Shown: positions 1 to 40,449 of the stretch, piece after piece | How positions within the stretch are numbered: the stretch's first letter is position 1 | Layout of the letters: every line of letters begins with the position of its first letter | Assembly: GCA_903842505.1 (NCBI GenBank) | Contig: CAIMMI010000021.1 | Location: forward strand, 1-40,449 | Origin: an uncultured Verrucomicrobiota bacterium | Lineage (GTDB): Bacteria; Verrucomicrobiota; Verrucomicrobiia; Limisphaerales; UBA9464 | DNA length: 40,449 nucleotides | Reading direction: 5' to 3' | Program-made: the position numbers and the translations under genes | Notes under the pieces: model-generated | Told to the model about the DNA's origin: nothing | Seen by the model: the letters and a program-made list of their open reading frames with translations, nothing else | Database searches by the model: none

Positions 1-634
1 CATCGTACGTCCACTGCGTTTCCTTCCCGATCTGGTTCGTGTAGCTGGTCGGGCCACGGAAGTTGGCGCTGTAGAACCAACGTTCCGGCACACCGCTGTT
101 GAGGGTGCGCGTCTCGATCCGCCCCAATGCGTCGTAAGCGTTGGTGGTGGTGACCCCGTTGCGATCCGTCGAGGTCAGGACCTGATTGTCGGGCCGGTAC
201 GTCCGGGATTCGCCAACGCCGAACGCGTTCCTCTGCTGCACCCATCTTCCGAGATTGTCGTAGGTATTGGTCGTGCTGCCGAGGGCGTCGGTGGTTACCC
301 GGAGACGCGCCAGCAGATCGTACTCATGCGAGACGCTTCCAAAGCCCGGGAAGGCGGTGGCGGTCTTCCAGCCCACCATGTTGAAGGTGTTGGTTGTGGT
401 TTCGGCCAGTCCCAGTCCGTATCCCCGGGTGATTTGGGAGGCTCCGTCGCAGTCGCAGTATTGCCACGCGGTGATCGTTCCGGCGGGATCTGTCTCAAAG
501 GTGACACGTCGCCGCGCATCGTAGGTCCACGAGTTCGTCGCGTAGTTGGTCCCACCGACCACCCGCACCAGCGCCGTCCGATCGAGGATCAACTGGCCAC
601 CGGTACCACCGGAGTAGCTTTGCCCGGGGAACAG
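1..634 (-). pseudogene. RHS/YD-repeat protein, partial; 5' end missing
   Basis: The minus strand reads as an uninterrupted series of YD repeats from 634 to the left edge, with pieces such as TNSWTYDARRRVTFETDP, TTTNTFNMVGWKT, TNTYDNLGRW and TNAYDALGRIETR. RHS proteins carry tens of these repeats in a cell-surface or secreted shell. The frame is closed upstream by a TGA at 637-635, and no ATG with a ribosome site lies near that end, so the N-terminal part appears lost. A WQYCDCDG segment inside the repeats is of the Cys-containing kind often seen in Verrucomicrobiota RHS proteins. The 3' end lies outside the window. It could be a remnant, or a gene with an unusual GTG start. Confidence 0.8.
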
Positions 635-744
635 TCAGGTCCCAGATGTCCGCGCTCTCCCCTTCAACAACGTCGCTACCGTCGTTGTTGAAACCCTGCC
701 GCTGTTCTGTGTCCTCGGTGGCCTCAGCGGTGAATGCCCGCCCC

Positions 745-2112
745 CTACCTCAACCCGCTCTCCAACCGCACCAACGCTGCGTCGCGGTTGTCCGACCAGT
801 TCGATCCCCACTCGATCAGGTACGCCGCGCCGTCCGGTCCCAGTTGGAGACAGATCGGCCGACGGAACTTCGTCCCCGGCATCACTGGCTTCAGCGTGGC
901 CAGCCGATCCTCGGCATCGAACCACGCCAACTGGATCCAGCCGCGCTCCCACTCGAAGAGGAACGTTCCGCCATCAAAGTCCCGGGGCAGTTGCCGCGCC
1001 GACGGATTCCCGGCGTCGAAGTGGAACGTCGGCCCCGCCATCGCTGAACGCGGCCCAGACCCCACCGACGGCCAGCGCGTCGACGGCCCCGGCGGATACC
1101 ACAGGAACGCAGGCCGCGCCGGTGGCAGCTCCCGCAGTCCCGTGTTGTGGACCGATTCGTTGACTGGATGCGCCGGATCAAACGGTGCCCCTGCAACCTT
1201 CGCCGCGAAGTCCCACGCCCGGTACGGCCGATTGTCCGCGCTGAAGTGCGGCCAGCCAAAATTGCCCGCGGTGCGCGTCACGTTGAATTCGTCGAATCCA
1301 GCCGGCCCACGCTGCGGATCCGGTCCAAACGCATCCGGTCCCACGTCGCCCCAGCACAGCCTCCCGGTTCTTGAGTCCACGCCGAACCGGAACGGATTCC
1401 GGCAGCCCATCGCATAGATCTCCGGCAGGGCCTTCGCCGTACCCGTTGGAAACAGGTTGCCGGCAGGAATCGTATAGGTGCCGTCCGCCTCCGGATGGAT
1501 GCGCAGGATCTTTCCCCGGAAGTCTGCCGTGTTCGCCGCCGTGCGTTGCGAATCATTCAGGGCTCGGTCCGGACGTTGGTCCAGTGGCGCGAACCCATCC
1601 GACTCCCCCGCCCGCGTGTAGTCCCCGGTCCCGATATAGAGATTGCCCGACGCATCGAAGGCCATGCCACCGCCCGAATGGTTCGGCTTCGGAATCAACG
1701 TGGGAACCCGGAGCAGGATCTTCTGCGAAGCCACATCCAGTGATTCACCCGACAGTGTGAACCTCGACACCCGATTCTCCAGCACCCCGATCGTGCCGTG
1801 GTACAGGAACACCCAGCCATTCGTGCCGAACCCCGGATGCAAGGCCAGCCCCAGGATCCCATCCTCCGGACCGGAGAACACCGGCAGCTTCCCGACCGTC
1901 CGCATCTGCGCATCCGTTGGATCCCACACCTTCACTGCTCCGCGTCGTTCCGCCAGGATCACCCGCCCATCCCGCGCGACATCCAGCGCGATGGGCTCCT
2001 CCAACCCGACCGCCAGTTCCATCCGCACCACGTCCGCCGACACCGCACCCAGCATGGCGGCAACCAACCACCCGCACGCCGTCACCCACGCTACGATCCA
2101 CCGGGAAACCAT
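745..2112 (-). CDS. Secreted PQQ-dependent sugar dehydrogenase (GSDH/sorbosone dehydrogenase family)
   Basis: A 455-residue predicted periplasmic or secreted six-bladed beta-propeller of the glucose/sorbosone dehydrogenase family, which oxidises sugars with PQQ. The start is the ATG at 2112, giving MVSRWIVAWVTACGWLVAAM, a good signal peptide. An open frame continues 5' to 2238, but that part is encoded by a dispersed repeat (SLAPP, then KLESENFELLNF) and is not coding. Family hallmarks seen are GILGLALHPGFGTNGWVFLYH near the N-terminus, NHSGGGMAFDASGNLYIGTGD in the middle, and the conserved LPEIYAMGCRNPFRFGVD with the arginines expected around the cofactor. The substrate cannot be told from the sequence. 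No PQQ biosynthesis gene is in the window. Confidence 0.88.
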   Translation of the reverse strand: MVSRWIVAWVTACGWLVAAMLGAVSADVVRMELAVGLEEPIALDVARDGRVILAERRGAVKVWDPTDAQMRTVGKLPVFSGPEDGILGLALHPGFGTNGWVFLYHGTIGVLENRVSRFTLSGESLDVASQKILLRVPTLIPKPNHSGGGMAFDASGNLYIGTGDYTRAGESDGFAPLDQRPDRALNDSQRTAANTADFRGKILRIHPEADGTYTIPAGNLFPTGTAKALPEIYAMGCRNPFRFGVDSRTGRLCWGDVGPDAFGPDPQRGPAGFDEFNVTRTAGNFGWPHFSADNRPYRAWDFAAKVAGAPFDPAHPVNESVHNTGLRELPPARPAFLWYPPGPSTRWPSVGSGPRSAMAGPTFHFDAGNPSARQLPRDFDGGTFLFEWERGWIQLAWFDAEDRLATLKPVMPGTKFRRPICLQLGPDGAAYLIEWGSNWSDNRDAALVRLESGLR

Positions 2113-2660
2113 GCCCCGACCCTGACCAACACGGCGAAAGTTGAGGAGTTCGAAGTTTTCAGATTCAAGTTTGAAGCAGGTGGCAAGGGGTGGGGCGAGA
2201 CTCCGTCGAGCCGCCGTCACGCCCGCTCCCAGCCCCAACGGGGCGTCCTACGAAAGCCCAGGGCATCGCCCTGGGAAACGCATCCATACACCTCGCAGAG
2301 CCCTGAAAGGGCGAACCAGTTCCCATGATCGTCCATCGTGGTCCCCAAACCTGACACGCCCTTTCAGGGCTCTTTCACGATTGGGTCTGTGTTCCCGGGG
2401 CGGTGCCCCGGGCTGCCTTTGCACGCCCCGTTGGGGCTGACTTCCCTTCCGGTTCACCTGAGCCCATCCACTCGGGTCCATCCTGTTCATCCTGCCCATC
2501 CTGTCTTCTGCGCCCCTCGTTCATCCTGTCCTGTCCTCCCGGGGCGGTGCCCCGGGCTGTCTTCGCACGCCCCGTTGGGGCTGACTTCCCATCCGGTTCA
2601 TCCCATCCCGAAAACCATCCCTCTGGAATCTGGGAACTGGTAACTCGGAACTCCCCCGCC
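2113..2660. repeat. Gene-free spacer packed with palindromic dispersed repeats
   Basis: There is no credible gene here. The spacer contains a TTCAGATTCAAGTTTGAAG block at 2159-2177 and the GGCGAGACTCCGTCGAGCC repeat (2190-2213). A hairpin CCCAGGGC-at-CGCCCTGGG lies near 2258-2275. Two opposed GCCCTGAAAGGGC/GCCCTTTCAGGGC palindromes occur near 2300 and 2358. Two almost identical about 53-bp copies (2394-2446, 2538-2590) each consist of a CCCCGGGGCGGTGCCCCGGG hairpin followed by GCACGCCCCGTTGGGGCTGA. A GGGAACTGGTAACTCGGAACTCCC-like segment lies at 2630-2655. These look like REP/MITE-type intergenic elements. Confidence 0.75.
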
Positions 2661-4658
2661 CTACTTCTCCCTCCCCTCACTGAACCGCGCCCTTCCCGAC
2701 GGATCGACCTCCGACACAAACCGCCATCCACCCGCCTCGACCGTCAGCCTTCCGGAGAGCCAGTCCTGCCGGATCGGTGATGAACCGGTCGTCGGCGCGT
2801 AGGGTGCCCGCAGCGCGGCCCAGTCCCACGCGACGCCGTCGCGCTGCACGACGGGCAGGTCCGACTCCGCGTTCCACGTCACCGACAGCCGCGCTCCATC
2901 CGTGGCGGTGAGTTCGTGCTGGAATTTCGATCGCTTCGCGAACGCCGCCTTCGACGGGAGCGGCGAACCCGCCGGCAGCACCTCCATCGCGAACCCGGCC
3001 AGCTCCTCGCCCAGGGTCGAGATCTCGAACACCGCTTCCTTCGCGAAGGCGCCTGTTGTCCGTCCCGGTGGCGCCACCGTCCGCGCCGCACCCAGTTGCA
3101 ACGGCCAGACAAACAGGCTCACCGAACGCACGTCGATGCGCCACGGGATCGTCGCGATGCTCCACTTCGCGTCCGCGGGAAGCTGGAGGAAGAAGGACGA
3201 ACCCGGCCCGGCCGGTCGCAACCACACCACCCGGTTGCGGAACTGCGCCACCTGGTCGCCCACCCGCTTGAACTGGTGTTCCCACGGCGGCGCCACCATC
3301 CACGACGCATGCACCGCGCCTCGCCCGGGATCGTCGATCACCAGGCTGAACACCGACGGATTCCACGCCTGCTCCGGACCCTCCGAAACCAACGTGCCCA
3401 TCTGGAATCCAGCCCCGACAAACTGGGTCTCCCGATACATCGGCTCCATCGGCCCGTTTGGCCTCCACAACTGGTACGGCGGCTTCGACGACGTCGTCTC
3501 CACCGGCACTGGAAACTCCTTCCGCGCCAGATGCACCACCGCCCGGGGCGGACGATACCCGCTCGTGGCATGGTGGACGTCGTCGCGGTCCGGCGCCGGA
3601 TCCGACTGGAGCGCGACGCCGAAGTAGAGTTCGAGCGCATGGATCGCGTTGCCACCGAACGGCACGGTCGAACTGCCGTAGTCCCGCAACTGCGGCCCAC
3701 CGAACGTCCCTCGCCGATACTTCCAGGCCGCCATCGCGTACAGCGAATCGAGGCACGCCTTCGCCAGCCCGCGCACCTCCGCGTCCTTGGCAAAGTCATA
3801 CAGGTTGTGCCAGCTCGACAGCGCGTGCCCGTGATAGTTCGACGAATCCCACTCGCGCATCCCCACCTGATACATCGACACGACATACTCCCGGATCCGC
3901 GACAACGCCGCCTGCCGCGCGGCCTCGTTCACCGATTCCTCCGCAGCGAGGTAGATCGCCACCTCGCGCATGGCCCGCAGGTTGTCCGTGTCCCGCGCAT
4001 CCACCCAGCCGCCCTTCACGTCCGGGCCCCAGCCTTCGCGCGTGCGGTTCCCTTCGCCGTAGCGCGGATGCGCCCGGCCGAGGGGATCCGCCGAAGTCCA
4101 CGAAGCGAAGGCCGAACGCATCCGGTCGCGGTATTCCGGATCGAGGTCCGGCCCGAAGAGGAAGTACTTCCGGACCTGCCCCTTCAATGTGAAGCACCAA
4201 TACAGGTCGATGCCGCCCGTGTGGGCGTGATCCGTGCGCGCCTGGTTGTCTGTTTCCTGAAGGTAGCGGAGCCCGCGCGCCCGATCGCCCGCCAGTACGT
4301 GTGCCATGGCCCGGGGATAGAGGTCCTTTTCGCTTTCGCCATAGGTCGTCCCGCTGAGGCGTGGCGACGCCAACATCCGGACCGCCCGCGCCGCACGCTC
4401 GCGAAAGGCGGACTCCCATTCGTCCGGCCAGGGATTCGCCAGGGTCGCTGGCGGGGGTGTTCCGCCAATCCGAGGATCCACCGCGGCCGGATTCTCGGCG
4501 GCCAGACAGACGATTCCTGCAATCCAACCAGCCACCCAGACCGGCACCACGGCCCGCCAGCAAATCGATGATTCCGTTCGAAGCTTCACGAAGGCCACAG
4601 GATGGTCGGCCGCCGCTCCATCGGACAGACGGAAAACTTTTGTCTGGCCTTCCGCCAT
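2661..4658 (-). CDS. Large secreted protein, probable alpha/alpha-toroid (polysaccharide lyase/hydrolase-like)
   Basis: 665 residues. The ATG at 4658 is preceded by AGGAAGG seven bases upstream, which supports this start. It gives a long basic N-region followed by a hydrophobic segment (AVVPVWVAGWIAGIVCLA, about residues 36-53), so export is likely. Residues about 90-360 are alpha-helical with aromatic clusters (GGIDLYWCF, EWDSSNYHGHALSSWHNLYDF), like the toroid domains of alginate lyase or heparinase-type enzymes. Residues 380-665 look beta-rich, like the sandwich domain that follows in those enzymes. No catalytic motif could be assigned with certainty, so the enzymatic role is only an inference. 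It is head-to-head with the RF3-like gene, 25 bp apart. Confidence 0.6.
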   Translation of the reverse strand: MAEGQTKVFRLSDGAAADHPVAFVKLRTESSICWRAVVPVWVAGWIAGIVCLAAENPAAVDPRIGGTPPPATLANPWPDEWESAFRERAARAVRMLASPRLSGTTYGESEKDLYPRAMAHVLAGDRARGLRYLQETDNQARTDHAHTGGIDLYWCFTLKGQVRKYFLFGPDLDPEYRDRMRSAFASWTSADPLGRAHPRYGEGNRTREGWGPDVKGGWVDARDTDNLRAMREVAIYLAAEESVNEAARQAALSRIREYVVSMYQVGMREWDSSNYHGHALSSWHNLYDFAKDAEVRGLAKACLDSLYAMAAWKYRRGTFGGPQLRDYGSSTVPFGGNAIHALELYFGVALQSDPAPDRDDVHHATSGYRPPRAVVHLARKEFPVPVETTSSKPPYQLWRPNGPMEPMYRETQFVGAGFQMGTLVSEGPEQAWNPSVFSLVIDDPGRGAVHASWMVAPPWEHQFKRVGDQVAQFRNRVVWLRPAGPGSSFFLQLPADAKWSIATIPWRIDVRSVSLFVWPLQLGAARTVAPPGRTTGAFAKEAVFEISTLGEELAGFAMEVLPAGSPLPSKAAFAKRSKFQHELTATDGARLSVTWNAESDLPVVQRDGVAWDWAALRAPYAPTTGSSPIRQDWLSGRLTVEAGGWRFVSEVDPSGRARFSEGREK

Positions 4659-4683
4659 CCAGCCGCCTTCCTAGGCGCCGCAC

Positions 4684-5472
4684 ATGTCGACCGAGTCCAC
4701 CACGTCCGAGGCACGCCTGATCGAGCCGACCCATCCGCACTTCGCCGGGTTCATCTTCAAGATCCAGGCGAACATGGATCCACGGCACCGCGACCGCATC
4801 GCGTTCATCCGCATTGTCAGCGGGAAGTTCGAACGCGACATGGTGGTCACCCACGTGCAATCCGGCCGCAAGGTCCGCCTCTCGTCCTCCCACAAGCTCT
4901 TCGGCAACGAACGCGAGACGGTCGACGAGGCCTGGCCCGGCGACATCATCGGCCTCGTCGGCCATGACGGCTTCGGCATCGGCGACACGCTCACGACGGA
5001 TCCCAGCATCCGGTTCGACGAGATCCCGCGCTTCACGCCCGAAGTCTTCGAGTACTTCCACAATCCGAATACGGCGAAGTTCAAGCAGTTCCGCCAGGGC
5101 CTGGACCAACTCCTCCTCGAGGGCGTCGCGCAGGCCTTCCACCTGAAGGACACGGCCAGCCGCGTTCCACTGCTCGCGGCGGTCGGCCCGCTCCAGTTCG
5201 AAGTCCTCCAGTACCGCCTCGAAACCGAGTACGGCGCCGAGACCCGACGGGAATCCGCACCGTTCACTGCGGTCCGATGGCTTCCCTCCGACCTCTCCAC
5301 CGAGACGCTCGACACCCTGCCGCTCCCGACCGGCGGCCGCATCGCCTTCGACCTCGACCAGAATCCGGTGGCGCTATTCCCGACCGAGTGGTCCCTGAAC
5401 TACTTCGCGCAGAACCAGCCTTCGCTCTCGTTGAGCCCGTTTGCGCCGAAGAAGAAGTACGAGGGCCGGTAG
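4684..5472 (+). CDS. prfC: Release factor 3-like protein lacking the GTPase domain
   Basis: 262 residues that match domains II and III of peptide chain release factor RF3 and nothing else. Seen: FAGFIFKIQANMDPRHRDRIAF (RF3 domain II start), AWPGDIIGLVGHDGFGIGDTL, FTPEVFEYFHNP, and AVGPLQFEVLQYRLETEYGA in domain III. Full RF3 is about 530 residues, and the missing first 270 or so are the whole G domain (P-loop, switch regions). An in-frame TAG at 4672-4674, four codons before the ATG, and a divergent gene beyond it rule out an upstream extension. The remaining part keeps its conserved motifs with no frameshift, so it may be a functional half-protein or a recent truncation. The gene symbol refers to the homologous part only. 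Confidence 0.82.
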   Translation: MSTESTTSEARLIEPTHPHFAGFIFKIQANMDPRHRDRIAFIRIVSGKFERDMVVTHVQSGRKVRLSSSHKLFGNERETVDEAWPGDIIGLVGHDGFGIGDTLTTDPSIRFDEIPRFTPEVFEYFHNPNTAKFKQFRQGLDQLLLEGVAQAFHLKDTASRVPLLAAVGPLQFEVLQYRLETEYGAETRRESAPFTAVRWLPSDLSTETLDTLPLPTGGRIAFDLDQNPVALFPTEWSLNYFAQNQPSLSLSPFAPKKKYEGR

Positions 5473-5565
5473 AGGCAACAGAAGCCCTCCCCACAACCCG
5501 CATCCGGTGGGGCGGTTGACCCGCCGTTCGGGTTTCACCCCTCCCGTCGAGAACCTGGAATCCGC

Positions 5566-6360
5566 TCACGGACCGGGCTTCGCGCCGCCCACCTGCCCCC
5601 CCAGGAATCCCAGCACCTCACCGAAGTTCCGTTCGCCGGCCACCGAGATCATGGCGAAGCTGAGAGCCATCAACCGGACGAGAACGGGTACTCCCGCCGC
5701 CTGTCCCGAAGCATCCGCGTACACCTTGGCCACCTCGGCCAAGGCCTGCCGCCGCTCTGTCGACAGGTTCTGGTACGCATACAGCGACGCCAGCAACGCA
5801 TCGGCCGTCCGCCCGAAATCATCCCCAAAGCCCCGATAGATCCGGAGGATCGTCGAAAAGTTTGCCTCCAGGAATTGCCAACGGGAACTGGCCCGGTTGC
5901 GGTCGATCTGGAGGTCCACCACCTCCATCAGCGTCTTGAGCACGATGTCAGGTCCGAACGTCTGGTCCTTGCCCGCGGAATCCTTCAGGACGACAAGCCG
6001 GGCCCGCATGATCGTCGAGGCCCCGAAGCCGGCCAGAACCGCCGACAGGAACGCCGAATCGCGGGGTTGGAAGCCCAGGCTGAACTTCTCGGGGAACCTC
6101 CAGACGATCAAGAGTCCCCAGATTCCCAGCATTCCATTGAGAAACCAGTACAGCGCCCCATAGGGCGTCAGCAGCGCCTTGACGGGTTCATCCCGGTAAC
6201 GGGAAACAATCTCTGCCGTTCCCAGCGAAGCCCCGAAAAGAAATGCGAGAACCAGCCCTCTGCTGGGGACGTTCAAACCCTCCGGAATCAACCTCAGGGT
6301 CATGCCAGCCAGCAGAATCACCGCTGCGGGCACGACCCAGGATTTGATCCACTGTCCCAT
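5566..6360 (-). CDS. Integral membrane protein of unknown function
   Basis: 264 residues. Hydrophobic helices lie at about residues 8-25, 35-50, 68-86 and 104-118 (VVPAAVILLAGMTL, GLVLAFLFGASLGTA, YWFLNGMLGIWGLLIVW, FLSAVLAGFGASTIM). They are followed by a soluble helical C-terminal half with charged residues (about 125-264). I do not recognise a family. It begins 21 bp downstream of the stop of the 98-codon gene at 6382-6678, so the two are likely co-transcribed. Confidence 0.7.
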   Translation of the reverse strand: MGQWIKSWVVPAAVILLAGMTLRLIPEGLNVPSRGLVLAFLFGASLGTAEIVSRYRDEPVKALLTPYGALYWFLNGMLGIWGLLIVWRFPEKFSLGFQPRDSAFLSAVLAGFGASTIMRARLVVLKDSAGKDQTFGPDIVLKTLMEVVDLQIDRNRASSRWQFLEANFSTILRIYRGFGDDFGRTADALLASLYAYQNLSTERRQALAEVAKVYADASGQAAGVPVLVRLMALSFAMISVAGERNFGEVLGFLGGQVGGAKPGP

Positions 6361-6381
6361 GGCTCAACACAGATAAGGAGC

Positions 6382-6678
6382 TCAAGCCTTCTTGCGGAAG
6401 TACGTCGGATTGCCCAGCAGATCCCGGTTCAGCTCAAACAGCTTTCCCTTCTTCGCCAATCGGCCCATCACCGCAGCAATCTCTTCGCTCGAACCAGCGC
6501 CCAGGCTACTGACCACATCCGGAACACGAACCGCCTTGCCTTCAGGAATGTTGTTGAAGACCCAATCCTCAACCACTTCCTGGGACTTGCTCAGCACCGT
6601 TTCCACATTCCCCGGTGCCGGACGGGGTGCGGAACCGGAGATCAGAAAGCTCGGGCTGAACTGCTTGACCAAATCCAT
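6382..6678 (-). CDS. Small conserved-looking protein, possible winged-helix fold
   Basis: 98 residues, no signal peptide. The C-terminal two thirds (SQEVVEDWVFNNIPEGKAVRVPDVVSSL, then SSEEIAAVMGRLAKKGKLFELNRD) has the helix-helix-strand pattern of a small winged-helix module, ending in a basic tail FRKKA. The function is unknown. It is the first gene of a probable two-gene operon with the membrane protein at 5566-6360, so it could be a regulator or partner of that protein. This is an inference from position only. Confidence 0.6.
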   Translation of the reverse strand: MDLVKQFSPSFLISGSAPRPAPGNVETVLSKSQEVVEDWVFNNIPEGKAVRVPDVVSSLGAGSSEEIAAVMGRLAKKGKLFELNRDLLGNPTYFRKKA

Positions 6679-6817
6679 GGGTCGAATAGAGCGCCCGCAC
6701 CATTTGGTGTAAAGGTGTTTGTCCCCCTGCCCACGGACACGGCCTCCAGGCCTGAAACCTCAATCTTGAAACTCCCTGCGTTGCGCATCCCGGAACGCAC
6801 TGATACGGTCCCCGGGC

Positions 6818-7222
6818 ATGTCGGAGATTGCCAGTTACGTGATTCACGGAGCCGCCCAGGTCACCCCCGCGACCCTGGACAAAGTGCTCCGCAACCTTCC
6901 CCTCTGGAAGGTGGAGTTCGCCCAGATCAACGCGCCCCATTTCCCCCACCTCGTCGACCAACTCGAGTTCCTCGCGGACGTCGTCGAGGACGTCGCGGAG
7001 GGGGCCTACAAGGATCTGCCGTACGCAGCCCTCGCCGCCGGTGTCTTCGCCCTGATGTACGCCCACAAGAAGACGGACATCATCCCGGACAACGTCGGAC
7101 CCCTCGGTCACTCGGATGACTCCAGCGTCGCCCGCGCCGTGTTGATCCTTCATGAGAAGGCCTTCGCCGCTTACGCTGAGAAGACCGGCGTCGAGTTCGA
7201 CCGCATCACCAGCAAGCCCTGA
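6818..7222 (+). CDS. YkvA/DUF1232-like small protein
   Basis: 134 residues. The central segment, with helix DLPYAALAAGVFALMYAHKK followed by TDIIPDNVGPLGHSDDSSVAR, resembles the YkvA (DUF1232) pattern, in which a helix is followed by D-x-I-P-D, a short turn and a D-D pair. It is longer than most YkvA proteins at the N-terminus. The function of the family is poorly known. The gene stands alone on the plus strand, with a 139-bp spacer upstream that contains a TTGAAAC-type repeat fragment. Confidence 0.55.
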   Translation: MSEIASYVIHGAAQVTPATLDKVLRNLPLWKVEFAQINAPHFPHLVDQLEFLADVVEDVAEGAYKDLPYAALAAGVFALMYAHKKTDIIPDNVGPLGHSDDSSVARAVLILHEKAFAAYAEKTGVEFDRITSKP

Positions 7223-7314
7223 TCCCGCCCGGCACCCGGCTGTGTGCCTCGTTTTCCACGACCCCGGTTCAAACGCCACAAGACGTTGACCAGCGCGGAA
7301 GCCACCCTCGGCCG

Positions 7315-8745
7315 ATGGATTCCTCCGGCCGTAGCCGCTCGGCATTCCCACGCCGCCCGGGCCTGACGGGGCGCCTCACCCTCTCCTGGGTTTTGGCGCC
7401 CCTGTTCCTCCTATGGGCCCGGACCCTCGCCCAGGTCCCGGAACCCGGCCCGATTCCCGCCGGACTCCGCGAACGATTCCATCTCGCCCCGTTCTACCAG
7501 CAGGCGGTCCTGCTCCGCGGTTTTCCCATCGTCGCCTCCACCAACGTCTCCCGCCCCGCCTTGCGCGAAGCGGCCTGGATCGTCACCCGGATGCTCGAAG
7601 GCCGGGAGGACCTCCTTCAGGCAATGGCCTCCAACCGCGTCCGCCTTGCCGTCATGGCCTGGAACGAGTTCACGACCGACGTCCCGGAACACGCCAACCT
7701 CCAGCCCAAGGTCTACTGGGATCGCCGCGCCCGCGGCCTCGGCGCCACTCCCGAAGCCCCCGCGGTCAGTTGCGGCGAGGAGAATCTCCTCGGTTACGCC
7801 GGCGACCCCTACTCCACCGAGAACATCCTCATCCACGAGTTCGCCCACGCCATCCACGAGACCGGACTCCGCTCCACTGACCCCACCTTCGACGACCGCC
7901 TCGGCAAAGCCTTCCACAGCGCCACCAACCAGGGCCTCTGGAAGGGAACCTACGCCGCCGTCAACCGACACGAGTACTGGGCCGAAGCCGTCCAATGCTG
8001 GTTCGACAACAACCGCGAGAACGACGCCCTGCACAACCACGTCAACACCCGCACCGAACTCCGCGCCTACGACCCCACGGTGGCTGCCCTTTGCCAGGAG
8101 GTGTTCGGTGACCGCGGCTGGCGCTACGTAAAGCCCGACCAACGCCCCGCCGCCGGACAGGCCCATCTCACCGGACAGGACCCCGCCAAGGCACCCGCCT
8201 TCCGCTGGCGCGCCGCTCCCGTGGGCGACCGTCCCGTCGTCTCCATCCAGACCGCCCTCGGCGACATCGAGGTGGAACTCGATCCGAAGCACGCACCCGT
8301 CTCCACCACGAACTTCCTCCGCTACGTCCACGAGGGCTTCTACAGCGACGGTTCGTTCTTCCGCACCGTCCGGGCCGACAACCAACCCACCAACCGGATC
8401 CGCATCTCCGTCATCCAGGCCCAGGCCAACCCCGCCCGGGAGAAGGACGCCTTCCCGCCCATTCCCCTCGAGCGGACCCGCGACACCGGCCTCCGCCACC
8501 TCGACGGCACCCTCTCCATGGCCCGCGAAGGTCCCGATTCCGCCACTCACCACTTCTTCCTCTGCGTCGGCGACCAACCCGAACTCGACTTCGGCGGCAC
8601 CCGCAATCCCGACGGCCAGGGCTTCGCTGCCTTCGGCCGCGTCGTGAAGGGCATGGATCTCGTCCGCCAGATCCAGGCCGCCCAGGCCGACGCCCAACAG
8701 CTCTCGCCGCCCATCCGCATCCAACGCGCCATCCGACTCAACTGA
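7315..8745 (+). CDS. Secreted zinc metallopeptidase-cyclophilin fusion
   Basis: 476 residues with two domains. A signal peptide (LTLSWVLAPLFLLWARTLAQ, residues about 21-40) precedes a metallopeptidase-like domain. It carries HEFAH at 174-178 (HExxH zinc motif), and YWAE with Glu 224 downstream offers the third ligand, as in lethal-factor-type and other gluzincins. Residues 309-476 are a cyclophilin-type peptidyl-prolyl isomerase. Seen are GDIEVELDPKHAPVSTTNFL, the FFRTV segment (348-352), GTLSMAR (398-404), HFFLCVGDQPELDFGG and GQGFAAFGRVVKGMDLV. The fusion suggests a protease working with local prolyl isomerisation outside the cytoplasm. It is followed after only 4 bp by a hydroxyproline-epimerase-like gene, so the two are probably one operon. 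Confidence 0.85.
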   Translation: MDSSGRSRSAFPRRPGLTGRLTLSWVLAPLFLLWARTLAQVPEPGPIPAGLRERFHLAPFYQQAVLLRGFPIVASTNVSRPALREAAWIVTRMLEGREDLLQAMASNRVRLAVMAWNEFTTDVPEHANLQPKVYWDRRARGLGATPEAPAVSCGEENLLGYAGDPYSTENILIHEFAHAIHETGLRSTDPTFDDRLGKAFHSATNQGLWKGTYAAVNRHEYWAEAVQCWFDNNRENDALHNHVNTRTELRAYDPTVAALCQEVFGDRGWRYVKPDQRPAAGQAHLTGQDPAKAPAFRWRAAPVGDRPVVSIQTALGDIEVELDPKHAPVSTTNFLRYVHEGFYSDGSFFRTVRADNQPTNRIRISVIQAQANPAREKDAFPPIPLERTRDTGLRHLDGTLSMAREGPDSATHHFFLCVGDQPELDFGGTRNPDGQGFAAFGRVVKGMDLVRQIQAAQADAQQLSPPIRIQRAIRLN

Positions 8746-8749
8746 CCCC

Positions 8750-9679
8750 ATGCACAAGATCCACGTCCTCGATTCCCACACCGGCGGCGAACCCACCCGC
8801 GTCGTCCTCGAAGGCGGACCCGACCTCGGCTCCGGTCCGCTCGCTGATCGTGTCCGCCGGTTCCGCGAGAACTTCGACCACTACCGCTCCGCCATCGTCA
8901 ACGAACCCCGCGGTTCGGACGTGATCGTGGGGGCCCTTCTCGTGCCGCCCTCCGATCCTTCCTGCCAGGCCGGCGTCCTCTTCTTCAACAACGTCGGCTA
9001 CCTCGGCATGTGCGGCCACGGCACCATCGGATTGGTCGCCACCCTCGCCCACCTTGGCCGACTCCAGCCCGGTGACCTGCGTCTCGACACGCCCGTCGGA
9101 CCCGTGACCGCCACACTCCACCCGGACGGCACCGCCTCTGTCGCCAACGTGTCCAGCCATCGTCAGGCCAAGGGCATCACCGTCGAGGTCGAAGGCATCG
9201 GCCCCGTCACCGGCGACGTCGCCTGGGGTGGGAACTGGTTCTTCCTCGTTGAGAAACACGGTCTCTCCCTTGAACTGCGGAACGTCGACGCGCTGACGGA
9301 CGCGACCTGGCGGATGCGTCAGGCCATCAACGCCCAGGGCTACCCCGAGGTCGACCACGTGGAACTGTTCGGACCGCCCGGTGCTCCCGACGCCCACTCC
9401 CGTAATTTCGTCCTGTGCCCCGGCAAGGCCTACGACCGTTCTCCCTGCGGCACCGGTACCAGTGCCAAGCTCGCCTGTCTCGCCGCCGACGGAAAACTTG
9501 CCGCCGGCGAATCCTGGATTCAGGAGAGCATCCTCGGCAGCCGCTTCACCGGCCGCTTCGAGTGGATCGACCGCGCCGCCGGCACCATCGCCCCCACCGT
9601 CACCGGCACCGCCCACGTCAACGCCGATATCACCCTCCTCCTCGACGAATCCGATCCCTTCCGCTGGGGCATCCGCTGA
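8750..9679 (+). CDS. Proline racemase family enzyme, probable 4-hydroxyproline 2-epimerase
   Basis: 309 residues, full length for the family. It shows the start HVLDSHTGGEPTRVV and both catalytic cysteine motifs of the two-base mechanism: MCGHGTIG (Cys 88) and RSPCGTGTSAK (Cys 233). The enzyme interconverts trans-4-hydroxy-L-proline and cis-4-hydroxy-D-proline, the first step of hydroxyproline catabolism. The family also includes true proline racemases and, when the first Cys is Ser or Thr, dehydratases. Two cysteines argue for an epimerase or racemase here. It is cytoplasmic, as no signal is seen. It is translated 4 bp after the secreted peptidase-cyclophilin, hinting at use of hydroxyproline-rich protein. 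Later pathway genes are not in the window. Confidence 0.88.
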   Translation: MHKIHVLDSHTGGEPTRVVLEGGPDLGSGPLADRVRRFRENFDHYRSAIVNEPRGSDVIVGALLVPPSDPSCQAGVLFFNNVGYLGMCGHGTIGLVATLAHLGRLQPGDLRLDTPVGPVTATLHPDGTASVANVSSHRQAKGITVEVEGIGPVTGDVAWGGNWFFLVEKHGLSLELRNVDALTDATWRMRQAINAQGYPEVDHVELFGPPGAPDAHSRNFVLCPGKAYDRSPCGTGTSAKLACLAADGKLAAGESWIQESILGSRFTGRFEWIDRAAGTIAPTVTGTAHVNADITLLLDESDPFRWGIR

Positions 9680-9712
9680 GGGTCGGCAAATGGACGGAAT
9701 CCAACCAAAGCC

Positions 9713-11005
9713 TCACCCGCGTCCGTCAGCGGCCGGCACCGCACCCGCCATCGCCAACCGCAGCACGGACGACATCGCCTGCTGCGCGGTCAGGTACTTG
9801 AAGGTCTCCCGATCAAACGCGTTCAACTCGCGTCGCACCACCGTCCCCGCAGGACCCGCGACCCCGATGAACACCGTTCCCACGGGCTTGCCCGGCACCG
9901 CACCGCCGGGCCCTGCAATCCCGGTCACCGACACCGCGTAATCCGCCCCTGTCACGGTGCGCGCCCCTTCCGCCATCGCGCGGGCCACCGGTTCACTCAC
10001 CGCGCCGTGCTCGACCAGCAGAGCGTGCGGCACCCCCAGACTCCGTTCCTTCGCCTCATTCGCATAGGTCACGAAACCCGCCAACAGCACCGAGGACGCC
10101 CCGGGCACGTTCGTCACCCGGTTCGCGATGTGCCCGCCGGTGCACGACTCGGCCAACGCCAGTTTCAACCCCCGACCCGAGAACTCCCGCACCAACACCT
10201 GCTCGAGCGACTCGTCGTCCGCCCCGAAGATGTACTCGCCCACCGTCGCCCGCGTCCGTCGCTCGGCTTCTGCCACCACCCGCGCCGCCTCCGGCCCACG
10301 CGCCACGAACCGCACGTCCACCTCGCCGACCCGCGCACAGAAACCCAGGTCCATTCCTCCGTCCACGAGTTCCTTCAACGGCCCATCCAACCGCTCCTCC
10401 ATGTACGACTCTCCCAGCCCCGTCGTCTTGAGCGTGCGACACACAAAATCCTCCTGCCCCGGGAACCGCTTGGCCAACCGCGGCAAGACCTCTTCCAGCA
10501 CCATCGGACGCAATTCCCGCGGCGGTCCCGGCAACATCACCAACCACGTCGGCCGCCCGTCCGGTCGAAGCGGATTCGGATCCAGCCACAACGCCAACCC
10601 TGGGGCCGTTCCGTGGCGGTTCACCAGCACCTCCGCTCCCTCCGGCACCATGGCCTCCACCTGGGTCCGCACCGGCACCGGCCGGTTGCGCCCCTCGAAA
10701 AAACTCCGGATCTGGGCCTCTACCTCCGGGTGATGCTCCAACCGCCGCCCCAACATCGCCGCCACCAACTCCCGCGTCCGGTCGTCACAGGTCGGCCCCA
10801 GTCCGCCCGTCGTGATCACCCAGTCCGCCCGACCCAACCCCTCCCTTACCGCTGCCACCAACGCGGCCGACTCATCCGAGATTGCAACCTGCCGATCCAC
10901 CGTGTAGCCCCGATCCGCCAGCACCCGGCAGATCCACTGCTGATGGGTGTTCAGCACCCGACCCAACATCAGCTCCGACCCCGTATTGATCAGTTCAATC
11001 GTCAC
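9713..11005 (-). CDS. cinA: CinA family protein (competence/damage-inducible; nicotinamide-nucleotide amidase)
   Basis: 430 residues from the GTG at 11005, which starts VTIELINTGSELMLGRVLN as CinA proteins do. The longer frame from 11056 reads through a dispersed repeat and is less likely. The N-terminal MoCF-like domain has TTGGLGPTCDD (about 67-75) and LPGPPRELRPM, and is expected to act as an ADP-ribose pyrophosphatase. The C-terminal domain has LAESCTGGHIANRVT (about 284-298) and VSVTGIAGPGG, the nicotinamide mononucleotide deamidase part used in pyridine nucleotide salvage. It is monocistronic, with its 3' end facing the epimerase gene 33 bp away. Confidence 0.92.
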   Translation of the reverse strand: MTIELINTGSELMLGRVLNTHQQWICRVLADRGYTVDRQVAISDESAALVAAVREGLGRADWVITTGGLGPTCDDRTRELVAAMLGRRLEHHPEVEAQIRSFFEGRNRPVPVRTQVEAMVPEGAEVLVNRHGTAPGLALWLDPNPLRPDGRPTWLVMLPGPPRELRPMVLEEVLPRLAKRFPGQEDFVCRTLKTTGLGESYMEERLDGPLKELVDGGMDLGFCARVGEVDVRFVARGPEAARVVAEAERRTRATVGEYIFGADDESLEQVLVREFSGRGLKLALAESCTGGHIANRVTNVPGASSVLLAGFVTYANEAKERSLGVPHALLVEHGAVSEPVARAMAEGARTVTGADYAVSVTGIAGPGGAVPGKPVGTVFIGVAGPAGTVVRRELNAFDRETFKYLTAQQAMSSVLRLAMAGAVPAADGRG

Positions 11006-11314
11006 GCACTCCCATTCTGGGCCGAATCCTCCGGAGTCCCAAGTTTTCAGATTCAAGTTTCAAGCCCGGGTGGGGCAAGACTCCGTCGAGCCGCTCCTCC
11101 CATACTCGTAGTCGTACTCAGCCCGAAGGGCGGTACTCGTACTCGATCCACCCCCACCGCCCTTCCACCTCCTCACTCAAACCCATCGCCCCGAGTACGA
11201 GTTCGAGCACCCTCCTCCACACACCCCCGCGCAAGAACCCGCATCACCTCTCCCACCCAAAACCCCTGCGCCTCTGCGCCCCTGCGGGTGGAATCCCTTC
11301 TCCTCCGCGCCCCC
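11006..11314. repeat. Repeat-rich spacer between cinA and the histidine kinase
   Basis: The spacer contains TTTTCAGATTCAAGTTTCAA (11043-11062) and a one-mismatch copy of the GGCGAGACTCCGTCGAGCC repeat (11070-11093). A CGTACTCAGCCCGAAGGGCGG-type block with flanking TACTCG units lies at 11106-11148, an inverted CGAGTACGAG block near 11199-11208, and a CCTGCGCCTCTGCGCCCCTGC segment at 11265-11285. The last recurs near 16026 and 16355. No gene is credible here. Confidence 0.75.
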
Positions 11315-13633
11315 CTACCTCGCCGGAACCACATTCACCCGCGACAGGTGGCCCGCCAACGCATCCACCAACTTCGCCATCCGCTCGCCTGCCAACTCCC
11401 GCGACGCCTGCACGATCTCCGACGAAAAATCCGCCACGCGAACGAATCCCATCGTCAAGGCCGCTCCCTTGATGCCGTGCGCAATCCGCGCGCACTCCGC
11501 CCAATCCTCGAACGTCATCGCCCGGCGCAACCGCGCCACATCGAGCACACAGTGCTTCAAGAACTCCGGCACGATCCCCTCCACCTCCGGATCCACCACC
11601 ACCGTATCCTCCAGCTTCTCTCGTCCGACAACTCCAGCGGCCGCTCCTTCCAACGCCACCCGCACCGCATCGACCAGGCTCTGCTTCCGGATTGGCTTCG
11701 TCAGGTACGCTGTGCAACCCGCCGCAAGGCACCGATCCCGGTAGCCCTGCACCGCATGCCCCGTCAGCGCCAGGATGGGAATCGGGTGGCAGCCTTCCGC
11801 CTTTTGCTGTGACCGGATACGACGGGTCGCTTCCAGACCGTCCATCTCCGGCATCTCGATATCCATCAGGATCAGGTCCGCATTCGGCGCCATCTCCACG
11901 GCTTCCCGCCCGTTCTTCGCCCGCATCACCACGTACCCGGCCGTCTTCAGGAAGATCTGCGCCACCGCGAAGTTGGCCTCCGTATCCTCCGCTACCAACA
12001 CCGTCGTCGGAGCTCCCAATGCCACCACCGGCGCCCGTACGGTCTCAACCGCCACCCGCCCCGCCGGAACCCCCACATCCGGGATCGGCTCCAAGGGCAG
12101 GATTACCCGGAAATCCGATCCAGCCCCCAACTGACTCTGCACGGTCACGGTTCCACCCATCGCCTCCACCAGCGTCTTGACGATGTTCAGGCCCAATCCG
12201 GCCCCGCCCTTGCGCCGCGTCGTCGACCCATCCACCTGCTCGAACCTCGCAAAGATCCGCGACTGGAACTCCGGCGCGATGCCCGACCCCGTGTCCAACA
12301 CCCGGACCAGCAACTGCGGGACCGCACCCGGTGCCGACTCCCACCGCGAAACCTCCAACCGCACCGAACCCTCATCCGTGAACTTCACCGCGTTCTCCAC
12401 CAGATTGGTCACGATCTGCCGCAACCGGTCCGGATCCGCCATCACCCGCGTCGGCAAGGCTGGATCCATCGTCAGGCTGAACTTGAGTCCCTTCGCCCGC
12501 GCGCGCTCGCCGACAGGCCCCACCATCGCTTCAAGAACCTCCCGCAAGACCGTCGGCACCCGCTCGAAATCAAACTGCCCCGCCTCGATCTTCGAGAGAT
12601 CCAGCATGTCCGTGATCAACCGCAGCAGCGCCTCCGCGCTCGCGTTGATCCGGTTCAGATGGACCGGCAATTGCCCCGCACTCAACGATGCGTCCATCAA
12701 CAGGTCCGCCGTCCCCAGGATGACGTTCAAGGGAGTCCGCATCTCGTGGCTGATCGTCGCCAGGAATTGCGTCTTCGCCTCGTTCGCCGACTCCGCCCGC
12801 TCCTTCGCCGCCTGCAATTCAATCCGTGCCTGCCGCAACATCGTCGACTCGGTCTGGATGGATACAAAACGCTCCACGACTCCCTCGGCGTTCCGGATCG
12901 GCGTGATCTGGAAGGCCACCCAGTAGGGATCCCGGGAACGCGTGTAGTTCAGCAACTCCGAACCAAACGACTTCCCTTCGGCCAGAAACGCCCGGATCTG
13001 CGCCACCGTCCCAGAATCCGTCTCCGGCCCCTGCAGCAAATGCCCGGGCTTCCATCCACGCATGTCTTCCAGCGTGTAGCCCGTCCGTCGCACGAACGCC
13101 TGGTTCACCCACTCGGTCCGCCCTTCCCGGTCCGTGATGATCACGAAGTTGTCCGTGTAGCTCGCGACCAGCGACAACTTCGAAAGCTCGTCCTGCGCCT
13201 CCTTCTCGGCCGTGATGTCGTGCAGCGCCCCCACCACCCCAGCCCCCTCCGCCAACGGCGCCGCCGTCACCTCCAGCCAGACCGTTTTTCCATCCATCCG
13301 TGGAATCCGGATCCGCGGCCGCCCCGCACCACGATCAGCACCCCCCAACCGAAACACCCGCTCCAACTCTTCCCGGTCCTCCACCAGCACAAAATCCGAC
13401 AGCGCCTTGCCCAGGCACTGAGCCACCGGATACCCCAGCACCCGCGCCCACGCATCATTCAGGAAGACCAACCCCCGGGACGCATCCGTCTCGAACACGA
13501 TCTCCGACAACATCGCCACCCGACGCGCCGCACGGCTTTCCGCCGCCACCAGCGCTTCCGTCAGACGATACGTCGCCTGCACATGCAGGTCCGTGGCCAA
13601 TACAGGTTCGTTTCCGGAGGGAGACGCGGACAT
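11315..13633 (-). CDS. Hybrid sensor histidine kinase: PAS-PAS-HisKA-HATPase-receiver-Hpt
   Basis: 772 residues, no membrane segment, so a cytoplasmic sensor. Order: PAS (about 40-145), second PAS (about 150-265), coiled linker, HisKA with SHEMRTP (His 296), HATPase with VENAVKF (Asn 414) and GLGLNIVK, receiver (about 543-660; DIEMPEMDG with Asp 591 and Lys 646 of TKP), and a C-terminal Hpt with ARIAHGIKGAA (His 719). It is a complete internal phosphorelay with no output domain, so a separate response regulator is needed and none is adjacent. The second PAS is LOV-like (GWKPGHLLQGPETD) but has no photoactive cysteine. Its start is 12 bp after the stop of the isochorismatase-like gene, so the pair is probably co-transcribed. 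Confidence 0.93.
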   Translation of the reverse strand: MSASPSGNEPVLATDLHVQATYRLTEALVAAESRAARRVAMLSEIVFETDASRGLVFLNDAWARVLGYPVAQCLGKALSDFVLVEDREELERVFRLGGADRGAGRPRIRIPRMDGKTVWLEVTAAPLAEGAGVVGALHDITAEKEAQDELSKLSLVASYTDNFVIITDREGRTEWVNQAFVRRTGYTLEDMRGWKPGHLLQGPETDSGTVAQIRAFLAEGKSFGSELLNYTRSRDPYWVAFQITPIRNAEGVVERFVSIQTESTMLRQARIELQAAKERAESANEAKTQFLATISHEMRTPLNVILGTADLLMDASLSAGQLPVHLNRINASAEALLRLITDMLDLSKIEAGQFDFERVPTVLREVLEAMVGPVGERARAKGLKFSLTMDPALPTRVMADPDRLRQIVTNLVENAVKFTDEGSVRLEVSRWESAPGAVPQLLVRVLDTGSGIAPEFQSRIFARFEQVDGSTTRRKGGAGLGLNIVKTLVEAMGGTVTVQSQLGAGSDFRVILPLEPIPDVGVPAGRVAVETVRAPVVALGAPTTVLVAEDTEANFAVAQIFLKTAGYVVMRAKNGREAVEMAPNADLILMDIEMPEMDGLEATRRIRSQQKAEGCHPIPILALTGHAVQGYRDRCLAAGCTAYLTKPIRKQSLVDAVRVALEGAAAGVVGREKLEDTVVVDPEVEGIVPEFLKHCVLDVARLRRAMTFEDWAECARIAHGIKGAALTMGFVRVADFSSEIVQASRELAGERMAKLVDALAGHLSRVNVVPAR

Positions 13634-13645
13634 GTCGGGTCTCGA

Positions 13646-14257
13646 TCAGGCCTTCACCGAGGTCAGTTCACGGATCGCCGTCTGGCTGTCCATCACGCCG
13701 CCATACAGCGGAAAGATGTTCTGGCAGAAGAAATCCTGCTCCGAACGCGTCCGCGCCGACGTGCAGTCCGACAGGATCTGCACGCTGTAGCCCCGCTCGT
13801 AGGCCGCACGCCCCGTCGAATCAATGCACAGCGACGTCACCATCCCCGCCACCAGCACCGTCCGGATCCCACGCTCCCGCAGCACGCGGTCCAGCGCCGT
13901 GTCCGAAAAGGCATTGAACCCGACCTTCCCGGAAACATTGAGCACCCGATCCCCGAAGGCCTTGATCTCCGGGATCGTGTCCGCCCCCGGCGTCCCCGCC
14001 TTGAACGCGCCCGACGCCTTGATCTTGTCGAGAATCCCAACCGAATTGGCCAATGCGCGGTATTCCGACTCCAGCACAATGGGCGTGGCAATGATGCTCA
14101 ACTTCGTCCCCGCCGTGGCGCGGATCAGGTCCACTGTACAGGCCAGCACGCTGTCGATCCGCCCCGCATCCTCGACCACACCCCGCAGGATGCCATTCTG
14201 GGCGAAGTAATCGTTCTGGTAGCCGACAAGGATCAGGGCAGTCGTTTCCGGAGTCAT
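13646..14257 (-). CDS. Isochorismatase-like cysteine hydrolase
   Basis: 203 residues, starting at the ATG at 14257. The frame is open 5' up to 14905, but that part is repeat DNA and overlaps another gene. The catalytic triad of the family is visible: Asp 16 in VGYQNDYF, Lys 111 in SGKVGFNAF, Cys 144 in VTSLCIDST. Members hydrolyse isochorismate, nicotinamide, N-carbamoyl compounds and others, and the substrate cannot be decided here. It is upstream of and probably co-transcribed with the hybrid histidine kinase, an unusual pairing that might place its product or substrate in the signalling pathway. That last point is speculation. Confidence 0.85.
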   Translation of the reverse strand: MTPETTALILVGYQNDYFAQNGILRGVVEDAGRIDSVLACTVDLIRATAGTKLSIIATPIVLESEYRALANSVGILDKIKASGAFKAGTPGADTIPEIKAFGDRVLNVSGKVGFNAFSDTALDRVLRERGIRTVLVAGMVTSLCIDSTGRAAYERGYSVQILSDCTSARTRSEQDFFCQNIFPLYGGVMDSQTAIRELTSVKA

Positions 14258-14665
14258 AAGAATTTTTAAAGGCCTGCAGTCAGACACGGATTCAAACCTG
14301 AATGCGGTCCCTGCGACAGCGCAATTAACCATCCATAAATTTTCAAAGGCAACGCTCCGGTTGCCACCCCGACGCGGCCGCGGTGCATCTTCCATCGAGG
14401 GGTGGGGCGAGACTCCGTCGAGCCGTTCCCCGGAATCGGAATCGAAGGTGGCCCGGGCTCGATACCAATGGCGATTCCGACTCCGTCCCCCGACGCGGCC
14501 GCGGTGTTCCCGCAGGCAATGGCCCCCGCAGAATCCAAGGTGCCAAACGAATGATTCCATTCGAGCATCCTTTTGATACCAAAGAGCCATCAAGAGGAGG
14601 TTCCGGACCACCCCCGAAGACCTTGGCGCGGAAAGCCCTCCCTGAAACTCCCCCGAACCATCCCG
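14258..14665. repeat. Repeat-rich spacer with duplicated CGACGCGGCCGCGGTG block
   Basis: Two copies of CCCGACGCGGCCGCGGTG lie at 14368-14385 and 14488-14505. They flank a GGCGAGACTCCGTCGAGCC repeat (14402-14425) and a run of GATTCC/GGAATCG units (14430-14485). The same pairing of the GGCGAGACTCC repeat with GATTCC units occurs again at 15879-15975. The divergent promoters for 14257 and 14666 should be in here, but I cannot place them. Confidence 0.65.
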
Positions 14666-15961
14666 ATGCCCGCCCCGGATCCGCGCCCCACCTGCCTCCG
14701 CTGCCTCCGTCCCCTTTCGGTCTGCTGGTGTACCGATCTCACCCCGCTCGAAACCCGAACCCGCGTCGTCTTCCTCCAGCATCCCTGCGAGGCCCGCGTC
14801 GCCATCGGCACCGCCCGCATCGCCCACCTCGGCCTCGCCGGCAGCGAACTCCACGAGGGCATCGATTTCGCCTCCCACCCGCGCATCCGCCAACTCATCG
14901 CCCAACCCGGCACCGCCCTCCTGTTCCCCGGACCCGACGCCGTCTCACCCGACGCCCTCCCTTCACCTCCCGAGACGCTCCTCGTCATCGACGGCACCTG
15001 GCCCCAGGCCCGGAAGATGGTCTCGCTCAACCCCGCCCTTCGCGCCCTCCCCCGCATCGGATTCGTCCCCAAAAAGCCCGGCAATTACCGCATCCGACGC
15101 GAACCCGCGCGCCATTGCGTCGCCACGGTCGAGGCCGTCGTGGAGGTTCTGGCCGCCTTCGAACGGAACGAGGAGCGGTTCGCTCCGCTCCTGCAGGCGT
15201 TCACCTCGATGGTCGATCGCCAGATCGCCGCCACTGCCGCCCGGACCACACCCGCGAGGCGACATCTCCGTCCCGCCGATCCCTGGTGGGAATCCCCGTC
15301 GATGCCGGAACTCGACACGCTCTGGCCCCACCTCGTCGCCATCGCTGGCGAAGCCAACGCGCATCGCCGCGGCAGTGACGTCCCCGGCGTCCCCGAACTC
15401 ATCCACCTCGCCGCCGTCCGCCCGGCCACCGGCGAAACGTTCAACGCCTTCCTCGCCCCGCGACGCCTGCTCGCTCCCTTCGCCGCCCAACACCTCGAAG
15501 TCCCGCGCGAAGACCTGATCCATGGCCGATCCGTTCCCGACGTCCTCGCCGACTGGAACCGTTTCCTGCGTCCGGGCGACCGGCTCATGGGTTGGGGCGA
15601 GTTCCCATGGCAACTCCTCGCCCAGGAAGACTGGATCCCCCGACTCGCGCCCATCGACCTCCGACTCGTCGCCGCCCACCGACTCAAGCGCCGCCCCGGA
15701 GCCGCCGATGCCGCCGCCCGCGCCATCGGTGCCGAACTTTCCTACCCCTTCCCCACCCCCGGCCGCGCCGGCCGATCCCTCCAGGCCATCCTCGCCTTCA
15801 CCCGCCAACTCCGCGACGAGAAGCTGGGCGGCGGGGGAGTTCCCAGTTTCCAGGAACCAGATTCCAGAAGCCCGAGGGGTGGGGCGAGACTCCGTCGAGC
15901 CGCTCCATCGGGGTCGGAGTCGGAGTCGGAATCGGAGGACGGTCCGGCTCGATTCCGATAG
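14666..15961 (+). CDS. DTW-domain protein (tRNA acp3U synthase type) with extra C-terminal domain
   Basis: 431 residues from the ATG at 14666. The N-terminal 195 are a DTW domain: zinc-type cysteines C10-x2-C13 and C20-x-C22, the motif [10 protein letters not shown] (109-118), and [15 protein letters not shown] enzymes (TapT/YfiP type) transfer the 3-amino-3-carboxypropyl group of SAM to a uridine of tRNA. Residues about 213-385 form a second domain with an exonuclease-like pattern ([22 protein letters not shown], later [23 protein letters not shown]), but the usual acidic catalytic residues of DEDD nucleases are not evident. The last 40 or so residues ([20 protein letters not shown]) are encoded by a dispersed DNA repeat, so the native C-terminus probably lay near residue 388. 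Confidence 0.82.
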
Positions 15962-16461
15962 CGATTCCGACCCCGAAACACCCCACCCGCGCACGCACCC
16001 GCATCCCCTCCAAAAAACTCTGTGCCCCTGCGCCTCTGCGGGAGGAATCCCTTCTCCTCCCCGCCCCTGCGCCCCCCGACCCGTACTCGCACTCGTACTC
16101 AGCCCGCAGGGCGGTACTCGTACTCGACTCCACCGATCCTCCCACCCCGTTCCCCAACGATCCCATCGGCTCGAGTACGAGTAGGAGTACGAGTACCCCG
16201 ACCTCCAAGCCTTTGGCTCGCCTTCGCTCCATCCCGACGATCTCGCAGCCTTCCAACTCGAGAATCATCCTCGCCGCCCTCGTTCGTACTCGCACTCGTA
16301 CTCAGCCCGCAGGGCGGTACTCGTACTCGATCCCAACAATCCGTCCCCTCTGCGCCCCTGCGCCCCTGCGGGAGGAACCCCTTCCCCTCCCCCCCTCCGC
16401 GGCCTCCCCGCCTTGCCTCTTGCCTCCTCTCTCCCCCAACACCCAACCTCGCCGACCCCGC
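15962..16461. repeat. 500-bp spacer made of CGTACTCG and other dispersed repeats
   Basis: Two nearly identical 46-bp blocks (16083-16127 and 16285-16330) consist of TACTCGCACTCGTACTC, then a GCCCGCAGGGC palindrome, then GGTACTCGTACTCGA. An inverted run of GAGTACGAG units lies at 16172-16194. A CTGCGGGAGGAATCCC-type segment occurs near 16036-16051 and again near 16366-16381. The related block upstream of cinA is at 11106-11148. No gene is credible; the stretch is the 5' flank of dctA. Confidence 0.75.
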
Positions 16462-17712
16462 ATGAAAGCTGTCGCCTCCCACCTCTACCTGCAGGTGCTC
16501 ATCGCCATCGTCCTCGGCGTTGCGGTCGGCCACTTCCATCCGGGCTTTGGCGAATCCCTCAAGCCCCTGGGCGACGCCTTCATCAAGCTCATCAAGATGC
16601 TCATCGGGCCGATCATCTTCACCACCGTCGTCTCGGGGATCGGCGGAATGGGCGACCTCAAGGCGGTCGGACGGGTCGGGCTCAAGGCCCTGATCTATTT
16701 CGAAGGCGTCACGACCCTCGCACTCGTCATCGGGCTCGTCGTCGCCAACGCCTTCGCTCCCGGCGCCGGCATGCATGCCACCGCTGCCACCCTCGATGCC
16801 GGTGCTGTCGCGCAGTACACCAAGGCCGCCCAGAACCTCACCACCACCCAGCAACTGCTCCACCTCATCCCCGATGCCTTCGTCGGTGCCTTCGTCGGTG
16901 GGGAAGTCCTGCAGGTTCTGGTCATCGCCCTCCTGTTCGGCGTCGCGCTCACCAGCCTCGGCAAGGCCGGCCAATCCATCATCGACCTCTGCCACGACGT
17001 CTCGAAGGTCTTCTTCCGCATCGTTCAGATCGTCTCCCGGGTCGCGCCGCTCGCCGCGTTCGGAGCCATGGCCTTCACCATCGGAAAGTACGGACTCGGC
17101 TCCCTCAAGTCCCTCGCCGGGCTCATGGCCTGCGTCTACCTCACCTGCTTCCTCTTTGTCACCGTCGTCCTCGGCACCATCGCCCGCGCCTGCGGATTCT
17201 CCCTCTGGAAAATCCTTCGCTACATCCGCGAGGAACTCCTCATCGTCATCGGAACCTCCTCCTCCGAATCCGCCCTGCCCGGCCTCATGGCCAGGATGGA
17301 AAAGGCCGGATGCCGCCCCAGCGTCGTCGGCGTCGTCGTCCCGTCCGGCTATTCCTTCAACCTCGACGGCACCTGCATCTACCTGACGATGGCCGCACTC
17401 TTCATCGCCCAGGCCACCGACACCCCGCTTTCCCTCGGCCAGCAACTCAGCCTCCTTGCCGTCCTGCTCCTCACCTCAAAAGGAGCCGCCGGCGTCACCG
17501 GTAGCGGCTTCATCACGTTGGCTGCCACCCTCGCCGCCACCGGCACCGTCCCCGTCGCCGGCATGGCCCTCATCCTCGGCGTCGACCGCTTCATGTCCGA
17601 AGCCCGCGCCATCACCAACTTCATCGGCAACACCGTCGCCACCCTCGTCATCGCCAAATGGGACGGCGCCCTCGACCGCTCACGCGCCCAGGACGTACTG
17701 GCACGCCCCTGA
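16462..17712 (+). CDS. dctA: C4-dicarboxylate:cation symporter (DAACS family, DctA-like)
   Basis: 416 residues from the ATG at 16462; the open frame further 5' runs through repeats. DctA carries succinate, fumarate or malate into the cell with H+ or Na+. The family signature segments are all present: hairpin 1 serines [10 protein letters not shown] (264-273), [16 protein letters not shown] in TM7 (296-311), [13 protein letters not shown] in hairpin 2 (338-350), and [16 protein letters not shown] in TM8 (375-390). Eight membrane helices are expected. The length matches E. coli DctA (428). It stands alone, and no DctB/DctR-type regulator is adjacent. Confidence 0.93.
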
Positions 17713-17836
17713 CGGGAGGTTCCAAGTCTCAAGATTCAAGTTTCAAGCCCCGCAGCACGAAAGCGAATCGGGACGGGGTGGGGCGAGACTCCGTCGAGCC
17801 GTTCATGGAGCCCGTGAATCTTGAAACTGAGAACTT
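17713..17836. repeat. Dispersed repeat pair downstream of dctA
   Basis: CAAGATTCAAGTTTCAA (17724-17740), then the GGCGAGACTCCGTCGAGCC repeat (17778-17801), then the inverse-complementary GAATCTTGAAACTGAGAAC (17816-17834). The outer two segments can pair, so the repeat sits within an imperfect inverted repeat, as it does at 32877-33018. Confidence 0.6.
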
Positions 17837-17866
17837 CTAACTAGGGCTGCCGGTGCCGGTCGTCAT
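17837..17866 (-). pseudogene. Ten-codon remnant of a pseudopilin gene
   Basis: The stop of the gene at 17863 overlaps an ATG (17866) in the same ATGA arrangement that joins its paralogue to the complete pseudopilin at 18925-19794. The first five codons (MTTGT) are identical to that pseudopilin. Then changes appear and a TAG follows at codon 10 (MTTGTGSPS). Everything after it is replaced by repeat DNA. This shows that the downstream copy of the module once carried, and lost, a pseudopilin. Confidence 0.7.
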
Positions 17867-18756
17867 GGCACGTGGACCAGGCGCAGGAAGAGTTGGCCGT
17901 CCTCGTGCAGCACGAACTCGGCGGAGGATCCCACCACTTCCGGGACCCGGGTCCAGAGGACGGGCGGGGCCAGGTCGGTGGCCTGCTCGAGGCGCAGGGT
18001 GTCCCAGCCCGTGGGCCACTGGACGCGGATGCGGGGCGGCAGGCTCTCCGTGGCGGGAAGAAACTCGGAAGTCAGCTGGGGCAGGTCAGGGGCCTCACCG
18101 GCGCGGATGGGACGATCCGGGATGGGGTGGATGGCGGAACCCGCGGGCCAGAAGGCGACACGTTTCTCCCGGCCGTCGGGCCAGAAGATGTCCGACGGGT
18201 TGGGCGTGTCGCGTTCGAGCCGCACCCAACCGTACTGGGTTCCCGTGCCCTGCGGATGCGGTCGGGCAAAGCCGATGAGGATGTTGGTCTGGCCGGGGAA
18301 GAAGTCCTTCACGGACCTAGCGGTGACCCATGGGCCGGGCCGGTGCTCGGTCCAGACGTACCAAAGAAGTGCCATGGCCCAGGTGTCCCCAGATGCTTCG
18401 TTGGTATATGAGAGGCTGGAGTCCGAGATGACGGCCCCAGGCGCAAATGCGATTCGCGATGCTGAAGCCCGACGGAATCCGCCCTCGGATGGTCTTAGCT
18501 GCAGGATTTCGATCACCGTCCGATCCAGGAAGTCGATGCCTTCAAAGTGGCTGACTCGAACGTCCAACAGCACCTGAGATGGATCGGACGCCGCGCCCTC
18601 AGCGGACATCTTGATGGGTTCGTCGAACAACTGCGCCCTGAGGCTGAGCAAGAAGACCCAATGCACCAGGATGAAGCCCACAAAACGAGAGACGTGATGC
18701 CTTGGAGCGCAGTCTACACCCAGGGGAGGTTGGAGCGGATTTTGGGTGTGGCTCAT
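17863..18756 (-). CDS. Secreted protein of unknown function, paralogue of 19791-20618
   Basis: 297 residues. The N-terminus MSHTQNPLQPPLG is followed by a hydrophobic export signal (FVGFILVHWVFLLSLRAQ, about 25-42); a GTG at the start of that segment is an alternative start. The C-terminal about 165 residues are almost identical to the gene at 19791-20618 ([51 protein letters not shown]). The N-terminal half is only distantly similar, so the pair looks mosaic. The family is not recognised. The closing QLFLRLVHV resembles the C-terminal beta module of many Verrucomicrobiota secreted proteins. Confidence 0.75.
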   Translation of the reverse strand: MSHTQNPLQPPLGVDCAPRHHVSRFVGFILVHWVFLLSLRAQLFDEPIKMSAEGAASDPSQVLLDVRVSHFEGIDFLDRTVIEILQLRPSEGGFRRASASRIAFAPGAVISDSSLSYTNEASGDTWAMALLWYVWTEHRPGPWVTARSVKDFFPGQTNILIGFARPHPQGTGTQYGWVRLERDTPNPSDIFWPDGREKRVAFWPAGSAIHPIPDRPIRAGEAPDLPQLTSEFLPATESLPPRIRVQWPTGWDTLRLEQATDLAPPVLWTRVPEVVGSSAEFVLHEDGQLFLRLVHVP

Positions 18757-18769
18757 GGCGGCGATGAGC

Positions 18770-18798
18770 TAGATCCCAAACATCTCCGGGGATGTCAA
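18770..18798 (-). promoter_or_regulatory. Putative promoter, copy 2 (TTGACA box)
   Basis: TTGACA (18798-18793), a 17-bp spacer, then GATCTA (18775-18770), 14 bp before the ATG at 18756. The TTGACA hexamer is perfect; the -10 is poor. The same arrangement, with a conserved GTTTGGGATC spacer end, precedes the homologous operon at 24526-24554. Conservation between the two copies supports a regulatory role, but it may just reflect duplication. Confidence 0.4.
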
Positions 18799-18924
18799 AC
18801 CACGAGTCCCATGGAAGTTCCCAGTCGCCAGATCCCAGATCCCGACGGACTGGCAACTGGCCTCTGGAGACTGACAACTCCCCCGCCCTTGAATCTTGAA
18901 ACTGAAAACTTCGAACTCCCCCCA
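18799..18924. repeat. Dispersed repeat between duplicated modules
   Basis: GTTCCCAGTCGCCAGATCCC..., GGACTGGCAACTGGCC..., GACAACTCCCCCGCCC and TTGAATCTTGAAACTGAAAA follow each other here. The same order is found at 24580-24837 upstream of the homologous operon. There an additional about 150 bp containing a CCCCGGGGTTCCACCCCGGG hairpin is inserted (about 24618-24764). The segment marks the border between the two module copies. Confidence 0.65.
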
Positions 18925-19794
18925 CTACTGCGGTCCGGAATCCCCGAAGCACCGTGTCCGATCATGGAGCCACCGGAAATCGCGGCTGCCGGGCGTCCGC
19001 TGGACCCAGGTCATGGCCAGAACCGCTGGATCCGGCGACGTAGAAGTCTCCACCCACTTCCGGATCTCCACGTGCCCGTCGGCGAAGCTGACGGGAGTCG
19101 CCCGGTTGTGCCGGACCGAGGGGAAGTTCCACCAATGCTCCGCGCCCGACGCGGCCGGCCAGAACATCTCGAATCGTCCATCATCGATGCTCCGCGGATC
19201 CTCTTCGAGGAGCACCCAGACGTCGGAGGGACTCATCCTGCGGAAGTCGGAAGACTTGTAGAATGTGACAATCCTGTCCCGATCGACGGTGTCGCCGATT
19301 CCCATCGCCGAGTTCATGGCGTAGCTGCGCACACGATAGGGCGGACGCTCCGAGTTCTTGAGGATTCCGGATCGATCCGCCGGACAGCGAAACACGCCGG
19401 GTGCGCCCACGTAGGGGCCGATGCTGCCCGTACCCCGGCCGATCAGCAGGTCGGTGTTGGTCCGCATCCAGATCCATTCGGGCGGGTCCTTCCATCCCAG
19501 GGATCCCGCGACCCAACCGCCGGAAGCCATATCGGCGCTGACGATCGCTCCGGCCGTCGGGGCAAGCCACCCGGTCTCCTGCTCGTAGACTGCCCAGGCC
19601 AGCATCAGTTGCCGGACATTGCTGAGGCACGCAATGCGTTGGGCGGAGTGCTTCGCCCGGGACATGGCAGGGAGAACCATGGCCGCCAGCAGCGCGATGA
19701 TGGCAATGACGACCAGCAGTTCGATCAGCGTGAACGCCGCACCGGACGCGCGTCCTGTTGCTTGCTGATTGGGTCTGGCGGTGCCGGTCGTCAT
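18925..19794 (-). CDS. Pseudopilin (type II secretion-like prepilin) with H-x9-DG motif
   Basis: 289 residues from the ATG at 19794, which overlaps the stop of the preceding gene (ATGA). The prepilin signature [20 protein letters not shown] begins at residue 21, with Glu at +5 of the mature protein. The residue before the cleavage site is Ala, where Gly is usual. Near the C-terminus [16 protein letters not shown] contains the H-x9-DG motif typical of the very numerous pseudopilins of Planctomycetota and Verrucomicrobiota. The body is a secreted globular domain with Cys pairs (ACLSN, FRCPAD). It is the last gene of the operon 24377-18925 and is probably assembled or anchored at the cell surface with the two secreted proteins encoded upstream. 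Confidence 0.88.
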
Positions 19795-20618
19795 GGCACG
19801 TGGACCAGGCGGAGGAAAAGTTGACCGTCCTCTGGGAGCGCGAGCTCGGCGGAGGCACCCATGACCTCTGGCACCGGCGTCCACAAGACGGGCGTGGAAA
19901 GGTCCGCAGCCTGCTCCAGCCGCATGGTATCCCAGCCCGTGGGCCATTGGACGCGGACGCGGGGCGGCCGACCTTCGCTGGCTGGCAGGAATTCGGAAGT
20001 GAGTTGGGGCAGGTCAGGGGCCTCACCGGCGCGGATGGGACGATCCGGGATGGGGTGGACGGCGGAACCCGCGGGCCAGAAGGCGACACGTTTCTCCCGG
20101 CCGTCGGGCCAGAAGATGTCCGACGGGTTGGGCGTATCCCGTTCAAGCCGTACCCAGCCGTACTGGGTTCCCGTGCCCTGCGGATGAGGTCGGGCGAAGC
20201 CGATCAGGATGTTGGTCTGGCCGGGAAACCAATCTTTCACAGACCGGGCTGTGATCCACGGACCGGGGCGGTGCTCGGTCCATCCGTACCAGAGGAGTGC
20301 CAAGATGCGAGTGCTGCCCGAGGGTTGGTTCGTGTAGATTCGCGAGGCGCTCGAGATGGTCGATCCTGGGCTAAACGCAACCGACGTGCTCGACGGTTGA
20401 AGGAATGATCCTTCGGATGAGGTCAGTTCCAGGCCTTGAGGAATGGATCGGTCCAGGTAATCAATGCCTTCCGTGTGGTGAACGGTGACGTTCAGGACCA
20501 CCCGAGTCGTGTCCGTTGGCTCTCCGGCAAGAAGCCGGGTGAACGACTCGTCGATCAGCTGGGCTCGCAGGTTCCAAGCGGCGACGACGGGGAAAACGAG
20601 AAGAATGGCTTTTTTCAT
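19791..20618 (-). CDS. Secreted protein of unknown function, operon partner of pseudopilin
   Basis: 275 residues, with the signal peptide [20 protein letters not shown]. It starts 12 bp after the stop of the beta-helix giant and its stop overlaps the pseudopilin start, so the three are one operon. The segment from about residue 125 to the end is nearly identical to the paralogue at 17863-18756. Over a 128-bp stretch (20010-20137 versus 18081-18208) I count one difference, while the first 100 residues are only about 45% alike by eye. The family is unknown. The body looks beta-rich and it ends in [11 protein letters not shown]. Confidence 0.78.
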
Positions 20619-20630
20619 ACGCGGTGTTTG

Positions 20631-23600
20631 CTAAGGAGCCTTCAGCTGCGGAATGAGGAGAAATGCACGATTTGCACCTGCCTTCGAACCATTGCCGACG
20701 AGCGTCTCTGTCGCGGTTGCGTCAACAATCTCACGGAGAACCCAGTCATCTGAGAACCCGTAAACGGCGTGCTTGTCTGAGAATCCGGCTCCCCCTGTCC
20801 AAGCCTTTTCCCATCTCCAAGCTTTGCGGTTCTGGCCGTTGATATCCCCAACCCAGCCAAAGAGCGCTGTGTTGTTCACGATGGCATTGATGGCTCCAGA
20901 CTCTTCTGGCAGTGAAACTATAACCCACTGATTCGTGCCGTGCTCTGGCCCATTGTCCTGACGGGACCACCAAACCGCCGGCTTCTGAACATGCGCAGCC
21001 ACGCTCGGTTCCCACCTCATCGCCCAGCCCCCAGCCAGCCCGCTGTAAACACCGGAGCGTTGCCCTATTGCCAACGCGGCCGATGGAACGTTCTCCTCCG
21101 GTACAGCGGGGTTCTGAATCGGGGGGTGGAGGAAGTCGCCGCTGACGACCGGTTCGGCATTCTTGCGGCTTCGGAAGGCGCGGGGGATGTACTGGCCGGA
21201 AGTGTTCGGAAGTTTTCGGTTTCCTACGAACTCCCCGTCGTCATTGACTGCAGGGACCTCCCCGGCGCGGCCAGAATTGAGGGTCGTCTCGGAGAACAAG
21301 GGCGACATCCCACCAGAGACGGTCCAATAGACGGCGAACTGCTCCTGAATTGTAGGGGTTCCCTGACTCCGGGTGGCATAGCCGCCAATGTAGGTCCCGT
21401 TGGGACTGATACAAAGCGCCCGGTTTTTGTCCTGCAGCCAGTCGGAGGTGGTGGGGACTGGAAGGTAAACCCAGCTGGCAGGAGTGCCGGGCAACGTGCC
21501 CTGCCAAGCCTTGATGGCCCGGTCGAAACTTGATGTTGCTCGGACATAGCCGGGAAACACGCTGGCCTGCTGATCGCTGACGCCCGTGACGATGGGGGAG
21601 AAGGGTACGGAAGGAGTATCGAAGACGAAGACTGGCTGGCCGGAGAAAGCGGCGGACGAAAAACTCCACTTGGCGCCTACTTCACCCAACAGCGAACTGC
21701 CCGGGGAGCTGCAATCAATCCAGGCATTGGCGGCCACCACCGGGATCGGCAGCCCCTGCGCCGACAGCAGACCACTGATCCCGACACCCCGTGTTTCACC
21801 ACTGGGCGTGGATGGAAGCGTCATCAGCGAGGGGAGCGTCAAATCACGCGGAGGCTGCGATCCCTTCCGTGAAGGTGGGCGGATTCGCGACGTTTCCAGA
21901 GGGTCGTCGCAGATCAGGCTGTGCGTCAGCTCGTACAGCGTCCATGGCGGCCCATCATAGATGAATATGGAAGCCTTGCCCCGGAGGGAGCTGACAGCAT
22001 GGGTCGATGCAGCCTGCAGAGTCACCCACACGTGTTCCCGCTCGATCGTCTCATCAGCCTGCGGAACAACCCGGACATCCACAAAGGCCTGGCCGGCGGG
22101 GAAAGTGATCGTGCCCGAGGTGCCGCTGGCGGTTACTGAGCCGAGCCCGGAGACAATCAATGAGAAGTCGGTGCCGAGTGTGGCTGGACGGCGGGCCGCA
22201 GACTCAGCCAGCGAGAACGTCACCGGAAGGCTCGCGCCCACGGAACCGGTCCGGTGAAACCGGAGGCGGCCTTCCTGAACACCGCCTTCCCGTCGATCCT
22301 GGGCAACGGCGATCAGTGGTTCAACCGAGACGACTGTTCCGATGGCAATGGTCCCCTTGGCGTAGGCGACTTTGTACTCCGCGAATTGTCCCGCGGCACC
22401 TGGACCCGCAGCGGGGTCGTGGAATGCCGTGACGTTAAGTTCACCGTGAACCCCGGTGGGAATGGGGATTTGAAACTCGGTACTCCCGAAAACGTCGCTG
22501 TCAGCATTGCCATTCCAGGTGCTGAGGCCAGTGACCTTCAAGGAGAGGCATTTGCCCTCGGGGAGCTCGGTGGCATTCGGAGGCGTCTGTTGAAGTGCGA
22601 TACGGACCGGGAGCGTGACCGTTGTGGAAGAGAGGGTGGGAGATGCCATCGAGACCTCGAGTGCACCCGTCAATCGCATGTCCTCAAAGCTGAGGGTGGG
22701 AGGCTGGCCCTCGCCGATTCTCCAGGGATAGTCCCGGGTTACCACATTCGTCTGCGGAAGCACCCGGCAGATCCGTCCGAAATTGAACTGGAGCTGCCCG
22801 AGGTCCATGTCGGTCAGGACTGGGTACTCTGCCTGAACCGGAGCCGGAGCCGTCGGAGTGACCGAGGAATAGGTTCCGGGAGTCGGCAGGGGTACCTTGG
22901 ACCCGATCCAGGTGAAGTCCTGACCGAAGTCGGAGACGTAGTTCTGTCCGACCGTCATGTTGGCACCATCGAAGTATTGTTTCGGGCCCTCGTCGCAGGA
23001 TGCTGCGGTCATTGAAGGGACTTTGCGCAGCAGCCGGAACTTCGGGTTTGCCAGAGGAGCGGATGTCTCGTCGAAGCGCGCCGAAGGGATGGTGGTAATG
23101 TGGTTGTTCGCAATCGTCAGATTGTTGACGGATCCCATCCGGGCGAGGAGGAACTGATCGTTGATCTCGGTGCGACCCAGAATGAGTGACGGATCGGTGT
23201 AGGGTGCGCCGAAGTCACTCAGCGATTTCCAACAGAACGATCGGTACGAGTAGGCGTTCACCCGTGGACCTAGTCGTAGGCTGTTGTTGGAGAGGTTGAA
23301 TCCGTCGTTCCATCCAGTCGGACCCGCATTCATGTTTACCCACCAACGGACGTTCAACCCGAGTGAGTCGAGGATGTCCACGTACTTCAACTTACCGGTA
23401 TCACCGTTGTAACCAAGGCTCGCGTTGAGGACGATGCTATCCCGGAATGTGGTCCGCCCGGACTCATCCGAACCCCACGGGCTGCTGGCGTTCCCCATGG
23501 CAATGACGGAAACACCATCTGAATCTGAGCGATACTGGACATTGCGAATCACCGCAAAGCGACGCGCCGGATCGTTCTTGGCCCATGCAGGCGTGAAGGC

Positions 23601-24377
23601 AGCAGTCTTGGCATGGACCATCATCTCGGTCGTGTATCCTGAGTACGCACTTGTGAAGCCGTGGATCTCGCAATCGAAGACCTCCCATGGGGCCCTGAAC
23701 CAGGTCGGGCGTGGTTGTCCGACATCGTGTCCGCCAACGACGAAGGGAAACGCTTCTATACCTGCGGCACCGCCATAGTGCGCCCAAGGCACATATCCAA
23801 CCGATCCAAAATTACGGACGATCAGCTTTCGGGCAGCTCCGGTTCGTGCGGTCAGGTTCAGAGGGGCGTTCTTGTAGCCCTGAGCCGAGTTGAGGGTCGC
23901 GATCTGGTCCATCTTCCAATCCCATCCGCCATCCAGCAGCAGGTTTTCCACAACAAGGCGATCCGCCGTGATGGGGGCACCTCCGGAGTTGGCGAGGCTG
24001 AGATTCAGGGCAATGACGTAGTCCGGATTCGGAAAACCCGCACCTACCAGCGGTGAACGGTTGACCAGTCGCACCTCGTCCGGGGTTGGCCCCTGACCCT
24101 TGATCCATATCCGAAGTTGAGACAAACGCGCGCCATCGAGGGATGCTGGAAGGACGATCGGAGCAGTGATCTGATAATCGAGCGTGGCTGATGGCAGGAG
24201 GCGAAACTCGAATTCGGGCTCTCCCGGTGCGTTGGTGATCGTGTGACCAAATGTGATACTGCTGAACGCCATCGGGGATTCGGCGCTGCTACCGTCCCCA
24301 GTGCCATTAGGCGAGCACCATTTCACTAGCGGCGCCGCCATCAACTCACTTGCCCCCAGAGCGAGTGACCCGATCAA
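20631..24377 (-). CDS. Giant secreted protein: beta-helix region, Calx-beta-like domain, HAF-like repeats
   Basis: 1248 residues counted from TTG 24377, an improbable start. The true N-terminus is probably encoded further 5', through the decamer repeat, giving PPWIARLLIGSLALGASELMAA as the signal peptide. Domains: residues about 15-520 are rich in N/G turns like a right-handed beta-helix (VVENLLLDGGWDW, FDCEIHGFTSAYSG, MGSVNNLTIANNHITTIP). About 690-810 is Calx-beta-like (GRLRFHRTGSVGASLPVTFS, ADETIEREHVWVTL). About 980-1240 has HAF-type extracellular repeats (RALCISPNGTYIGGYA, PAVNDDGEFVGNRKL, INAIVNNTALFGWVGD). It is probably a surface or secreted adhesin, or a polysaccharide-associated protein. 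It is the first gene of the operon with 20618 and 19794. Confidence 0.8.
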   Translation of the reverse strand: MIGSLALGASELMAAPLVKWCSPNGTGDGSSAESPMAFSSITFGHTITNAPGEPEFEFRLLPSATLDYQITAPIVLPASLDGARLSQLRIWIKGQGPTPDEVRLVNRSPLVGAGFPNPDYVIALNLSLANSGGAPITADRLVVENLLLDGGWDWKMDQIATLNSAQGYKNAPLNLTARTGAARKLIVRNFGSVGYVPWAHYGGAAGIEAFPFVVGGHDVGQPRPTWFRAPWEVFDCEIHGFTSAYSGYTTEMMVHAKTAAFTPAWAKNDPARRFAVIRNVQYRSDSDGVSVIAMGNASSPWGSDESGRTTFRDSIVLNASLGYNGDTGKLKYVDILDSLGLNVRWWVNMNAGPTGWNDGFNLSNNSLRLGPRVNAYSYRSFCWKSLSDFGAPYTDPSLILGRTEINDQFLLARMGSVNNLTIANNHITTIPSARFDETSAPLANPKFRLLRKVPSMTAASCDEGPKQYFDGANMTVGQNYVSDFGQDFTWIGSKVPLPTPGTYSSVTPTAPAPVQAEYPVLTDMDLGQLQFNFGRICRVLPQTNVVTRDYPWRIGEGQPPTLSFEDMRLTGALEVSMASPTLSSTTVTLPVRIALQQTPPNATELPEGKCLSLKVTGLSTWNGNADSDVFGSTEFQIPIPTGVHGELNVTAFHDPAAGPGAAGQFAEYKVAYAKGTIAIGTVVSVEPLIAVAQDRREGGVQEGRLRFHRTGSVGASLPVTFSLAESAARRPATLGTDFSLIVSGLGSVTASGTSGTITFPAGQAFVDVRVVPQADETIEREHVWVTLQAASTHAVSSLRGKASIFIYDGPPWTLYELTHSLICDDPLETSRIRPPSRKGSQPPRDLTLPSLMTLPSTPSGETRGVGISGLLSAQGLPIPVVAANAWIDCSSPGSSLLGEVGAKWSFSSAAFSGQPVFVFDTPSVPFSPIVTGVSDQQASVFPGYVRATSSFDRAIKAWQGTLPGTPASWVYLPVPTTSDWLQDKNRALCISPNGTYIGGYATRSQGTPTIQEQFAVYWTVSGGMSPLFSETTLNSGRAGEVPAVNDDGEFVGNRKLPNTSGQYIPRAFRSRKNAEPVVSGDFLHPPIQNPAVPEENVPSAALAIGQRSGVYSGLAGGWAMRWEPSVAAHVQKPAVWWSRQDNGPEHGTNQWVIVSLPEESGAINAIVNNTALFGWVGDINGQNRKAWRWEKAWTGGAGFSDKHAVYGFSDDWVLREIVDATATETLVGNGSKAGANRAFLLIPQLKAP

Positions 24378-24393
24378 CAGGCGTGCAATCCAT

Positions 24394-24494
24394 GGTGGGA
24401 GCGGGTGGGAGCGGGTGGGAGCGGGTGGGAGCGGGTGGGAGCGGGTGGGAGCGGGTGGGAGCGGGTGGGAGCGGGTGGGAGGGGGTGGGAGCGG
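24394..24494. repeat. 10-bp tandem repeat, about ten units, at the start of the giant gene
   Basis: Eight perfect GCGGGTGGGA units (24401-24480) plus a variant unit (24481-24490) and partial units at both ends. Read on the minus strand, the array has no stop codon in any frame and encodes a repeated SHPLPPAPTR. Because the unit is 10 bp, each gain or loss of a unit shifts the reading frame. The array lies between the ATG at 24513 and the signal peptide of the gene at 20631. Confidence 0.95.
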
Positions 24495-24510
24495 GGTTTT
24501 TGGGATTGCT

Positions 24511-24513
24511 CAT
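24511..24513 (-). other. ATG that is out of frame with the giant secreted protein
   Basis: ATGAGCAATCCCAAAAACCC at 24513 matches the start of the paralogous module gene at 18756 (ATGAGCCACACCCAAAATCC; MSNPKNP versus MSHTQNP). It lies 136 bp before TTG 24377, one base over a multiple of three, so in the sequenced form it gives only a short peptide ending HGLHAC-stop. Removing one decamer (126 bp) or adding two (156 bp) would fuse it to the giant protein. Confidence 0.7.
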
Positions 24514-24525
24514 ACGGCCACAACT

Positions 24526-24554
24526 TTGATCCCAAACCTCGTTAGCAATGTCAA
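24526..24554 (-). promoter_or_regulatory. Putative promoter of the secreted-protein operon (TTGACA box)
   Basis: TTGACA (24554-24549), a 17-bp spacer, then GATCAA (24531-24526), 13 bp before the ATG at 24513. It is homologous to the box at 18770-18798, including the spacer end GTTTGGGATC. The -10 match is weak and the implied leader would be only a few bases, so the exact start site is uncertain. Confidence 0.4.
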
Positions 24555-24579
24555 ATCACGAGTTTAGGATTTGGCCCAT

Positions 24580-25037
24580 GGAGGTTCCCAGTCGCCAGTT
24601 CCCAGATCCCAGATTCATGCGCGGCATAAGGCGACAACCCAGGGCGGAGCGGAGCGCAACCCCGGGGTTCCACCCCGGGCTTTCGCCGGTTGCCCCTTCG
24701 GGGCTCGAGAACGGCACGCTGAAGACGTTCAAGCGACCAGCCCCAGGCGCGGATTCCTCCCCGCAGCCGGACTGGCAACTGACCTCTGGAAACTGACAAC
24801 TCCCCCCGCCCTCGCCCCGAATTTGAATCTTTAAACTGAACCTAGAAAAGGCGGTTGGATCCACAGATTGCACCGATTCCACGGATTGGAAGCCAGTTGA
24901 GAGAGGCTGTCGTTTCACCCTGCGGGTGACATGGAAACGGCGAAGCCGTGGGGCCTCTGGTTCCAGTCCATCTGTGAAATCTGTGAAATCGGTGGATAAC
25001 CCAACTGCCGGTTTCAGGCTGAAATCTTCCAACTCCC
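24580..25037. repeat. Repeat cluster with hairpins and a palindromic element
   Basis: No gene is seen. 24580-24837 holds the GTTCCCAGTCGCCAG/GGACTGGCAACTG/TTGAATCTTTAAACTG series, with an inserted CCCCGGGGTTCCACCCCGGG hairpin unit. 24859-24997 is an imperfect inverted repeat: a 28-bp arm at 24859-24886 (ATCCACAGATTGCACCGATT...) and a 29-bp arm at 24969-24997 (...GTGAAATCGGTGGAT). Inside are small hairpins CACCCTGCGGGTG and GGCGAAGCC. It resembles a non-autonomous intergenic element. Confidence 0.6.
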
Positions 25038-25910
25038 CTACGGAACCACCCTCGCCGGATCCAATCGCCCGACCCGATGCGGCGGCACGCGTGGATCCAG
25101 CGATCCGGCCAGCGGCCGTTCACAGCCCACGTGTCCGTCGGCGAACACGGCGTGCGCCTTGGTCCCGTGACGGAAATGGATCGTCGCTTCCAGCCGGTTC
25201 GTCCCGAAGTAATAGAACTCCTCCAGCATCGGCTTCTCCGGTGAGGCCGGTGCCTGGAAATCGTTGACCTGGGCGGCGTCCACGAGCACCGCCAAGCCCG
25301 ACGGTTCCTGCACCTGCGCCAACTGGATCGGGTCGCGACCCCGCGGTCCCATCAGGAGGTTATAGGCGTATCCGAACGCGCCGCCCTTGGCCTTGAACTT
25401 GAACCGGTCCCCCGACTGTTGGAACGCCGGGCAGACATCCACCCCCCGACCACTCAGGTAAGGCCACAGCGCACCGGACTTCGCCTCGAACCGACGCTCT
25501 CCCTCGGCCCCATCCTGCAGCCACCCGAACCAATACCTCCACCCGTCCTCCTGCCGACCAAACCGCTCCGGGAAGGCCCGACCCGAGTGATCATCCCAAT
25601 ACAACTGCGACGCGATCCCCAACTGCCGCAGGTTGCCCACGCATCGCGCCCCCAGCGCCGCCTGCCGCGCCTTCACCATTCCGGGCCCAGCCAACCCCGC
25701 GAGGATCGCGATCACCGCCACCACCACCAGCAACTCCACCAACGAAAAACCCGTAGCCGACGACGTCAGGAGGCGGGATTCTCCCCTTCCCCCATTCCCT
25801 GTAGCCGACGACGTCAGGAGGCGGGCATCTGCCCCTCCATCCCTCTCCCCGTAGCCGACGACGTCAGGAGGCGGGATTCTCCCCCCCTTCTCAAACCCCA
25901 CGACCTTCAT
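25038..25910 (-). CDS. Pseudopilin with repeat-extended leader, last gene of riboswitch operon
   Basis: 290 residues from the ATG at 25910, which overlaps the stop of the preceding gene (ATGA). The prepilin motif is at 54-72: G54/F55 cleavage, FSLVELLVVVAVIAIL, with Glu at +5. FRHGTKAHAVFADGHVG near the C-terminus carries the H-x9-DG motif. The leader before the cleavage site is 54 residues, far longer than usual. It contains three copies of a 25-bp DNA repeat read in two frames (PPPDVVGYG once, RLLTSSATG twice), so the repeat invaded the leader at DNA level. It is expected to form a pseudopilus-like or surface-anchored subunit with the upstream gene products. Confidence 0.85.
   Translation of the reverse strand: MKVVGFEKGGRIPPPDVVGYGERDGGADARLLTSSATGNGGRGESRLLTSSATGFSLVELLVVVAVIAILAGLAGPGMVKARQAALGARCVGNLRQLGIASQLYWDDHSGRAFPERFGRQEDGWRYWFGWLQDGAEGERRFEAKSGALWPYLSGRGVDVCPAFQQSGDRFKFKAKGGAFGYAYNLLMGPRGRDPIQLAQVQEPSGLAVLVDAAQVNDFQAPASPEKPMLEEFYYFGTNRLEATIHFRHGTKAHAVFADGHVGCERPLAGSLDPRVPPHRVGRLDPARVVP
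25753..25875. repeat. Three 25-bp repeats in the pseudopilin leader
   Basis: Copies at 25753-25777, 25801-25825 and 25851-25875 share GACGACGTCAGGAGGCGGG preceded by GTAGCC. They are separated by 23 and 25 bp of unrelated, C-rich sequence. They are identical to each other and nearly identical to the set at 26874-26982. Confidence 0.9.
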
Positions 25911-27004
25911 GGCAACCGCCCTCCCACGCGATAGAACCGCTCCGGCGGCAACCCCTTCGTCGCATCCTGCAACACGACTTCCCGCCCCGTCCCCGCGACC
26001 TCCTCCGACACCTTCTCCCACGCCTTCAGATCGCCACTCGACTCCAACCAATACCGCCACCCGACCCGCGTCCCCGTCACCACCCGCCGCACCACCTCAT
26101 TCCCCTCGAACCGCACGACACCGACCGCCGCGCCCGGCCCGTTCCACCGCAGGTCATCCACCGTTCCCACGGCACGGACGGATCCCGCATACAACGGATC
26201 CTGACCAACGTCCGAGTAGCTGTTGATCGACAGCGCATCGACCCGGAACCCCGTGAAGTTCCGCGGCAACACGATCGGCGCGGGCGTTGGAAGTGGAGTT
26301 CCGTCCGCCGTCATCGAGATCCGCAGCGTCCGGTTCGTCGCGGTATAGGTCAGGTCGAACCCATACTGCACCCCCGTCTCCAGTTCGAGATAGCTGTCGC
26401 TGAAACCCCACGGCAACCGGCCATCGGCCGGCACCACCGCGGGCGAGAGTGACGCCGAGATCGCGCCGTCCGGCTGCGCCCCGAACCACGTCCACTCCAC
26501 CAGATTCCTCGATCGCAGGAACACCCCGCGCTGGAATCCCGGATCCGACGCATCGGCCACGCGGATCAACCCGAGCGCGATCTGGAACGTCCCCGACTTG
26601 CCCGGAGTCGTGCCCACCGCGTGCTCCGACAACTTCAACCCGAACCCGAACGCAAAATCATCCGCCGCCGTCACCGGACTCGCGAGGCGTTTGAGGAAGT
26701 AACTGTTCGTCCGCGACGAATCCCACGTCACCGCCAACGACTTCGCCCCCTCGTTCCACGCAAACAACGACGCGTCCCCCACGACTTCCCACCCGGACTG
26801 CATCGGGTCCCGGTCAAACGACTCCACCCACGCCTCCGCCGCCCTCGCCTCCAAGGCCACCACCGTAGCCGCCGTAGCCGCCGACGTCAGGAGGCGGACC
26901 ACCCTCCCCACCGTAGCCGCCGACGTCCGGAGGCGGGTTGCTCCCTCTCCCTCCCCGGTAGCCGACGACGTCCGGAGGCGCATTCTCCCCCATCCCCGCC
27001 TCAC
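25907..27004 (-). CDS. Secreted beta-sandwich-like protein, third gene of riboswitch operon
   Basis: 365 residues from the GTG at 27004, which overlaps the TGA of the upstream gene (GTGA); the ATG at 26983 is an alternative. The N-terminal 55 residues are largely made of three 25-bp DNA repeats (RLRTSSATG, RLRTSAAT, RLLTSAAT) running into AATVVALEARAAEA, which may act as the export signal. The rest looks like a secreted concanavalin-type beta sandwich (WVESFDRDPMQSGWEVVGDA, FAFGFGLKLSEHAVG, RIADASD-like turns). It ends with a C-terminal module common in Verrucomicrobiota secreted proteins (WRYWLESSGDLKAWEKV, then PERFYRVGG). The ligand is unknown. Confidence 0.75.
   Translation of the reverse strand: MRRGWGRMRLRTSSATGEGEGATRLRTSAATVGRVVRLLTSAATAATVVALEARAAEAWVESFDRDPMQSGWEVVGDASLFAWNEGAKSLAVTWDSSRTNSYFLKRLASPVTAADDFAFGFGLKLSEHAVGTTPGKSGTFQIALGLIRVADASDPGFQRGVFLRSRNLVEWTWFGAQPDGAISASLSPAVVPADGRLPWGFSDSYLELETGVQYGFDLTYTATNRTLRISMTADGTPLPTPAPIVLPRNFTGFRVDALSINSYSDVGQDPLYAGSVRAVGTVDDLRWNGPGAAVGVVRFEGNEVVRRVVTGTRVGWRYWLESSGDLKAWEKVSEEVAGTGREVVLQDATKGLPPERFYRVGGRLP
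26874..26982. repeat. Three 25-bp repeats at the start of the secreted protein gene
   Basis: Copies at 26874-26898, 26913-26937 and 26958-26982 of the GTAGCC + GMCGACGTCMGGAGGCGGG family. One lies right behind the GTG/ATG start codons. Two base positions vary (A/C). This is the same family as 25753-25875, so both downstream genes of this operon have the repeat at their 5' ends. Confidence 0.85.
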
Positions 27005-27429
27005 ACCGCACCTCCCGCGATCGACTCCAAAACCTCCGCCCGCGGCCTTCCCGCCTCATCAAACGGACAATGCCGGCAACCGTTCCCGCAACAGTACCCC
27101 CGGCGAAGGTGATACCGTTGCGTGAACACGAACCGGCCGTCCTCCGTGAAGTAGAACTCCCCGGCCTTCGCCCGCGGCATCCAACGTTCCGTCCGACGCG
27201 CCTCGGCCACGCACCGATGACAGATGCACGAGCGCCCCCGCGATTCCTCGGGCAACCGCTTCATCAACTCCTCCGGCATGTCGAGCTGCATGCACCAGCA
27301 GCTGCCCTTGTAGGGCGCATCCGACGCCAACGGACAACCGTTTGGCCCGCCGCACAGGGGACAGACCGTCCCCTCGCGCGGCGAAGCCGAACAGCCACAA
27401 CCCGACCCGTTGGATCCGCAGGCGCTCAT
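27001..27429 (-). CDS. Cysteine-rich CWC + DUF5522 protein, second gene of riboswitch operon
   Basis: 142 residues from the ATG at 27429, overlapping the stop of the PEP-CTERM gene (ATGA). It has two cysteine-rich modules. Residues 1-75 fit the Cys-rich CWC pattern (C23-x2-CGG, C32, C44-W-C46, CIC at 68-70, C73). Residues 92-123 fit DUF5522 (EFYFTEDGRFVFTQRYHLRRG followed by YCCGNGCRHCPF, 112-123). About 17 cysteines in 142 residues indicate metal binding, zinc or another ion. No signal peptide is seen, so it is cytoplasmic. These two domains are often separate small proteins, and here they are joined. Its place in a cobalamin-controlled operon is unexpected. Confidence 0.82.
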   Translation of the reverse strand: MSACGSNGSGCGCSASPREGTVCPLCGGPNGCPLASDAPYKGSCWCMQLDMPEELMKRLPEESRGRSCICHRCVAEARRTERWMPRAKAGEFYFTEDGRFVFTQRYHLRRGYCCGNGCRHCPFDEAGRPRAEVLESIAGGAV

Positions 27430-28310
27430 CGATTGGAGGAATCGCGGCCAATCCGCCGGGCCACTCCGGCCAGCCCGATCGAACCCGCCAGCAACATCAC
27501 CCACGTCGACGGCTCCGGCACCGGCCGGACCACCGACACACCGTCGAGTTCCACCCGACCCGACGGCACCTCGATCCGGATGTACGAAGCCGAATCAATC
27601 GACACCGGGAGGCCGGCGCCATCGCGAGCCCAGGCCAAGGAGAAGCCCGCGCCACCGCCGCTGCCGGCGTAGAGACCGCGGATGCCGTCCAGGCCCAGCC
27701 CATTAAAGTGCGAGTAAGTCAGGGTGGGGTTCACCGGCACGCCAAAGTCACCGCTGCCATCCGTTGGGAACAGGGCGTCCAGCACCGGAGCCAGCGATCC
27801 ATCCAACGTGAAATACTGAAGTCCATCGGCGCTCACCGAGACCTTCACCTCGGCCCGATCGTCTCCGAAGACCGATCCATCCGTGATGCCGCCGCCCGAG
27901 TAGTCACCGTTCGTGATGATGAAGGCCGCGCCGCCGAACACGAGGAAGTCGATGCCGTAGGGATTCAGCGGACTGCGCGTCGCCGGGGTGTCCAACCGGA
28001 GCTCCAGCACGCCGCCCGTTCCGACCGACAGCAACTGCCCGACCTGCCACGGAGGATTGAATGGATCCACCGGACCGCCGAACGGCCCCGGGATCGAGCG
28101 CGTTGGTTCGCCCAGGATCGATGCCACGTTCGTATAGCCACCGCCGGTTCCGAACTCGGTCGCGAACCCCGTGCCCGACTCATACCGCTTCACCTCGACC
28201 GCATACTGGGCGAGGACGGAAGCGCTTGAGGCCATGAGGCCGAACATTCCACACACACCGGCCACGATCCCATTCCGGGTCCGGCCGCCATTCCACTGCT
28301 GGATCTTCAT
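27426..28310 (-). CDS. PEP-CTERM surface protein, first gene of the cobalamin-riboswitch operon
   Basis: 294 residues from the ATG at 28310 (GGAG seven bases upstream). Signal peptide: GIVAGVCGMFGLMASSASVLAQ (about 14-35). The C-terminal 31 residues (264-294) are a PEP-CTERM sorting signal: VPEPST, a hydrophobic helix (WVMLLAGSIGLAG), then VARRIGR. The protein should therefore be exported and processed by an exosortase and held at the cell surface or released into matrix. The body is beta-rich with many Gly/Asp turns (GVLELRLDTPATRSPLNPYGIDF, FVFGG-type strand) and looks like a surface binding module. Being the first gene behind a B12 aptamer, it may take part in corrinoid capture. That is inference. 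Confidence 0.87.
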   Translation of the reverse strand: MKIQQWNGGRTRNGIVAGVCGMFGLMASSASVLAQYAVEVKRYESGTGFATEFGTGGGYTNVASILGEPTRSIPGPFGGPVDPFNPPWQVGQLLSVGTGGVLELRLDTPATRSPLNPYGIDFLVFGGAAFIITNGDYSGGGITDGSVFGDDRAEVKVSVSADGLQYFTLDGSLAPVLDALFPTDGSGDFGVPVNPTLTYSHFNGLGLDGIRGLYAGSGGGAGFSLAWARDGAGLPVSIDSASYIRIEVPSGRVELDGVSVVRPVPEPSTWVMLLAGSIGLAGVARRIGRDSSNR

Positions 28311-28435
28311 CAACGGTCTCCGTCCATCTGTTCCCTGGCGTCCCGGTCAGAGTCGGAACGCATTTCAATAGTCTGGAGACCAGTCCGGAAATGACGGCGC
28401 CTGTCCTCCCGACCCGGTTCACGCCGGATCAGGAC

Positions 28436-28476
28436 AACAAAAAAGCCTTCACTCCCGGCAGTGTGAGAATGAAGGC
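28436..28476 (-). terminator. Rho-independent terminator in the riboswitch leader
   Basis: On the minus strand GCCTTCA (28476-28470) pairs with TGAAGGC (28451-28445) around an 18-base loop that can itself pair (CAC/GTG type). Six T follow at 28444-28439. It lies about 140 bases after the cobalamin aptamer and about 125 bases before the PEP-CTERM start codon, the place expected for a transcription-attenuation platform. Confidence 0.75.
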
Positions 28477-28614
28477 AGCAATATCTCGAATGCCCGGGCA
28501 CGACACATGCCTGGGCCTGGCCTCATCCTTCGCTTTGCCGGCGAAGTGGGACCCACGGTTTCCCCTCAATTTTCCGTTCAAGGGGACGATCCATGGATCC
28601 TGACGAGCACCTTC

Positions 28615-28788
28615 GGCGCGATATCCGGACTCCGGGCTTCAATCCTCGCTCCCGCCTTCCCACACCGGCGAACCGATGCAGTGGCTGTCTTGCGACTTGG
28701 GAGTCTGTAACCCGATACCGTGGCGGAACCGTCCCCGAATCTCACGGGGTTCCCGCTACTCCGTTGGTGTCTGACATGGGGCCGCACC
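28615..28788 (-). ncRNA. Cobalamin (B12) riboswitch aptamer
   Basis: All conserved blocks of the cobalamin aptamer occur in order on the minus strand. P1 strand GGTGCG (28788-28783); GGGAACCCCGTGAGATTC with the CCCC/GGGG P4 stem; GGACGGTTCCGCCACGGTA; the B12 box AGCCACTG; GTGGGAAGGC; and GAAGCCCGGAGTCCGGATA, closed by CGCGCC (28620-28615), which pairs with GGTGCG with one G-U. About 174 nt is a typical size. It precedes the terminator at 28436-28476 and the operon 28310-25038 on the same strand. Binding of adenosylcobalamin or another corrinoid is expected to switch those genes off. The 5' 33 bases overlap the end of the PAP2 gene. Confidence 0.92.
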
Positions 28789-29496
28789 CAACGGCGCGGC
28801 CATGCAAAGAACCCGTTCAGTGGGCCCACCGCCCCCGGCCTTTGCAACCGGAATTTCCGCCCCCGCGGAGAGGGTTCGCCACCATCCGGACCACCGCTCC
28901 AACAAGGGCAAGGTATGGTTCCAATGAACCCAGGCGCCGATGAATCCCAGACAAAGCGCCACCACGACATCCGACAGATGATGTTTGCCCAGGCAAAGCC
29001 TCGACCAAGCCACCAACACCGGAATCAGCCCGAAAGCACGCGCTCGTGATCCGACCGCAAACACCGGGACAAAGGCCATGCTGGCGGCAAAGATCGTATG
29101 CCCCGAGGGGAATGAATTGAGGTCATGAACCCCCACGATCCAGTGCCCCGCGTGCCACGGCCCGTACCACCCTTGTTCGACCAGCGCGCAGGGGCGCGTC
29201 CGTCCCGTCAGGCACCGGACCGCCAACCCCACCAAGCCGGTCAACACCCCGGAAAGCAGCACTGCCACACAGATACGCTGGGCAACCCTCCAACGCCGGA
29301 CGCTCGCCAGGGCCAGAAAGCTGATGGCCAACCCGAGCATCGGAGGAAAATCGCACCAGCGGCTGGCAAACCTTGCGAGGGACTGCGCCCAGACTTCGCC
29401 GGGCATCCGGAAAAAGCCGTCGACGATCGGATCGGCCGAAAAGGCGAACACCACCACGACCGCCAACGCAGCGCCGACCCAGCAACGACGAACCAT
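28756..29496 (-). CDS. PAP2-superfamily membrane phosphatase
   Basis: 246 residues from the ATG at 29496, chosen because GGAGG lies four bases upstream; an ATG at 29583 would add 29 hydrophilic residues. All three phosphatase motifs are present: the first, LTGRTRP (96-102); PSGH (130-133); and SRLCLGKHHLSD (165-176) with the nucleophilic His. Several membrane helices (WVGAALAVVVVFAFS, MLGLAISFLALASV, VAVLLSGVLTGLVGLAV, IPVLVAW) are seen. Enzymes of this family dephosphorylate undecaprenyl pyrophosphate, phosphatidic acid or lipid A. The last 11 codons lie inside the cobalamin aptamer on the same strand. Confidence 0.87.
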   Translation of the reverse strand: MVRRCWVGAALAVVVVFAFSADPIVDGFFRMPGEVWAQSLARFASRWCDFPPMLGLAISFLALASVRRWRVAQRICVAVLLSGVLTGLVGLAVRCLTGRTRPCALVEQGWYGPWHAGHWIVGVHDLNSFPSGHTIFAASMAFVPVFAVGSRARAFGLIPVLVAWSRLCLGKHHLSDVVVALCLGFIGAWVHWNHTLPLLERWSGWWRTLSAGAEIPVAKAGGGGPTERVLCMAAPLGAAPCQTPTE

Positions 29497-29625
29497 AGCG
29501 CCTCCGAAAGTCACACCGCTTTCATCCACATGAGGATCCACTGAAAAGGATTTACCAATCCACTCCGAAGGCCATTGGAACATCTCGGAAACGATCTTGT
29601 CCCGTTCATAATGCGAATGGCCCGG

Positions 29626-30324
29626 TCATCCCCCGCATCGCAGCACGGCCCAGACCCGCCGTCCCCGAACCCAACCCTCCTTCTCCACACGGAATCCCGT
29701 CTTGAAATGCATGCCCAACTCCACCGGATTCACATAGACCACCCAGACCTGATTCCCCTCTCGCGCCCCCTGTTCCGCAAGATTCATGGCGACCTGCCGG
29801 AGTGTCTCTCCCCGGAACGGATTGTAGAGGAACACCACGCTCTTGCCCGGGGAGCACCGGAATTGGAGGGCATCCATCACCTCGCACTCCACGGACGGCC
29901 ATCCGTTGCGTGCCCGGACTTTCCGCATATTCCGCCGACACGCCCGGATCAATGCAGGATCCAGGTCGACTCCCACCAATCGCCGGAACCCCGCTTCCGC
30001 CGCCAGGATCAACGCCCGACCCTTGCCGCAACCGAGATCCACGAAAACCCCTTCCTGGATGCTCTTTGGAACCGCCCCCATCGCCTCCCGGAACACGGCC
30101 GGCGACACCCCTTGGTAAGGAACCCCGTCGCCCTCTTGCGCCCCGCCCGCAGGCCACCAGGTCTCCGTGCCCCTACGGAAGTCAAACCACCACTCCGATC
30201 CCAGCGCCCACAACCCTCCGAACACTCCCGCGTAACGGACCGTACGCCATGCACACCCCAACAGGTGCCATCGCCGCCTACCCCCTCGCCTGCCCGCCAC
30301 GGGATCGCTCATCGGTGACAGCAT
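29626..30324 (-). CDS. Class I SAM-dependent methyltransferase
   Basis: 232 residues from the ATG at 30324; the ATG at 30312 is as good, and neither has a clear ribosome site. Motif I is VFVDLGCGKGRALILAA, followed by RLVGVDLDP (acidic end of beta 2) and FLYNPF, the place of motif IV (NPPY-like). The substrate cannot be told. It is divergent from the BtaA-like gene with about 150 bp between starts, so a role in methylating the amino-lipid headgroup, as BtaB does in betaine-lipid synthesis, is possible but not shown by the sequence. Confidence 0.78.
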   Translation of the reverse strand: MLSPMSDPVAGRRGGRRRWHLLGCAWRTVRYAGVFGGLWALGSEWWFDFRRGTETWWPAGGAQEGDGVPYQGVSPAVFREAMGAVPKSIQEGVFVDLGCGKGRALILAAEAGFRRLVGVDLDPALIRACRRNMRKVRARNGWPSVECEVMDALQFRCSPGKSVVFLYNPFRGETLRQVAMNLAEQGAREGNQVWVVYVNPVELGMHFKTGFRVEKEGWVRGRRVWAVLRCGG

Positions 30325-30478
30325 CACCGACGGGATGTGGAGAGGCGGTGGCAGCAATGGAGAATTCCTGCGAGGACGCCGGACGGGTTTGCCGCAGCGC
30401 TCCCGGGCGAGGTAGGTTCGAACGATTGTTCAGGCGCAAACCAAGTTTGATTCCGATTCTGGATCCTCACTCGTCCCG

Positions 30479-31675
30479 ATGAAAACCCTGACCCGCTGGA
30501 CCTCCAACCGGCTGTTCTCCTACGTCCACGGAAACTACCTCGTCTATAACACCTGCTGGGAGGATCCACGGATCGATCGCGAGGTCATGCGCCTGAACCC
30601 GGAAAGCCGCGTCGTCCTCATTACCTCTGCCGGTTGCAACGCCCTCGACTACGTCCTCGATTCGCCCAACGAGGTTCACACCGTCGATCTCAACTTCCGC
30701 CAGAACGCCCTCCTCGAACTCAAGATCGCCGGCATCCGCCGTCTCCCGTTCGAGGCATTCTTCAGCCTCTTCGGCGACGGCGGTCACCCCTCCTTCCCGG
30801 AACTATACCGCAATCATCTCCGCCAGGATTTGTCCGAAAGCGCCCGGCGCTACTGGGATACCCGGCAGCATTACCTCGAACGCCCAACGCCCGAGTCTTC
30901 CTTCTATCACCGCGGCACCACCGGCGTCTTCGGCCGCGTCATGGTCAAGTACCTCCAGATGGCCGGCGTCCACCGCGATGCCCTGGAACTCTTCTCCGCC
31001 GGATCCCTCGACGAACAGCGCCGGATCTACCAATCCTCCATCCGCGAAAAACTCTGGCGCCCCGCCGTCAAACGCGCCCTCCGCACCGACGTCATGCTCA
31101 GCCTCCTCGGCGTTCCCGCCGAGCAGAAGGCCCACCTCGAACGAAACTCCTCCGGCACCGTCGCCGACTTCATGGAGGACTGCATCGAAAGCGTCTTCAC
31201 CCGCCTATCCACCCACGACAACTACTTCTGGCGACTCTATCTCTTCGGCCGTTACTCCGCCGATTGCTGCCCCGAATACCTGCGCCGTCCCAACTTCGAA
31301 CGCCTCAAGGCCGGCCTCACCGAACGGATCCACATCCACACCGACAACCTCACCGACTTCCTCCGCAAGAGCCGCGAATCCTTCTCCCACTTCGTCCTCC
31401 TCGATCACATGGACTGGCTCAGCCACGCGCGTCCCGACCTCCTCCAGTCCGAGTGGCAGGCCATCGTCGACCGTGCCCGCCCCAACGCCCGCATCCTGTG
31501 GCGCAGCGCCGGCTTCCAGGTCGACTTCGTCGACCCGATCCTCGTGCAGCGTTCCCAGCGGACACGCCACGTCGGGGATCTCCTCGAGTACCACACCGAC
31601 CTCGCGAAGGACTGCCACCGTCGCGACCGCGTCCACACCTACGGCAGCTTCTACATCGCCGACCTCGCCGCGTGA
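30479..31675 (+). CDS. btaA: BtaA-like SAM:diacylglycerol 3-amino-3-carboxypropyltransferase (DUF3419)
   Basis: 398 residues. It has the typical start of the family (SNRLFSYVHGNYLVYNTCWEDP), a SAM-binding segment VVLITSAGCNALDYVL and VHTVDLNFRQNALLELK, and the C-terminal SHFVLLDHMDWLS and ILWRSAGFQVDF segments. BtaA moves the aminocarboxypropyl group of SAM to diacylglycerol, giving diacylglyceryl-homoserine, the precursor of the betaine lipid DGTS made under phosphate limitation. The usual partner, the methyltransferase BtaB, is not downstream. Instead a GNAT-like protein is translationally coupled (GTGA overlap at 31672). Confidence 0.85.
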   Translation: MKTLTRWTSNRLFSYVHGNYLVYNTCWEDPRIDREVMRLNPESRVVLITSAGCNALDYVLDSPNEVHTVDLNFRQNALLELKIAGIRRLPFEAFFSLFGDGGHPSFPELYRNHLRQDLSESARRYWDTRQHYLERPTPESSFYHRGTTGVFGRVMVKYLQMAGVHRDALELFSAGSLDEQRRIYQSSIREKLWRPAVKRALRTDVMLSLLGVPAEQKAHLERNSSGTVADFMEDCIESVFTRLSTHDNYFWRLYLFGRYSADCCPEYLRRPNFERLKAGLTERIHIHTDNLTDFLRKSRESFSHFVLLDHMDWLSHARPDLLQSEWQAIVDRARPNARILWRSAGFQVDFVDPILVQRSQRTRHVGDLLEYHTDLAKDCHRRDRVHTYGSFYIADLAA

Positions 31676-32838
31676 CCGCCTCGATCCTATCGCTGGCACC
31701 CGGTCGAGGGGCTCCCGCCTTCGGGCTGGAGGCCATTCGGCAACTTCCAAACAGCGCCGATCCACACCTCGATTACTGGCGATACGTCATGGTCGAGGGA
31801 ACCACCGCGGTGGCTCCCAACCTGAAGGGCCTGCCCGGCATCCTCGAGTGTGCCGGCGTGCCTTGGCCCATCCTGCGGTCCAACGCCAGCCACGGCGCAT
31901 CCTACCCAACCTCCCTCCACACCCAGTACTCGGCCTACCCCGGCTCCGAACTGCACCTCGTTCCCGGGCGGGCGCAGCGCATGGGCGCTGGTCTGGGACT
32001 GAAGGGCCTTGGCTTCCTTCTCCGCTCCGGCTCCGTCGACCACTGGGTCCAATGGAGCAGCTGGCTCCTCTCCACCAACCTCCACCACCCCACCCTTCGC
32101 TCAGCCATTCCCGAAGTCACCGAGCGTCTCGCGGCATCCTGCCCGGACCGGGCCGTCCTGATCCGAAGCATCGACTCCTACCTCGACCCGGATCTGCCGT
32201 CCGCCTTCGTTCGTGCCGGCTATCGGGTCTTCGTCAGCCGGCAGGTCTACTTCTTCGACGGCCGCAATCCCACCTTCCTCGGCCGCAGCACCGTCAAACG
32301 GGACCTCAAGGAACTCCGCGCGCTCCAGAACTACCGGATCGTCGAACACCGTGAACTGGACTCGTCGGACGCACCGCGGATCGCCGAGCTGTACCGGCAG
32401 CTCTACATCGACAAACACTCCCCGCTGAACCCGCAGTACACCGCCGGATTCGTCTCGCAGGCCCTCCGGAACCACTGGCTCGAGTTCCGCGGACTCCGCC
32501 ACGCCTCGGGTCGACTCGACGGCATCTACGCCTGCTTCCGACAGGGAGGCTGCACTTCCACTCCCTTCATCGGGTACGACACCTCGCTCCCAGCCGACCT
32601 CGGACTCTACCGGATGCTCGTCAGCATGCTCCTGACGGACGTTGCCGAGCGCCGGCTCGTGCTGAACTACAGTTCCGGCGCGGGCGACTTCAAACGCCGC
32701 CGTGGCGCGGAACCCTGCCTGGAGTTCAACGCCGTCTACGACCGTCACCTTCTACCCCATCGACGGGCCGCCAACGCCCTCCTCGAACGGCTCGCCAACG
32801 GCCCCGGCCGCCGGTTCCTCGAAGCCAACGAGGTCTGA
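31672..32838 (+). CDS. GNAT-like acyltransferase (BioF2/FemAB type), coupled to btaA
   Basis: 388 residues from the GTG at 31672, overlapping the btaA stop. The frame continues open for 1 kb upstream but that part lies inside btaA. No signal peptide. The region 230-370 has the pattern of the GNAT/FemAB-like acetyltransferase fold (RIAELYRQLYIDKHSPLNPQ, GRLDGIYACFRQGG, DLGLYRMLVSMLL, LNYSSGAGDFKRRRGAE, the last being the typical FKxxxGA end). With BtaA next door, N-acylation or aminoacylation of the homoserine headgroup of the lipid is a plausible job. This is inferred from context only. Confidence 0.72.
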   Translation: MTASILSLAPGRGAPAFGLEAIRQLPNSADPHLDYWRYVMVEGTTAVAPNLKGLPGILECAGVPWPILRSNASHGASYPTSLHTQYSAYPGSELHLVPGRAQRMGAGLGLKGLGFLLRSGSVDHWVQWSSWLLSTNLHHPTLRSAIPEVTERLAASCPDRAVLIRSIDSYLDPDLPSAFVRAGYRVFVSRQVYFFDGRNPTFLGRSTVKRDLKELRALQNYRIVEHRELDSSDAPRIAELYRQLYIDKHSPLNPQYTAGFVSQALRNHWLEFRGLRHASGRLDGIYACFRQGGCTSTPFIGYDTSLPADLGLYRMLVSMLLTDVAERRLVLNYSSGAGDFKRRRGAEPCLEFNAVYDRHLLPHRRAANALLERLANGPGRRFLEANEV

Positions 32839-32876
32839 ACGGCAGCGGACCGAAGTCCGGAGCGGCCCAGGGGAAC

Positions 32877-33018
32877 GCATCGTGAAACTGCCCCCGAAAC
32901 TGGTGGGGCGAGACTCCGTCGAGCCGGCTCTCGAAACTTGAATCTTGAAACCAGGGACTCCTCCACGGCTCGTGCGAGACACTCGCCCCACCCCGCGCTG
33001 GGGGCAGTTTCACGATGC
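32877..33018. repeat. 142-bp element with perfect 19-bp inverted ends
   Basis: GCATCGTGAAACTGCCCCC at 32877-32895 is exactly complementary to 33000-33018. Just inside, GTGGGGCGAGACTCCGTCGAG (32903-32923) faces a degenerate reverse copy (about 32967-32990, GGCTCGTGCGAGACACTCG). Between them is a CGAAACTTGAATCTTGAAAC segment. It follows the GNAT gene by 38 bp. It looks like a non-autonomous MITE and explains the dispersed GGCGAGACTCCGTCGAGCC repeats as single arms of such elements. Confidence 0.8.
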
Positions 33019-33084
33019 GCCCGCCCAGGGACAACGGATCTTGCCGCGATTGAGTTTTTGAAACTGACAGTTTAAAAATTCGGA

Positions 33085-33443
33085 TGGGGTAGGTCGCCAG
33101 AAACCCAGATCCTCCGGCTCCCTCCGTACTTCAATAACCTCGGAAAGCGACTCATCAAGTCTCCAAAGGTCTACATCGCGGACTCCGGACTCGCCTGTCA
33201 TCTCCTGGGAATCGAAACGGAGGCCGAGCTCGAGAAGTCGCCATTTCTCGGCACCCTCTTCGAGGGCTTCATCGCATCCGAGATTGCGAAGGCATGGAGG
33301 AACCGCAAGGGGCCCGTGCGAGAGGTGCGCTGCCTGCTGGTCCACCGCCCGGCCCGCAAGCCAACCGGTTCGCGCGCCATAGCGCCAGGTGTCGAAGCCA
33401 TGCCCTGGGAGGAATTCCTGCCGGAAATGGTGGCCCACGCCTA
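33085..33443 (+). pseudogene. Remnant of a DUF4143 AAA-type ATPase
   Basis: The plus strand from about 33085 to the TAG at 33441-33443 reads ETQILRLPPYFNNLGKRLIK, SPKVYIADSGLACHLLGIE, SPFLGTLFEGFIASEIAKAW and, after a jump, APGVEAMPWEEFL. These are the C-terminal motifs of ATPase/DUF4143 proteins (P-Y-x-N-N-x-x-K-R-L-x-K-S-P-K, L-F-E-x-F). There is no start codon at the right place, the ATPase domain is absent, and part of the DUF4143 domain between AKAW and the last segment is missing. It is therefore a decayed fragment. Confidence 0.8.
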
Positions 33444-33639
33444 GAAGCTCTCTAGGCCACAACTCGGCTGGTAACCATCCGCCTCCCGACGCGTCGTTCC
33501 ACACCACGCGTCGGACCCGGGGCGGGCAGGCCAAGGCGCCTTCCAGACGATGAACTGGAAGTGAAAGGGCACACGGGTCAGGGTGTGCATGGTCACCGTT
33601 CGCCCCGTTGAGGCGAGGTGTCGTGGGGCAGGTCCTGAC

Positions 33640-34117
33640 TCAGATGATCCCCAACCCGCGCAGCACCGAGGCGGCGGCCTGGCGTCCGCTCGACGCCCCG
33701 CCGTTCATGAAGCCGTAGTAGTTGACGTCGGTGTGCTCACCCGCAAACAGAACGTTGTCGAAGCGTACCTCCATGCGACTCGCCGGATCCGCCGGATCAT
33801 CGTACCATCCGAAGGCGCCAAACTGCGTCAATTGCCCCGGTGCAAAGTTCGCGTACGCACCCAGCGTGAACGGATCCCGCAGCCAGTTGGTCCGCACGGC
33901 CTCGCCTGTGCAGGTGGTCGCCGCTTCCGGGAAATAACCTGCCAGGTTCTGGACCATCAGGCCCGCCTGGGCGGTGGGCAATCCATTCAGCGCAGCACGC
34001 GCGTTGTTGCCACCCGTATAAAACTGCAGGATGCCCTTTGTGGAGGTCCCCAGCAGGCTCGACTCATCCCACAACGACGTGAACGCCGCATGACTCGTCA
34101 TTGCCTCCATCGCAAAA
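33640..34117 (-). pseudogene. C-terminal fragment of a flavin amine oxidase
   Basis: About 156 residues. The end, FDNVLFAGEHTDVNYYGFMNGGASSGRQAAASVL, is the FAD-binding closing motif of amine oxidase/monoamine oxidase-type flavoproteins, and SLWDESSLLGTSTKGILQFYTGG fits the preceding part. The GxGxxG-containing N-terminal two thirds is missing, and an in-frame TGA lies just 5' of the homologous part. The truncated end lies 23 bp from the left terminal repeat of the transposase element (34140). The missing part was not found beyond the right end. Confidence 0.8.
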
Positions 34118-34139
34118 CGCCCATTCGTCCGTCAGGGTA

Positions 34140-35280
34140 GGCAATGGAGTCGCGTCTATACATTTTACATTTTGGCCACCAGCCGCCGCAGGAACCGCTC
34201 GCAGGCCGGGTCCTCGGACCGACGACGCTCGATCCGCCGCACCCCCTGCGCTCCGGCCTGGTACTTCAATCCCGGAATACGTCCGTAGACCTCGGACAAC
34301 CCATACCCGGCGTATCGGACGGCGAGGTACAGCACCGCGTCCCGTGTCCAGTCGCCGTATTGCTGGAGGGCCTCCTCCCACTTCACATCGGCTTCCTCTT
34401 CCGCCCACTTCACCAGCGTCTCCCACGATACCCGCCCGACACGCGACAACTTCCGCGCCTCGGTCTGTTCCTGGGCATTGACCCGCCCGTCGGCCTTGGC
34501 TTCGGCGAACAGCCGCTTGGCATGGTCGCTATCCCCCAGCACGGCACCGCCGATCACCCGTTCCCACGGATCCTCCAGTCGCCCCTGCCGCAGCGGCGCC
34601 TCGGTGTAGGCCCGGAGCGCAGCAGACTGTTCCTTCACGCTCCGGCCGCCGTTGGCCCGCCGCACGAATCCGGTCTCCAGCCATTTTGGCGCCGTCTCCT
34701 TGCCGCCGTACACCTGCCACGAACTCCACGGGTAGGTTTCGAGCGCCTTCAACCGACGGACCACGAGGTCCGCCCCGGGGCCCTCGATCGCGGCCACCTT
34801 CGCACGGGCCCGATCCGGCTTGCCCAGGCCCAACCCGGCGATGCGTACCGGATTCAGATGCAGGTAACGCACCGCCTCCGCGACATCCTCGTCCTTCTGG
34901 ATCACCACGCCCTTGAATCGGCCCTGGAACAGATGCCCGCAGGTCTCGTGCGCCCAGTTGAAGCGGACGGAATACGACAGCTGAAGCCACTGGATCGCCC
35001 GGCTGAGGTTTTTCTCCGACGGCCGCAGGAGGAGGTGATAGTGATTGTCCATCAGGACGAACGCATGCACCTCGATCCGGAACCGCACCGGAAACTCCGA
35101 GAGGCAGCCGAGGAACCGACGGCGGTCGTCATCGGTGCGGAAGATGCGCTCGCGACGATTGCCGCGATTGACGACGTGATGCCACGCATTGGGTGTCAGG
35201 ATCCGGAGTGGACGGGCCATATTGTGACGCTTCGGGCGGGCGCGGCGAATTGTCAAATTTATAGACGCGACCCCATTGCC
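34140..35280. mobile_element. REP-type element with Y1 transposase and terminal inverted repeats
   Basis: The transposase gene is framed by 30-bp inverted ends at 34140-34169 and 35251-35280, which match at 27 of 30 positions (shared core GTCGCGTCTATA). No target-site duplication is seen, as expected for HUH/Y1 elements. The left end abuts a truncated amine-oxidase gene. Confidence 0.82.
34165..35220 (-). CDS. REP-associated tyrosine transposase (RAYT, Y1/HUH) with DnaA-like C-terminal domain
   Basis: 351 residues from the ATG at 35220 (MARPLRI, the usual RAYT start). Y1 transposase features: HHVVNRGNRRERIF (14-27), the metal-binding FVLMDNHYHLLL (His 60 and His 62), catalytic Tyr 83 in LQLSYSVRFNWAH, GHLFQGRFK, and AVRYLHLNPVRI. 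After about residue 185 comes an extra half ending in AVLYLAVRYAGYGLSEVYG and VRRIERRRSEDPACERFL. This resembles the helix-turn-helix domain IV of DnaA, known in a subset of RAYTs. The gene lies inside the 30-bp terminal inverted repeats. It seems intact. Confidence 0.9.
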   Translation of the reverse strand: MARPLRILTPNAWHHVVNRGNRRERIFRTDDDRRRFLGCLSEFPVRFRIEVHAFVLMDNHYHLLLRPSEKNLSRAIQWLQLSYSVRFNWAHETCGHLFQGRFKGVVIQKDEDVAEAVRYLHLNPVRIAGLGLGKPDRARAKVAAIEGPGADLVVRRLKALETYPWSSWQVYGGKETAPKWLETGFVRRANGGRSVKEQSAALRAYTEAPLRQGRLEDPWERVIGGAVLGDSDHAKRLFAEAKADGRVNAQEQTEARKLSRVGRVSWETLVKWAEEEADVKWEEALQQYGDWTRDAVLYLAVRYAGYGLSEVYGRIPGLKYQAGAQGVRRIERRRSEDPACERFLRRLVAKM

Positions 35281-35424
35281 TTGGGTCGGTTCGAGAAACC
35301 CCGGTCACTCTGATCCTCGCTCCGTGACGGAGACCCGCGAGCTTCGGTGATCGCCCGAGGAATCGGGAAACGACTTCACTGGATGACGGCGTGGGGTTGA
35401 GCAACCCGCACGGTTGCTCCAACG

Positions 35425-37143
35425 TCAACGGAGAGGTGCGACAAGAGCATCCATTTCCGTCCGAAGATCGTCGTTCGAAAGCGTCTGGACCACGCGACGC
35501 GCTGCCTCCCGTCGCCCCACCGAATGGAGCACAAGCGCATAAACGATGCGCCTTCGCGGCAAGAGTGTTGAGGGATCCGAAGCTTTGGATTCGATGAGAT
35601 CCAGGGCTTGCTCAAATTCGCCGCGCCGCCAGCGTGCGAGTGCGCTGGCGAACGCAATGTCGGCATTATCCGGAGCTTGGGCAGCCAACGCTTCCACCTG
35701 TGCGGTGGCCCAGTCGAGGTTCTGTCCCGTGAGCAGTTCAAACCATGCCCGTTCCAATGCAATCGCGGGTTCGGAGGGCATGCGCTGGTTGAGGTGACGC
35801 AGGATCCGAAGGGAAGGCCCGACGCTGCGATCCCGCGAATGGAGTCGCAACAATTGCCGGGCCGCATCCAGGTCGGGTCCCGGAACCTGGAGCAGTGCCT
35901 CCAGGCACTCACGAACAAGGACTGGATGACTGGCTTGTTGGGAGTGCCGAAGGATGAAGGGAGCAACCACGGCAAGATAGGGCCCAGCGGTCGTCAGCGA
36001 TGCCCGCATCAATGGCTCCGCGTCCCCCGGCTTTTGCTCCCGGAATTTCAAGGCTCCCTGCACGGCAAGGCGCATCGGTTCTGGAAGTAGGCCGGTTTCA
36101 CGACAGAGGGCTTCCAACCGGTCCGCTGCTCCCATCGCAAAGAGGCAGTCCACCCGACATTCGACCATTCGGAGTGCGGACGGGGCGGTCGCCGAGTCGA
36201 GCACCGCGAGTGCCCGTTGCGGTTCAGCGTTTTGGAGGAACCAGACCGCGAAGCTCAGTCGATCCGGCTCCGACAGGTCGGCTGGCATGTTGCTCTGCAA
36301 CTCCTCCATGATCTGCCGGCGCGTCGAAGGACGGCGTGCGAGCTGGAACCGGGTGGCGAGCAAACGGTGTGACCAGGATTGAGCCTGGAATTCCTCGAGC
36401 GCGGAGATCAGTCGTGTCCACTCAGCATCTTCCAATCCGGGCGCCTGCGCCAGCAACTCAGCCGCCCTGAGCTGCACCTCCATCGGGTCTGTCCTTTGGG
36501 TTGCGAGCCTCCAGAGCATGGCCTGACCCGCCTTGTTGGCCTCCGGATCCCGGAGCTTCAATTGGACATCCGCAAGGTCGAACAGGAATCGTGGATCATC
36601 CGGCCACTTCTTGAGGGCCTCTGCCACGGCCGCAGCCTGTCGCGGGATGGACCCTGCATGCCTGAGCAGTTGGCTATGGATCCACCACGCCTCGGGCTCA
36701 CCGGAGGCTTCCTTCATCAACTGGCGGGTCCAGGCCAAGCCCAGATCGAGCGTCCGCGTGCGCAAGGAAACGCGCGCGGCGAAAAGCAGGTCCTCTTGGG
36801 TGCTGCCCGGCGTCGCCACCACAGCTTGGTGCAAGGCCAGCGAGTCAGCGAAACCCACCTGCTCCGCCACCCGCGCAAGGGCACGACGCGTCCACAGCTC
36901 ATTCGGTGCCAAGGCGCTCGCCAGTCTCGCCTCCTGAAGGGAACGCTCGACACCGTTGGTGCCCAGATGCTGCAGGGATCGGCGGGCCGCTTCACGAGCC
37001 CGATGACGCTTGTAAGCGCGATAAACAGGCAGGCTTAGGAAGCCACTTATCACCAAAGCGACACCCAATCCTCCTGCCACCCACAACGTCAACAGCGAGC
37101 GACTGAACCGGCGGCGCGGAGACACTGCAGGCGTGGAGACCAT
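35425..37143 (-). CDS. Membrane-anchored helical-repeat (TPR-like) protein
   Basis: 572 residues. One N-terminal membrane helix (LLTLWVAGGLGVALVISGFLSL, about 17-38) follows a basic cytoplasmic tail, and a long helical-repeat body in the periplasm follows it. TPR-like pairs are seen throughout (SLQEARLASALAPNELWTRR, DAAQVEALAAQAPDNADIAFASALARWRRGEFEQALDLIES). No catalytic domain is recognised. It lies about 107 bp downstream of the PEP-CTERM gene on the same strand, so a joint transcript and a role in surface assembly are possible. Confidence 0.75.
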   Translation of the reverse strand: MVSTPAVSPRRRFSRSLLTLWVAGGLGVALVISGFLSLPVYRAYKRHRAREAARRSLQHLGTNGVERSLQEARLASALAPNELWTRRALARVAEQVGFADSLALHQAVVATPGSTQEDLLFAARVSLRTRTLDLGLAWTRQLMKEASGEPEAWWIHSQLLRHAGSIPRQAAAVAEALKKWPDDPRFLFDLADVQLKLRDPEANKAGQAMLWRLATQRTDPMEVQLRAAELLAQAPGLEDAEWTRLISALEEFQAQSWSHRLLATRFQLARRPSTRRQIMEELQSNMPADLSEPDRLSFAVWFLQNAEPQRALAVLDSATAPSALRMVECRVDCLFAMGAADRLEALCRETGLLPEPMRLAVQGALKFREQKPGDAEPLMRASLTTAGPYLAVVAPFILRHSQQASHPVLVRECLEALLQVPGPDLDAARQLLRLHSRDRSVGPSLRILRHLNQRMPSEPAIALERAWFELLTGQNLDWATAQVEALAAQAPDNADIAFASALARWRRGEFEQALDLIESKASDPSTLLPRRRIVYALVLHSVGRREAARRVVQTLSNDDLRTEMDALVAPLR

Positions 37144-37250
37144 TCGTTAGTCGGAAAGCAGATCCAACAGACACCGAAACACTCCCTGCAGGAATTCTCG
37201 GTCTGGTCAGCTTCCTGCAACCTGAGCTGACGCACAGGTCAGGGGAGGTC

Positions 37251-37883
37251 TCAGGCGTTCCCGCTCTGCTGGATGCGTTGGCGACGGCGCAAGGCCCAGA
37301 ACGCCCCGGCACCCAGGAGTCCTCCGGCACCCAACGTCGAAACCTCCGGTACGGAGGTCGCACCAAGAGGGGTGCTGTTAATGCCGTGGAGGGTGAGGGT
37401 ACCCGTCCAGGTCCCGGACGTACCACTACCGCCATAGCCATTGCCCACCCAGATGGTTCCATCAACCGCGCGGTTCCCATTGAAAGTGAGGGGCGTGGTG
37501 AAATTGACGGTGCCGGTCACTGTTGTTCCAGGGGTATCGCTTCCGCCATTCGTCCAGCTGTAGCGCTGGGCAGCGGAAAGATTGGAGAAACCTCCCAACT
37601 GGAGGAAACCACCCGTGCCCAGGGGAGCCACATCCACGTAGATGGTCAAATCGTCCGCGTACGTAAAGGAGACGGACGCATTGAGGGTGACGCTGATGGT
37701 TACCCCGGTGAACGTCCCAGTGATCTCGTTCAGGTTGTAATCGGTAACCTCAACAAAATTGAAACCAGTGAACGTCTGATTGCTGAGATTGACAGCGACA
37801 TCTCCGTAGGTGTTCGTCGCAGCCATGACCATCAGCGAGGCGACGACAGCCCTGTGGAGGAGTGGAGAGAATGACCGTTTCAT
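37251..37883 (-). CDS. PEP-CTERM protein with VPEVST variant signal
   Basis: 210 residues from the ATG at 37883 (MKRSFSPLLHRAVVASLMVM, signal peptide); the frame is open to a TTG at 37925. The mature part is a low-complexity beta-rich protein with many T/G/N residues (TGTFTGVTISVTLNASVSF). The C-terminal 33 residues are VPEVST, a hydrophobic stretch (LGAGGLLGAGAFWAL) and RRRQR, a PEP-CTERM signal with Val in place of the usual Pro at the fourth position. It is probably processed by an exosortase, and the exosortase gene is not in the window. Confidence 0.83.
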   Translation of the reverse strand: MKRSFSPLLHRAVVASLMVMAATNTYGDVAVNLSNQTFTGFNFVEVTDYNLNEITGTFTGVTISVTLNASVSFTYADDLTIYVDVAPLGTGGFLQLGGFSNLSAAQRYSWTNGGSDTPGTTVTGTVNFTTPLTFNGNRAVDGTIWVGNGYGGSGTSGTWTGTLTLHGINSTPLGATSVPEVSTLGAGGLLGAGAFWALRRRQRIQQSGNA

Positions 37884-37980
37884 TCTTCCAATTGTGCATC
37901 TTCCCACTCTTCGGTCACCTGCCAATTATGGGTAATGTAACCAAAACAGAGAGGCATTGCTCCCGGATGATCCGAGAAGG

Positions 37981-39252
37981 ATGGTATGCGCACTCATGAG
38001 TCATTTGAGAACCCAGTCCTCACGCCCTCCGGACGAATGGTTGTCCTTCGCCGTCCAGCAACACCGTCAGGGAAAGACAGCGGGTGCACTGCAGGCAGCC
38101 GCTGAAGCTGCCAAATCCGGAGGCCGCTGGCGCCTGGAGGCTACGGTGCTGGTCGGTGAATGCCTGTTCCGTGCCGGGCGCATCCACGATCTGGGTCAAC
38201 TGCTGGAGACCCATCCCGACCTTTGCGAGGATCCCAGGATCAAGACCCTTCAGGCTCGCTGGATGTCGCGATCCGGGAACATCGAGGGTGCATTGACCCT
38301 CTTTCGAGGACTGATGGCACTACCGGAAGCCCAGCCGCTGTATCGCCTCTGCGCCTTTGAATACGTGGGTCTCCTGAACAAAGAGGGACGCCCCCAGGAA
38401 GCATGGACTCTTGCCGAGGAGGCTCACCGCCGCACAACGCGCCCCTTCGACGTCCGACTCATGGAACATGCGTTGGATGTCAGTCTCGACTGGGCGCAGC
38501 GGGGAGCGCTGCACCGGATGATTCAGGCAAGCCGTCCGGCGCAGCGTACGGCCTTCATCCTCGGGATGCCTCGCAGTGGCACCACCTTGCTGGAGCAAAT
38601 GTTGGATCGCCATCCACTCGTGCACGCAGTCGGGGAGACCCCGATGATCCCGCACCTGTCAGACGCCTTGGCCGATGCGGGCGGAGGGTGGCCCTACTCG
38701 GTATTTGAAGTCTCACCCGCGATGCTCGATCAATGGCAAGCAAAGTATAGGAACGAGGTCCGGAGCAGCTTCAGTATTCCCAACAACGCATGGTCTTTGG
38801 ACAAGACCGTCTTTCCAATGCTGCAGCCATTGATCCTGGGTTCCGTGTTTCCTCAATCCAAGGTCATCCGGATCGCACGGGATTCCCGTGACAACGCCAC
38901 GAGCCTGTTCCTGTCCAACTTCGACCCCACCTGGGGCTGGACCGGGTCGCTCGAATCGATCCGCCGCGTCATCGCTGCCGAACGTCGGGCGGTACCAACC
39001 CTTCTGGATGCTGTCGGAATCGAGCACATCACCGTGCGCTACGAAGCCCTGGTCGAGAATCCGGAGAAGGAAATCCGACGGGTCCTGGATTTCATGGATG
39101 TGACCTGGCATCCCGAGTGCCTGGAGCCGGAGAAGAATCTGCGGACGGTCATGACTCTCAGCCATGAGCAGGTTCGACGACCGATCAACCGGGGCTCCAT
39201 AGGGCGCTGGCAGACTTACGCGGAGCGATTCACCGGAACGTGGCCCGCTTAG
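37981..39252 (+). CDS. TPR-sulfotransferase fusion
   Basis: 423 residues from the ATG at 37981; ATG 37996 and TTG 37957 are alternatives. The N-terminal 180 or so are TPR-like helices (AVQQHRQGKTAGALQAAAEAA, ARWMSRSGNIEGALTLFRGL). The rest is a sulfotransferase domain. The PAPS 5'-phosphosulfate loop is FILGMPRSGTTLLEQML (P-R-S-G-T-T at about 197-202). VIRIARDSRDNATSLFLSNF fits the 3'-phosphate binding segment, and RPINRGSIGRWQTY the closing motif. Such fusions are common in bacteria that sulfate exopolysaccharide or peptides. No PAPS synthesis gene is nearby. Confidence 0.88.
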   Translation: MVCALMSHLRTQSSRPPDEWLSFAVQQHRQGKTAGALQAAAEAAKSGGRWRLEATVLVGECLFRAGRIHDLGQLLETHPDLCEDPRIKTLQARWMSRSGNIEGALTLFRGLMALPEAQPLYRLCAFEYVGLLNKEGRPQEAWTLAEEAHRRTTRPFDVRLMEHALDVSLDWAQRGALHRMIQASRPAQRTAFILGMPRSGTTLLEQMLDRHPLVHAVGETPMIPHLSDALADAGGGWPYSVFEVSPAMLDQWQAKYRNEVRSSFSIPNNAWSLDKTVFPMLQPLILGSVFPQSKVIRIARDSRDNATSLFLSNFDPTWGWTGSLESIRRVIAAERRAVPTLLDAVGIEHITVRYEALVENPEKEIRRVLDFMDVTWHPECLEPEKNLRTVMTLSHEQVRRPINRGSIGRWQTYAERFTGTWPA

Positions 39253-39309
39253 GACACGCAAGCCATCCGAGCGATAAGATCATTGTCGCCAGGTTTCCCC
39301 GCTTGCTCT

Positions 39310-40020
39310 TCAGCAAAGCCACCACGCGCGCACGTCGATCGAACGGGCGAACAGCATGTGGTCCGGCTGCGGCTTTAGACCAATGCCCACCAATCCCGTC
39401 ATCGAGCACGTCTCGAACTCCGCCGTCGCCGACTGCAGTGGCCAGGGCTCATGGGCGATGTCCCCACGATAGACGCGCCCACGACGATCCGCCGCGAACA
39501 GGCAGTACCGTTCGGTCAGCCAATGCTCTAACGTGTCCGGCCCCGACCGGAACACCGAACCCGTCGGCCGATACCGGCACTTCAGCTCCGCCGGCACGAT
39601 GCCCCGATGCACCCGTTGGCTTTGGTAGTCGACGCTGCCATCGGTCCCGACATCGCAGCGCATCTCCGCGTCGAAGTAAGGCAGGTGGAACGTGGCCCGG
39701 GCCACGCGGACGGCCACGCGACTCGCGGCATCCAGACTGAAGAACCACACGCCCGAATGACCACCGCCCCGGACGTAGGTGCGCAGGTTCAATTCCGGAA
39801 ACGCGGACAACCCGGGGATCGACGGCGTCCCGCGCGGTCGCACGCCGCTCATCCGGAACGGCACCACGCCCAGCCACGCCTCGCCATTCCGCAGGTCCAA
39901 CTCAAGGCCGGATGGAACCAGCGGACGCAGCGCCGCTGGATCCACCCGCCAATGCGCAAACAGCAGGTCCTGCCAGCGCATCGACATCACCCACGGACCC
40001 CGTTTCGCCTCGTCCCCCAT
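39310..40020 (-). CDS. DUF2071 (YqjF family) protein
   Basis: 236 residues. It shows the usual start (MSMRWQDLLFAHWRVDPAALRPLVPSGLELD), then AWLGVVPFRMSGVRPRG, FPELNLRTYVR, GVWFFSLDA and LTERYCLFA, all in the positions of DUF2071/YqjF proteins, and is full length. The biochemical role of the family is not known. No signal peptide. It stands alone between the sulfotransferase and the divergent gene at the right edge. Confidence 0.88.
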   Translation of the reverse strand: MGDEAKRGPWVMSMRWQDLLFAHWRVDPAALRPLVPSGLELDLRNGEAWLGVVPFRMSGVRPRGTPSIPGLSAFPELNLRTYVRGGGHSGVWFFSLDAASRVAVRVARATFHLPYFDAEMRCDVGTDGSVDYQSQRVHRGIVPAELKCRYRPTGSVFRSGPDTLEHWLTERYCLFAADRRGRVYRGDIAHEPWPLQSATAEFETCSMTGLVGIGLKPQPDHMLFARSIDVRAWWLC

Positions 40021-40147
40021 TTCGCAGGATCATCCGCCCCGTCCTCGAGATGTGCAACGGGACTCGGGGGAGTTTCCAGTCTCCGTAACCCACACCCTGA
40101 AAATTTCCGCGCCTATTCCCCGGCGGCGGTGTTTCGTGTGCTCCGCC

Positions 40148-40449
40148 ATGAGCTCTTCCCGCATTCCGGTTGCCGCCGCTGTGGTCTGCATCGCCGCCAT
40201 CGGCGTGGGCTGGTTGCTGGAGCACCGTTCCCACACGCGGCTCCAACTCGAACACGCCGACCTCGCCGCGCGACTGGCCGCCAGCGAAGAGGCCCTGTCG
40301 AAGGCACTGCCGGATCCCGACGCCGCCGTGGCCAGCAGGCGGGCGCAGGACGCCCTTCAGGCCGAGGTCCTCCGATTGCGCGGCGAGGTCAGCCAACTGC
40401 GCAAGGGTCAGGCCAGCGCCAATGCCGGACGGCGGGCGGCACAGCCCAG
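40148..40449 (+). CDS. Membrane-anchored coiled-coil protein, cut by the right edge
   Basis: Only the first 100 residues are in the window. There is a short basic start (MSSSRIP), one membrane helix (VAAAVVCIAAIGVGWLL), then a long charged helix with heptad spacing (LQLEHADLAARLAASEEAL, DALQAEVLRLRGEVSQL). This arrangement is common in Verrucomicrobiota proteins encoded next to ECF-type sigma factors, but the neighbour is outside the window, so the role is unknown. Confidence 0.7.
   Translation, partial: MSSSRIPVAAAVVCIAAIGVGWLLEHRSHTRLQLEHADLAARLAASEEALSKALPDPDAAVASRRAQDALQAEVLRLRGEVSQLRKGQASANAGRRAAQP

Follow-up and report, generated by a model that had tools for sequence, protein, structure and literature searches.

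A tandem decamer between start codon and signal peptide as a candidate translational switch in a predicted secreted protein family of uncultured Verrucomicrobiota

The locus described here raises the question of how a large predicted secreted protein can be produced when the ATG that appears to be its start codon is out of frame with its signal peptide. The window, i.e. the whole stretch of 40,449 nucleotides that was analyzed, comes from the draft assembly (362 contigs) of an uncultured Verrucomicrobiota bacterium. The start region of the gene consists of the following elements:

20631..24377, minus strand: open reading frame of the 1248-aa predicted secreted protein, listed from TTG 24377
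24333..24392, minus strand: signal peptide core WIARLLIGSLALGASELMAA, recognized by hydrophobicity alone, without a trained signal-peptide predictor
24394..24495, minus strand: decamer array, CCCACCCGCT on the gene strand, 10.2 copies, stop-free in all frames; proposed slippage switch
24511..24513, minus strand: ATG, proposed start codon, one base out of frame in the assembly; a homologous box and an in-frame ATG are found at 18756
24512-24510, minus strand: TGA overlapping ATG 24513, in the frame of the protein
24549..24554, minus strand: TTGACA box, putative -35 element 41 nt 5' of the ATG, which would imply a short 5' UTR or none

The array has a period of 10 nt with 97% match between copies (TRF), and two consecutive decamer units are found at no other site of the 5.2-Mb genome (reversed control, 0 sites). 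The distance from ATG 24513 to TTG 24377 is 136 nt, or 3x45+1, which puts the ATG one base off the frame of the signal peptide; this value, calculated anew, agrees with the first-pass annotation, as does its prediction that the loss of one unit (126 nt) or the gain of two (156 nt) restores the frame, both lengths being multiples of three. The same annotation described the entire gap as stop-free repeat. The array is indeed stop-free, but it covers 102 of the 136 nt, and one stop, the TGA overlapping the ATG, is present as the sole stop in any forward frame of this stretch. In the assembled state, the frame of ATG 24513 encodes a 55-codon peptide with the end MDCTPVDRVTRSGGK. The frame of the 1248-aa protein is open for 1292 codons, and its coding signal starts at 24383, directly past the array, according to a simple gene caller for which 41 stretches of the genome, the window among them, served as training set.

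The tandem repeat thus sits in what its position suggests to be the translated 5' part of the gene, and we consider it likely that the decamer array provides translational phase variation by repeat slippage, acting as a contingency switch. Transcription would start shortly 5' of ATG 24513, and ribosomes would begin at this codon and cross the stop-free array; only if the unit number aligns the two frames would they go on into the signal peptide and the 1248-aa protein. Decamers would be gained or lost via replication slippage or recombination, presumably in a reversible manner, and since each such event would change the frame, cells of one population are proposed to differ in secretion of the 1248-aa protein. 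In the assembled state, in which the frame of the ATG stops after 55 codons, the gene would be OFF, and no protein should be made from it. The same design appears to be used by related genes with other repeat units.

One alternative is that ribosomes use a non-ATG codon 3' of the array as the start, for instance TTG 24377, the array being part of an untranslated leader. TTG 24377 is in frame, and the coding signal from 24383 also fits such a start. However, a signal peptide begun at TTG 24377 has no basic residue and a weaker core; in line with the missing basic end pointed out by the first-pass annotation, none of the three in-frame starts 3' of the array (TTG 24377, then a later TTG and an ATG) has a lysine or arginine ahead of the hydrophobic part. 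Given also the start codons of the related genes described below, we regard a downstream start as very unlikely.

The upstream box is shared by other leaders of the window's genus. TTGAC is located 36-49 nt 5' of the ATG in all seven leaders of this type that were aligned from the genus (C21, which is the window gene, the gene at 18756, C94, C61, C31, C17, and C133), compared with 27 of 773 ATG starts that have TTGAC at -55..-30, at least the 18756 gene and C31 being among these 27. Within 24350-25050, scanning for the consensus detected no sigma-70 promoter, and no common -10 box was seen by eye in the lined-up genus leaders. The array gene is the first gene of a cassette, which recurs beside C61, C31, and C17, and is followed by these genes:

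19791..20618, minus strand: 275-aa protein, second cassette gene, with tblastn matches beside C61, C31, and C17
18928..19743, minus strand: pseudopilin-like protein, third cassette gene (N_methyl motif, Pfam PF07963), with homologs beside C61, C31, and C17
17863..18756, minus strand: 297-aa paralog of the 275-aa protein, with box and ATG as in the array gene, in frame and without an array

The gene starting at 18756 had been presented as a paralog with a homologous start. Its upstream box and ATG are homologous to those of the array gene, but the gene itself is a paralog of the neighboring 275-aa gene (74% over 260 aa) and not of the 1248-aa protein. A 300-nt stretch at 17837-18136 is 84% identical to 19765-20064, and it is probably the trace of a partial cassette duplication that made the second copy of the 275-aa gene. 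On the other side of the array gene, six copies of a dispersed element with the core CCGCCTCCTGACGTCGKCGGCTAC were observed at 25750-25890 and 26871-26997; they occupy the leader of a pilin-like ORF and the N-terminus of its neighbor, where they encode RLLTSSATG-like peptides; this element has 227 sites in the genome at up to two mismatches (reversed control, 0).

No Pfam, NCBIfam, or PHROG family matched the 1248-aa protein, and a sequence homology search against solved structures gave nothing useful for it. Two domains were recognized from structure models:

22803..24335, minus strand: right-handed parallel beta-helix, residues 2-512 of the AlphaFold2 model
21954..22367, minus strand: Calx-beta-like beta-sandwich, with approximate limits taken from strand positions in the model

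The AlphaFold2 model of residues 14-820 has a mean pLDDT of 84.3 and a pTM of 0.88; the model of the C-terminal domain is poor (pLDDT 57). Among solved structures, the best VIA-align match is the alginate epimerase/lyase 8ja4 (Z 25.9, rmsd 2.9, 302 residues), followed by the Vibrio polysaccharide lyase RbmB (7chu) and, at lower scores, by phage tailspikes and the pneumococcal adhesin PfbA. According to the model, the protein has the beta-helix fold of lyases, epimerases, and tailspikes. The sandwich matches 3e9t and 3h6a in Foldseek (probability 1.00, TM-score on target 0.64, E about 7e-3); the fold match to 3h6a reaches E 7.6e-3, yet there is no Pfam match to Calx-beta up to E 1. The lowest Foldseek E-values belong to transglutaminase and integrin chains, which were left unused at TM-scores of 0.10-0.16. 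A shared fold does not show function, and a role of the modeled protein in binding or cutting extracellular polysaccharides is at most a fair guess.

At a threshold of 1e-30, members of the gene family were identified in 23 of 320 genomes of the order, and 19 of these genomes belong to the window's bacterial family. Ten members, C21 counted, have a tandem repeat between the ATG and the signal core. The minisatellites comprise the 10-nt unit of C21, a 14-nt unit in C94 of the same genome (3.4 copies), an 11-nt unit in C61 of G006 (4.1 copies), a 13-nt unit in C31 of G007 (3.2 copies), a 14-nt unit in C17 of G007 with NN within the array, and a 13-nt unit in C300 of G018 (7.0 copies). The remaining repeats are poly-C tracts: 11 C in C36 and 8 C in C37, both of G009, 8 C in C143 of G016, and 9 C in C221 of G009, the last found by a pattern search. 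The units of the six minisatellites are unlike in sequence, and all six are without stops in any frame. None of the unit lengths (1, 10, 11, 13, and 14 nt) is a multiple of three.

Arrays were classed as strong if they had a unit of at most 25 nt, 3 copies or more, a match of 90% or higher, and a TRF score of 70 or higher. Such arrays touch the start of 5 of 812 genes, all of this family (C21, C94, C31, C300, and C61); the 812 genes are those with the start region inside the sampled stretches of four genomes, and since these stretches were chosen to take in family contigs, the survey is silent on how common the family is. The other 807 genes, including C17 and the array-less family members, have no array of that strength. 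C17 is one of 25 weak arrays near starts, graded so because of the NN inside, and about a third of the other 24 are variants of AAACTTG or its complement. As to a general phasome, the genome has 77 N_methyl pilin matches, and reading 30 of these by eye revealed no start array.

The repeats are not scattered at random over the family tree, which has 26 rows, 8 of them with repeats (C37, C221, and the fragment C133 were left off). Arrays are present in all five members of one clade of the window's genus (C17, C94, C31, C21, and C61) and in none of the six members of its sister clade (C245, C348, C66, C136, C62, and C90). The array label changes three times on the tree, compared with a mean of 7.0 for shuffled labels, and none of 500 shuffles was as low. 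A member of the gene family from another bacterial family, L281 (G116:C316), has two copies of a 13-mer directly after an out-of-frame ATG; it was not counted as a repeat-switch member, as a signal peptide can be read from an in-frame ATG farther on.

For every family gene, we listed the last six in-frame starts together with all ATG codons located up to 210 nt 5' of the domain, and frames were counted by reading these start lists by eye. An out-of-frame ATG was counted for 7 of the 9 repeat-bearing members that could be scored, versus 1 of the 21 that have no repeat (Fisher p 0.00013, which is a guide only, since the rows share descent). Excluded from these counts were C17 (NN in the array), five genes with an absent or broken N-terminus (C72, C43, C49, C407, and C219), and C170 of G004 and C212, both without an N-terminal match. 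The 21 members without repeats include C62, which is in frame and has a duplication of about 100 nt spanning the start, and C133, the one out-of-frame member of this group, a contig-end fragment from the window's genus that has a C31-like leader and no clear array.

In seven repeat-bearing genes (C21, C94, C61, C300, C36, C37, and C143), none of the in-frame starts close by would yield a complete signal peptide including its basic end, whereas C31 and C221 do have such a start. These start lists also argue against the downstream, non-ATG start considered above: in C61 and C300, the open frame of the protein contains no ATG, GTG, or TTG at all upstream, C37 has late in-frame starts only, and those of C36 are either a TTG 128 codons upstream or lack a basic residue. 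In 20 of the 21 members without repeats, by comparison, an in-frame start with a complete signal was found.

Another explanation for the shifted frames is assembly error, in which the true unit number is constant and in frame and the array is a passive coding repeat. All compared sequences are draft assemblies, and repeat arrays are easily mis-sized; in a fragmented assembly such as that of the window, the decamer count at 24394-24495 could be wrong, as any 102-nt array could, and the NN in the C17 array points the same way. On the other hand, a passive coding repeat should have a unit that is a multiple of three, which none of the observed units is, and errors would be needed in seven of nine repeat genes and hardly anywhere else. 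In addition, C36 and C221 have tracts of different length in leaders that show no other difference next to the tract. We therefore hold assembly error to be unlikely.

Of the seven out-of-frame repeat genes, six are in the same phase and C21 alone is in the other. The strongest point in favor of programmed frameshifting by the ribosome, or of slippage during transcription of the repeat, is this common phase; the protein would then be made at a fixed level, and a poly-C tract could conceivably slip in transcription. Against this explanation, which we judge highly improbable, stand the deviating phase of C21, the in-frame state of C31 and C221 at the DNA level, the variation of tract length between paralogs, and the lack of any motif common to the arrays, as judged by eye.

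The poly-C genes of G009 allow paralogous leaders to be compared within one genome. Three leaders share ATGAAGAGTCGCTTATA followed by a C tract of 11, 8, or 9 nt; C36 (11 C) and C37 (8 C) are out of frame and C221 (9 C) is in frame, its leader being translated as MKSRLYPPPRILSRLVTLCGWWLGVFSSLATDYFVST. C36 and C221 agree at all 17 nt between ATG and tract and at the 22 nt past it, with scattered differences farther away. The body of C221 lies near a contig end (L270), where the leader and the first helix residues jump in frame to the Calx-beta part; this jump may have resulted from a deletion or a chimeric assembly. Both in-frame and out-of-frame lengths are therefore known for the poly-C leaders of G009, and the decamer of the window is a single allele.

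Substitution rates bear on whether the out-of-frame genes are kept by selection. For C36 and C37, dN is 0.008 and dS 0.103 (dN/dS 0.079, 379 codons), and for C36 and C143, the values are 0.112 and 1.412 (dN/dS 0.080, 287 codons); the C36-C221 ratio of 0.37 comes from just 42 aligned codons. The ratio of about 0.08 in C36, C37, and C143 indicates that these poly-C genes, although assembled out of frame, are kept by purifying selection. Between C21 and its nearest relatives, dS is near or past saturation (2.1 for C21-C61). The out-of-frame start could by itself mark a dead pseudogene killed by expansion of the array, an explanation that we find extremely unlikely in view of the 1292-codon frame without a stop, the low dN/dS of related out-of-frame genes, and the recurrence of arrays at three places of the tree. 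Each of the four alternatives leaves at least one observation unexplained, be it the units that are not multiples of three, the paralogs in mixed frames, the purifying selection, or the missing other starts. The proposal of phase variation made by the first-pass annotation is thus supported as the best reading by the relatives, with their same-place repeats of non-triplet length and their frames.

Similar tracts were also sought with a sequence pattern. The pattern ATGA-N4..24-C8 has 43 matches in seven genomes versus 8 in the reversed control, and 14 of 36 distinct sites have a clear coding frame past the tract (score above 60; the coding model was trained on part of those genomes). As only these 14 sites have a clear frame, we make no claim of a general poly-C switch. 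In the window's own genome, L250 (G000:C283:2600-2624, minus strand) consists of ATGAAGGAGTACCCCCTCCCCCCCC followed by an in-frame signal-like peptide and is possibly another poly-C leader. The same genome contains an 8-nt array, CAGGGGCG, with 10.4 copies at L096 14999-15081 (G000:C51), which is located about 145 nt 5' of a 903-codon gene and was judged to be upstream sequence.

Slippage switches are known mostly from host-associated bacteria. The opa genes of Neisseria are present as several paralogs per genome in different phases, and the poly-C paralogs of G009 likewise occur in different frames within one genome. In opa, the frame depends on how many CTCTT repeats the leader-peptide region contains (PMC3960869), and the arrangement proposed here is alike in having a tandem repeat of non-triplet length in the leader, with the copy number setting the frame. 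The two systems differ in the unit, which has 5 nt in opa and 1 or 10-14 nt here, in the replacement of the unit between relatives here, in the host, here an uncultured Verrucomicrobiota bacterium, and in the protein: Neisseria Opa is an outer-membrane barrel encoded with CTCTT, whereas the window gene has a predicted beta-helix and the unit CCCACCCGCT, and it does not belong to the Opa family.

Within the same phylum, slippage-based phase variation has been proposed for Akkermansia muciniphila from homopolymer tracts (PMC3048395), and guanine tracts were described in Akkermansia capsule genes, one of which has the repeat at its end (PMC13343947). These tracts resemble the present case as proposed slippage-based switches; unlike here, the accessible text of the two papers mentions no leader minisatellites (PMC3048395, PMC13343947). 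Akkermansia also uses invertible elements for phase variation, such as the promoter inverton of cps1 (PMC13343947). The phenomenon and the phylum are common to both cases, but the Akkermansia elements act by inversion, and no inverted repeat pairs of at least 25 nt were found at 17800-28400 (seed 12). The organisms named in one discussion of slippage, in its accessible part, are mainly human-associated (PMC3048395). None of the matches listed from the open-access literature describes phase variation by leader repeats in these bacteria. The mechanism is therefore a known one, and the new elements are the lineage, the protein family, and the replacement of the repeat while its position stays.

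The differing repeats at the same spot in relatives suggest, as far as the compared genomes tell, that switching has been kept while the repeat keeps being replaced. More tentatively, and with slightly less than an even chance in our estimation, selection may keep a frame-shifting repeat at the site between start and signal, the repeat itself being repeatedly lost and rebuilt from new sequence, in a switch that works outside any animal host; the last point was derived from names such as pond MAG. Because the repeat differs among most repeat-bearing relatives while its place and frame-shifting length stay, the family offers a direct test of whether selection maintains switching. One practical consequence is that automatic annotation is likely to mis-start such proteins or to lose their signal peptides. 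If the proposed reading is true, a switch heads a recurring three-gene cassette in uncultured Verrucomicrobiota, and the genes form a contingency family in which the position is conserved and the repeat (10, 11, 13, or 14 nt, or poly-C) is expendable, perhaps directed against phages, predators, or changing polysaccharides.
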